43,840 nucleotides of DNA from an uncultured SAR86 cluster bacterium (GTDB lineage: Bacteria; Pseudomonadota; Gammaproteobacteria; Magnimaribacterales; D2472), in NCBI GenBank assembly GCA_902516285.1, contig CABXXT010000010.1, positions 1-43,840 of the forward strand, written 5' to 3'. Of this stretch, positions 1 to 43,840 are shown one piece after another. Under the pieces are notes generated by a model, which was not told the DNA's origin, made no database searches, and saw nothing but the letters and a program-made list of their open reading frames with translations. The position numbers were made by a program, and so were the translations under genes. Positions within the stretch are counted from its first letter, which is position 1. Every line of letters starts with the position of its first letter.

Positions 1-873
1 TCAGAATCTACTGCAAATATAATATCTTTTTCAATTTTTATAGTTGTTGGCGCAGCAATGTTTACTTGGTTAATTCCTCTTCTTTATGTGCAACTCCAAT
101 CTTTTGTTCTAGACATACCAAGACTTTTTAATGATTTTCTAAACTTTGTGTCAACAATGCCTGCAGCATTCCCCGAACTTGTTAATTCTGACCAAATTTC
201 ATTATTTTTCCAAGCAGTTTCTTCTGAATTATCTTCTATTACTCAAAATATTGTAAAGTCTTCAATTGCTGGAATTCAAAGCACGATTACAGTTCTCCTA
301 TATGTTATTTTGTTTCCTATTCTCGTTTATTTTTTTCTTTTTGATCGAAAAAATATCATTGAAGGGTGTTTAAAAATAATACCCGGCAATAGAGAAATGC
401 TATCTAAAGTATGGATAGAGATGGATATTCAATTAAGTAACTATGTTAGAGGGAAAGTTCTTGAAATAATCATTGTTGCAATTGCTGCAGCAATATTATT
501 TTTTTTATTTGATTTAAATTATGGTGCTCTACTCGCAGTATTAGTTGGTTTATCTGTTTTAATCCCTTTTGTTGGAGCATTCTTGGTAACAATTCCAATT
601 GTGATAATTGGATTATTGCAGTTCGGTTTGGGAACTCAGTTTTATTTATTGATAGGTTTATACATGCTTCTTCAATTCATAGACGGTAACTTACTCGTAC
701 CTTTAATTTTTTCTGAAGCAGTGAAGCTACATCCAATAATAATAATTCTTGCTGTATTTATATTTGGTAGTATGTTTGGATTCTGGGGAGTATTCTTTTC
801 GATACCACTTGCAACATTCATTAAAGCAGTTTGGAACGCGTGGCCAGGATTACCTTTTAAAAATGAAAAATAA
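1..873 (+). CDS. perM: AI-2E family transporter / PerM-like permease (5' partial)
   Basis: Integral inner-membrane protein of the AI-2E transporter (PerM/YdiK) family. The frame is open from base 1, with in-frame codons before the first ATG at 58, so the gene begins outside the window. The visible part has hydrophobic segments near the start, a soluble stretch, then a membrane segment around the PILVYFFLFDR motif, and a C-terminal membrane block with GALLAVLVGLSVLIPFVGAF and FIDGNLLVPLIF, which are typical of the family. Substrate is not predictable; family members have been linked to AI-2 export and to Na+/H+ antiport. The stop overlaps the next gene's start by 11 nt. PerM lies near bcp and dapA in several gammaproteobacteria, which fits this neighbourhood. 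Confidence 0.85.
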   Translation, partial: SESTANIISFSIFIVVGAAMFTWLIPLLYVQLQSFVLDIPRLFNDFLNFVSTMPAAFPELVNSDQISLFFQAVSSELSSITQNIVKSSIAGIQSTITVLLYVILFPILVYFFLFDRKNIIEGCLKIIPGNREMLSKVWIEMDIQLSNYVRGKVLEIIIVAIAAAILFFLFDLNYGALLAVLVGLSVLIPFVGAFLVTIPIVIIGLLQFGLGTQFYLLIGLYMLLQFIDGNLLVPLIFSEAVKLHPIIIILAVFIFGSMFGFWGVFFSIPLATFIKAVWNAWPGLPFKNEK

Positions 874-1819
874 GTTATGCCTTTTAGTATTAGTTTCATT
901 TAATATAATGGCCAACGAAAATTTTGGAATAGCAGTCCATGGTGGTGCAGGTGTTTTATCAGGATTAAGTTCAGAACAACAAAAAATTATTGAACAACAA
1001 GTTTCTAAGACGCTTTTGTCAGCATATAAAATTCTTGAACAAGGCGGATCAAGCATTGATGCGGTTGAATTTGCTGTATCAGAATTTGAAGACTCTCCTT
1101 TGTTTAATGCTGGCAAGGGATCTGTATACAATGCTGACGAAGTCCAAGAAATGGATGCGTCAATAATGCATGGTAAAGATAGATCCGCTGGAGCAGTAGC
1201 TTCTGTTAAAAGAATTAAAAACCCTATAAAGCTCGCTAGAAAAATTTCGGAAAATACTGAACATGTCTTTTTAGTTGGCGATGGTGCAGAATCTTTTGCG
1301 GAGTTAATTGGTGAAACTATTGTAGATCCCAGTTACTTTTATTCAGAAAAAAACTTAATTCGTTTAAGAAAACAAAAAAATCTTGTTGCTAGCGAAACTA
1401 ACATAAAGGATAAAATTGGGACAGTAGGTGCAGTTGCGCTTGATAGGATGGGAAATATTTCAGCTGGAACTTCTACAGGGGGGATGACTAATAAAATGTC
1501 TGGAAGAGTTGGCGATTCACCTATTATAGGTTCTGGTACCTGGGCACAAAATAATTTTTGTGGAGTTTCATCAACAGGCCATGGCGAATTTTTTATTAAA
1601 TATCAAGTTGCTAAAGAAGTTTGTACAAGAATGGAATATTTAGGACAATCATTAGAGGATGCCTCCTCTAAAATAATTCGAGAACTAGATGATATTGGTG
1701 CTTCAGGGGGATTAATTGCAATTGATAAATTTGCAAATGTTGCTATGCCTTTTAATACGAAAGGGATGATAAGAGGTAGTTTAACCAACAAATCAGATAT
1801 AAATGTAAAAATTTATTAA
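863..1819 (+). CDS. iaaA: Secreted isoaspartyl peptidase / L-asparaginase, Ntn-hydrolase type
   Basis: Plant-type asparaginase (peptidase family T2), 318 residues from the ATG at 863; E. coli IaaA is similar in length. The proenzyme cleaves itself before a threonine that becomes the nucleophile: here T187 in DKIGTVGAVALD, followed by the conserved AGTSTGGMTNK block. FGIAVHGGAG near residue 21 and FNAGKGSVYN near 81 are also typical. It hydrolyses isoaspartyl dipeptides and asparagine. The first 17 residues (MKNKLCLLVLVSFNIMA) look like a signal peptide, pointing to the periplasm. An upstream in-frame ATG at 749 would add 38 residues lying inside perM and destroy the signal peptide, so I reject it. 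The end overlaps bcp by 4 nt, tail to tail. Confidence 0.88.
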   Translation: MKNKLCLLVLVSFNIMANENFGIAVHGGAGVLSGLSSEQQKIIEQQVSKTLLSAYKILEQGGSSIDAVEFAVSEFEDSPLFNAGKGSVYNADEVQEMDASIMHGKDRSAGAVASVKRIKNPIKLARKISENTEHVFLVGDGAESFAELIGETIVDPSYFYSEKNLIRLRKQKNLVASETNIKDKIGTVGAVALDRMGNISAGTSTGGMTNKMSGRVGDSPIIGSGTWAQNNFCGVSSTGHGEFFIKYQVAKEVCTRMEYLGQSLEDASSKIIRELDDIGASGGLIAIDKFANVAMPFNTKGMIRGSLTNKSDINVKIY

Positions 1820-2283
1820 AGTTCTTCTGCAGCGCTAAGAACTTCGTCCACATGTCCTTTCACTTTCACGGACCTCCATTCTTTTACAACCATTCCTTTA
1901 TCATTAATTAGAAAAGTTGACCTATCCACGCCGATGTATTGTTTTCCATACATTGACTTCATTTTCATTACATCAAAAGCTTTGCACATCTTTTCATCTG
2001 GATCCGACAATAATTCAAAAGGAAAAGATTGTTTTTCTTTGAAATTATTATGAGATTTAACGCTATCTCTAGAAACACCAAGAATAGCAGTATTAAGTTT
2101 TTTAAATTTTTTAAAATTATCTCTAAAATCTTGACCCTCTAAAGTGCAGCCAGGAGTACTATCTTTTGGATAAAAATATACTACTAAGTTTTTTCCAATA
2201 AAATCTGTATTCGATAACTTAATATCACTAGTGCAGTCGCCTGAAAATTTTGGACATTTTTTGCCAACAAGTTTTTTTTCCAT
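1816..2283 (-). CDS. bcp: Thiol peroxidase, Bcp/PrxQ-type peroxiredoxin
   Basis: Reduces hydrogen peroxide and organic peroxides with thioredoxin-type electron donors in the cytoplasm. 155 residues, the usual length. The peroxidatic cysteine is C46 in YPKDSTPGCTLEG, with the PxxxT/SxxC motif intact and a downstream Arg at about 122. The E. coli-type resolving cysteine five residues later is replaced by Gln51; C10, C17 and C100 remain. The start is supported by an AAGGAA ribosome site shortly upstream on the minus strand. It is transcribed divergently from dapA, a pairing known from other gammaproteobacteria, though gcvR, which often sits between them, is absent. Its 3' end overlaps the asparaginase gene. 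Confidence 0.92.
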   Translation of the reverse strand: MEKKLVGKKCPKFSGDCTSDIKLSNTDFIGKNLVVYFYPKDSTPGCTLEGQDFRDNFKKFKKLNTAILGVSRDSVKSHNNFKEKQSFPFELLSDPDEKMCKAFDVMKMKSMYGKQYIGVDRSTFLINDKGMVVKEWRSVKVKGHVDEVLSAAEEL

Positions 2284-2305
2284 TATTTTTCCTTACTAAT
2301 AAATT

Positions 2306-2311
2306 TATAAT
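2306..2311 (+). promoter_or_regulatory. Candidate -10 hexamer for dapA-bamC-purC
   Basis: An exact TATAAT lies in the 62-nt bcp-dapA intergenic region, giving an expected transcription start near 2318 and a leader of about 28 nt. No good -35 hexamer is visible at 16-18 nt spacing, and in such AT-rich DNA a TATAAT can occur by chance, so this is tentative. Confidence 0.35.
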
Positions 2312-2345
2312 ATAGTGTATAGTCTTATTTTTACTTATTTATAGA

Positions 2346-3236
2346 ATGATGCAAGTCTTAAATGGAAGTTTGGTAGCTCTTATTACCCCCATGTTAAAAA
2401 ATGGAGAAGTAGACTTAATATCATTAGGAAAACTAATAGATTGGCATATTGATGAAGGTACAAATGGAATAGTGTCTGTTGGAACAACTGGCGAATCGGC
2501 AACAGTAAATGTTAACGAACATATTAGGATTATCGAGTATACAGTCAAACATGTGAATAAAAGAATACCTGTTATTGCCGGTACTGGAGCCAACTCTACT
2601 AGTGAAGCGATAGATCTTACTAAAGAAGCATTTGATCTTGGGGCAGACTTTTCTCTAATAGTTACCCCATATTATAATAAGCCAACTCAAAAAGGCTTAA
2701 TTGAACATTATTTAAAGCTAGCTGATTCAGCTGCTATACCTCAAATACTTTATAATGTGCCATCAAGAACTGCATGTGACTTATTGCCTTCAACTGCAAA
2801 AGTTCTGTCCGATCATGAAAATATCGTTGGAATCAAAGAAGCTGTAAATGAAAAAGAAAGAATTAAAGAATTAATAGATATTGGTAAATCAAAAAAGAAT
2901 TTTAAAATTTTTTCTGGTGATGATCCTACATTTTTTGATTTTCTTAAAATGGGAGGTGATGGCGTTATTTCAGTTGCAGCAAATGTAATTCCACGATCAA
3001 TTTCTAGTATTTGCAGACATGTAAGTGAAAATAATATTAGCCAAGCAAAAAAGTTAAATGAAGATAACGATAATCTTTATGAATTGCTATTTGTAGAATC
3101 AAATCCAATACCAGTTAAGTGGATCGCCTACAAAATGGGCTTAGTTGAAAACTCTATTAGGTTACCATTGACTATACTAGACGAACAATATCAAGAAAAC
3201 ATTATTTCAGAAATGCTAAAATTAGAAATGATATGA
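2346..3236 (+). CDS. dapA: 4-hydroxy-tetrahydrodipicolinate synthase
   Basis: Condenses pyruvate with aspartate semialdehyde, the first committed step to diaminopimelate and lysine. 296 residues against 292 in E. coli. The Schiff-base lysine is K164 in IVGIKEAVNEK, the catalytic tyrosine is Y136 in ILYNVPSRTA, and the Thr pair is T47-T48 in GTTGESATV. Two consecutive ATG codons (2346 and 2349) are possible starts and neither has a Shine-Dalgarno site; the first is used here. It heads dapA-bamC-purC, the same order as E. coli dapA-nlpB-purC, and overlaps bamC by 4 nt. Confidence 0.95.
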   Translation: MMQVLNGSLVALITPMLKNGEVDLISLGKLIDWHIDEGTNGIVSVGTTGESATVNVNEHIRIIEYTVKHVNKRIPVIAGTGANSTSEAIDLTKEAFDLGADFSLIVTPYYNKPTQKGLIEHYLKLADSAAIPQILYNVPSRTACDLLPSTAKVLSDHENIVGIKEAVNEKERIKELIDIGKSKKNFKIFSGDDPTFFDFLKMGGDGVISVAANVIPRSISSICRHVSENNISQAKKLNEDNDNLYELLFVESNPIPVKWIAYKMGLVENSIRLPLTILDEQYQENIISEMLKLEMI

Positions 3237-4216
3237 AAATATTTTTAGTATTTTTGATTTTTTTACCCTCATGCTCGTATATAAATGGACCAGAAGGTTA
3301 TTTCCCGGACAAAAAGAATGAATTTTTGAAGGATAAGATTGAAGAGGACATAGCTTTACCAAGCTCTTTATCAGATCCAAGCACTGAAAACCATTACCCA
3401 GTAACTGATCTCGAGCCGATTGAGGAGAGTTTACAAGTTCCTAAACCGAGACAAATTTTTGCTTCATCTGGAAATAGTTCTGTTCAACTCAGAAGACTTG
3501 GTGAATTGATGTGGATTTATATTGAAACTTTGCCATCTACTTCATGGCCAATTTCAAAAAATTACTGGGAAACCTCTGTTTATGATGTAACAAAAGCTGA
3601 TCCTAATTTAGGTGAAATTATCATTGATTTTGATCAAAACAATAATTTGATGATGAAAGTTGAACATGGAATAAAGGAAGCATCTACAGAATTATTTCTA
3701 TATCAAGTAAATAAAAAAAATCAGACTATTGAGAGTAATCCAGAATTTATTCAAGCTGAAATGGAAAAAATTGTAGAATATTTTGCTGAGTCTGTAAGTA
3801 CATTCTCTGGAACGTCTTTAGCAGCACAAAATCTAAACGAAATGAAAAAAGCTAGTATTTTTACTGAGGATGGAAGGACAGTTATTGCATTAGAACTCAC
3901 CTATGATAGAGCATGGTCATCAGTTAATAAGGCATTAAATGAAGCAAGCATTGTCACTAATGATAAAGACAGAAGCAGAGGCATTTTTTATGTAAGTTAC
4001 GCCAAAGAAGAGGAGAGTCGTTTTTTTGGTTTATTTGGAAGAAATAATAAAGATAACGCTCTATCAAACGAACAAATTGCATTTGGTGAAGAATCACAGT
4101 TTGAAATTTCAATATCTGAAGAAAATAATAAAACTTTTGTGAGAGCAGTTTCAAAAAGTGGTAATATTGAAGAGTCTGAACAGCTTTTATCAAAAATCAA
4201 CGAATCTTTAAGTTAA
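3233..4216 (+). CDS. bamC: Outer membrane protein assembly factor BamC (lipoprotein)
   Basis: Accessory lipoprotein of the BAM complex that folds beta-barrel proteins into the outer membrane. 327 residues. The N-terminus is a lipoprotein signal peptide ending in the lipobox LPSC, with the lipidated Cys at residue 14. A disordered Pro/Glu/Ser-rich linker follows (about 15-85), where BamC binds BamD, then two alpha/beta helix-grip domains (about 90-195 and 210-327). Sequence similarity to E. coli BamC is low, as usual for this family. The assignment rests on the lipobox, the domain plan and the position between dapA and purC, with ATGA overlap on dapA and TAATG overlap on purC. Confidence 0.85.
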   Translation: MKIFLVFLIFLPSCSYINGPEGYFPDKKNEFLKDKIEEDIALPSSLSDPSTENHYPVTDLEPIEESLQVPKPRQIFASSGNSSVQLRRLGELMWIYIETLPSTSWPISKNYWETSVYDVTKADPNLGEIIIDFDQNNNLMMKVEHGIKEASTELFLYQVNKKNQTIESNPEFIQAEMEKIVEYFAESVSTFSGTSLAAQNLNEMKKASIFTEDGRTVIALELTYDRAWSSVNKALNEASIVTNDKDRSRGIFYVSYAKEEESRFFGLFGRNNKDNALSNEQIAFGEESQFEISISEENNKTFVRAVSKSGNIEESEQLLSKINESLS

Positions 4217-4932
4217 TGAACAAATTAAAAGAAATTACAAAAGGAAAAGCTAAATCAATGTTTACTACTGATAATGGTGAACACTTGGTAATGCATTTTA
4301 GTGATGATACTTCTGCTTTTGATGGAAAGAAAAAAGAAGCACTTTTAGGAAAGGGAGCCGTCAATAATCAGTTTAATGCTTTCATTATGGAACATTTAGA
4401 AAATAATGGAATTGAGACCCATATGGTTGAAATTATTGATAGCACTGATTCATTGGTTTATAAACTGGAAATGTTTCCAATAGAATGCGTAATAAGAAAT
4501 AGAGCAACTGGATCAATATGCAAGCGTTTGGGTACAGAAGATGGCTTAGTTCTAGAAAAACCATTATTTGAATTTTTTTTGAAGAATGATGAGCTTGGAG
4601 ATCCATTAATTAATGATGAACATATAATTTCATTTGGATGGGCAAAAAATGACCATATTATAAAAATGAAAGAAATTACATACAAGGTAAATGAAATTTT
4701 ATCCAAATTATTTATAGAATCTGGACTAATTTTAGTAGATTTTAAAGTTGAATTTGGTCTATATAAAAACAAAATACTACTTGCTGATGAGTTTACTCCA
4801 GATGGATGTAGGCTTTGGGATTCTAAAACATTAAAAAAAATGGATAAGGATAGATTCAGACAAGGTCTTGGTGGAGTAGTGGAGTCTTATCATCAAGTAG
4901 CAGACAGATTGGGTATGAAAATTGAAACTTGA
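4216..4932 (+). CDS. purC: Phosphoribosylaminoimidazole-succinocarboxamide synthase
   Basis: Joins CAIR and aspartate with ATP to make SAICAR in purine synthesis. 238 residues, one more than E. coli PurC. Recognisable motifs are GKAKSMF in the ATP-binding N-lobe, FSDDTSAFDGKKK, ECVIRNRATGS, LVDFKVEFGL and the C-terminal LADEFTPDGCRLWD signature. It starts one base into the bamC stop (TAATG). Its last codons overlap the IscR operator and the -35 element of the following isc promoter, so the end of purC doubles as regulatory DNA. Confidence 0.96.
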   Translation: MNKLKEITKGKAKSMFTTDNGEHLVMHFSDDTSAFDGKKKEALLGKGAVNNQFNAFIMEHLENNGIETHMVEIIDSTDSLVYKLEMFPIECVIRNRATGSICKRLGTEDGLVLEKPLFEFFLKNDELGDPLINDEHIISFGWAKNDHIIKMKEITYKVNEILSKLFIESGLILVDFKVEFGLYKNKILLADEFTPDGCRLWDSKTLKKMDKDRFRQGLGGVVESYHQVADRLGMKIET

Positions 4933-4949
4933 CTAAAATAGTCAGGTAT
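4925..4949 (+). promoter_or_regulatory. IscR operator, type 1 (Fe-S-dependent) site
   Basis: The 25 bases match the published E. coli type 1 IscR consensus (ATASYYGACTRWWWYAGTCRRSTAT) at 24 positions by my reading; only position 2 differs (A instead of T). The core is the inverted repeat GACT-AAAAT-AGTC. It overlaps the purC stop codon and the -35 and spacer of the iscR promoter, so holo-IscR bound here should block RNA polymerase. This is the autorepression arrangement of E. coli iscR. Confidence 0.88.
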
Positions 4950-4956
4950 TTATAAT
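4929..4956 (+). promoter_or_regulatory. Sigma70-type promoter of the isc operon, probably leaderless
   Basis: TTGACT (4929-4934) and a perfect TATAAT (4951-4956) are separated by 16 nt. Transcription should start about 7 nt after the -10, at or next to the GTG start codon of iscR at 4963. There is no room for a Shine-Dalgarno site between -10 and GTG, so the message is predicted to be leaderless or nearly so. Confidence 0.8.
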
Positions 4957-4962
4957 TCACTC

Positions 4963-5397
4963 GTGAAATTAACTACAAAAAGCAGATATGCAGTTAGTGC
5001 ACTTGCTGAATTAAACTTTTTGCAGTCTTCTGGACCCGTTTCTTTAAGTGATATTTCTTTGAATCAAAATATAGAAATCTCATATTTAGAACAGATCTTC
5101 AGAAAACTAAGAATAGCAGGAATCGTTAAGAGCATTAGAGGAAGAAATGGTGGATACTTGTATGCCAAGGATCCGTCCAGTGTTTCAATAAAAGAAATAA
5201 TGCATGCAGTTGATGAGATACTTGACGCCACTAAATGCAATGGGACGTCTTCATGCCATAACGGTAAAAAATGTAACTCTCATGATTTATGGGATCAACT
5301 TAATAACATAGTAGAAGGTTACCTTGAAAAAATAACGATCAACAGTCTTGTAGAATCAAATAAATGCCCATATATTAAGGTTAAAGAGATAAATTAG
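4963..5397 (+). CDS. iscR: Fe-S cluster-sensing transcriptional regulator IscR
   Basis: Rrf2-family winged-helix regulator that carries a [2Fe-2S] cluster and represses the isc operon when clusters are plentiful. 144 residues from a GTG start; the N-terminus [17 protein letters not shown] aligns without offset to E. coli IscR. The helix-turn-helix lies at about 25-55 ([20 protein letters not shown]) and the wing at about 60 (RGRNGGYL). Cluster ligands C92, C98, C104 and H107 fall at exactly the E. coli positions. It sits directly under a type 1 IscR site, so autoregulation is expected. The C-terminal tail is shorter than in E. coli. Confidence 0.96.
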
Positions 5398-6618
5398 ATG
5401 AGCACACAATCAACAATTTACTTAGATTACGCATCGACTACTCCTGTTGACCCAAGAGTTGCATCAAAAATGATGGAATTTTTGACTCCTGATGGTGAGT
5501 TTGGTAATCCTGCTTCAAGATCACATAGATTTGGATGGAAAGCTGACGAAGCTGTTGAAGAAGCAAGATCTCATGTTTCAGGTCTTGTAAACTGTGATCC
5601 AAGGGAAATTGTTTGGACATCTGGTGCTACTGAAGCTGATAATCTTGCAATCAAAGGTGTTGCAAGGTTTTATAAATCAAAAGGCAATCATATTATTACA
5701 TCTAAGATTGAGCATAAAGCAGTCTTAGATCCTTGTAGACAATTGGAAAGAGAAGGATTTGAAGTTACTTATCTTGATCCAAACGAAAAAGGTGTGATAA
5801 CTCCTGAAGTTATAAAATCTGCGATTCAAGAAAACACAATACTTGTATCTATTATGCATATTAATAATGAGCTTGGCACAGTGAATGACATTGAAAAAAT
5901 TGGAAAAATCACCAGAGATAATGGAATTCTTTTTCATGTAGACGCTGCTCAAAGCACAGGAAAAATAAATATCGACTTAAAAAATTTAAATGTTGATTTA
6001 ATGTCTTTTTCTGCTCACAAAACATATGGTCCAAAAGGTATAGGAGCCTTATATGTTAGAAGAAAACCTAGAGTTAGGTTAGAGGCACTTATTCATGGTG
6101 GCGGTCACGAAAGAGGAATGAGATCAGGCACTCTTGCAACTCATCAAATTGTAGGCATGGGCGAAGCATTTAGGATTGCTAACGTTGAAATGGAAAGTGA
6201 TTGTGAAAAGGTTTCTGAATATCATGAACAATTCCTTAAAAAAGTTCAAGAAATTGATCATGTATATATAAATGGCGATCTTAAAAACAAAGTTCCTAAT
6301 ATTTTAAATGTAAGTTTCAACTTTGTTGAAGGAGAGTCATTAATCATGGGTCTAAAAGATATTGCAGTTTCTTCTGGCTCGGCTTGTACATCAGCTAGCC
6401 TTGAGCCTTCCTATGTTTTAAGAGCGTTAGGAAGAAAAGATGAACTTGCTCATAGCTCCATAAGGTTTTCATTTGGAAGATTTACAAATGATGATGATGT
6501 TAATAATACTCTAGAAATTCTAAGTAACGTAGTTCATAGATTAAGAGAATTATCTCCATTATGGGAGATGCATTTAGATGGAATTGACCTTGATACAGTA
6601 GAGTGGAAACTTCATTAG
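5398..6618 (+). CDS. iscS: Cysteine desulfurase IscS
   Basis: PLP enzyme that takes sulphur from cysteine and passes a persulfide to IscU and other acceptors. 406 residues (E. coli 404). The PLP lysine is K208 in [12 protein letters not shown]; the persulfide-carrying cysteine is C330 in [14 protein letters not shown] on the mobile loop; IEHKAVL carries the PLP-stacking His. The ATG follows the iscR stop with no gap and no Shine-Dalgarno site, suggesting translational coupling. The C-terminus ends in VEWKLH, close to the E. coli form that contacts IscU. Confidence 0.97.
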
Positions 6619-6627
6619 GAGAACAAT

Positions 6628-7032
6628 ATGGCATATAGCAAAAAAGTTGTAGAAAAATTTGAAAATACTATTAATAATCCTGAAGCTTTTAAGGTTGGTA
6701 GATTCGATCCAAAGGAATTAAATGTTGGCACTGGAATGGTCGGTGCACCAGCGTGCGGTGATGTAATGAAACTGCAAATTAAATGCGAGCCAAAAGGAAA
6801 TACACACGTTATAAAGGATGTGAAATTTAAAACATATGGTTGTGGTTCAGCAATAGCATCTTCAAGTGAGTTAGTTGAAATGCTCATTGGCAAGACTCTT
6901 GAAGAAGCAAAAGCAATTAAAAATATTGAAATTGTTGAGGCTTTAGAATTACCTCCTATTAAAATTCATTGTTCTGTCCTTGCAGAAGACTCAATAAAAC
7001 AAGCAATAGAAGATTACGAGTCAAAACAATAG
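6628..7032 (+). CDS. iscU: Fe-S cluster scaffold protein IscU
   Basis: Scaffold on which [2Fe-2S] clusters are built from IscS sulphur. 134 residues against 128 in E. coli. Cluster cysteines are C43 (GAPACGDVM), C72 (YGCGSAIASSS) and C115 (IKIHCSVLAED). The chaperone-recognition motif LPPIK precedes C115; in E. coli the equivalent LPPVK binds HscA. A good ribosome site, AGGAGAA at 6617-6623, overlaps the iscS stop, one of few strong ones in this operon. hscB and hscA, normally downstream, are not present here. Confidence 0.97.
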   Translation: MAYSKKVVEKFENTINNPEAFKVGRFDPKELNVGTGMVGAPACGDVMKLQIKCEPKGNTHVIKDVKFKTYGCGSAIASSSELVEMLIGKTLEEAKAIKNIEIVEALELPPIKIHCSVLAEDSIKQAIEDYESKQ

Positions 7033-7036
7033 TTTT

Positions 7037-7381
7037 ATGGGTAGTATTAACGCTAATGCACTAAACTTTTCTAAAAGCGCCTTAAATCATTTTAATGATG
7101 CTTTAATGCGCAGAGGTAAAGGCAATGGCGTCAAACTTGGCATCAAAAAAGCAGGCTGTTCTGGCTATGAATACACTTTTGAATATGTTGATAATATTGA
7201 TGAAACTCTTATTAATGTAAATGCAAATAGTGATCTTAATATCTATGTTGATTCAGATAGTATGCCGTTCCTCAAAGGCAGTTTGATTGACTACATCGAC
7301 GATGGTCTTAATAAAGGTATAAAATTCATAAACCCAAATGCTAAGGCGGTTTGTGGATGTGGCGAAAGTTTTACTTTATAA
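7037..7381 (+). CDS. iscA: A-type Fe-S carrier IscA
   Basis: A-type carrier thought to accept iron or clusters from IscU and deliver them, especially for [4Fe-4S] proteins. 114 residues (E. coli 107). The three conserved cysteines are C41 (KAGCSGYEY) and C106/C108 in VCGCGESF near the C-terminus. A few extra residues precede the usual LNFSKSALNHF start. It sits 4 nt after iscU and is followed 3 nt later by fdx, with no chaperone genes between. Confidence 0.94.
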   Translation: MGSINANALNFSKSALNHFNDALMRRGKGNGVKLGIKKAGCSGYEYTFEYVDNIDETLINVNANSDLNIYVDSDSMPFLKGSLIDYIDDGLNKGIKFINPNAKAVCGCGESFTL

Positions 7382-7384
7382 ATT

Positions 7385-7726
7385 ATGGCAAAAATAAAAA
7401 TCTGGCCCCATGAGGAAATCTGCCCCAATGGAGTAGAAATAGAATCACGTCCAGATGAAACCATTTGTGAAGCTGCTCTTAGAAATAACATAAAAATTGA
7501 GCATGCTTGCGAAATGTCATGTGCATGCACAACATGTCATTGTATTATAAGAAAGGGTTTTGAGAGTTTAGATGAGGCAAGTGATACAGAAGAAGATTTA
7601 CTTGATAAAGCATGGGGTCTCGAACAAACCTCCAGATTAAGCTGTCAAGCCATTCCTCCAGTAGATGAGGATATTGAAATCGAGCTTCCTAAATATAACA
7701 TTAATATGGTTTCGGAAGATCATTAA
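7385..7726 (+). CDS. fdx: [2Fe-2S] ferredoxin of the ISC system
   Basis: Adrenodoxin-like ferredoxin supplying electrons during cluster assembly. 113 residues. Ligands C42, C48, C51 and C87 occupy the same positions as in E. coli Fdx, within HACEMSCACTTCHC and SRLSCQAI. The acidic helix DEASDTEEDLLDKAWGLE is the usual partner-binding surface. Additional cysteines C46 and C53 lie inside the cluster loop. Its stop overlaps the iscX start (TAATG). Confidence 0.95.
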   Translation: MAKIKIWPHEEICPNGVEIESRPDETICEAALRNNIKIEHACEMSCACTTCHCIIRKGFESLDEASDTEEDLLDKAWGLEQTSRLSCQAIPPVDEDIEIELPKYNINMVSEDH

Positions 7727-7929
7727 TGAACAAAATTGACTGGGTAGATGTAATCGATATTTCAATTGAACTATTTGAAAAATTTCCTGAGATTGATCCA
7801 CAGTGGATTAGTTTTCCAGATTTACATAGTAAAGTGTGTGCATTAGATAATTTTATTGGCGATCCAAAGAAATCAAATGAAAAAATACTTGAAGCTATTC
7901 AGATGCATTGGATAGAAGAATATCAATAA
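7726..7929 (+). CDS. iscX: Fe-S assembly protein IscX
   Basis: Small acidic adaptor that binds IscS, competing with the frataxin homologue, and tunes cluster assembly. 67 residues (E. coli 66). The conserved FPEIDPQWISFPDLHSKV and SNEKILEAIQMHWIEEY segments match the family along its whole length. It closes the isc operon as in E. coli and overlaps fdx by one base. Confidence 0.93.
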   Translation: MNKIDWVDVIDISIELFEKFPEIDPQWISFPDLHSKVCALDNFIGDPKKSNEKILEAIQMHWIEEYQ

Positions 7930-7935
7930 GTCTAA

Positions 7936-7960
7936 TATAATACTGCATATTTTTTATATT
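7936..7960 (+). promoter_or_regulatory. Candidate -10 hexamers upstream of ndk
   Basis: The 36-nt gap between iscX and ndk holds TATAAT at 7936-7941 and TATATT at 7955-7960, the latter only 5 nt before the ATG. There is no Shine-Dalgarno site. Neither hexamer has a convincing -35. If the second is used, the ndk message would be leaderless. Confidence 0.25.
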
Positions 7961-7965
7961 AAGCT

Positions 7966-8391
7966 ATGAGCATTGAAAAAACATTGTCAATAATTAAACC
8001 TGACGCAGTTAGCAAGAATATTATTGGAAAAATTATAACCAGGTTTGAAGATAACGGATTATATCTCGTAGCTGGTAAGCTCTTACATCTTTCCGATGAT
8101 GATGCAGGTGGTTTTTATCAAGAGCATAAAGGTAAACCTTTTTATGAAGATCTTATTAAATTTATGACATCAGGACCGGTTTTTATCCAAGTTTTAGAGG
8201 GCGAGGATGCAATTACAAAAAACAGAGAATTAATGGGTGATACTGACCCTACAAGGGCAATAAAAGGAACAATTAGGGCTGATTTTGCAAATAGCATAGA
8301 TGCAAATGCAGTTCATGGGTCTGATTCTCAAACAAGTGCTATCAGGGAGATTGAGTACTTCTTTAAAGCTGAAGAAGTATTGAATAAGTAA
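7966..8391 (+). CDS. ndk: Nucleoside diphosphate kinase
   Basis: Transfers the gamma-phosphate of ATP to NDPs through a phosphohistidine. 141 residues, typical of bacterial Ndk. The active His is H117 in [12 protein letters not shown], the E. coli position, and the N-terminal [10 protein letters not shown] motif is intact. It lies between the isc operon and rlmN, reproducing the E. coli order iscX...ndk-rlmN. The next gene starts on a TTG one base after its stop. Confidence 0.96.
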
Positions 8392-8392
8392 A

Positions 8393-9472
8393 TTGTCTCA
8401 AAAAAAGAATCTTTTAGGCCTGTCTCAAGATTCGCTAGAAAAATTTTTTCAAAAAATAAATGAACCAAAATTTAGGGCTAAGCAGCTTACAAAATGGGTT
8501 CATCAAAAAGGAATTTTAGATTTTGATCAGATGACTGACTTTAATATAAGCCTTAGAGAAAAATTAAAAGAAATTTCATCACTTCAAATTCCAAAAGTAT
8601 ACAAATCTTTTGAGTCTAAAGATGGCACTATTAAGTATCTAATCCAACTTGAATCAGGATCAATGATTGAAATGGTAGAAATTCCAGATAAAAAGAGAAG
8701 AACACTTTGTATTTCATCACAAGCAGGTTGCGCATTACAGTGTACTTTTTGTGCAACTGGTGCTCAGGGGTTTGATCAAAATTTATCTAGTGATGAAATT
8801 ATTGGTCAATTATGGATATCCAATTTCTACAAAAATAATAAAAAAACTATTACTAATGTAGTTTTCATGGGTATGGGTGAACCACTTTTAAATTTTGAAC
8901 CTGTTATTGAAGCTGCAAAAATAATGAAAGACCAATTTGCATATGGTTTATCTAGAAAAAGAATTACGATAAGCACTTCTGGCATTGTTCCAAATATTGA
9001 TCAACTTTCAAAAAATATTGACGTGTCTCTAGCAATATCTCTTCATGCTGCTGATGATAAGTTAAGGGATGAGATTGTTCCAATTAATAAAAAATATCCA
9101 ATCAAATCACTTATTGAATCATGCAGAAATTACTTGATGAGCTATGAAAATAAGAGAAGTATAACTATTGAATATATTCTAATTAAAGATATTAATGACT
9201 CATTAAAAGATGCTGCAAAGGTTTCAAAACTACTATCAAATATTACTTGTAAGATTAATTTGATACCATTTAATAGTTTTAAAGGGTCTTCATATGAAAA
9301 ACCCTCAAATAATAAAATCCATGTTTTCAAAGATTTCTTAATGAATAAAGGATTTATCACTACCCTAAGAACTACAAGAGGAGATGAGGTATCTGCAGCC
9401 TGCGGTCAGCTTGTTGGCAATTTAGTAAGACCAGTAAAAGGCAAGAAATTAATATCACATAAATCATTATGA
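8393..9472 (+). CDS. rlmN: 23S rRNA (A2503-C2)/tRNA (A37-C2) methyltransferase RlmN
   Basis: Radical-SAM enzyme that methylates C2 of A2503 in 23S rRNA and A37 in some tRNAs. 359 residues from a TTG start at 8393. The [4Fe-4S] cluster motif CxxxCxxC is C113, C117 and C120 in GCALQCTFCATG. The two cysteines of the ping-pong mechanism are C337 in GDEVSAACGQL and C106 in RRTLCISSQ (E. coli C355 and C118). The pilF/pilW gene that often follows it is missing; instead the stop overlaps the rodZ start by 4 nt. Confidence 0.95.
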   Translation: MSQKKNLLGLSQDSLEKFFQKINEPKFRAKQLTKWVHQKGILDFDQMTDFNISLREKLKEISSLQIPKVYKSFESKDGTIKYLIQLESGSMIEMVEIPDKKRRTLCISSQAGCALQCTFCATGAQGFDQNLSSDEIIGQLWISNFYKNNKKTITNVVFMGMGEPLLNFEPVIEAAKIMKDQFAYGLSRKRITISTSGIVPNIDQLSKNIDVSLAISLHAADDKLRDEIVPINKKYPIKSLIESCRNYLMSYENKRSITIEYILIKDINDSLKDAAKVSKLLSNITCKINLIPFNSFKGSSYEKPSNNKIHVFKDFLMNKGFITTLRTTRGDEVSAACGQLVGNLVRPVKGKKLISHKSL

Positions 9473-10215
9473 GTAGTAATGTTCTAAAATCAGCAGCTTC
9501 AGCAAAGACTGGTAAAATTTTTTTAAACAAGAGAAATGAAATTGGGCTCTCGCATGAGGAAATCACGGAAACACTGGGAATCAATAAAGATTATATTTTT
9601 GCAATTGAGTCTGGTAATTATAAAATTTTTCCCAGCGAATTTTTTGCAAGAGCTTATTTCAAAAAATATAAAGAATTTTTAGATATTGATGCTTCATTTC
9701 CCGTGCTCTACAAGGACATTGATAAGAAAAGAATTGTAAAGAGAAGAAGTTTAAGCTATGTAAAAACTATTGATAGAAGAACCTTATCTCTCATTACATT
9801 AGTAAGCATATTTTTACTTTCATTTTTATTCATAATTAACTTTTTTTCATTTTCAAATAATTCAAATCAAATAAATATTACTGAATTTGAAGTAAGCAGT
9901 GAAAATTTTAATAGTATCGAAATGCAAATAAAACAAAATAACGAAATAAAAGAGTCTAAAATTTTGTTATCTAATAAATTAATATTGGATTTTAGTGACG
10001 AATGTTGGATTGAAATATATGAGAATAATGAAATTCTAGAAACAAAATTATTTTTTTCTGGTGACATATATGAAAGAGTTATTGAGCAACCATTTAAAAT
10101 AGTAGTTGGAGACTATGAAGCTTTAAAAGGTTCTTATAATAAGAAGGAGATTGATTTTCTTGTTAATGCTAATAGACTAACAAAGGTTAATACTATTTAT
10201 TTTAATAATGAGTAA
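9469..10215 (+). CDS. rodZ: Cytoskeletal cell-shape protein RodZ
   Basis: Bitopic inner-membrane protein that links MreB filaments to the wall-elongation machinery. 248 residues, shorter than E. coli RodZ (337). The N-terminal HTH_25/Xre-like domain (about 11-75, with [21 protein letters not shown]) is the MreB-binding part; a basic juxtamembrane stretch precedes one membrane helix at about 105-128; the periplasmic part (130-248) ends in a DUF4115-like beta domain around [12 protein letters not shown]. The long low-complexity periplasmic linker of E. coli is reduced. It overlaps rlmN by 4 nt and ispG by 8 nt. Confidence 0.85.
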
Positions 10216-11311
10216 TTGGATTAAGAGAAAGAAAACTAAAACACTTAATGTCGGTGGAGTAATGGTTGGAGGAAGCAATCCAATTTCTGTTCAATCTATG
10301 ACAAATACAAATACTTGTGATGTTGTTTCTACAGTTAAACAAATAAATGATCTTGTATCTGCCGGTGCCGATATTGTTAGAGTTTCGGTGCCTGGATTTG
10401 ATGAGGCAAAAGCATTTAAAGAAATCAAAAAAGCAACCTCTGTCCCATTGGTAGCAGATATTCATTTTGATTATAAAATTGCCATTGAGGTTGCAGATAC
10501 AGCAGATTGTCTTCGAATTAATCCAGGAAACATTGGTAAGGAAGATAGAGTACGAGAGGTAATTAGTGCAGCAAAAGATAATAATGTTCCTATTAGAGTT
10601 GGAGTAAATGCTGGCTCTCTTGAAAAGGATTTACAAAAAAAATATGGTGAACCCAATGCAGATGCATTAGTAGAGTCTGCAATGAGACATGTTGAAATTT
10701 TAGACAAGCATGATTTTGACAATTATAAAATGAGTTTGAAAGCCTCAAATATAGAGATGACAGTTGAATCGTATAGAAAAATATCAAAGTTAATAACTCA
10801 ACCTCTTCATTTAGGAATCACAGAAGCTGGCAGCTACAGAGCAGGTGCTGTGAAATCCTCAATTGGTGTAGGAATGCTTTTATCAGAAGGAATTGGCGAT
10901 ACAATTCGTATTTCACTTGCATCTGATCCTGTTGATGAAATTAAGATAGGTTGGGACATACTTAAGAGTTTAAATCTAAGAAGTCGAGGATTAAAAATAA
11001 TTGCATGTCCTAGCTGCTCAAGACAAAATTTTGATGTTATTAAAGTTGTAAATGAGCTTGAAGAAAGATTAGAGGACATAGTTGATGATATTGAGGTTGC
11101 CATTATTGGATGTTATGTAAACGGTCCCGGCGAAAGTAAGGCAGCAAATATTGGACTGACAGGAGCAAGCCCAATGAATCTTATGTATATTAATGGATCA
11201 CCAAATAAAAAAATTAAAAATGAAAATATAGTTGATGAGCTAGAAGATCAAGTCCGTACAAAAATTTTAAATATGAAAAATAATTCTGAAAAAATTATTT
11301 TGAGGAGCTAA
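10208..11311 (+). CDS. ispG: 4-hydroxy-3-methylbut-2-en-1-yl diphosphate synthase (flavodoxin-type)
   Basis: Converts MEcPP to HMBPP in the MEP isoprenoid pathway using a [4Fe-4S] cluster. 367 residues (E. coli 372). Cluster ligands are C267 and C270 in ACPSCSR, C302 in [11 protein letters not shown], plus E309. The TIM-barrel N-terminal domain begins with [15 protein letters not shown]. The ATG lies inside the rodZ end, an 8-nt overlap. Its partner ispH is also in this window at 35437-36375, so the last two steps of the pathway, both Fe-S enzymes, are here. Confidence 0.97.
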
Positions 11312-11312
11312 G

Positions 11313-12581
11313 TTGGAAAAAATTAATTCCCTTACTGGAATGTTAGATTTGATTTCTAATAAAGCCGATAAATCTGAGTTTGCAGATAAAATATTTTTAA
11401 CTGAAAAATATTTAAAAAAAATCTTTCAAAACTATGGGATGTCTGAAATAAGAACTCCAGCATTAGAGGACACAAACCTATTTAAAAGATCAGTTGGTGA
11501 TGCATCTGACATAGTCAATAAGGAACTTTACTCTTTTAATGATAAAAATGACAAGAATATCGTCTTAAGACCTGAGGGAACTGCAGGAGTAATTAGGGCA
11601 GTTATCCAAAAAAAAATTGACTTAGAAGCTCATAAATTCTGGTACATGGGTCCAATGTGGAGGTATGAAAGACCACAGAAAGGAAGATACAGGCAATTTT
11701 ATCAAGCAGGTGTTGAAATTCTTGGTAATCATGAGGGTTTGCCTGAATTTGAAATGATTTCTTTGATATGCTCAATTAATCAGTATTTACTAATAGACAA
11801 ACCCTTAATCAAAATTAATCATCTCGGCGATAATAAAATCAAAGAATTATACTGTGAGGATTTAGTAAAATATTTAAGCCCATTAAAATTAAATTTAGAT
11901 GAGAAAGATCAAAATAGATTGAAAAAAAATCCACTTAGGATTTTGGACTCTAAAAATGAAACAACTCAGAACATATTAAAAGATGCTCCAAAAATAAATA
12001 ACTATATTTCAAATAGTTCTAAAGTGTTGCTTGATGAAATCATAAAAACTTTTTCTCCTGAATGTAACATTCAAATTGATTCAAGTCTTGTCAGAGGTCT
12101 TGATTATTATACTGGTTTTGTTTTTGAAGCTATTTCAGATGACCTAGGCGCTCAAAATGCCTATTTAGGAGGAGGAAGATACGATAATCTTTCTAGCCAG
12201 CTTGGAGGAAAAAATCTTCCAGCTATTGGCATGGCCATAGGCCTAGAGCGATTATCAACTCTGGTTAATGCTGAAGAAGCATCTAATAAACTCCTTTCTT
12301 TTATAATTTTATCAGAGAAAATTAATCCAAAAGCATATAAAATAGCTCACGATTTAAGGTTACTTAATGAGAATGTAAAGATTGACATTCAGTTATCAGA
12401 AGGTAGCCTGAAGTCTAAGCTTAGAAGAGCAAGCAAAGATAATGCAGATTATGCTCTTATATTGGGAGATCAAGAATTGGAATCAGAGACTGTTATAGTT
12501 AAATCTTTAAAAGAAAGCAATTCTGAACAAAAATCTATGAGTATCGATGAACTAAATGGGTTTATCTCAGCAATAAGTTAA
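11313..12581 (+). CDS. hisS: Histidyl-tRNA synthetase
   Basis: Class II synthetase charging tRNA-His. 422 residues (E. coli 424) from a TTG start at 11313, preceded by GAGGAG at 11302-11307. Signature motifs are LRPEGTAGVIRA, motif 2 RYERPQKGRYRQFYQ, the His-A and His-B stretches RGLDYYTG and GGGRYDNL, and motif 3 GMAIGLERL. The anticodon-binding domain occupies roughly the last 95 residues. No in-frame ATG gives a better start. Confidence 0.96.
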   Translation: MEKINSLTGMLDLISNKADKSEFADKIFLTEKYLKKIFQNYGMSEIRTPALEDTNLFKRSVGDASDIVNKELYSFNDKNDKNIVLRPEGTAGVIRAVIQKKIDLEAHKFWYMGPMWRYERPQKGRYRQFYQAGVEILGNHEGLPEFEMISLICSINQYLLIDKPLIKINHLGDNKIKELYCEDLVKYLSPLKLNLDEKDQNRLKKNPLRILDSKNETTQNILKDAPKINNYISNSSKVLLDEIIKTFSPECNIQIDSSLVRGLDYYTGFVFEAISDDLGAQNAYLGGGRYDNLSSQLGGKNLPAIGMAIGLERLSTLVNAEEASNKLLSFIILSEKINPKAYKIAHDLRLLNENVKIDIQLSEGSLKSKLRRASKDNADYALILGDQELESETVIVKSLKESNSEQKSMSIDELNGFISAIS

Positions 12582-12592
12582 AGGAATTCATT

Positions 12593-13237
12593 ATGAATAA
12601 TATCTATGAAAATAATATGAGATTTTTGCCTTTATTAAAGTTTTTAGATAAGTATAAAAAATTGCTGATAATTTTGATTACTTTAATTATGCTGTCTGCA
12701 ATATCATTATTTATATTTTTTCAAATCAAGAATACTAATAACATTAAAGCTGCAGAATTTTACACTCAATGGGAGACAGAATCATCAAAAAGTGAACCAA
12801 ATATAGAAATACTTGATGAGATTTTTACCAATATTGAGACAAAATACTCAGGAACTGGATACTACAAAACTGTTTTGCTTAATAAAGCCAATTTGGAACT
12901 CAATCAAGAAAAGCTTGGAAATGCCTTAGAGAGCTTCGATAAATTAATCAAAATCACTGATGGTTTCAATGGAAACAAAATCTATAATAAAATTTCACGT
13001 ATCAGCGCGGCAAGAATTTTATTAACCAATGAAAGATATGATGATGCTCTAAAAATGATCAGTTCTTACTCATCATCTGATACAAATGCATTTATTCATG
13101 AGCTGACAGGGGATATTCTTTTAAAGCAAAATAAAATTCAATTAGCAATTGATCAATATCAAATTGCATCACAAAAGTATTCTGATGAATCCTCAAGATC
13201 TATTGTCGAAATTAAAATTGCAAATATTGGCAAATAG
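12593..13237 (+). CDS. yfgM: YfgM-like ancillary SecYEG translocon protein
   Basis: Single-span inner-membrane protein with a periplasmic TPR-like domain; in E. coli YfgM associates with SecYEG and PpiD and assists secreted proteins. 214 residues (E. coli 206). One membrane helix at about 23-44 follows a short cytoplasmic N-terminus, then helical repeats (about 55-210) including NLELNQEKLGNALESFDKL and LTGDILLKQNKIQLAIDQY. A ribosome site AAGGAA at 12581-12586 supports the start. Position between hisS and bamB matches E. coli. Confidence 0.87.
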   Translation: MNNIYENNMRFLPLLKFLDKYKKLLIILITLIMLSAISLFIFFQIKNTNNIKAAEFYTQWETESSKSEPNIEILDEIFTNIETKYSGTGYYKTVLLNKANLELNQEKLGNALESFDKLIKITDGFNGNKIYNKISRISAARILLTNERYDDALKMISSYSSSDTNAFIHELTGDILLKQNKIQLAIDQYQIASQKYSDESSRSIVEIKIANIGK

Positions 13238-13238
13238 C

Positions 13239-14399
13239 ATGAAATCTAACAATATATTCTTTCCAGCAATTATTTTAATGCTCTTAACTTTAAGCGCTTG
13301 TTCTTCTATGGATAGATTAAAATTTTGGGAATCTGAAGAGATTGATCTTGATGAACCTGCGAAGCTTTTAAGTATTTCTGAAGAAAAAACCATTGAATTA
13401 TTGTGGAGTAAATCTTTTTATGGCATAAATGATCTAGGAAACTTTCAGCCAGCTTTCAACTCTCAGGATATATTTTTTGCTAGTTCTGATGGAGCAGTGA
13501 TATCTATGGACATTGCTAATGGTAATGAAAATTGGAAAACTGAACTCAATTTTTTAGCTTCGGGAGTTGCTTCAGGTTTTGGTATTGTTGTTATTTCTGA
13601 TATCGATGGAAATGTAATTGCACTAGATCAAGAAAATGGATTTGAATTATGGAAGACAAATGTTAAGGGTGAAGTTCTAAGTAGTGTTGCAATTGATCCA
13701 AGAGCTGTTGTTGTTAAAACTGGTTCCGGTGAACTTTTTGGACTTGATAAAGACAATGGTTTGACTAAATGGTCTTATAGGTCAAAACTACCATCTCTTA
13801 CAATAAGAGGAAGTAGCAGCCCAATCATTGTTGATGATAAAGTTTATGTAACTTTCGACAGTGGTAGACTAGGAGTCTTTCAAATTGAGTCAGGATTCCC
13901 TCTTTGGGATGGAGCGATTTCATATGTTACAGGTTCTTCAGAATTAGAGAATTTGATTGATTCAGACGCCAATCCTGTAATCGAGGGAGGGTTAGTTTTT
14001 ACGACTAATTACCAAGGAAATTTAAATATATTTGACTTAGCACAAAAAAGATCAATTTGGTCGTCTCCAATATCTTCTTTCTTTTCTCCGTTAATTACCA
14101 GAGGCATGATAATTGTAATTACATCTAGCTCTGAAATAAAAACATTTTCGTCAAAGACCCTTATAGAGTCATGGAGCTCTTCTGATTACCTTAACAGAAG
14201 CTTATCTAATCCAGTAAGCTTTAAGGGCAATGTTGTGGTTGGAGATTTTGAAGGGTTTGTTCATGTAATCAATCCAATAAATGGTATTACCTTGGGTAGA
14301 AAAAAAATATCTAGGAAGCCAATAAAAACTATTATTGGGAGAAGTAATAATTTATTTGTTATTGATGAGGCATTTAATTTATATTCACTTAAAATATAA
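13239..14399 (+). CDS. bamB: Outer membrane protein assembly factor BamB (lipoprotein)
   Basis: Beta-propeller lipoprotein of the BAM complex that scaffolds BamA. 386 residues from the ATG at 13239 (E. coli 392). The signal peptide ends in lipobox LSAC with the lipidated Cys at 21. PQQ-like propeller repeats recur through the mature part (ISMDIANGNENWKTELN, VIALDQENGFELWKTNV, LFGLDKDNGLTKWSYR). An in-frame ATG at 13149 lies within yfgM and would bury the signal peptide, so it is not used. The start is one base after the yfgM stop. Confidence 0.94.
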   Translation: MKSNNIFFPAIILMLLTLSACSSMDRLKFWESEEIDLDEPAKLLSISEEKTIELLWSKSFYGINDLGNFQPAFNSQDIFFASSDGAVISMDIANGNENWKTELNFLASGVASGFGIVVISDIDGNVIALDQENGFELWKTNVKGEVLSSVAIDPRAVVVKTGSGELFGLDKDNGLTKWSYRSKLPSLTIRGSSSPIIVDDKVYVTFDSGRLGVFQIESGFPLWDGAISYVTGSSELENLIDSDANPVIEGGLVFTTNYQGNLNIFDLAQKRSIWSSPISSFFSPLITRGMIIVITSSSEIKTFSSKTLIESWSSSDYLNRSLSNPVSFKGNVVVGDFEGFVHVINPINGITLGRKKISRKPIKTIIGRSNNLFVIDEAFNLYSLKI

Positions 14400-14412
14400 A
14401 TGATAAAAAATA

Positions 14413-15795
14413 ATGTTTACTTCGTTAGCAATAATAGGACGTCCAAATGTTGGAAAATCAACCCTTTTTAATAAATTAACAAAATCAAGAAACGCAATTG
14501 TATCGGACCTTCCTGGCTTAACAAAAGACAGAAACTATGGTTTTATAAATTTTCGAAATAAAAAGTCATTAATTATTGATACAGGTGGAATCCTTGAGAA
14601 TCTAAAAAATGAGAAATTAAAAGACTCAATATCTAAACAAGCATGGATAGCTGTTGAAGATTCAACAATTATAATTCATGTTTTCGACGGCTCAGAAGAA
14701 CTTAGTAATGAGGATATAAATATTATTTCTAAACTAAGAAAATATGATAAAGATGTTATTACTGTTTTAAATAAGTCTGATAAAAAATCTTCAACGTCTA
14801 TAAAAGAAGATTTAAGTAGATACGGAGTAAGTGATTTTATAGAAATTAGTTCTGAGCATTCATTAAACTTAGATGAATTAAGAACAATATTAAAAAGTAA
14901 GATTCCAGATAATAATACTATTGATCACTCTGGAAAAAGGGTAGCTATTCTGGGAAGACCGAATGCTGGCAAATCAACTTTTATTAATAGCATTATTGAT
15001 GAAGATAGATTAATTGTAAGTGAACAAGCTGGAACGACAATAGATGCCATAGATATACCTTTTAAATTTAATAATGAAGAATATATTTTCATTGACACAG
15101 CTGGAATTAGAAAAGGGTTCAAGAGAAATCATAAAACTGAATATTTTTCTTACGTAAAAGCTATTCATGCAATTGAAGAAAGCAATCTTGTTATTTTTAT
15201 GTGTGATGCAAGCCAGGGTTTGGTTGACCAAGATTTAAAAATATTAAATATGATAATAACATCAGGTAAACCTCTACTTATTGCCCTAAATAAGACAGAT
15301 TTAGTATTAAAATCCAATCTAGAAAAATTATATAAATCTAGAAACATGCAACTAAGTTTTATAAAGAATATGTTCATAGTCGAAATCTCAGCAACAAAAA
15401 AGAAGGGCTTTAAAACTTTATTCAAACATTCAGACTATTTAATTAATCAGTCTCAAAAAAAATTCAGTACATCTCAATTAAATAGAATGTTGAAAAAATT
15501 TGTTGATTCAAGTTCCCCTCCATCGATTAATGGAAGAAGTTTAAAATTCAAACATGTGCACTTTGGTGGTATTTATCCAACCACTTTAATAGTTAATGCA
15601 AATCATGATAAAAAAATTCCAAACAATTACAAAAAATATTTAGAAAACTCTTTTAGATCAAGCATGAACCTTCAGAGCATTCAGCTTAACCTAATATTTA
15701 GAAAATCTAATAATCCCTATGAAGGTAAAAAAAATAAACTTTCTGAAAGACAGATCAAAAAAAGAAAGAGACTGCTAAAGCACGTAAAAAAATAA
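14413..15795 (+). CDS. der: Ribosome biogenesis GTPase Der (EngA)
   Basis: Essential double-domain GTPase for 50S maturation. 460 residues. The first G domain has P-loop GRPNVGKST (9-17), DTGG and NKSD; the second has GRPNAGKST beginning at G181, DTAGIRKG at about 228 and NKTD at about 296. The C-terminal KH-like domain ends in a Lys/Arg-rich tail (KNKLSERQIKKRKRLLKH). It closes the block that runs from rlmN, in E. coli order. 81 nt of non-coding DNA follow before sdhC. Confidence 0.96.
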   Translation: MFTSLAIIGRPNVGKSTLFNKLTKSRNAIVSDLPGLTKDRNYGFINFRNKKSLIIDTGGILENLKNEKLKDSISKQAWIAVEDSTIIIHVFDGSEELSNEDINIISKLRKYDKDVITVLNKSDKKSSTSIKEDLSRYGVSDFIEISSEHSLNLDELRTILKSKIPDNNTIDHSGKRVAILGRPNAGKSTFINSIIDEDRLIVSEQAGTTIDAIDIPFKFNNEEYIFIDTAGIRKGFKRNHKTEYFSYVKAIHAIEESNLVIFMCDASQGLVDQDLKILNMIITSGKPLLIALNKTDLVLKSNLEKLYKSRNMQLSFIKNMFIVEISATKKKGFKTLFKHSDYLINQSQKKFSTSQLNRMLKKFVDSSSPPSINGRSLKFKHVHFGGIYPTTLIVNANHDKKIPNNYKKYLENSFRSSMNLQSIQLNLIFRKSNNPYEGKKNKLSERQIKKRKRLLKHVKK

Positions 15796-15838
15796 TCATA
15801 ATCCAATACTTATAAAAGGTTTAAATGAATTTCTGCTG

Positions 15839-15844
15839 TATAAT
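15839..15844 (+). promoter_or_regulatory. Candidate -10 of the sdh-suc operon
   Basis: TATAAT preceded by TGCTG lies in the only non-coding gap (81 nt) before sdhC, predicting transcription from about 15851 and a short leader. No strong -35 is visible. No further gap of this size occurs until the end of sucD, so this is the likely main promoter for the whole TCA series. Confidence 0.42.
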
Positions 15845-15876
15845 CTCCAATAAATCTTTTTTAAAACTAGCACACA

Positions 15877-16263
15877 ATGCAAGAAAGACCGGTATATCTT
15901 GATCTAACAAAAATTAGACTGCCATTATCTGCCTTAATGTCGATTACCCATCGTTTATCAGGTATGTATGTTTTTTTCGTTACACTACCAATCAGTCTTA
16001 TCTTAATAAATAAATCTTTATCATCTAAATCAAGTTTTGAAAACCTTTTAACAGCAATGTCATCAATTTCATTTTTTTCTCTTATAGTTTTTATAAGTTT
16101 TTTAATTCTTTGGTATCATGTTTTGACAGGCGTCAGGCATTTGATAATGGATTTTTTTCATATTGGTGAATCGCTAAACGGATCATACTATTCTGCAGTT
16201 CTTACAATAGTTATTTGGTTTAGTTCTTTAGTAATATTTTTTGGATATATGTTCGTCTTATGA
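15877..16263 (+). CDS. sdhC: Succinate dehydrogenase cytochrome b556 subunit
   Basis: Membrane anchor of complex II that binds heme b and ubiquinone with SdhD. 128 residues (E. coli 129) with three membrane helices (about 28-46, 64-84, 103-126). SITHRLSG (22-29) holds the quinone-site Ser and Arg; the heme-ligand His is H81 in YHVLTGVRHLIMD. The ATG has no Shine-Dalgarno site. It overlaps sdhD by 4 nt. Confidence 0.93.
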   Translation: MQERPVYLDLTKIRLPLSALMSITHRLSGMYVFFVTLPISLILINKSLSSKSSFENLLTAMSSISFFSLIVFISFLILWYHVLTGVRHLIMDFFHIGESLNGSYYSAVLTIVIWFSSLVIFFGYMFVL

Positions 16264-16619
16264 AAGGATCAATGATATGGAACTTGCAAAGATATAGCTC
16301 ATTAATCATATTATGTTACTTAATTTATGTTGCATATTTTATCTTTTTTACTAAAGATATTAATTTTTTCTCTTGGTCGAACTTCTTTTTATCATTTCAA
16401 GCAAGATTTATAACATCAATTGTTTTTTTAATGATAATTACTCACGCATTTATAGGTTTATGGACTGTTGGAACCGATTATCTTACAACTAGAACTTTAG
16501 GTTTTTTGAGCAAATCAATAGCAAGAAGGGCAGCTATTTTAAGGAATTTATATTTTTTAATATTTGGTCTTACAGGAGTTCTTTATTTAATCAGTATTTT
16601 ATATATAATATGGTTATAA
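16260..16619 (+). CDS. sdhD: Succinate dehydrogenase membrane anchor subunit
   Basis: Second anchor of complex II. 119 residues (E. coli 115), three membrane helices. The conserved HAFIGLWTVGTDYL motif supplies heme-ligand region H62 and quinone-site D73-Y74. Between helices 2 and 3 is a basic stretch, TRTLGFLSKSIARRAA. ATGA overlap with sdhC. 28 nt separate it from sdhA, with a TATAAT-like hexamer at 16632-16637 that may be chance. Confidence 0.9.
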   Translation: MKGSMIWNLQRYSSLIILCYLIYVAYFIFFTKDINFFSWSNFFLSFQARFITSIVFLMIITHAFIGLWTVGTDYLTTRTLGFLSKSIARRAAILRNLYFLIFGLTGVLYLISILYIIWL

Positions 16620-16647
16620 CATTTAATGATATATAATTATAACTATT

Positions 16648-18432
16648 ATGAATAATATTTTTACTAGAAATATTAAGACTATTAGATTTGATGCTCTAAT
16701 AGTGGGTGGCGGTGGTTCAGGTATGCGGGCATCTTTAGAGCTTGCTAAGTCTGGACTAAAAACTGCAGTTGTTTCAAAAGTTTTCCCAACAAGGTCTCAT
16801 ACTGTGTCCGCTCAAGGCGGTATTACATGTGCAATCGCAAGTGCAGATCCAAATGATGATTGGAGATGGCACATGTATGATACTGTCAAAGGTGCTGATT
16901 TTATTGGTGATCAAGATGCTATTGAGTACTTGTGTTCTGAGGGGCCACAAGCTGTATTTGAGCTTGAGCATATGGGCTTACCTTTTTCAAGATTTGATAA
17001 TGGACGTATTTATCAAAGACCATTTGGAGGACAATCAAAGGACTTTGGAAAGGGTGGCCAAGCTGCAAGAACATGTGCTGCAGCTGATAGAACAGGCCAT
17101 GCTCTTCTTCATACTCTTTACCAAAATAATGTTAAAGAGGGTACCAATTTTCTAAATGAATGGTTTGCTGTAGATTTAGTTAAAAATTCGAAAGATGAAG
17201 TTACTGGAGTTATAGCATTTTCAATTGAAAATGGTGAAGTGGCATACCTCAAGGCTCAATCCACCGTTCTCGCAACAGGTGGAGCTGGCCGCATATACGC
17301 ATCTACAACCAATGCACTTATAAATACGGGCGATGGTCTGGGAATGGCGCTAAGAGCAGGATATCCCGCACAAGATATGGAAATGTGGCAATTTCATCCA
17401 ACAGGTATATATGGAGCAGGTTCACTCGTAACTGAAGGATGCAGGGGTGAAGGAGGTTATTTAGTAAATAAGGATGGCGAGAGATTCATGGAAAGATATG
17501 CTCCAAATGTTAAGGATTTAGCTGGTAGGGATGTTGTGGCAAGATCTATGGTTTTAGAGATTCTAGAAGGAAGAGGTTGTGGAGATAAAAATGATCATAT
17601 TTATTTAAAATTAGATCACTTGGGAGCGGATGTCTTAAATTCAAAATTACCTGGAATTTGTGAACTATCTAGAACTTTTGCACATGTTGATCCAATTTAT
17701 GAACCTATACCAGTTGTACCGACCTGTCATTATATGATGGGTGGAACACCAACAAATATTAATGGCCAAGCTTACAAAAGGATTAATAACGAAGATAAGT
17801 TAATATCTGGTCTATATTCTGCCGGTGAAGCAGCATGCGTCTCTGTTCATGGGGCAAATAGACTTGGCGGAAATTCTTTACTCGATTTGGTTGTTTTTGG
17901 AAGAGCAACCGGTAAATTTATCCAGCAAGAAATTAAATCAGGCGGAGGAGTAACTCCTTCAACTCCTGGTGATATAGATAATGCTCTCGAAAGACTTAAT
18001 AAATTAAATGAGTCATCCTCTGGGTTTGACACAGCAGAAGTTAAAAAAGAACTTCAAGAATGTATGCAGAATTATTTTGGTGTATTTAGAAGAGGTGAGT
18101 TTATGAAGAAAGGCTTAGATGATCTTGCTGAAATTAAGCATAAAGTTGATAACCTCCACTTAAAAGACAAAAGTGATGCATTCAACACAAGTCGTGTAGA
18201 GGCTATTGAATTACAGAACCTTTTTGAGGTAGCTGAGGCAACAGCGATTTCAGCTTTTGAAAGGAACGAAAGTAGAGGCGCTCATGCAAGAGATGATTTT
18301 CCTGACAGAGACGATGAAAATTGGCTATGTCACAGTTTATTTGATCCTGAAACAAAAAAAGTTTCAAAAAGAGAAGTTAACTTTCAACCGACACAAATGG
18401 AAGCATTTCCTCCTAAAATAAGGACTTATTAA
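16648..18432 (+). CDS. sdhA: Succinate dehydrogenase flavoprotein subunit
   Basis: Oxidises succinate to fumarate with covalently bound FAD. 594 residues (E. coli 588). The dinucleotide fold [14 protein letters not shown] starts near 20; the FAD-attached histidine is H51 in [12 protein letters not shown]. Substrate-site segments include [20 protein letters not shown] and the catalytic Arg region. [20 protein letters not shown] is the family C-terminal FAD motif. The gene sits in the standard C-D-A-B order and overlaps sdhB by one base (TAATG). Confidence 0.97.
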
Positions 18433-19172
18433 TGTTTGATAACAAACTACATATCAGCATGTATAGATATAATCCTGAAGAGGATAAGTTTCCCTATATG
18501 AAAGAGTATAAAATTGATAAGCCAAAAAAAGACATAATGGTTTTAGATTTACTTAATTTACTCAAAGAAGAAGATCAATCAATATCATACAGACGATCAT
18601 GCAGAGAAGGTGTATGTGGTTCTGATGGCATGAATATAAATGGTAAAAATGGATTAGCATGTATTACACCTATATCGTCAGTTATTAAAAGAAATAAACT
18701 AGAATTAAGACCCCTTCCTGGACTCCCTGTAATAAGAGATCTTGTTGTAGATATGACAGAATTTTATGCACAATATGAAAAAATAAAACCTTTTTTACAA
18801 AATGAAACAACTGCACCAGAGCAAGAAAGACTTCAATCACCTGAAGAAAGGGAAAAGCTTGATGGATTATATGAATGTATATTATGCGCATGCTGCTCTA
18901 CAAGCTGTCCTTCGTTTTGGTGGAATCCAGATAAGTTTGTTGGTCCAGCTGCTCTTCTTCAAGCTTATAGATTTTTGGCAGATTCTCGTGATTTGAAAAC
19001 TAACGAAAGATTAGAAGATCTCTCAGATCCTTTTAGCGTCTATCGGTGTCATGGAATAATGAACTGCGTTAATGTCTGCCCAAAAGGTTTAAATCCAAAT
19101 AAAGCTATTGGTGAAATAAAATCAATGTTACATAAAAATAAAAAGGATATAATTGCTACTGATGGAGTATAA
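18432..19172 (+). CDS. sdhB: Succinate dehydrogenase iron-sulfur subunit
   Basis: Carries electrons from SdhA FAD to quinone through three clusters. 246 residues (E. coli 238). The [2Fe-2S] ligands are C57, C62, D65 and C77 ([10 protein letters not shown] and NGLAC), including the Asp ligand seen in E. coli. [4Fe-4S] and [3Fe-4S] ligands are in [18 protein letters not shown] (C149, C152, C155, C159) and [15 protein letters not shown] small insertion around 125-142 ([17 protein letters not shown]) is the usual variable loop. Overlaps sdhA by one base. Confidence 0.96.
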
Positions 19173-19187
19173 AATATAGTATAAAAA

Positions 19188-21998
19188 ATGAATTCATCGA
19201 TGAAAGAGCTATGGGGTAGCTCGCATATATCATCTGGGCACGCAGCATATCTTGAAAGCCTTTACGAAGTCTTCCTCAATAATCCAAAAGAATTAACCAA
19301 AGATTGGAGAGAGTTTTTCTCCAACCTTTCTGAAGGAGATTTATCAAAAGACATTTCTCACAAAGAAATTATTGATCGATTTAAAAACTTACCACGTGTT
19401 ACTCAATCTTTATCAAAGAATTCATTTTCTATTGATGAAAGACAAGGAAAAGTAATAAGATTAATTCAAGCCTACAGAAATAGAGGGCATCAAAAAGCTA
19501 AATTAGACCCACTTGGAATGATGGAAAGAAATATTGTTGAGGATCTAAATTTAGAATTTCATGGCCTCTCAACAACAGACCTCGATGAAGAGTTCTATAC
19601 AGATACGCTTGCTACTAAAAAAGAAAAACTAACTTTAAGAGAAATAATTAAGCATTTAGAGGATATTTATTGTGGATATATCGGCATAGAATGCAATCAT
19701 ATTATTGAATCTTCGGAAAGAAGATGGTTCCAAAGAAAATTTGAGACTAAGCTACAAGATTACAAAATTGATAATGAACAAAAAACTCATATTTTTGAAC
19801 GTCTTTGCTCTGCTGAGGGCCTAGCAAAATATTTGTCTGCTAAATACCCTGGCATGAAAAGATTTGGAATTGATGGTGCAGAAGCAATGGTACCTTTGAT
19901 TGATAGCGTTATTCAATATTGTGGTGAAATGGGTGCCAATCAGATATGTTTTGGAATGGCTCACCGGGGTAGACTTAACTTGCTCGTTAATGTTTTAGGT
20001 AAACTTCCATCTGAGCTATTTACATCTTTTGATGAAGATTTTGAACTTGACGGAGCTAGCACTGGAGATGTTAAATACCATTTAGGTTTCTCATCTAACT
20101 TTAAAACTCCTGGAGGAGAAGTTCATGTTTCTTTAGCTAACAATCCTTCACATTTAGAGATAGTTGACCCAGTTGTAATTGGATCTGTAAGGGCAAGGCA
20201 GGATAGATTAGATGATAATGAAAGGACTAAAGTTATTCCAGTATTGGTTCATGGTGATGCATCTTTTTCTGGACAAGGCGTTGTAATGGAATCACTGCAG
20301 ATGTCGCAAACAAGAGGTTTTGGTGTCGGTGGAACTATTCATATAATTGTAAATAATCAGATTGGTTTTACAACAAGCAATAAACTTGATGCTAGATCGA
20401 CAGACTATTCAACTGATGTAGCTAAAATGATTCAAGCTCCAATAATACATGTAAATGGAGACGATCCTGAAATGGTAGTTAATGCTACAAGAATAGCTTG
20501 TAAATATAGAAATAAATTTAAAAAAGATATTGTTATTGATTTATTTTGCTATAGAAGAAGAGGTCATAATGAAGCTGATGATCCTTCAGCTACACAACCT
20601 TTAATGTATGAAAAAATTAAAGACCATAAATCTGTGCTTACACAGTATGAAGAAAAACTTATTTCAAATAATGTTATATCTTTAGATCAAGCTAAAAAAA
20701 TTAAATCTGAATATAGAAAATCTCTTGAATCAGGCAAAAGTGTTGCAAAGAATATTGCTTCAAAATCAAGCAATGATTTATGGTTTGATTGGGAACCATA
20801 TATGAATATTAAATGGTGGCCAAAAGTTAGTACAACATTCAATAGAAAAATATTCAATAAACTAGGTAAACAAATTTGTCATGTTCCAGACTCATTTAGT
20901 TTGGGCACGCAAGCAAAAAAGATATTTGCAGATAGACTTAAAATGAATAAAGGAGAGCTAAAAATTAACTGGGGTTTTGCAGAAACAATGGCCTATGCAA
21001 CTCTTCTTCAAGAAAAATATCCAATAAGAATAAGTGGCCAAGATGTAAGAAGAGGGACCTTTTCACACAGACATGCATGTGTTTTTGATTCAAAAAATGG
21101 TCTAGGATTTATTCCCTTGTCAGATATTGCAAATGAATATAACTCAAGATTTAATATATATGACTCGCTTTTGTCTGAAGAGGCTGTTTTAGGTTTTGAA
21201 TATGGATATTCAGCAACTTGGCCAGAAGGCTTAACAATATGGGAAGCCCAATTTGGTGACTTTGCGAATGGTGCGCAAGTTGTAATTGATCAATTCATTG
21301 TCTCTGCTCAACACAAATGGGATAGACTGTCTGGTTTAGTTATGTTGCTTCCTCATGGATATGAAGGTCAAGGGCCAGAGCATAGTAGTGCAAGAATTGA
21401 AAGATTTTTACAATTATGTGCATCAGAGAATATTCAGGTTTGTGTTCCGAGTACACCCTCTCAAATTTTTCACCTTTTAAGAAGACAAGCAATAAGAAAA
21501 ATGCGAACACCATTAGTTGTAATTTCACCAAAAAGCCTACTAAGAAATCCTGATGCAGTTTCATCTATTGATCAATTAACTGATGGAGAATTCTCATGTG
21601 TTATTGATGATAATATTGCTAAAAAAAATCAAGTAAAAAAAGTGATAATGTGTTCTGGTAAAGTTTTTTATGATTTAGTTAACAGACGAGATGACAAGGA
21701 TGTAAAAGATACTGCAATTATCAGAATTGAGCAGTTATATCCATTTCCATATGATGATCTTGAAGAAGTGTTATTAAAGTATCAAAATGCTCAAGAATAT
21801 ATTTGGTGTCAAGAAGAGCCTTTAAATCAAGGAGCATGGTTTAGCCACAGACATAGAATTCAAAGAGTTTTAGACAGACTTAGTAATGGACTTGATGTAA
21901 AATTAGTCAGCAGACCGGCAGCCGCGGCCCCTGCAGTTGGTTTAATGAAATTACATCTCCAACAACAACAAGAACTAATTAATAATGTGTTTAAATAA
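19188..21998 (+). CDS. sucA: 2-oxoglutarate dehydrogenase E1 component
   Basis: Thiamine-diphosphate enzyme that decarboxylates 2-oxoglutarate and succinylates the E2 lipoyl group. 936 residues (E. coli 933). N-terminal E2-binding segment at about 5-45 (ELWGSSHISSGHAAYLESLY), GMAHRGRLNLLVNVLGK, and the thiamine/Mg motif from HGDASFSGQG to NNQIGFTTS. The C-terminal transketolase-like domain ends with PAAAAPAVGLMKLH. No Shine-Dalgarno site; a second in-frame ATG at 19200 is possible. The sucB ATG follows the stop directly. Confidence 0.97.
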   Translation: MNSSMKELWGSSHISSGHAAYLESLYEVFLNNPKELTKDWREFFSNLSEGDLSKDISHKEIIDRFKNLPRVTQSLSKNSFSIDERQGKVIRLIQAYRNRGHQKAKLDPLGMMERNIVEDLNLEFHGLSTTDLDEEFYTDTLATKKEKLTLREIIKHLEDIYCGYIGIECNHIIESSERRWFQRKFETKLQDYKIDNEQKTHIFERLCSAEGLAKYLSAKYPGMKRFGIDGAEAMVPLIDSVIQYCGEMGANQICFGMAHRGRLNLLVNVLGKLPSELFTSFDEDFELDGASTGDVKYHLGFSSNFKTPGGEVHVSLANNPSHLEIVDPVVIGSVRARQDRLDDNERTKVIPVLVHGDASFSGQGVVMESLQMSQTRGFGVGGTIHIIVNNQIGFTTSNKLDARSTDYSTDVAKMIQAPIIHVNGDDPEMVVNATRIACKYRNKFKKDIVIDLFCYRRRGHNEADDPSATQPLMYEKIKDHKSVLTQYEEKLISNNVISLDQAKKIKSEYRKSLESGKSVAKNIASKSSNDLWFDWEPYMNIKWWPKVSTTFNRKIFNKLGKQICHVPDSFSLGTQAKKIFADRLKMNKGELKINWGFAETMAYATLLQEKYPIRISGQDVRRGTFSHRHACVFDSKNGLGFIPLSDIANEYNSRFNIYDSLLSEEAVLGFEYGYSATWPEGLTIWEAQFGDFANGAQVVIDQFIVSAQHKWDRLSGLVMLLPHGYEGQGPEHSSARIERFLQLCASENIQVCVPSTPSQIFHLLRRQAIRKMRTPLVVISPKSLLRNPDAVSSIDQLTDGEFSCVIDDNIAKKNQVKKVIMCSGKVFYDLVNRRDDKDVKDTAIIRIEQLYPFPYDDLEEVLLKYQNAQEYIWCQEEPLNQGAWFSHRHRIQRVLDRLSNGLDVKLVSRPAAAAPAVGLMKLHLQQQQELINNVFK

Positions 21999-23204
21999 AT
22001 GAGCATAGATATAAAATCACCAACTTTTCCAGAATCTGTTGCAGATGGAACAATTGCAAACTGGCTAAAAGCTGAAGGTGAGACTGTTTCACAAGATGAA
22101 GTAATTGCAGAGATTGAGACTGATAAAGTTGTTTTAGAAGTTTTAGCGCAATCTGATGGAACTATTTCAAAGATAATTAAATCTGAAGGCGAAACAGTTA
22201 GTAGTTCAGAAAAAATTGGTGAATACGAGGAACAAATTGAATCATCCTCTGAGACATCTCACAGTAAAATACATCACGATCAAGAAAAAAAAGAGCCTAT
22301 AAAAAAACATGAAACAAACATAGTTGCAAAAAAGAAGAATGGACCTGCAGTAGAAAAGATTCTAGCTGAAAAAAACATTGATGCTAAGGTCGTGAAACCT
22401 ACTGGGAAGGATGATCGTCTCACCAAGGCCGATGTTATTAATCATATTGAACAAGAACATAAGGCTGATAATTCTCTAGTCAAAAAGCATTCCTCATCTG
22501 ATTCAAGAGAAGAAGAGAGAGTTCCTATGTCTAGATTGCGAACTACTATTGCAAAAAGATTGGTATCAGTAAAACAAGAGACGGCAATGTTAACAACTTT
22601 TAATGAAGTTGATATGTTGCCAATTAAGGAACTCAGATCGAAATATGGTGCTGAATTTGAACAAGAGCACGATGTAAAGCTTGGCTTTATGGGCTTTTTT
22701 GTAATAGCGGCAGTTCAAGCTCTTAAAAAATTTCCTCTTGTAAATTCATCTATCGATGGAAATGATATTGTTTATCATGGCTTTCAAGATATTGGAGTAG
22801 CCGTTTCAACAGATAGAGGTTTAGTAGTCCCAGTAATCAAAGATGCTGATAATAAATCAATTTCAGAGATTGAAAAGTCAATATTAAATTTTTCTCAGAA
22901 AGCAAAAACAGGTAAATTATCAATTGAAGAGATGCAAGGTGGAACATTTACCATATCAAATGGTGGTGTATTTGGTTCGCTTCTTTCTACTCCTATCTTA
23001 AATGCTCCTCAGACTGCCATATTAGGAATGCATTCAATTCAAGAAAGACCTGTAGCAATCAATGGTGAAGTAATGGTAAGACCTATGATGTATTTGGCTC
23101 TTAGTTATGATCACAGGTTACTTGACGGAAAAGAGGCTGTGTCTTTCCTTGTTTCGATCAAAGAGCAATTAGAGTCACCTGAAAGACTTTTACTTAATTT
23201 ATAA
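21999..23204 (+). CDS. sucB: Dihydrolipoyl succinyltransferase, 2-oxoglutarate dehydrogenase E2
   Basis: Core of the 2-oxoglutarate dehydrogenase complex, passing succinyl from lipoamide to CoA. 401 residues (E. coli 405). One lipoyl domain (1-75) with K43 in [11 protein letters not shown], a charged linker, a peripheral-subunit-binding domain (about 112-150, [14 protein letters not shown]...[11 protein letters not shown]), and the catalytic domain (about 170-401) with H372 and D376 in [13 protein letters not shown]. It starts on the base after the sucA stop. Confidence 0.97.
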
Positions 23205-23218
23205 TTAAAAGGATATTT

Positions 23219-24634
23219 ATGTTCGATGTAGTTGTTATTGGAAGTGGTCCTGCTGGTTATGTTGCAGCAATTAGAGCAAGTCAACTTGGCCTTAAGACTT
23301 TATGTATTGAAGAGTCCATTCAAAAAAATGGTGATGTTTCTCTTGGAGGCACATGCTTGAATATAGGGTGCATTCCATCAAAATCTCTTTTAGATTCTTC
23401 TCATAGATATTACGAAGCAATAAAGAATCTACCAAATCATGGAATCAATATTCAGGATATTGGTCTTGATTTGGAAACTATGATGAAAAGAAAAGACAAT
23501 ATAGTAAAAAAACTTACTGGAGGTATATCTTCTCTATTTGCACAAAATAAAGTCGAACACATTGTTGGAAGAGGAAAAATTATTTCTCATAACAAAGTTG
23601 AAGTTACTAAACCTGACAAATCCATAGAAAACATTGAAACAAAAAATATAATTATTGCTACTGGATCAAGTCCAATTGAAATACCGTCTGCAAAGTTTGG
23701 TAAAAATATAGTTGATAGCACTGGCGCACTATCATTTAAAGAAGTTCCAAAATCATTAGGAATTATTGGTGCTGGTATTATTGGCCTTGAGCTTGGAAGT
23801 GTCTGGTCAAGACTTGGCTCCAAAGTAACAATTATTGAAGCACTCGATGATTTCTTACCTATGACTGATAAAGATATAGCTAAAGAATCATTTAAAGAGT
23901 TTAAAAAGCAAGGTTTGGACATAAAACTTGGGTCAAAATTAATATCTGCTAAAGATCTAAAGGGGTCTGTAAAAATTATTTATAACAATGAAAAAGATAT
24001 TGATATGGAGTTTGATAAATTAATTGTTGCTGTAGGGAGAGCTCCTAATACTAAGAATATATTTAAAGATGATATTGGAATAAGCATGTCAAATAACTTC
24101 ATTGAGGTAAATGAATTTTGCCAAACAAATATTCCTAATATATGGGCAATTGGAGATGTGGTGAGGGGGCCAATGTTGGCTCATAAAGGAAGTGAAGAGG
24201 GAATTATGGTAGCTGAAAGAATTGCAAATAATTATGCGAAGGTAAACTATTCGCTTGTTCCCTCTGTGATATATTCTCATCCTGAAGTTGCATGGGTAGG
24301 CTTGAACGAAAGTGAGCTTGAGGAAAAGGGCATTCAGTTTAAAATTGGTAAATTTCCATTTGCTGCAAGCGGAAGAGCTCTTGCAATAGACCAGTCAGTT
24401 GGTTTTGTAAAAATTCTATCAGAAGCCAAATCTGATACTATTTTAGGTGTTCATGTCTTTGGACCATCTGCTGGTGAAATTGTTCAACAAGCTTTAATTT
24501 CCATGGAATTTGGAGCGAGCTCGGAGGATCTTGGAATGACAATGTTTAGTCATCCAACAGTATCAGAAGCTTTGCACGAAGCAGCATTATCAGTTAACAA
24601 CGAAGCGATCCATATTGGAAATAGAACAAAATGA
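23219..24634 (+). CDS. lpdA: Dihydrolipoyl dehydrogenase (E3)
   Basis: Flavoprotein that reoxidises dihydrolipoamide with NAD+. 471 residues. FAD fold [13 protein letters not shown] near 8, redox disulfide C46-C51 in [16 protein letters not shown] fold [17 protein letters not shown], and the catalytic H445/E450 pair in [13 protein letters not shown] ribosome site AAAGGA precedes the ATG. Here lpd is placed between sucB and sucC, unlike E. coli where it follows the pyruvate dehydrogenase genes, so this copy is probably dedicated to the 2-oxoglutarate complex. Overlaps sucC by 4 nt. Confidence 0.96.
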
Positions 24635-25791
24635 ATTTGCACGAATATCAAGGCAAACAATTATTTGCTGAATACAATATCCCTGTATCAAAAGGTAAAA
24701 TCATTTTTAGTCCTGAAGAGGTTATTAATGCTTGTAATGAAATTGGTGGAACAAAGTGGGTTGTTAAAACTCAGGTACATGCAGGAGGAAGAGGTAAGTC
24801 CGGTGGGGTTGAATTAGTTGATTCGCCTGAAATGGCACTTGAATTCTCAAAAAAATGGCTTGGAAAAAGACTGGTTACATACCAAACAGATAGCAAAGGA
24901 CAATTGGTCAATTCAATTCTAATTGAAGAGTGTACAGAAATTAAATCTGAATTATATCTAAGTGCTGTTGTTGACAGAGAATCACAAAAAATAGTCTTTA
25001 TTGGATCAAGTGAAGGAGGAGTCAATATTGAAGATGTTGCAAAAAATTATCCAGATAAAATTATCTATCAAGGTGTTGAATATAAGGATCAAAATTTAGT
25101 AGACCAGTCTATTAATATAGCTAATGTCTTAAAGTTAAATGACGATCAAACAAAACAATTTGTTCCAATGATTGAAAATCTTTTGAGGCTTTTTGTGGAA
25201 AATGATTTAAGTTTATTAGAAATAAATCCTCTTGTTATAAATGATAAGGGAGATCTTCTATGTCTTGATGCCAAAATTAATATTGATTCAAATGCATTAT
25301 TTAGACAACCAAAAATTAATGATATGTATGATGAGACACAAGAGGATCCACAAGAAGCTGAGGCTGCTAATAATGACTTAAGTTACGTATCACTAGATGG
25401 AAACATTGGATGTATGGTTAATGGAGCTGGTTTAGCAATGGGAACAATGGATACAATAAAATACTTTGGTGGAAATCCTGCAAATTTTCTTGACGTTGGA
25501 GGTACTGCAACTCAAGAAAGAGTAACTAAAGCATTTAAAATTATTTTAAGAGATCCTGATGTTAAAGTTGTTTTAGTCAATATATTTGGTGGAATCGTCA
25601 GATGTGATTTAATTGCAGAGGGTGTTATTGCGGCCATCAAGGATGTTGATATAAAAATTCCTGTTATCGTTAGATTAGAAGGCAACAATGCTGAACTAGG
25701 AGCAGAAATTTTACTTAATTCAAATATTAGAATTATAAGTATTAATGACTTGGCTGAAGCTGCAAAAAAATCAGTGGAATTAGCAAAATGA
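24631..25791 (+). CDS. sucC: Succinyl-CoA synthetase, beta subunit (ADP-forming)
   Basis: Forms succinate and ATP from succinyl-CoA with SucD. 386 residues (E. coli 388). N-terminal ATP-grasp domain starts [19 protein letters not shown]; glycine-rich [12 protein letters not shown]; the C-terminal CoA-ligase domain holds [21 protein letters not shown] overlaps at both ends, so lpd, sucC and sucD are translationally coupled. Confidence 0.97.
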
Positions 25792-26654
25792 GTATTTTAG
25801 TGAACAAAGACACAAGATTACTTGTTCAAGGCTTCACTGGATCTCAGGGAACCCTTCATTCAGAGCAATCCATATTATACGGAACAAATATTGTTGGTGG
25901 AGTAACTCCTGGTAAAGGTGGAAATACACACCTTGATAAGCCTGTTTTTAATACTGTAGAAGAGGCTGTAAAAGAAGTGGAACCAAATGCATCTATAATT
26001 TTTGTACCAGCTAAGTTTTGCAAAAACTCAATAATTGAAGCTGCTGAAGCAAACATTAAGTTAATTGTTTGTATTACGGAAGGAATACCAACATTAGACA
26101 TGTTAGAAGTAAAAAAAACAGTTGATGAATTGGGCGTTAGACTGATTGGACCAAACTGCCCAGGAGTAATAACTCCAGGTGAGGCAAAGCTAGGAATAAT
26201 GCCTGGAGACATTCATCTCCCAGGATCAATAGGAATAATCTCCAGATCTGGCACATTGACATATGAAGCTGTCAAACAAACTACTGATATTGGTTTTGGT
26301 CAAAGTAGTTGTGTTGGTATTGGTGGCGACCCAATACCAGGATCCTCATTTGTAGATATTTTAAAACTTTTTGAAGATGATGAGAAAACAGAAGCAATTG
26401 TGATGGTTGGAGAAATTGGAGGTAATGCAGAGGAGACTGCGGCGGAATATATAAGAGATAATATATCAAAACCTGTGGTTTCTTATATTGCAGGACAAAC
26501 CGCTCCTGCTGGAAAAAGAATGGGACATGCTGGGGCAATCATTGCTGGAGGAAAGGGAACTGCAAAAGATAAAATTGAAAAATTAAAAAAATGCGGTGTT
26601 CATATTGCTGACAATCTTGTGTCTATTGGAGAAAAGGTTTCAGAGGTTTTATAG
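25788..26654 (+). CDS. sucD: Succinyl-CoA synthetase, alpha subunit
   Basis: CoA-binding subunit carrying the phosphohistidine intermediate. 288 residues (E. coli 289). CoA-binding [15 protein letters not shown] near 13; the active His is H247 in [33 protein letters not shown] is intact. Its last 32 nt overlap the 3' end of the opposite-strand MATE gene, so there is no space for a terminator after the long sdh-suc series. Confidence 0.97.
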
Positions 26655-28008
26655 ATTTATTTTTTTCTATATTAATTTTTATTATTTTTTTTAGTCTTGA
26701 TATCGCAAGCACTGAGCAAAGCGATAAACCAATTATCATTCCGTACCACATCCCTTTTGCTCCAAGCGGATCTGAGAAACCATAATTTGTTAAAAAATAT
26801 CCAATTGGCATTGCAAAGAACCAATATGAAATAACTAAAAGAATCATTGGAACAAAGGTATCTTTATAACCTCTCAAACTTCCTAATGCACCCATTTGTA
26901 TTCCATCAGGCAATTGAAAAATTGCAGCAAAAATAATCAAGCTAATTGCCAGCTCTTTAACAGGAATTTCAGTTGTATATAAGCCTACTATAACTGGACC
27001 AAAAGCTATAATTACAAAACTATTTATCAGCGCACCCAAAATACATAAATAAACTGTTGAAAAGGAAGCAATCCTAGCTTGATCTGGATTTGATTCACCT
27101 ATTAAGTTACCTACCCGAGTTGCTGACGCTAAACCAATTGCCAAAGGGACCATGAAAAATAAACTTGCTATATTTATTGCAACTGTATGACTTGCTACGA
27201 CAACTTCACCAAGAATACTCAGTATAATTGCAGCTCCTGAAAACATACTAAGTTCAACAAAAATACCAATTCCTATTGGGAGACCTAACTTAAAAACTTC
27301 TTTAGTCGTGCTCTTTGAAGGTGGAGAAAAAGATGCAAAAGGCATTGTTCTTGAATAATTCTTTGAAAAAGCAATATAAACAAATAATGTAAACATCATT
27401 AGGAAAGCTACTATTGAGGTAGCAATTCCACATCCTACTCCGCCTAGCTTAGGTGCACCAAACCACCCATAAACAAAAATCAAATCAAGAGGAATATTTA
27501 AGAGCATTCCTAAAAAAGCAATTACAAAGATGGGTTTAGTTAGAGTCATTCCTTCGCTATAACATCGTAAACATGTAAAAACAGTAATAAATGCTATTCC
27601 TGGCGCTACCGCTTTTAAATAGTCTATTGATATGTCTGTTATAGAACTTTTAATAGGAAGGTTTTTTAAAAGTATATCAAAATTAAAAAATATAAATGCT
27701 AACAAAAGACCAAGCGATGATGCAATCCATAAAATTTCTCTTAGCTTTTTTCCAATTTCTATAAATTTCTTGGCTCCATATAATTGAGCAACAATTGGAG
27801 TTACTGAAAAAATGACTCCAGTAACAAAAAACCATAAGGTATTGGCAAAAGCAGTTCCAACTGCTAAACCAGCTAGATCATTTGCGCTTGCCCTTCCTGC
27901 AATTATTGTATCAGCAGTCCCCATTAACATATACGACATTTGCGATCCGAAAATAGGAATTCCAATTTTAATTAATTGTTTAAATTCTAAAATGTATTTA
28001 TTATTCAA
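26623..28008 (-). CDS. MATE family efflux transporter (NorM-like)
   Basis: Multidrug/toxin exporter driven by Na+ or H+, with 12 predicted membrane helices over 461 residues, the family length. Typical elements are the N-terminal [38 protein letters not shown] after helix 2, and the second-half repeat with [15 protein letters not shown] and TRVGNLIGE. The substrate cannot be told. The basic C-terminal tail ([18 protein letters not shown]) is encoded in the region overlapping sucD; the TAG stop is at 26623-26625, and no earlier stop exists. It is alone on its strand here. Confidence 0.93.
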
Positions 28009-28071
28009 TTTAATGCTTAAATATTTTTTGAGTACTTTATCATAATAAAAGTATTTATTTAGGAGATAATT

Positions 28072-28791
28072 ATTAGAAAAGATAATAGACCTTATTGGTT
28101 AAAAAAACTTTCAAAAAAATTAATTAAGGCTTATGTGAAACAATTTCTTAAACCCCAATTTAAACATTTGGGGAAGGGTGGAGCATACTTTAAGCCCAAA
28201 TATATTAAGGTATTTGGTAAGAATGTTTCTGTTGACGATTTCCCGACTTTAATTGGTGCAAGAGATGCAAACATCCAATTTACTTCATGGAATATTGGTG
28301 AAAATGACGGAATTATTAATATTGGAAAATATTGCCTCATAACTCCAGGCGTAAGAATTATGGCTGCAGAAAAAATAGAAATAGGTGATGCATGTATGAT
28401 TGCTCATGGAGCATATATTTCAGATGCAGATTGGCATGGCATTTATGATAGGGCAGAACCTGTTGGTAATACCAAACCAATAATATTAAAAGATAATGTT
28501 TGGGTAGGAGATAGTGCAATTATATGCAAGGGAGTAACTATTGGAGAAAATAGTATTATTGGTGCAGGCGCTGTTGTTACCAAAAATGTACCGGAAAATT
28601 GTATTTATGCTGGCAATCCAGCCAGACTGGTTAAAAAAATTAATGAGAAAGAATTTAACACAAGAAAAGATTTTTTTAGTGACCCTGCAAAACTCGCTTA
28701 TGAGTTTGACATGCTTGATAAATTTTCTCTTAAAGAAAACACTCTTTTGAATTGGCTCAAGAGTCTAGTCAATCCAGACAAAAAGCATTAA
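28072..28791 (+). CDS. Hexapeptide-repeat (LbH) acyltransferase, probable ATT start
   Basis: Left-handed beta-helix acyltransferase related to maltose/galactoside/xenobiotic O-acetyltransferases. Hexapeptide repeats run from about residue 80 to 185 (INIGKYCLITPGVRI, IGDACMIAHGAYI, DNVWVGDSAIICKGVTIGENSIIGAGAVV), with the likely catalytic His in DADWHGIYDRAEP. The first conventional start is GTG at 28135 (218 residues) with no ribosome site. The same frame stays open upstream to 28063, and AGGAGA at 28061-28066 sits 5 nt before ATT at 28072, giving 239 residues beginning (M)RKDNRPYWLKKLSKKL. From memory, related marine acyltransferases carry a similar RPYW-plus-basic N-terminus. The acceptor is unknown; a sugar, lipid or amino group is possible. 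Confidence 0.78.
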   Translation: MRKDNRPYWLKKLSKKLIKAYVKQFLKPQFKHLGKGGAYFKPKYIKVFGKNVSVDDFPTLIGARDANIQFTSWNIGENDGIINIGKYCLITPGVRIMAAEKIEIGDACMIAHGAYISDADWHGIYDRAEPVGNTKPIILKDNVWVGDSAIICKGVTIGENSIIGAGAVVTKNVPENCIYAGNPARLVKKINEKEFNTRKDFFSDPAKLAYEFDMLDKFSLKENTLLNWLKSLVNPDKKH

Positions 28792-28866
28792 GTATCTTAT
28801 AGGCATATAAATTGCATGTATATTATCAATTAATATATATTTTTTATAAATAAAAAGGATTTTTAA

Positions 28867-29250
28867 TTGAGTGAACCAAATAAAACTAGATCTATTAACG
28901 TCTCTAAGAAATTAATCATAAATATTCTTGAACAAACAATTCTCAATAAAAGCATTCCTGATTCGCTGGGTTTTTTTCAATCAGATACATATAGATTTTT
29001 TTTCTTAATGAGTTTTATGTTGGAGTACTTTGAGGGTAACGAAATTTCTCAAGAGTATGCTATATCCTTGGTGCCAAAGAAATTTGCATCCAGAATTAAA
29101 CGTCTCCAGGTTTTGAAGCAAGCTGTAAAACTTGGATACTTGAGTGAAACAAGTTCCGATCATGATAGGCGAAGAAGAATATACAAACCAACAGAAGGTC
29201 TTTTGAATGATTTTTTAGCTTACTCAGAAAAAATATCATCTTTTTCATAA
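28867..29250 (+). CDS. Small winged-helix (MarR-like) protein, function unknown
   Basis: 127 residues from a TTG start preceded by AAAAAGGA at 28853-28860. I do not recognise the family with certainty. The pattern suggests a winged helix-turn-helix: helices around FFFLMSFMLEYFEGNEISQEYAISLV and SRIKRLQVLKQAVKLGYL, then a wing-like SDHDRRRRIYKPTEGLLNDFL, which resembles the DxRxR wing and following helix of MarR proteins. No ligand pocket or metal motif is evident. It lies between an acyltransferase and msrB with gaps of 75 and 57 nt, so it may be a single-gene unit; its targets are unknown. Confidence 0.65.
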   Translation: MSEPNKTRSINVSKKLIINILEQTILNKSIPDSLGFFQSDTYRFFFLMSFMLEYFEGNEISQEYAISLVPKKFASRIKRLQVLKQAVKLGYLSETSSDHDRRRRIYKPTEGLLNDFLAYSEKISSFS

Positions 29251-29307
29251 GATAATCAATATTTTACTAAATCTACCTATATAACATCTTTTTAATTACA
29301 ATGAATT

Positions 29308-29703
29308 ATGGAAACTAATACTAAAAGTGACAAACAATGGAAAGATATCCTTGATGACGAAAGCTATAGGGTTACAAGACTATCTGGAACAGAGAGACCA
29401 TTTACAGGCAAGTATTGGAATTTTAACGAAAAGGGTAGTTATAAATGCATTTGCTGTGGTGAAAAATTGTTTGAATCTGAAACAAAATTTGATGCTGGAT
29501 GTGGTTGGCCGAGCTTTTTCATTCCAGCTGATCAAACTTGTATAAACGAATTTAAAGATGACTCATTGGGAATGAGAAGAATAGAAGTTAAATGTTCTAA
29601 ATGTGATGCTCATTTAGGACATGTTTTTAATGATGGTCCAGAACCAACAGGTTTAAGATATTGTATTAACTCAGCCTCATTAGATTTTGAACAAAATCAA
29701 TAA
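29308..29703 (+). CDS. msrB: Peptide-methionine (R)-S-oxide reductase
   Basis: Repairs methionine-R-sulfoxide in proteins. 131 residues. Zinc ligands are C47/C50 (CICC) and C96/C99 (CSKC); the catalytic cysteine is C119 in [21 protein letters not shown] holds the conserved aromatic pocket and C65. No signal peptide, so cytoplasmic. The last 17 nt overlap the TTG start of murJ. With bcp and sodN this adds to the oxidative-damage genes in the window. Confidence 0.95.
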
Positions 29704-31255
29704 AAAAAAACAAACTTTAACCGATGGATTTTTTTATAGCCTAAGGAAAGTTATTTCTGGAACCAGCCTATCAAGATTTTTTGGTCTGATAAGAGATATC
29801 TCTACAACAAATCTACTAGGCGCCTCAGTATTTCATGATATTTTTGTTGTTTGTTTAAAAATCCCAAATTTATTTAGAAGGTTTTTTGCAGAAGGAGCAT
29901 TCAACCAAGCCTTTATTCCGATCTATACTGATTATGAAAAAGCTAAAAATCACGATGATACTATTGAATTTTTAAATTCATTGTCTGGTATTTTGGTTAG
30001 TTTTTTATTTATTTTTACTATACTAGTCTTAATATTTGCCCCAATATTTATTTTTATTTTTGCTCCTGGTTTTTATTTTGATCCTTTAAAGAAAGAAATA
30101 TCTATAAATGTATTAAGAATAATTTTTCCCTATCTTGCTTTGATATCTTTGGTTGCCTTTGCAGGCGGCATACAAAACACACACAAAAAGTTTTCTTTAC
30201 CTGCCTTCACACCTGTAATTTTTAATATATGCCTTATATTTGCAGCAATATTTATTGCACCTATTTATGAGATGCCAATTTATGCTCTCGCATGGGGCGT
30301 TTTTTTAGCTGGTATTTTACAACTTTTAATTCAGGTCTTGCCTCTATGGCAAATTAATAGGCTCCCTGTTCCTAAAATGAATATGAGCAACTCTGGAGTT
30401 AAAAAATTTTTGAAATTGATATTACCTGCTATTTTAGCAGGTGGAATAATACAAATAAATTTACTTGTTGATACAATCTTTGCATCATTTCTGGAGACTG
30501 GAAGTCCAACATGGCTATATGTATCTGACAGATTGATTCAGTTTCCAATGGGAATTTTTGCAATCGCGATTGGTACTGTGTTATTACCAACACTATCAAA
30601 ATATGATGTAGACGTTGAAAAAGATAAATTTATAAATGCTATTCGAAATGGACAAAGATTTGTTCTTTTTATTGGAATACCTTGTTTGATTGGGCTTTTC
30701 TTTTGCGCAGAAGATTTAATAAGTACTATTTTCTATAGAGGAGCATTTTCTGATATTGATGTTATAAATTCATCATACAGCTTAATGATATTTTCATTTG
30801 GATTACCTTTTTTTATGTTGATGAAGGTTCTTACACCAGCTTTCTTTGCAAGAAAAGATACAAAAACACCTATGTATGTTGCTTTAATATCCCTGTTGCT
30901 AAATGCTACATTTAATTATTATTTTGCATTTGTTTTAGATTATGGGCATGTTGGAATTGCAATTGGAAGCTCATTAGCAGCAACTATCAGTGTTTTTATT
31001 CTTGAAATTAGTTTGTATAAAAATGGGTTTATTATAGTAAAAAATATATTCAATATTTTTAATTTAAATATACTTTTATCTAGTATATGTTTAATTATAT
31101 TTCTATATTTTTCTACTTCTTACTTAGATTTCATGAAATTATCTCAGATTGAAAGAATCTTTTATCTTCTGCTTGAGGTATCAGTCTCAATTATTATTTA
31201 TTTTTCTGTTTCAAGATTAATTTTAAGAAAACCATTCAAATTACTTTTCAATTGA
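29687..31255 (+). CDS. murJ: Lipid II flippase MurJ
   Basis: Flips lipid II to the periplasmic face for peptidoglycan synthesis. 522 residues (E. coli 511), about 14 membrane helices, MOP superfamily. The N-terminus has [19 protein letters not shown], and the family [18 protein letters not shown] motif lies near residue 65; FYRGAFS is the later cytoplasmic loop motif. The only workable start is a TTG at 29687 inside msrB, with no ATG near the expected N-terminus, so translation is probably coupled to msrB. murJ next to ribF is a common gammaproteobacterial arrangement. Confidence 0.94.
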
Positions 31256-31256
31256 T

Positions 31257-32219
31257 ATGTATTTAATAAGAGGACAACATAATCTAAAGTTATTTAATTC
31301 TAGATATCCCAATGAGGCTTTATCTGGAACTATAGGTAATTTTGATGGTTTGCATCTAGGTCACCAAGCAATTCTAAAAAAAATAAAGAAAAATGCAGAT
31401 AAATATAATGCTAAAACTATAGTCTTTTTTACTGAGCCTCATGCTTCTGAATATTTTTCTCTTATAAAAGATAAAAGTTCCAATCCTCCTCCAAGAATAT
31501 GTCCATGGCGAGAAAAGTTTAAGCTTCTTCAAAAAAGTGGAATAGATTTCGCATGTTTTCTTAAGTTTAATAATAACCTTCGCACAATGTCTCCAGAAAG
31601 TTTTATATCTGAGATTTTAGAATCAATCAATTTAAAAAGTTTTACAGTTGGTGATGATTTTAGATTTGGAGCTGACAGGAAAGGTGATACAGACCTCCTT
31701 AGAGTTTGGGGAGATCAAAAAGGAATATATATTGAAAATACAGAAACTATTCTCTTTAATCAGGAGCGGGTAAGTAGCTCAAGAATAAGGAGTGCTCTTC
31801 TAGAAAATAATTTTGAATTGGCAAAAAATCTTTTAGGAAGACCTTACACTTTTTCTGGGAAGGTAGTACATGGCCAGCATCTTGGGAGAACTATAGATGT
31901 TCCAACAGCAAACATATGGCTTCCAAATCAACGACTCCCAATACGAGGGGTTTATGCCGTGGAATGTAACCTAAACAACATAAAACATAATGGTATTGCA
32001 AACATGGGTGTAAGACCTACAGTAGGAGGAGATAAACCAGTATTAGAAGTTCACTTATTTGAATTTAATAAAAACATTTATTCCCAAAGACTTCGTGTCA
32101 AATTTGTTAAAAAAATAAGAGATGAAAAGAAATTTGATAATTTAGACATGTTAAAATCTCAGATTCAAGAGGATATATCGACAGCAAAAAATATTTTACG
32201 TACTTCCAATGACAACTAA
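31257..32219 (+). CDS. ribF: Bifunctional riboflavin kinase / FMN adenylyltransferase
   Basis: Makes FMN and FAD from riboflavin. 320 residues (E. coli 313). N-terminal adenylyltransferase domain (about 12-180) with GNFDGLHLGHQAIL, GDDFRFGADRKGD and SSSRIRSALLE; C-terminal kinase domain (about 185-312) starting GRPYTFSGKVVHGQHLGRT with DVPTANI. Starts one base after the murJ stop and overlaps ileS by 11 nt. FAD made here serves sdhA and lpd of the same window. Confidence 0.96.
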   Translation: MYLIRGQHNLKLFNSRYPNEALSGTIGNFDGLHLGHQAILKKIKKNADKYNAKTIVFFTEPHASEYFSLIKDKSSNPPPRICPWREKFKLLQKSGIDFACFLKFNNNLRTMSPESFISEILESINLKSFTVGDDFRFGADRKGDTDLLRVWGDQKGIYIENTETILFNQERVSSSRIRSALLENNFELAKNLLGRPYTFSGKVVHGQHLGRTIDVPTANIWLPNQRLPIRGVYAVECNLNNIKHNGIANMGVRPTVGGDKPVLEVHLFEFNKNIYSQRLRVKFVKKIRDEKKFDNLDMLKSQIQEDISTAKNILRTSNDN

Positions 32220-34981
32220 TTATAGAGATACATTAAATCTTCCAAATACTGATTTTTCAATGAAAGCTGGATTGCCAAGAAAAGAGCCAGAAATATTAGA
32301 TTTATGGTCCCGTACAGATTTATACGGAAAGATTAGAAAAAAATATGAAAATAAAGAGTTGTTTCTTTTGCATGACGGGCCCCCCCTATGCAAATGGTGA
32401 TATACATCTAGGCCATTCGGTCAATAAAATCTTAAAGGATATAACTATTAAACATAAAACTCTTCAAGGTTTTAATGCTCCTTTTGTACCTGGTTGGGAT
32501 TGTCATGGTCTTCCAATTGAGCTTAATGTTGAAAAAAAGCATGGAAAAAACAGTGAACTCGTAAAAAACAAAGAGGCTTTTCAAAAAGCTTGCAAAGAAT
32601 ATGCTGAAAGCCAAATAAATAAACAATTAAATGATTTTAAAAGACTAGGTGTGCTTGGTGATTGGGAAAATTCATATAAATCATTAGATCCAAAATTTGA
32701 AGCAGACATCGTTAGATCATTAGGAATTATATATAGTGAAGGTTATCTAGAAAAAGGTGAAAAGCCTGTTCACTGGTGCCAAGAAAGTGGATCATCCTTA
32801 GCAGAGGCAGAAGTAGAATATATTGATAAAACATCAAAAGCAATTGATGTTGCATTCAAGGTTGATCATGTATCTTTAAAAAAGTTAAATGATATATTCA
32901 ATACTGAAGATACAGACGAAATATCATTTGTTATATGGACTACAACACCATGGACAATACCTTCAAATGTAGCTGTATGTATCAATCCTGAATACAAATA
33001 TTCACTCATAAAAATGAAAAATAAATTTTATGTAATTGCATTTGAGATGATTGATCTATGCTCTAAAAGATGGAAACAAAAATTTGACGTTGTATCGACC
33101 ATACAAGGTGAAAAATTAAGTGATATTGAACTTATTCATCCTTTTTTAGATAGGAAATCAGTCCTTCTTCATGCAGACCATGTCACAACTGAAGCAGGAA
33201 CAGGTTGCGTCCACACTGCTCCAGCTCATGGTATGGATGATTATTTAGTATGTAAGAAGAATAATATTGAGACTATCCACTCACTAAATAACAAGGCTTT
33301 CTTCAAGGATGAACTAGATTTCATTGCAGGACTTCCTGCAATGAAAGCGGATCCGCTCATTGTTGAAAAATTACAAGAGCATAATGCACTTATCAATATA
33401 GAAGATTATCATCATTCTTACCCTCACTGTTGGAGACGTAAAACGCCTTTAATTTTTACATCTACTCCTCAGTGGTTTATTTCAATGAAAAAAAATAATC
33501 TTATAAAAGATGCTCTAAAACATATTAAGAGTGTTAATTGGGAACCCTCATGGGGTCTTCAAAGAATAGAATCTATGCTTACTGACAGACCAGATTGGTG
33601 CATTTCTAGACAAAGAAATTGGGGTGTTCCAATAACTTTAGTTGTTCATAAAGACACTGGAGAAATCCATCCTAGTCAAAAAGACCTGTTTGAAAAGTTT
33701 GCGCAAACTATTGAGAAAGAAGGAATTTCAGCTTGGGATAAGTTGAGTCTTAAGGATTATATCGAAGATCATGAAGAATATATTAAAACTTCCGATTCAC
33801 TTGATGTGTGGTTTGATTCTGGGGTAACTCATTATGCAGTTTCTGAAAAAAGATTTGGTAATAATGTAGTTGCAGACCTCTATCTAGAGGGCTCAGACCA
33901 ACATAGAGGATGGTTTCAATCATCATTATTATCAAGCATAGCTATGAATAAGTCAGCACCATATAAAACCGTTCTGACTCATGGGTTTGTTGTAGATGAG
34001 CAAGGAAGAAAACAATCAAAATCACTTGGAAATGTTGTCTCTCCTCAAAAAGTGTGGGACAGCTTAGGAGCAGATATTTTGAGACTTTGGGTAGCTTCAA
34101 CAGACTTTAGAAGCGAAATGGTAGCGTCTGATGAAATTTTGAAGAGAACTTCAGATCAATATAGACGAATTAGAAATACTTTTAGATTTATCTTAGGAAA
34201 TTTAAGTGACTTTAGTGATAAAAATAAAGTTAAGTTTGAAGATCAAGTTGAACTAGATAAATGGATCATTAATGAAACAAAAATACTTCAAAAAGAAATC
34301 ATAAGCTTGTATGAATCCTATTCTTACCATAAGGCAATTCAAAAAATACATAACTTTTGTGTTAACGAACTAGGAGGAATATATCTAGATATTGTTAAAG
34401 ACAGGCTTTACACATGCAAAGATGAGTCTTTAGCAAGAAGATCATGTCAAACAAGCCTTGATTTTATTTTGAATGTTTTAGTAAGACTAATTGCTCCGAT
34501 CCTATCTTATACAGCAGAGGAAATTTGGCAAACAAGCAATAGATTGAATATTCAAGGAGGCTCTGTCTTTCTCTCAAATTTTGATACTTCTCAAATAAAT
34601 TATGAGTCTAATATCAATCAATCTGAATGGAAAAGAATTTTTGAAATTAAGGATGCTGTTAATCAATCAATAGAAGCTATGAGAAATGAAAATAAAATTA
34701 AGGGTTCACTTGATTCTGTTGTAGATATTCAAACTACTTCAAATGACTTAAATATCCTAAAAAAACTAGGAGAAGAACTTCATTTTTTATTTATTTCTTC
34801 AGAAGCAAATGTTAATAAGGCAAAAAGTTTTAAAATTAAAGTTAATTCTTCGAAAAACACAAAATGTGTTAGGTGTTGGCACAGGTGTTCATCAGTGGGA
34901 TCTAGCAAAGAACATCCTGAGCTTTGTAATAGATGTATAGAAAATGTAGAAAAAAATGGTGAACAAAGAAGTTTCCTATAA
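32209..34981 (+). CDS. ileS: Isoleucyl-tRNA synthetase, broken by a one-base frameshift
   Basis: Class I synthetase, about 923 residues if one base is removed (E. coli 938). The reading frame from ATG 32209 matches E. coli IleS through FLLHDGPP, then a run of seven C (32380-32386) shifts it into a stop at 32398-32400; the next frame continues at once with YANGDIHLGHSVNKILKD. Removing one C restores HDGPPYANGDIHLGH. The rest is intact: HLGH signature, editing domain TTPWTIPSN and HTAPAHGMDDY, KQSKSLGN, and a C-terminal zinc site (CVRCWHRC...CNRC). With both parts otherwise perfect in an essential gene, a sequencing error is most likely. Overlaps ribF and lspA. Confidence 0.92.
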
Positions 34982-35444
34982 TTTAAGATATTGTTTGCTA
35001 ATAGTATTTCTATTTTTTACTGATTTATATTCAAAAAATCTTGCACTTCAGAACTTATTGTACGGTCAATCTGAAAATACTTTTTTGCCGATAATCGATT
35101 TATTACTTATTTATAACTCTGGAATAGCATTTGGAATTTTTGATAATGCTGGATCAGGCATCTCTTCAATCTTATTGGTAATAACAATGTTAATTTTAAT
35201 ATACCTCTTTTGGATGATTTTTAATGAGAAAGACATATATATAAAGACTTCATTATCCATCATTTCAGGTGGCGCAATTGGAAATATTTATGATAGAGCC
35301 ATGGATGGTAAGGTTACTGACTTTCTCCACTTGGAGATCTTTAACAATTCCTTTTTTGTGTTTAACTTAGCAGATGCATTTATAACTATTGGAGCAGTTT
35401 TAATTATATACTTTGAAATTATTAAAAAACTAAAAAATGAGTAA
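34956..35444 (+). CDS. lspA: Lipoprotein signal peptidase (SPase II)
   Basis: Aspartic protease of the inner membrane that removes lipoprotein signal peptides before the lipidated Cys. 162 residues, four membrane helices. The catalytic Asp pair is D122 (GKVTDFLHL) and D140 (FNLADAFITIG); GGAIGNIYDR is also conserved. Substrates in this window include BamB and BamC. The ATG lies within the ileS end (26-nt overlap), and the stop overlaps ispH by 8 nt. The fkpB gene found between lspA and ispH in E. coli is absent. Confidence 0.95.
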   Translation: MVNKEVSYNLRYCLLIVFLFFTDLYSKNLALQNLLYGQSENTFLPIIDLLLIYNSGIAFGIFDNAGSGISSILLVITMLILIYLFWMIFNEKDIYIKTSLSIISGGAIGNIYDRAMDGKVTDFLHLEIFNNSFFVFNLADAFITIGAVLIIYFEIIKKLKNE

Positions 35445-36375
35445 ACAAATAAAACTTGCAAATCCAAGAGGCTTTTGTGCTGGGGTTGATAGAGCAATAG
35501 ATATTGTTAATAAAGCTCTGGAAATATATGGAGCACCTGTCTACGTGAAACATGAAGTTGTCCATAACAAGGTAGTTGTTGATGATTTGAAAGAAAGAGG
35601 TGCTATTTTTATTGAGGAAATTGAAGAAATTCCAGATAATTCTTTAGTAATATTTAGTGCACATGGTGTATCAAGCGAAGTTGAAGAGAAAACAAAGGCA
35701 AGAAATTTGAGTTTTTTCGATGCCACATGCCCATTAGTTACTAAAGTACACATGGAAGTTAGGAAGCATGCAAATGCAAATAAAGATATTATATTGATAG
35801 GTCATGAGGGTCATCCTGAGGTTGAAGGAACAATGGGGAGACATATAAATTCAGAAAATAGCTCAATTTTTTTGGTGCAAAACGAGCGAGATGCTAAAAA
35901 TATTAATATTTTGAAAAAAGACAACTTAGCATTAGTAACCCAAACAACCCTAAGCGTAGATGAAACTAAATCAATTATTAAGATTCTCAAGGACAGATTT
36001 CCTAAAATTGAAGTTCCAAAAAAAGACGATATTTGCTATGCAACACAAAATAGGCAGGATGCTGTCAAACAACTAGCCCTTGAATCAGATTATATGATAG
36101 TTGTAGGTTCAAAAAATAGCTCAAACTCTAATAGACTGAAGGAGCTTGGTGAAAAATGTGGTTGTGACTCAGTTTTGATTGATGAATTTTCTGATTTAAA
36201 TCTCGAAGATTTGAAAAATTGCAAAACCATTTCAATCACAGCTGGTGCTTCTGCGCCAGAATCAAGAGTTATGGAAATAGCAAAATCTCTTGAAAATTAT
36301 TTTGATGCCAAACTTGTTGAAAGTGGTCACGATAATGAGGATGTATATTTTAAGCTTCCTCCTGGTTTGAGATAA
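35437..36375 (+). CDS. ispH: 4-hydroxy-3-methylbut-2-enyl diphosphate reductase
   Basis: Reduces HMBPP to IPP and DMAPP, the last MEP pathway step, with a [4Fe-4S] cluster. 312 residues (E. coli 316). Ligands C14 (NPRGFCAGVDRA), C98 (DATCPLVTKVH) and C200 (DICYATQNRQ); the catalytic Glu and Thr lie in GHPEVEGTMG and TQTTLS; SSNSNRL binds the diphosphate. Overlaps lspA by 8 nt; ampD starts on the base after its stop. Confidence 0.97.
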   Translation: MSKQIKLANPRGFCAGVDRAIDIVNKALEIYGAPVYVKHEVVHNKVVVDDLKERGAIFIEEIEEIPDNSLVIFSAHGVSSEVEEKTKARNLSFFDATCPLVTKVHMEVRKHANANKDIILIGHEGHPEVEGTMGRHINSENSSIFLVQNERDAKNINILKKDNLALVTQTTLSVDETKSIIKILKDRFPKIEVPKKDDICYATQNRQDAVKQLALESDYMIVVGSKNSSNSNRLKELGEKCGCDSVLIDEFSDLNLEDLKNCKTISITAGASAPESRVMEIAKSLENYFDAKLVESGHDNEDVYFKLPPGLR

Positions 36376-36915
36376 ATGGATATTGAAAATCATATTTTCA
36401 AGGACTTAAAATTTTTAAAATCTCCAAACTTTAATGAAAGGCCTGATGATAAGGAAATAAGCTTAGTAATAATTCATTCAATTAGTCTCCCACCAAAATG
36501 TTATGGAAATAATTACGTAGAGGACTTTTTTTTAAATAAACTTTGCATAGATGACCATAGTTATTTCAAAGAAATTCAAAACTTAAAGGTGTCATCTCAT
36601 TTATATATAAAAAGAGATGGCGAGTTAATACAATTTGTTCCCTTTGATAAAAGAGCTTGGCATGCAGGAAAATCAACTTATAAAGGTATCGATGATTGTA
36701 ATAATTTTTCAATAGGAATTGAATTAGAGGGATCAGATGATGATTGTTACTCTGATAAGCAATATAAAATGTTAACGATGGCAGTTCAAAAAATTATAGA
36801 TCACTACCCATTAATTGATAAGCATTCTATTGCTGGCCATTCTGATGTTTCACCATTAAGAAAAACTGATCCTGGTAAAAAGTTTGACTGGGAGAGATTT
36901 TTAAACGCGCTATGA
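36376..36915 (+). CDS. ampD: 1,6-anhydro-N-acetylmuramyl-L-alanine amidase AmpD
   Basis: Cytoplasmic zinc amidase that cuts the stem peptide from anhydro-muropeptides during wall recycling. 179 residues (family about 183-187). Zinc ligands H34 (VIIHSISLPP), H155 (AGHSDVSPLRKTDPG) and D165 of the same segment; SIGIELEGSD holds the catalytic-site Glu. No signal peptide, which separates it from AmiD-type amidases. It overlaps the AmpG-like permease gene by 4 nt, so import and cleavage of muropeptides are encoded together. Confidence 0.93.
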   Translation: MDIENHIFKDLKFLKSPNFNERPDDKEISLVIIHSISLPPKCYGNNYVEDFFLNKLCIDDHSYFKEIQNLKVSSHLYIKRDGELIQFVPFDKRAWHAGKSTYKGIDDCNNFSIGIELEGSDDDCYSDKQYKMLTMAVQKIIDHYPLIDKHSIAGHSDVSPLRKTDPGKKFDWERFLNAL

Positions 36916-38178
36916 TTAATAAAAACTTAAATAATATTGTTGCATTTACAGGATATGGGTTTGCGTCAGGATTACCATATGTTTTAATTTTTGTTACTTT
37001 AACTGCATGGTTGAGAGATATTGGTGTAGATTTAAGTCTAATAGGTTTTATAAGTTGGATAATGCTTACTTATTCTTTAAAGTTTTTATGGGCTCCTTTT
37101 GTTGATAGATCACCAACTAAATTATTTAAAAAATTTGGGCACAGAAGAAGTTGGATTATTGCAATGCAGCTTCAAATTATCATATCTTTAATTGTCTTAT
37201 CGTTTATTAATCCTTTAACAAATTTATTAGTTTTTGCATTTTTTTGCTCTAAACATTGCGTTTGCGGGCTCAATTCAAGATATTGCAATTGATGCTTACA
37301 GGATAGAAAGTGCAAAATTAGAAGATCAAGGTAACTTGACAGCTGGTTACCAGTTTGGTTACAGAATTGCAATTCTGGTTGGATCTTCATTTGCATTAAT
37401 TTATGCAGAAAATTTCTCATGGTCACTTACATACCAACTAATGGCATTATTAATGGCTTTAAATATATTGGTTACAGTTTACATTTCATCAGAAAAATCA
37501 AACCCTGATCTTGCGATATTAAACTATAAACAGTCGCTTTTAGAGCCTTCAAAAGATTTTTTAGAGAGATTTGGTTTAAAAATAGCATCAATCCTAATAC
37601 TTATAATTGCTACTTATAGATTAACAGATATTGTAATGGGCCCAATGGCAAATCCTTTTTATATAGATATGGGTTACTCATTATCAGAAATAGGCTATGT
37701 GGTTAAAATTGTTGCTTTAGTTGCAACTATAATAGGTGTATTTATTGGAGGAATTTTTGTTAAAAGACTTGGATTGTATAAGTCCCTTTTAATAGGAGCC
37801 TTTTTGGTAATGTTTACAAATCTAAGTTTTTCTTATGCCTCAATAAATGAAAAGAATTTAGTTTTGCTTGCAAGTATTGTTGCTTCAGATAGTCTTGCAG
37901 CTGGAATTGTTGGTACCGTAAACATCACTTTTCTTACAAGTCTTGTTTCATCAAAATATACTGGATTTCAATATGCGTTGTTAACTTCACTGATGGCTTT
38001 TTTAGGAAAATTATTTGGAGGTTTTTCTGGAGTTTTTGTAGAGAGCTTTCAAAATCTTTATGGTTTTTCATATGGCTGGATGAGTTTTTATATATTTACA
38101 TCATGTCTCGCGATCCCATCAATGCTGATGATATATTTTAATAAAAGCATTTTTATGCAAACAAATGCTAATAAATAG
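36912..38178 (+). CDS. ampG: AmpG-like muropeptide permease, broken by a one-base frameshift
   Basis: MFS permease bringing anhydro-muropeptides into the cytoplasm. About 421 residues once one base is removed. The first frame gives GYGFASGLPYVLI and the signature WAPFVDR, then at a run of seven T (37239-37245) it changes to a short wrong tail ending at 37292. The neighbouring frame continues FFALNIAFAGSIQDIAIDAYRIE, the typical AmpG helix 4 region, and on to the C-terminus. Removing one T joins them as LLVFAFFALNIAFAGSI. Both halves are otherwise intact, so a sequencing error or very recent indel is likely. Follows ampD with ATGA overlap; ends inside the VanZ-like gene. Confidence 0.85.
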
Positions 38179-38512
38179 AATTCTGTTCTATGTTTCAATT
38201 TTGGTGATATTTTTATTGAGTATTGTGAACGCAAGTAATATATCTGCATTTAACTCTTTATCATTTTTATCAGATAAATTTGTTCATGGAGCAATTTATC
38301 TCTATTTAACTTTATTAGGATTAGCTTGTTCATTCAAAAGATCGAATTATTACGTTGCTTCATGTATTTTCTTGTTTGGCGCTTTAATCGAAATAATTCA
38401 CTTTTTTCATCCATATAGATTTTTTGAGTATTTTGACTTACTTGCAAACCTAATTGGAGTTACAATTGCGCTTCTGATATTTAGGTTAAAAAATATTTTA
38501 TTTAACTATTGA
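38165..38512 (+). CDS. VanZ-like small membrane protein
   Basis: 115 residues, four predicted membrane helices. The spaced motif SDKFVHGAIYLYLTLLGLA...GALIEIIHFFHPYRFFEYFDLLANLIGV matches the VanZ-like family pattern (DK..H...Y, E..Q/H.F.p.R.fe..D...N..G). VanZ itself confers low teicoplanin resistance by an unclear route; most relatives have no known function. It overlaps the ampG end by 14 nt and so joins the ampD-ampG unit, hinting at an envelope role, which is inference. 63 nt of AT-rich DNA without an obvious terminator separate it from groES. Confidence 0.82.
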   Translation: MLINRILFYVSILVIFLLSIVNASNISAFNSLSFLSDKFVHGAIYLYLTLLGLACSFKRSNYYVASCIFLFGALIEIIHFFHPYRFFEYFDLLANLIGVTIALLIFRLKNILFNY

Positions 38513-38575
38513 TTTATATTTTTTAGTCCTTAATTATTGAATAACTTAAATAATGTTATTTATATGGAGAGATAA

Positions 38576-38863
38576 ATGAAATTAAGACCCTTACATGATA
38601 ATGTTCTTGTAAAAAGAACTGAAGAAGAGGAAACATCGTCAGGTGGTATTATTCTTTCAGGCTCTGCTAAAGAAAAACCGTCGCAAGGTGAAGTTGTGGC
38701 TGTTGGTCCTGGAAAAGTAAGTGAATCAGGTGATTCTATACCAATGAATGTTTCAGTTGGAGACACAGTAGTTTTCGGTCAATATGGCGGAAATGAAATC
38801 AAATTAAATGACGAAGAATATCTCATACTCGGTGAGGGAGATATTTTTGGTGTAATCGAATAA
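38576..38863 (+). CDS. groES: Co-chaperonin GroES
   Basis: Heptameric lid of the GroEL chamber. 95 residues (E. coli 97). MKLRPLHDNVLVKR start, mobile loop EEEETSSGGIILSGSAKEKP at about 16-35, and GEVVAVGPGK are all typical. A ribosome site GGAGAGA at 38566-38572 precedes the ATG. The upstream 63 nt contain TTGAAT at 38537-38542, but no clear heat-shock -10 and no CIRCE repeat. Confidence 0.97.
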   Translation: MKLRPLHDNVLVKRTEEEETSSGGIILSGSAKEKPSQGEVVAVGPGKVSESGDSIPMNVSVGDTVVFGQYGGNEIKLNDEEYLILGEGDIFGVIE

Positions 38864-38867
38864 ATAA

Positions 38868-40532
<1,665 letters not shown>

Positions 40533-40555
40533 TTTTATGATTTAATTAAAAAATT

Positions 40556-40580
40556 TGGGGCATATAGCCCCATTTTTTTT
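40556..40580 (+). terminator. Rho-independent terminator of groESL
   Basis: A six-base-pair stem TGGGGC / GCCCCA with a five-base loop (ATATA) runs directly into eight T. It is the only textbook intrinsic terminator I see in the window and separates groESL from the sodN unit. Confidence 0.93.
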
Positions 40581-40581
40581 G

Positions 40582-40587
40582 TATAAT
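40582..40587 (+). promoter_or_regulatory. Candidate -10 for the sodN unit
   Basis: TATAAT preceded by TG immediately after the terminator T-tract; expected start near 40594, leaving a leader of about 27 nt that carries a GGAG ribosome site before the ATG at 40621. No -35 is evident because that region is the terminator stem. Confidence 0.4.
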
Positions 40588-40620
40588 TATAATAAATAAA
40601 ATATTTTTGGAGTTATGTAA

Positions 40621-40797
40621 ATGAAACTTTTCTACTTTGTGCCATTTGTTTCAGTAAATTTATTCGCTCATATAAATAATACTTTCCATTATCATTTCAT
40701 TGACACATTAGTTGAGTTAATACTCTATTTTTCATATATATTTATTTGTTTAACAGTATTTTTTCTTATAAAAGCTATATATAGGAGATTTGTATGA
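40621..40797 (+). CDS. 58-residue membrane protein coupled to sodN
   Basis: A short frame from ATG 40621 to TGA 40795-40797, with GGAG about 8 nt upstream. It overlaps the sodN start by the ATGA pattern seen throughout this genome, which is good evidence that it is translated. The protein begins with a signal-like segment (MKLFYFVPFVSVNLFA), then a His-containing stretch AHINNTFHYHFID (H17, H23, H25), one long hydrophobic helix (about 31-51) and a basic end KAIYRRFV, so probably a small inner-membrane protein. I do not recognise a family. Its position suggests a link with nickel supply or SodN processing; this is inference. It could also be only a translational leader for sodN. Confidence 0.62.
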   Translation: MKLFYFVPFVSVNLFAHINNTFHYHFIDTLVELILYFSYIFICLTVFFLIKAIYRRFV

Positions 40798-41258
40798 AAA
40801 TTAAAGATTTAAAAGCTCATTGTGATATTCCATGTGCAGTTTATGATCCTTACATTGCTCAATTTGCATCATTAAGCTTAATCAGAATTGTTGATCTTAT
40901 TGACGAATTGCCAGATGAATTAACAAAGAAAGATGATTTAGCAAAGCTATCCCGCTTAGTGCAACAAAAAGAGGAACATGCTGCAGAAGTTAAAGATGCA
41001 GTTAGAGTTATATGGGGAGATTATTTTAAAGGCCCTCAAATGGAAAAATTTCCCGAAATTCACGAATTGACACATTCTATAATGCTTGATGCTTCGAAAT
41101 GTAAACAGCATATAGATAGAGATGCTGCAGAGGATTTGTTTAATAAGGTAAATAGATTTGCTGAAATTTTTTGGTCAACCAAAGATATTGAAACTGAACT
41201 AAAAATCTCACCTAATCCTCCAATGTTAAAGCTTGTTCTGCCAGTATTGAGTGATTAA
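40794..41258 (+). CDS. sodN: Nickel superoxide dismutase
   Basis: Dismutates superoxide at a nickel site formed by the processed N-terminus. 154 residues. The nickel hook is HCDIPCAVYDPY: after removal of the eight-residue propeptide MKIKDLKA, His9 becomes residue 1, with C10 and C14 as thiolate ligands and Y17 in the second shell. The four-helix body follows. The Gly that usually follows the second Cys is Ala here. The AGGAGA ribosome site at 40783-40788 lies inside the small upstream gene. No signal peptide, so the enzyme is cytoplasmic. The next gene encodes its maturation protease. Confidence 0.96.
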   Translation: MKIKDLKAHCDIPCAVYDPYIAQFASLSLIRIVDLIDELPDELTKKDDLAKLSRLVQQKEEHAAEVKDAVRVIWGDYFKGPQMEKFPEIHELTHSIMLDASKCKQHIDRDAAEDLFNKVNRFAEIFWSTKDIETELKISPNPPMLKLVLPVLSD

Positions 41259-41526
41259 AATATATAGAGTAAAAGGTGAAAGCATGTCACCTGAGATTCA
41301 AAATAACTCTTATGTCGTTACAAGGAAATTTAAAAGCTATAACCCCAACGATATTGTAGCTATTAATAATGATAAAATCGGGTTGGTAATTAAAAGAATT
41401 AAAGACATTGAAGATAATTATCTTACTGTTGAGAGTATTAATAAGCAATATAACTCAATCACAAGTGAAATGAAGTTTTTATATGACGATATTTTAGGAA
41501 AAGTTATCTTAAGATTATTTAATTAG
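41251..41526 (+). CDS. sodX: Nickel superoxide dismutase maturation protease SodX
   Basis: Small S26 signal-peptidase-like enzyme that removes the SodN propeptide so that His1 can bind nickel. 91 residues from a GTG start. Probable catalytic Ser is S11 in VKGESMSPEI and Lys K48 in GLVIKRIKD; the fold is the minimal catalytic core without membrane anchor. It overlaps sodN by 8 nt and, at its end, corB on the other strand by 8 nt. Confidence 0.9.
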   Translation: MIKIYRVKGESMSPEIQNNSYVVTRKFKSYNPNDIVAINNDKIGLVIKRIKDIEDNYLTVESINKQYNSITSEMKFLYDDILGKVILRLFN

Positions 41527-42781
41527 ATTTATTAATTTTAATTTTAGATATTAAATTTTCATCAAGTTCTAAAATTTCAAATCTATATGAATCGATTTCT
41601 AAACATAGGTTTGCTTGGGGGATTTGATCCAAATATTCTGTTATTAGTCCGTTAATAGTTTTAGAATTATCTTCAGGAATAGCCCAGTTTAAATAGTTAT
41701 TTAGGTCTCTTATTTTTGAATTGCCATCAGTTAAAATAGATCCATCTTTTAACTTTATAAACTCTTTTTCAAGCTCCTCTTTGTCACCTCCAAATTTACC
41801 TGTGATTTCTTTAAAAATATCTTCAACAGATATCAGACCCTCAATTTCACCATATTCGTCTACTACAAGACCAATTGATTCATTATTTGCTAAAAACTCC
41901 CGTAATTGCTTCATTAGTAATGTGGATTGGGACACGAAATAAGTTTTATGAAGAATTTTTTTGAAATTTGAAGCATTACCTTGTTCATAATTCTCTAAAA
42001 ATGAATGAGAATCTTTTAAATGTAAAATACCAATCATATTATCAATTGAGTCCTGAAACACAGGCAGTCTGGTATATTCAGTAGATTCAATGATGTTTGT
42101 TGCTTTTTCATAATCATCATTTATGTCAATTCCTATTATCTCTGCAGTAGGTATCATTATGTCCTCAACTATCAATTCCTCCATTCCTAAAACAGAGGAG
42201 AGCATCTTCCTATATTGTTTAGGAATTAAATCACCAGACTCTTCAAGCAAAGTTCTTAATTCTTCAGTATTAAGATTGTCATTTGTATTTGCATCTTTTG
42301 CATCTAGACTAAATATTTTTAAAATCAATCTACTTAAAAAATTAGTAAAAAATATAAGAGGTTTAAATATATATACAAGAATATTTAAAATAAATGATGA
42401 TTTTGTTGCTACACTCTCAGGTTTTATTGCGGCAATTGTTTTTGGAGTAATTTCGGAGAATATTAAAATTATTATGGTTAATATAATTGACCCTATTAAA
42501 ACGTTACCACCAAAATAATTAATCATAATTATTGTCACTATTGCTGAGGCTAAAATATTTGCAAAGTTATTTCCTACTAATATAGCTGACAATAATTGAT
42601 CAGGTTTTTTTAGAAGATTGAGCGCTCTTTTTGCGCTACCTTTTGATTTTTTAGATAAATTCTTAAGCTTAATTTTATTAGCTGCCATCATTCCTGTTTC
42701 AGAGCCAGAAAAAAAGCCACTAAGAATTAGTAAGAAAATAAGTGTTGAAAATAAAAAAATTAAAGATGGATCTTCTTGCAT
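41519..42781 (-). CDS. corB: CNNM/CorB family transporter (DUF21-CBS-CorC_HlyC)
   Basis: Membrane protein of the CNNM/CorB family, linked to Mg2+ transport or sensing. About 420 residues from the ATG at 42779-42781. N-terminal DUF21 domain (about 10-190, four helices, starting FFSGSETGMMAANKIKLKNL), two CBS domains (about 200-320, with EDIMIPTAEIIGIDIN and SIGLVVDEYGEIEGLISVEDI), then the CorC_HlyC domain. An in-frame ATG at 42832 lies inside corE and would add a tail before the first helix; AGGA at 42787-42790 favours 42781. Adjacent to corE as in E. coli (yfjD-ypjD). Confidence 0.9.
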   Translation of the reverse strand: MQEDPSLIFLFSTLIFLLILSGFFSGSETGMMAANKIKLKNLSKKSKGSAKRALNLLKKPDQLLSAILVGNNFANILASAIVTIIMINYFGGNVLIGSIILTIIILIFSEITPKTIAAIKPESVATKSSFILNILVYIFKPLIFFTNFLSRLILKIFSLDAKDANTNDNLNTEELRTLLEESGDLIPKQYRKMLSSVLGMEELIVEDIMIPTAEIIGIDINDDYEKATNIIESTEYTRLPVFQDSIDNMIGILHLKDSHSFLENYEQGNASNFKKILHKTYFVSQSTLLMKQLREFLANNESIGLVVDEYGEIEGLISVEDIFKEITGKFGGDKEELEKEFIKLKDGSILTDGNSKIRDLNNYLNWAIPEDNSKTINGLITEYLDQIPQANLCLEIDSYRFEILELDENLISKIKINKSN

Positions 42782-42783
42782 TA

Positions 42784-43347
42784 TTATCCTATTAAGTATG
42801 AATTCATATAGTAAGCGCCAAGAACAGCCCACATGGCAATAAAAAGACTTCTTGTTGCGTATTTAATCGGAAAATTAAAATAATTTACACCAATTACCGT
42901 TACAACAAAAATTAACCATGCGACAAATGTAAAGACTGTTTTGAGTATTAAATTAGTCGTAAAAACCGTTTGCAAGCTTAGACCAGAAATTAACGCTAAA
43001 GACAAAAATAGTAAACCAATTCCCAAAAGCTTGAAGACGATTTTATAATTTTTTTCAACAGAAAAATTTTCGAAGGCACCTAATACACCTTTTTTTATTT
43101 TTCTTACTTTTCTTTCAAGAATGATAATTTCACTGTAAGCAATAAATACAAACAATATACTAAGACCAGTGACCATGAAGTGTATAGCAGGCAGAACAGA
43201 AACTATTTCATAATTCAATGAATAAATCATAATGTACGATAATGCAGATACAAAAGCAGAAATATAAAGATACCTTTCTTTTTTTAAGAAAAATCTAATA
43301 ATAAAATATATAACTACACTTATAGTTACTTGGGTAATAAAACTCAT
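42784..43347 (-). CDS. corE: YpjD/CorE-like inner-membrane protein (CcsA-related)
   Basis: Inner-membrane protein resembling the C-terminal part of E. coli YpjD, a cytochrome c assembly (CcsA) family relative. 187 residues, about six helices, against about 263 in E. coli. Matching regions include HFMVTGLSILFVFIAYSEIIILERK, the helix FKLLGIGLLFLSLALISGL and VFTFVAWLIFVVTVIGVNYF. The N-terminal part is shorter, and an in-frame stop just upstream fixes the start. No CcsA-type WWD motif is seen, so a role in heme handling is doubtful. Transcribed with corB (2-nt gap) and divergent from rpsP; ffh, usually between them, is absent. Confidence 0.78.
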   Translation of the reverse strand: MSFITQVTISVVIYFIIRFFLKKERYLYISAFVSALSYIMIYSLNYEIVSVLPAIHFMVTGLSILFVFIAYSEIIILERKVRKIKKGVLGAFENFSVEKNYKIVFKLLGIGLLFLSLALISGLSLQTVFTTNLILKTVFTFVAWLIFVVTVIGVNYFNFPIKYATRSLFIAMWAVLGAYYMNSYLIG

Positions 43348-43408
43348 TAAATATAAAGATTAATTAAAACTTTGCACATTAATACTATCAATATTAGCAA
43401 GGTTAACC

Positions 43409-43414
43409 TAAAAT
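43409..43414 (+). promoter_or_regulatory. Candidate -10 for rpsP
   Basis: TAAAAT in the 101-nt corE-rpsP intergenic region, about 35 nt before the ATG. No clear -35 at the right spacing and no Shine-Dalgarno site before the ATG. The rest of this gap shows no hairpin or repeat that I can recognise. Confidence 0.25.
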
Positions 43415-43448
43415 ACACATCTTTTTAAGTTATAAGTAAATATTTAAT

Positions 43449-43840
43449 ATGGTAATAATTAGATTAGCAAGAAGTGGAGCAAAGAAAAATCCATACTATT
43501 TTGTTACAGTTGCTGATGAAAGGAAGCCTAGAGACGGTTCTTTTATTGAAAGACTAGGTTTCTTTAATCCAACTGCAAAAGGTCAAGAAGAAAGATTAAG
43601 AATTGATTTAGATAAACTTCAGGAATGGGTTGAAAAAGGCGCTCAGCTAAGTGAAAGAGTTCAATCTCTTGTTAAAGAGGCAAATCTTTCTCCAGAAGAG
43701 TATGCCGCTAAGCTAGAGGCAAAAAAAGCAAAAGCAGCCGCAAAAAAAGCGGCTATTGCTGAGAATCTTGCTAAAGAGGCTGCAGAAAAAGCAGCAGAAC
43801 AAGCTCCAGTAGAAGAAGAAGCTCCAGTAGAAGAAACTCC
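43449..43840 (+). CDS. rpsP: Ribosomal protein bS16 with long C-terminal extension (3' partial)
   Basis: Small-subunit protein bS16. The frame runs from ATG 43449 off the end of the window, 130 codons. Residues 1 to about 80 match the family: [54 protein letters not shown]. coli bS16 ends at 82, but here a helical Ala/Lys/Glu-rich tail follows ([20 protein letters not shown]) and then a repeat [13 protein letters not shown] at the window edge. It is the expected first gene of rpsP-rimM-trmD-rplS, none of which is visible. Confidence 0.96.

Follow-up and report, generated by a model that had tools for sequence, protein, structure and literature searches.

The sodN-sodX pair of marine cyanobacteria is accompanied by a third gene, for the UreH-type protein SodT, which is proposed to supply nickel to the superoxide dismutase (PMC4284471, PMC10119275). 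HupE permeases carry the motif HPxxGxDH in their first helix (PMC7689651), and domains with an N-terminal histidine that are fused to HupE/UreJ-2 permeases bind both copper and nickel in vitro, the best domain studied preferring copper over nickel (PMC12537917). One survey lists 62 bacteria that have nickel-dependent proteins and lack a known nickel transporter (PMC2667541).

The locus described here also has a third gene adjoining sodN and sodX, for a 58-residue microprotein of which we found no description in the literature searched (mostly outside subscription journals). SodT (UreH/NicO) is a predicted six-helix permease, whereas the microprotein has one helix. With HupE/UreJ proteins (PF04955) the microprotein shares a signal peptide, an A|HxGH start, a histidine just before the first helix and operon slots (after ureG and, in Novosphingobium, before sodN), but these permeases have approximately six helices and HPxxGxDH, a motif absent from our microprotein alignments. 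The anglerases Ang-1 and Ang-2 (PF13795; PMC12537917) likewise have a predicted periplasm-facing N-terminal histidine and are proposed to catch metal; unlike the microprotein, which is the product of a separate gene, they are folded beta-sandwich domains fused to a HupE/UreJ-2 permease. No such domain is present in the 58 residues, for which AlphaFold2 models helices only.

The gene upstream of sodN and its product

The window (by which we mean the whole stretch of DNA analysed, 43,840 nucleotides) comes from an uncultured bacterium of SAR86, an abundant ocean lineage. Genes and sites near its end run in the order groEL, terminator-like site, microprotein gene, sodN and sodX candidate, with the following features.

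40556..40582, + strand: terminator-like stem-loop and T run, 3' of groEL and 5' of the microprotein-sodN-sodX unit (consensus scan, sequence)
40609..40612, + strand: GGAG ending 8 nt 5' of the ATG of the microprotein gene, its presumed ribosome site
40621..40797, + strand: microprotein gene, ATG start, 58 codons (58 aa)
40621..40668, + strand: predicted signal peptide, residues 1-16
40669..40695, + strand: histidine cluster, residues 17-25 (H17, H23, H25), presumed periplasmic metal site
40717..40770, + strand: transmembrane helix core, residues 33-50 (hydropathy; within the AlphaFold2 helix 21-57)
40771..40794, + strand: basic C-terminal tail, KAIYRRFV
40783..40787, + strand: AGGAG, presumed sodN ribosome site, inside the microprotein gene
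40794..41258, + strand: sodN, nickel superoxide dismutase precursor (PF09055, E 4.9e-45; TIGR02753, E 5e-44, over cut-off)
41251..41526, + strand: sodX candidate, S24-type maturation peptidase (PF00717, Peptidase_S24, E 2.3e-12, over cut-off)

A preliminary description of this DNA had pointed to a 58-residue frame with its own ribosome site, overlapping sodN and encoding a signal-like N-terminus, three histidines, one long helix and a basic tail. Every one of these elements is present (the N-terminus is hydrophobic), and the microprotein's TGA shares ATGA at 40794-40797 with the ATG of sodN. That overlap by itself suggests that translation of the two genes may be coupled; sodN also has its own AGGAG. 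The predicted SodN begins with the propeptide MKIKDLKA followed by HCDIPC, and the sodX candidate scored 27.3 bits against NCBIfam TIGR02754, below the cut-off of 63.25. The consensus scan, which placed the stem of the terminator-like site after groEL at 40556-40572, reported no sigma-70-like site directly 5' of the microprotein gene, and Rfam returned no match at E 0.1 across 40400-41600.

The common plan of the proteins collected here is a signal peptide, an A|H junction, a histidine cluster, one helix and a basic tail. Alanine precedes the first histidine in 57/60 distinct proteins and serine in 3/60; note that the motif-based selection itself required this pattern, seen in 60/60. All 60 have HxH inside their first 16 mature residues, and 58 have a positively charged tail. 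The sequence GH[D/N]H is found in 28 of 29 distinct non-SAR86 proteins versus 0 of 31 from SAR86. Signal cleavage would fall between A16 and H17, less securely in SAR86 because the signal peptide there is short (16 residues). An AlphaFold2 model built from 12 SAR86 sequences (mean pLDDT 79.5, pTM 0.43) has a confident helix at residues 21-57, with pLDDT blocks of 95-97 in residues 31-50, and a weak helix at 6-16. Nowhere along the helix do the alignments show a conserved polar or histidine residue that might line a pore. Neither Pfam nor NCBIfam gave a family over cut-off, either for the window protein or for three or four other versions (non-SAR86 or from elsewhere in the SAR86 order).

Conservation beside propeptide-type sodN

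Among 100 SAR86 genomes (own genome counted), 32 have sodN, and the microprotein adjoins it in 31 of these 32 and in none of the 68 genomes without sodN (Fisher p 5e-25, a guide only, the genomes being related). A 42-row profile gave strong matches (E <=1.2e-7) in 31/100 genomes, each next to sodN, and weak matches (E 0.001-0.01) in 5/68 genomes without sodN, all in longer frames (150-323 aa). Because this profile (A1) includes 25 SAR86 rows, most of the SAR86 positives had served in its training, which holds for none of the 68 negatives. The only sodN-bearing SAR86 genome without the microprotein (G085) has a gap of ~210 nt, from which the frame is absent. The gene overlaps sodN in 19/30 SAR86 loci.

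The check for synonymous-biased substitution proposed in the preliminary description came out in favour of a protein-coding gene, with dN/dS of 0.08-0.39 in the 17 pairs, of 19 compared, that yielded a value (the pairs have genomes in common and are not independent). In the same 17 pairs sodN gave 0.01-0.13, so the microprotein is constrained, though more loosely than SodN. H17, H23 and H25 are invariant among 12 aligned SAR86 proteins, and H17 and H23 throughout the 42-row alignment. The frame is therefore more than chance, being kept in 31/32 sodN-bearing genomes with low dN/dS and invariant histidines; a broken frame or lost histidines in these close relatives, which the preliminary description had named as evidence against the gene, is not what we found.

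From gammaproteobacteria other than SAR86 we collected 32 loci that encode a propeptide-type SodN (called by the motif HC.[VIL]PC..YDP), and 30 of them have a same-slot counterpart. These loci came from searches for sodN at the level of the class (369 genomes, 10 with sodN), the phylum (349 genomes, 6 with sodN) and one order (247 genomes, 29 with sodN, 28 over cut-off), with two further named loci added from close matches; the order of G255 comprised two genomes only. Note that because the slot scan accepted only ORFs that end close to sodN and contain [A/S]H with a further H after it, conservation of H17 and one later histidine is partly built in by selection, whereas HxH, the tail and dN/dS were not required. 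One exception (L046, from the Oceanospirillaceae genome G997) has the slot without the microprotein, and its genome has no profile match; in the other (L049, G295) the slot is taken by a protein with this layout but with arginine replacing the first histidine, a natural variant that would be useful for probing what that residue does. Together with G085, these are the gammaproteobacterial sodN genomes that lack an intact copy.

The frame is thus kept in 61 of the 64 sodN loci counted (SAR86 and other gammaproteobacteria). Outside SAR86 it overlaps sodN in 6/30 loci and is separated by a gap in 24/30; over all non-overlapping loci the gap is 0-24 nt. By motif, sodX is present in 26/30 fetched SAR86 loci and 29/32 others, one miss being a contig end. 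The conserved third partner of sodN and sodX that had been suggested from the window therefore finds support both in close SAR86 relatives and in other gammaproteobacteria, and the microprotein is a member of the NiSOD operon by its conserved linkage to propeptide-type sodN. Six loci (L054, L055, L056, L082, L083, L084) encode a SodN (motif HCQxPCGIYDD) that carries a signal peptide, apparently an exported form, and all six have neither the sodX motif nor the microprotein. A genome from outside the Gammaproteobacteria (G732) has sodN and sodX without the microprotein, and none was seen upstream of sodN in Nonomuraea (L191). Phages gave no sodN match; two plasmid records have sodN, and two microprotein queries found no match on plasmids.

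A TPR-like gene of ~135-165 residues lies directly upstream of the microprotein gene at some loci (L174:5209-5655, L177:6456-6956, L178:6243-6713 and L045) and directly upstream of sodN in L046. Some of these sodN-locus genes match DUF2753 in Pfam below cut-off.

Look-alikes beside other nickel and cobalt systems

A first profile, trained on sodN-linked rows only, was applied to 35 genomes chosen by hand. Away from sodN it detected three short proteins, of which one follows ureG (G473), another a hydrogenase maturation protease (G479) and the third hypA/hypE (G469). A second profile that included those three was searched against 340 genomes from the class, scoring up to 18 candidates in each, and gave at least 12 short-frame (<=110 aa) matches beyond three sodN-linked rows, ten of them intact. 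Six intact look-alikes lie directly before ureD (G142, G282, G401, G108, G248, G337), four of these following an ABC ATPase; two come immediately after the large subunit of a [NiFe]-hydrogenase (G235, G172), and in G320 the look-alike follows hypE. Altogether, of the 13 intact short homologues examined outside sodN loci, all 13 belong to a urease, a [NiFe]-hydrogenase or a hyp locus. The two matches that were dropped had in-frame stops (G342) or, at 37 aa, lacked a helix (G154). Longer matches to the second profile include full HupE/UreJ proteins, some of them after ureG; the gene of the window itself, G015 and G383 went undetected by it. (Because this profile is weighted toward the A|HxGH start, recent descent from HupE within those operons would fit equally.) A motif scan and a single-query HupE tblastn, which could miss divergent proteins, found no full-length HupE or NicO in the 4.5-13 kb flanking the copies at urease, hydrogenase and hyp loci.

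The tenth intact match, a second copy in G142 (L162:1872-2239), is in a cluster with ureG, beside a 58-aa fragment that resembles the beginning of a NicO nickel transporter. The 37-aa frame of G154 (L163:1563-1670) consists of a signal peptide and GSGHDHGHSHA and lies ~160 nt after a HupE-like gene.

A Pfam family with the microprotein's length and layout (DUF6732, PF20506: signal peptide, A|HxGH, GHxH, one helix) adjoins the cobalt-handling gene CbiX and differs from the microprotein in having an acidic far C-terminus. In the fetched stretches, CbiX is present in 23 of 24 DUF6732 loci over cut-off (L088, L089, L109-L129), the exception being the weakest (L130), and it lies directly downstream in all 21 of these 23 loci for which the small frame could be delimited; a Pfam check at a single locus confirmed CbiX. 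Two of the three rows that score lowest or fall short of the cut-off lack CbiX, namely L130 (over cut-off) and L131 (under). The latter, an alphaproteobacterial match to the DUF6732 model, follows a hydrogenase large subunit. No paper naming DUF6732 was found in the literature searched; the family might be among the predicted cobalt transporters CbtC-CbtG that are named in PMC2667541. Against the DUF6732 model the window protein gave no match, one non-SAR86 version gave E 0.96 (9.8 bits versus 27), and mature profiles of DUF6732 and the non-SAR86 sodN version aligned at 58.6% over 4 columns.

Comparison of the second profile with four HupE sequences (two of them nearly identical), signals kept, gave 96.9% over 39 columns. 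The best PDB match of the microprotein profile is a G8P chain of a filamentous phage (E 1.5e-5), which shares a signal, a helix and a basic tail; a phage coat protein was rejected as an identity. Since that match illustrates that an E of ~1e-5 from such short profiles proves little, signals were removed before further profile comparison. The non-SAR86 sodN version then gave 96.0% (40 columns) against the urease/hydrogenase versions and 94.2% (19 columns) against the N-terminus of HupE, six shuffled controls giving <=0.3%; the urease/hydrogenase versions matched HupE at 43%. The SAR86 version, by contrast, gave 1.7% against the other sodN version and 0.2% against HupE. A signal peptide followed by a HupE-like histidine-rich start is thus a property of the non-SAR86 sodN version, and the SAR86 versions join the group by slot and synteny, layout and histidine pattern, not by sequence score.

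Pfam models for HupE/UreJ (PF04955, PF13795) did not match the window protein, and the best of four non-SAR86 versions reached E 0.026 (14.5 bits versus 23). NicO (PF03824) did not match it either, the G295 variant reaching E 0.014 (15.1 bits versus 27.7). By the tests made on these sequences, then, the microprotein would not be classed as a HupE/UreJ, an anglerase or a DUF6732 member. A permease does occur in the same slot elsewhere: in Novosphingobium sp. RL4, a 197-aa HupE (PF04955, E 8.3e-47) that shares the microprotein-type N-terminus is encoded immediately 5' of sodN and a frame resembling sodX. Because HupE in Novosphingobium and SodT in cyanobacteria occupy the third place beside sodN, the microprotein fills the slot of a nickel transporter.

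The window's own genome encodes, on another contig, a 316-aa HupE_UreJ_2 with a histidine-bearing start after its presumed signal peptide. HupE_UreJ_2, the sole permease family for which we searched in SAR86, is present in 20/32 genomes with sodN versus 52/68 without (many of these genomes are incomplete). As a partner it is available and not specific to genomes with sodN.

A proposed role in nickel capture

We suggest, with a probability of roughly one half (0.52), that the microprotein is a minimal single-pass inner-membrane protein that captures nickel through its N-terminal histidine and serves SodN. The signal peptide would direct the protein to the inner membrane and its removal at A16/H17 would leave a mature protein starting with histidine, whose free N-terminus and side chain could bind Ni(II) on the periplasmic face together with H23 and H25. 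Helix and basic tail would anchor the microprotein N-out, C-in. Nickel collected at the membrane would be handed to a permease, plausibly the genome's own unlinked HupE_UreJ_2, and, once delivered, could load the co-transcribed SodN after SodX exposes the N-terminal histidine of SodN. Such a mode of working would resemble that of the anglerase domains on HupE/UreJ-2 (PMC12537917), albeit without a folded domain and from a separate gene. Of the two roles offered in the preliminary description, nickel acquisition stands by association, the associations being the urease, [NiFe]-hydrogenase, hyp and cobaltochelatase neighbours and the HupE in the Novosphingobium slot, whereas no support was found for quality control of SodN. 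Several observations count against nickel capture. In particular, signal-free comparisons join the SAR86 proteins neither to the other sodN version nor to HupE, the window's own gene and G015 escaped the second profile, and the SAR86 signal peptide is short. Moreover, G085, G997, G295, G732 and Nonomuraea manage without an intact copy, HupE_UreJ_2 is no commoner in SAR86 genomes with sodN than in those without, and the best domain studied in PMC12537917 preferred copper.

Several copies of the microprotein might instead form a histidine-lined pore and so act as a minimal nickel importer that replaces the six-helix permease. We regard this as unlikely: the apparent lack of full-length HupE or NicO near the copies in urease, hydrogenase and hyp loci would favour it, as would the true permease that takes the third place beside sodN and sodX in Novosphingobium and, as reported in PMC4284471, in cyanobacteria (SodT), yet the helix offers no conserved residue to line a pore, the genome has its unlinked HupE_UreJ_2, and the motif scan and one-query tblastn can miss divergent permeases. 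A role in protection or support, in which the microprotein would buffer toxic copper or nickel at the membrane or tether SodN or SodX nearby, is equally unlikely. A histidine-rich periplasmic stretch could bind several metals, the related domain in PMC12537917 bound copper better than nickel, and a cytoplasmic partner could bind the basic tail; however, such a role leaves unexplained why proteins of this plan recur next to urease, hydrogenase, hyp and cbiX genes, and likewise the HupE in the slot.

The remaining readings fare worse against selection, layout and recurrence, which together rule out a chance ORF. A leader peptide that controls sodN through its own translation would agree with the gene's first position in the unit and with the ATGA overlap, which is found in 19/30 SAR86 loci, but it is highly improbable, and we rejected it, since the amino acids are under selection, 24/30 non-SAR86 loci have a gap of 1-24 nt and no overlap, and homologues sit after ureG, hydrogenase large subunits and hyp genes. 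A decaying fragment of a HupE permease is scarcely credible and was rejected on the same three grounds: the N-terminus does match HupE, and truncation is a likely origin, but dN/dS is low in 17/19 pairs, the frame is kept in 61/64 loci and the protein has a basic tail of its own. Truncation of a HupE may thus describe where the gene came from, not its present state.

Returning to nickel capture, what is observed is that proteins of this plan recur beside each nickel or cobalt system met (NiSOD, urease, [NiFe]-hydrogenase, hyp and cobaltochelatase). It is possible, if on the whole doubtful, that they constitute an unrecognised class of single-pass microproteins that stands in for a six-helix permease at such loci, either by feeding an unlinked permease or as the smallest importer. 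If so, the class would help to explain those bacteria that have nickel enzymes and no recognised nickel transporter. Genes this small become readable through the metal enzymes beside them, and a conserved third gene of the operon provides a specific candidate for the nickel supply of NiSOD in marine heterotrophs.
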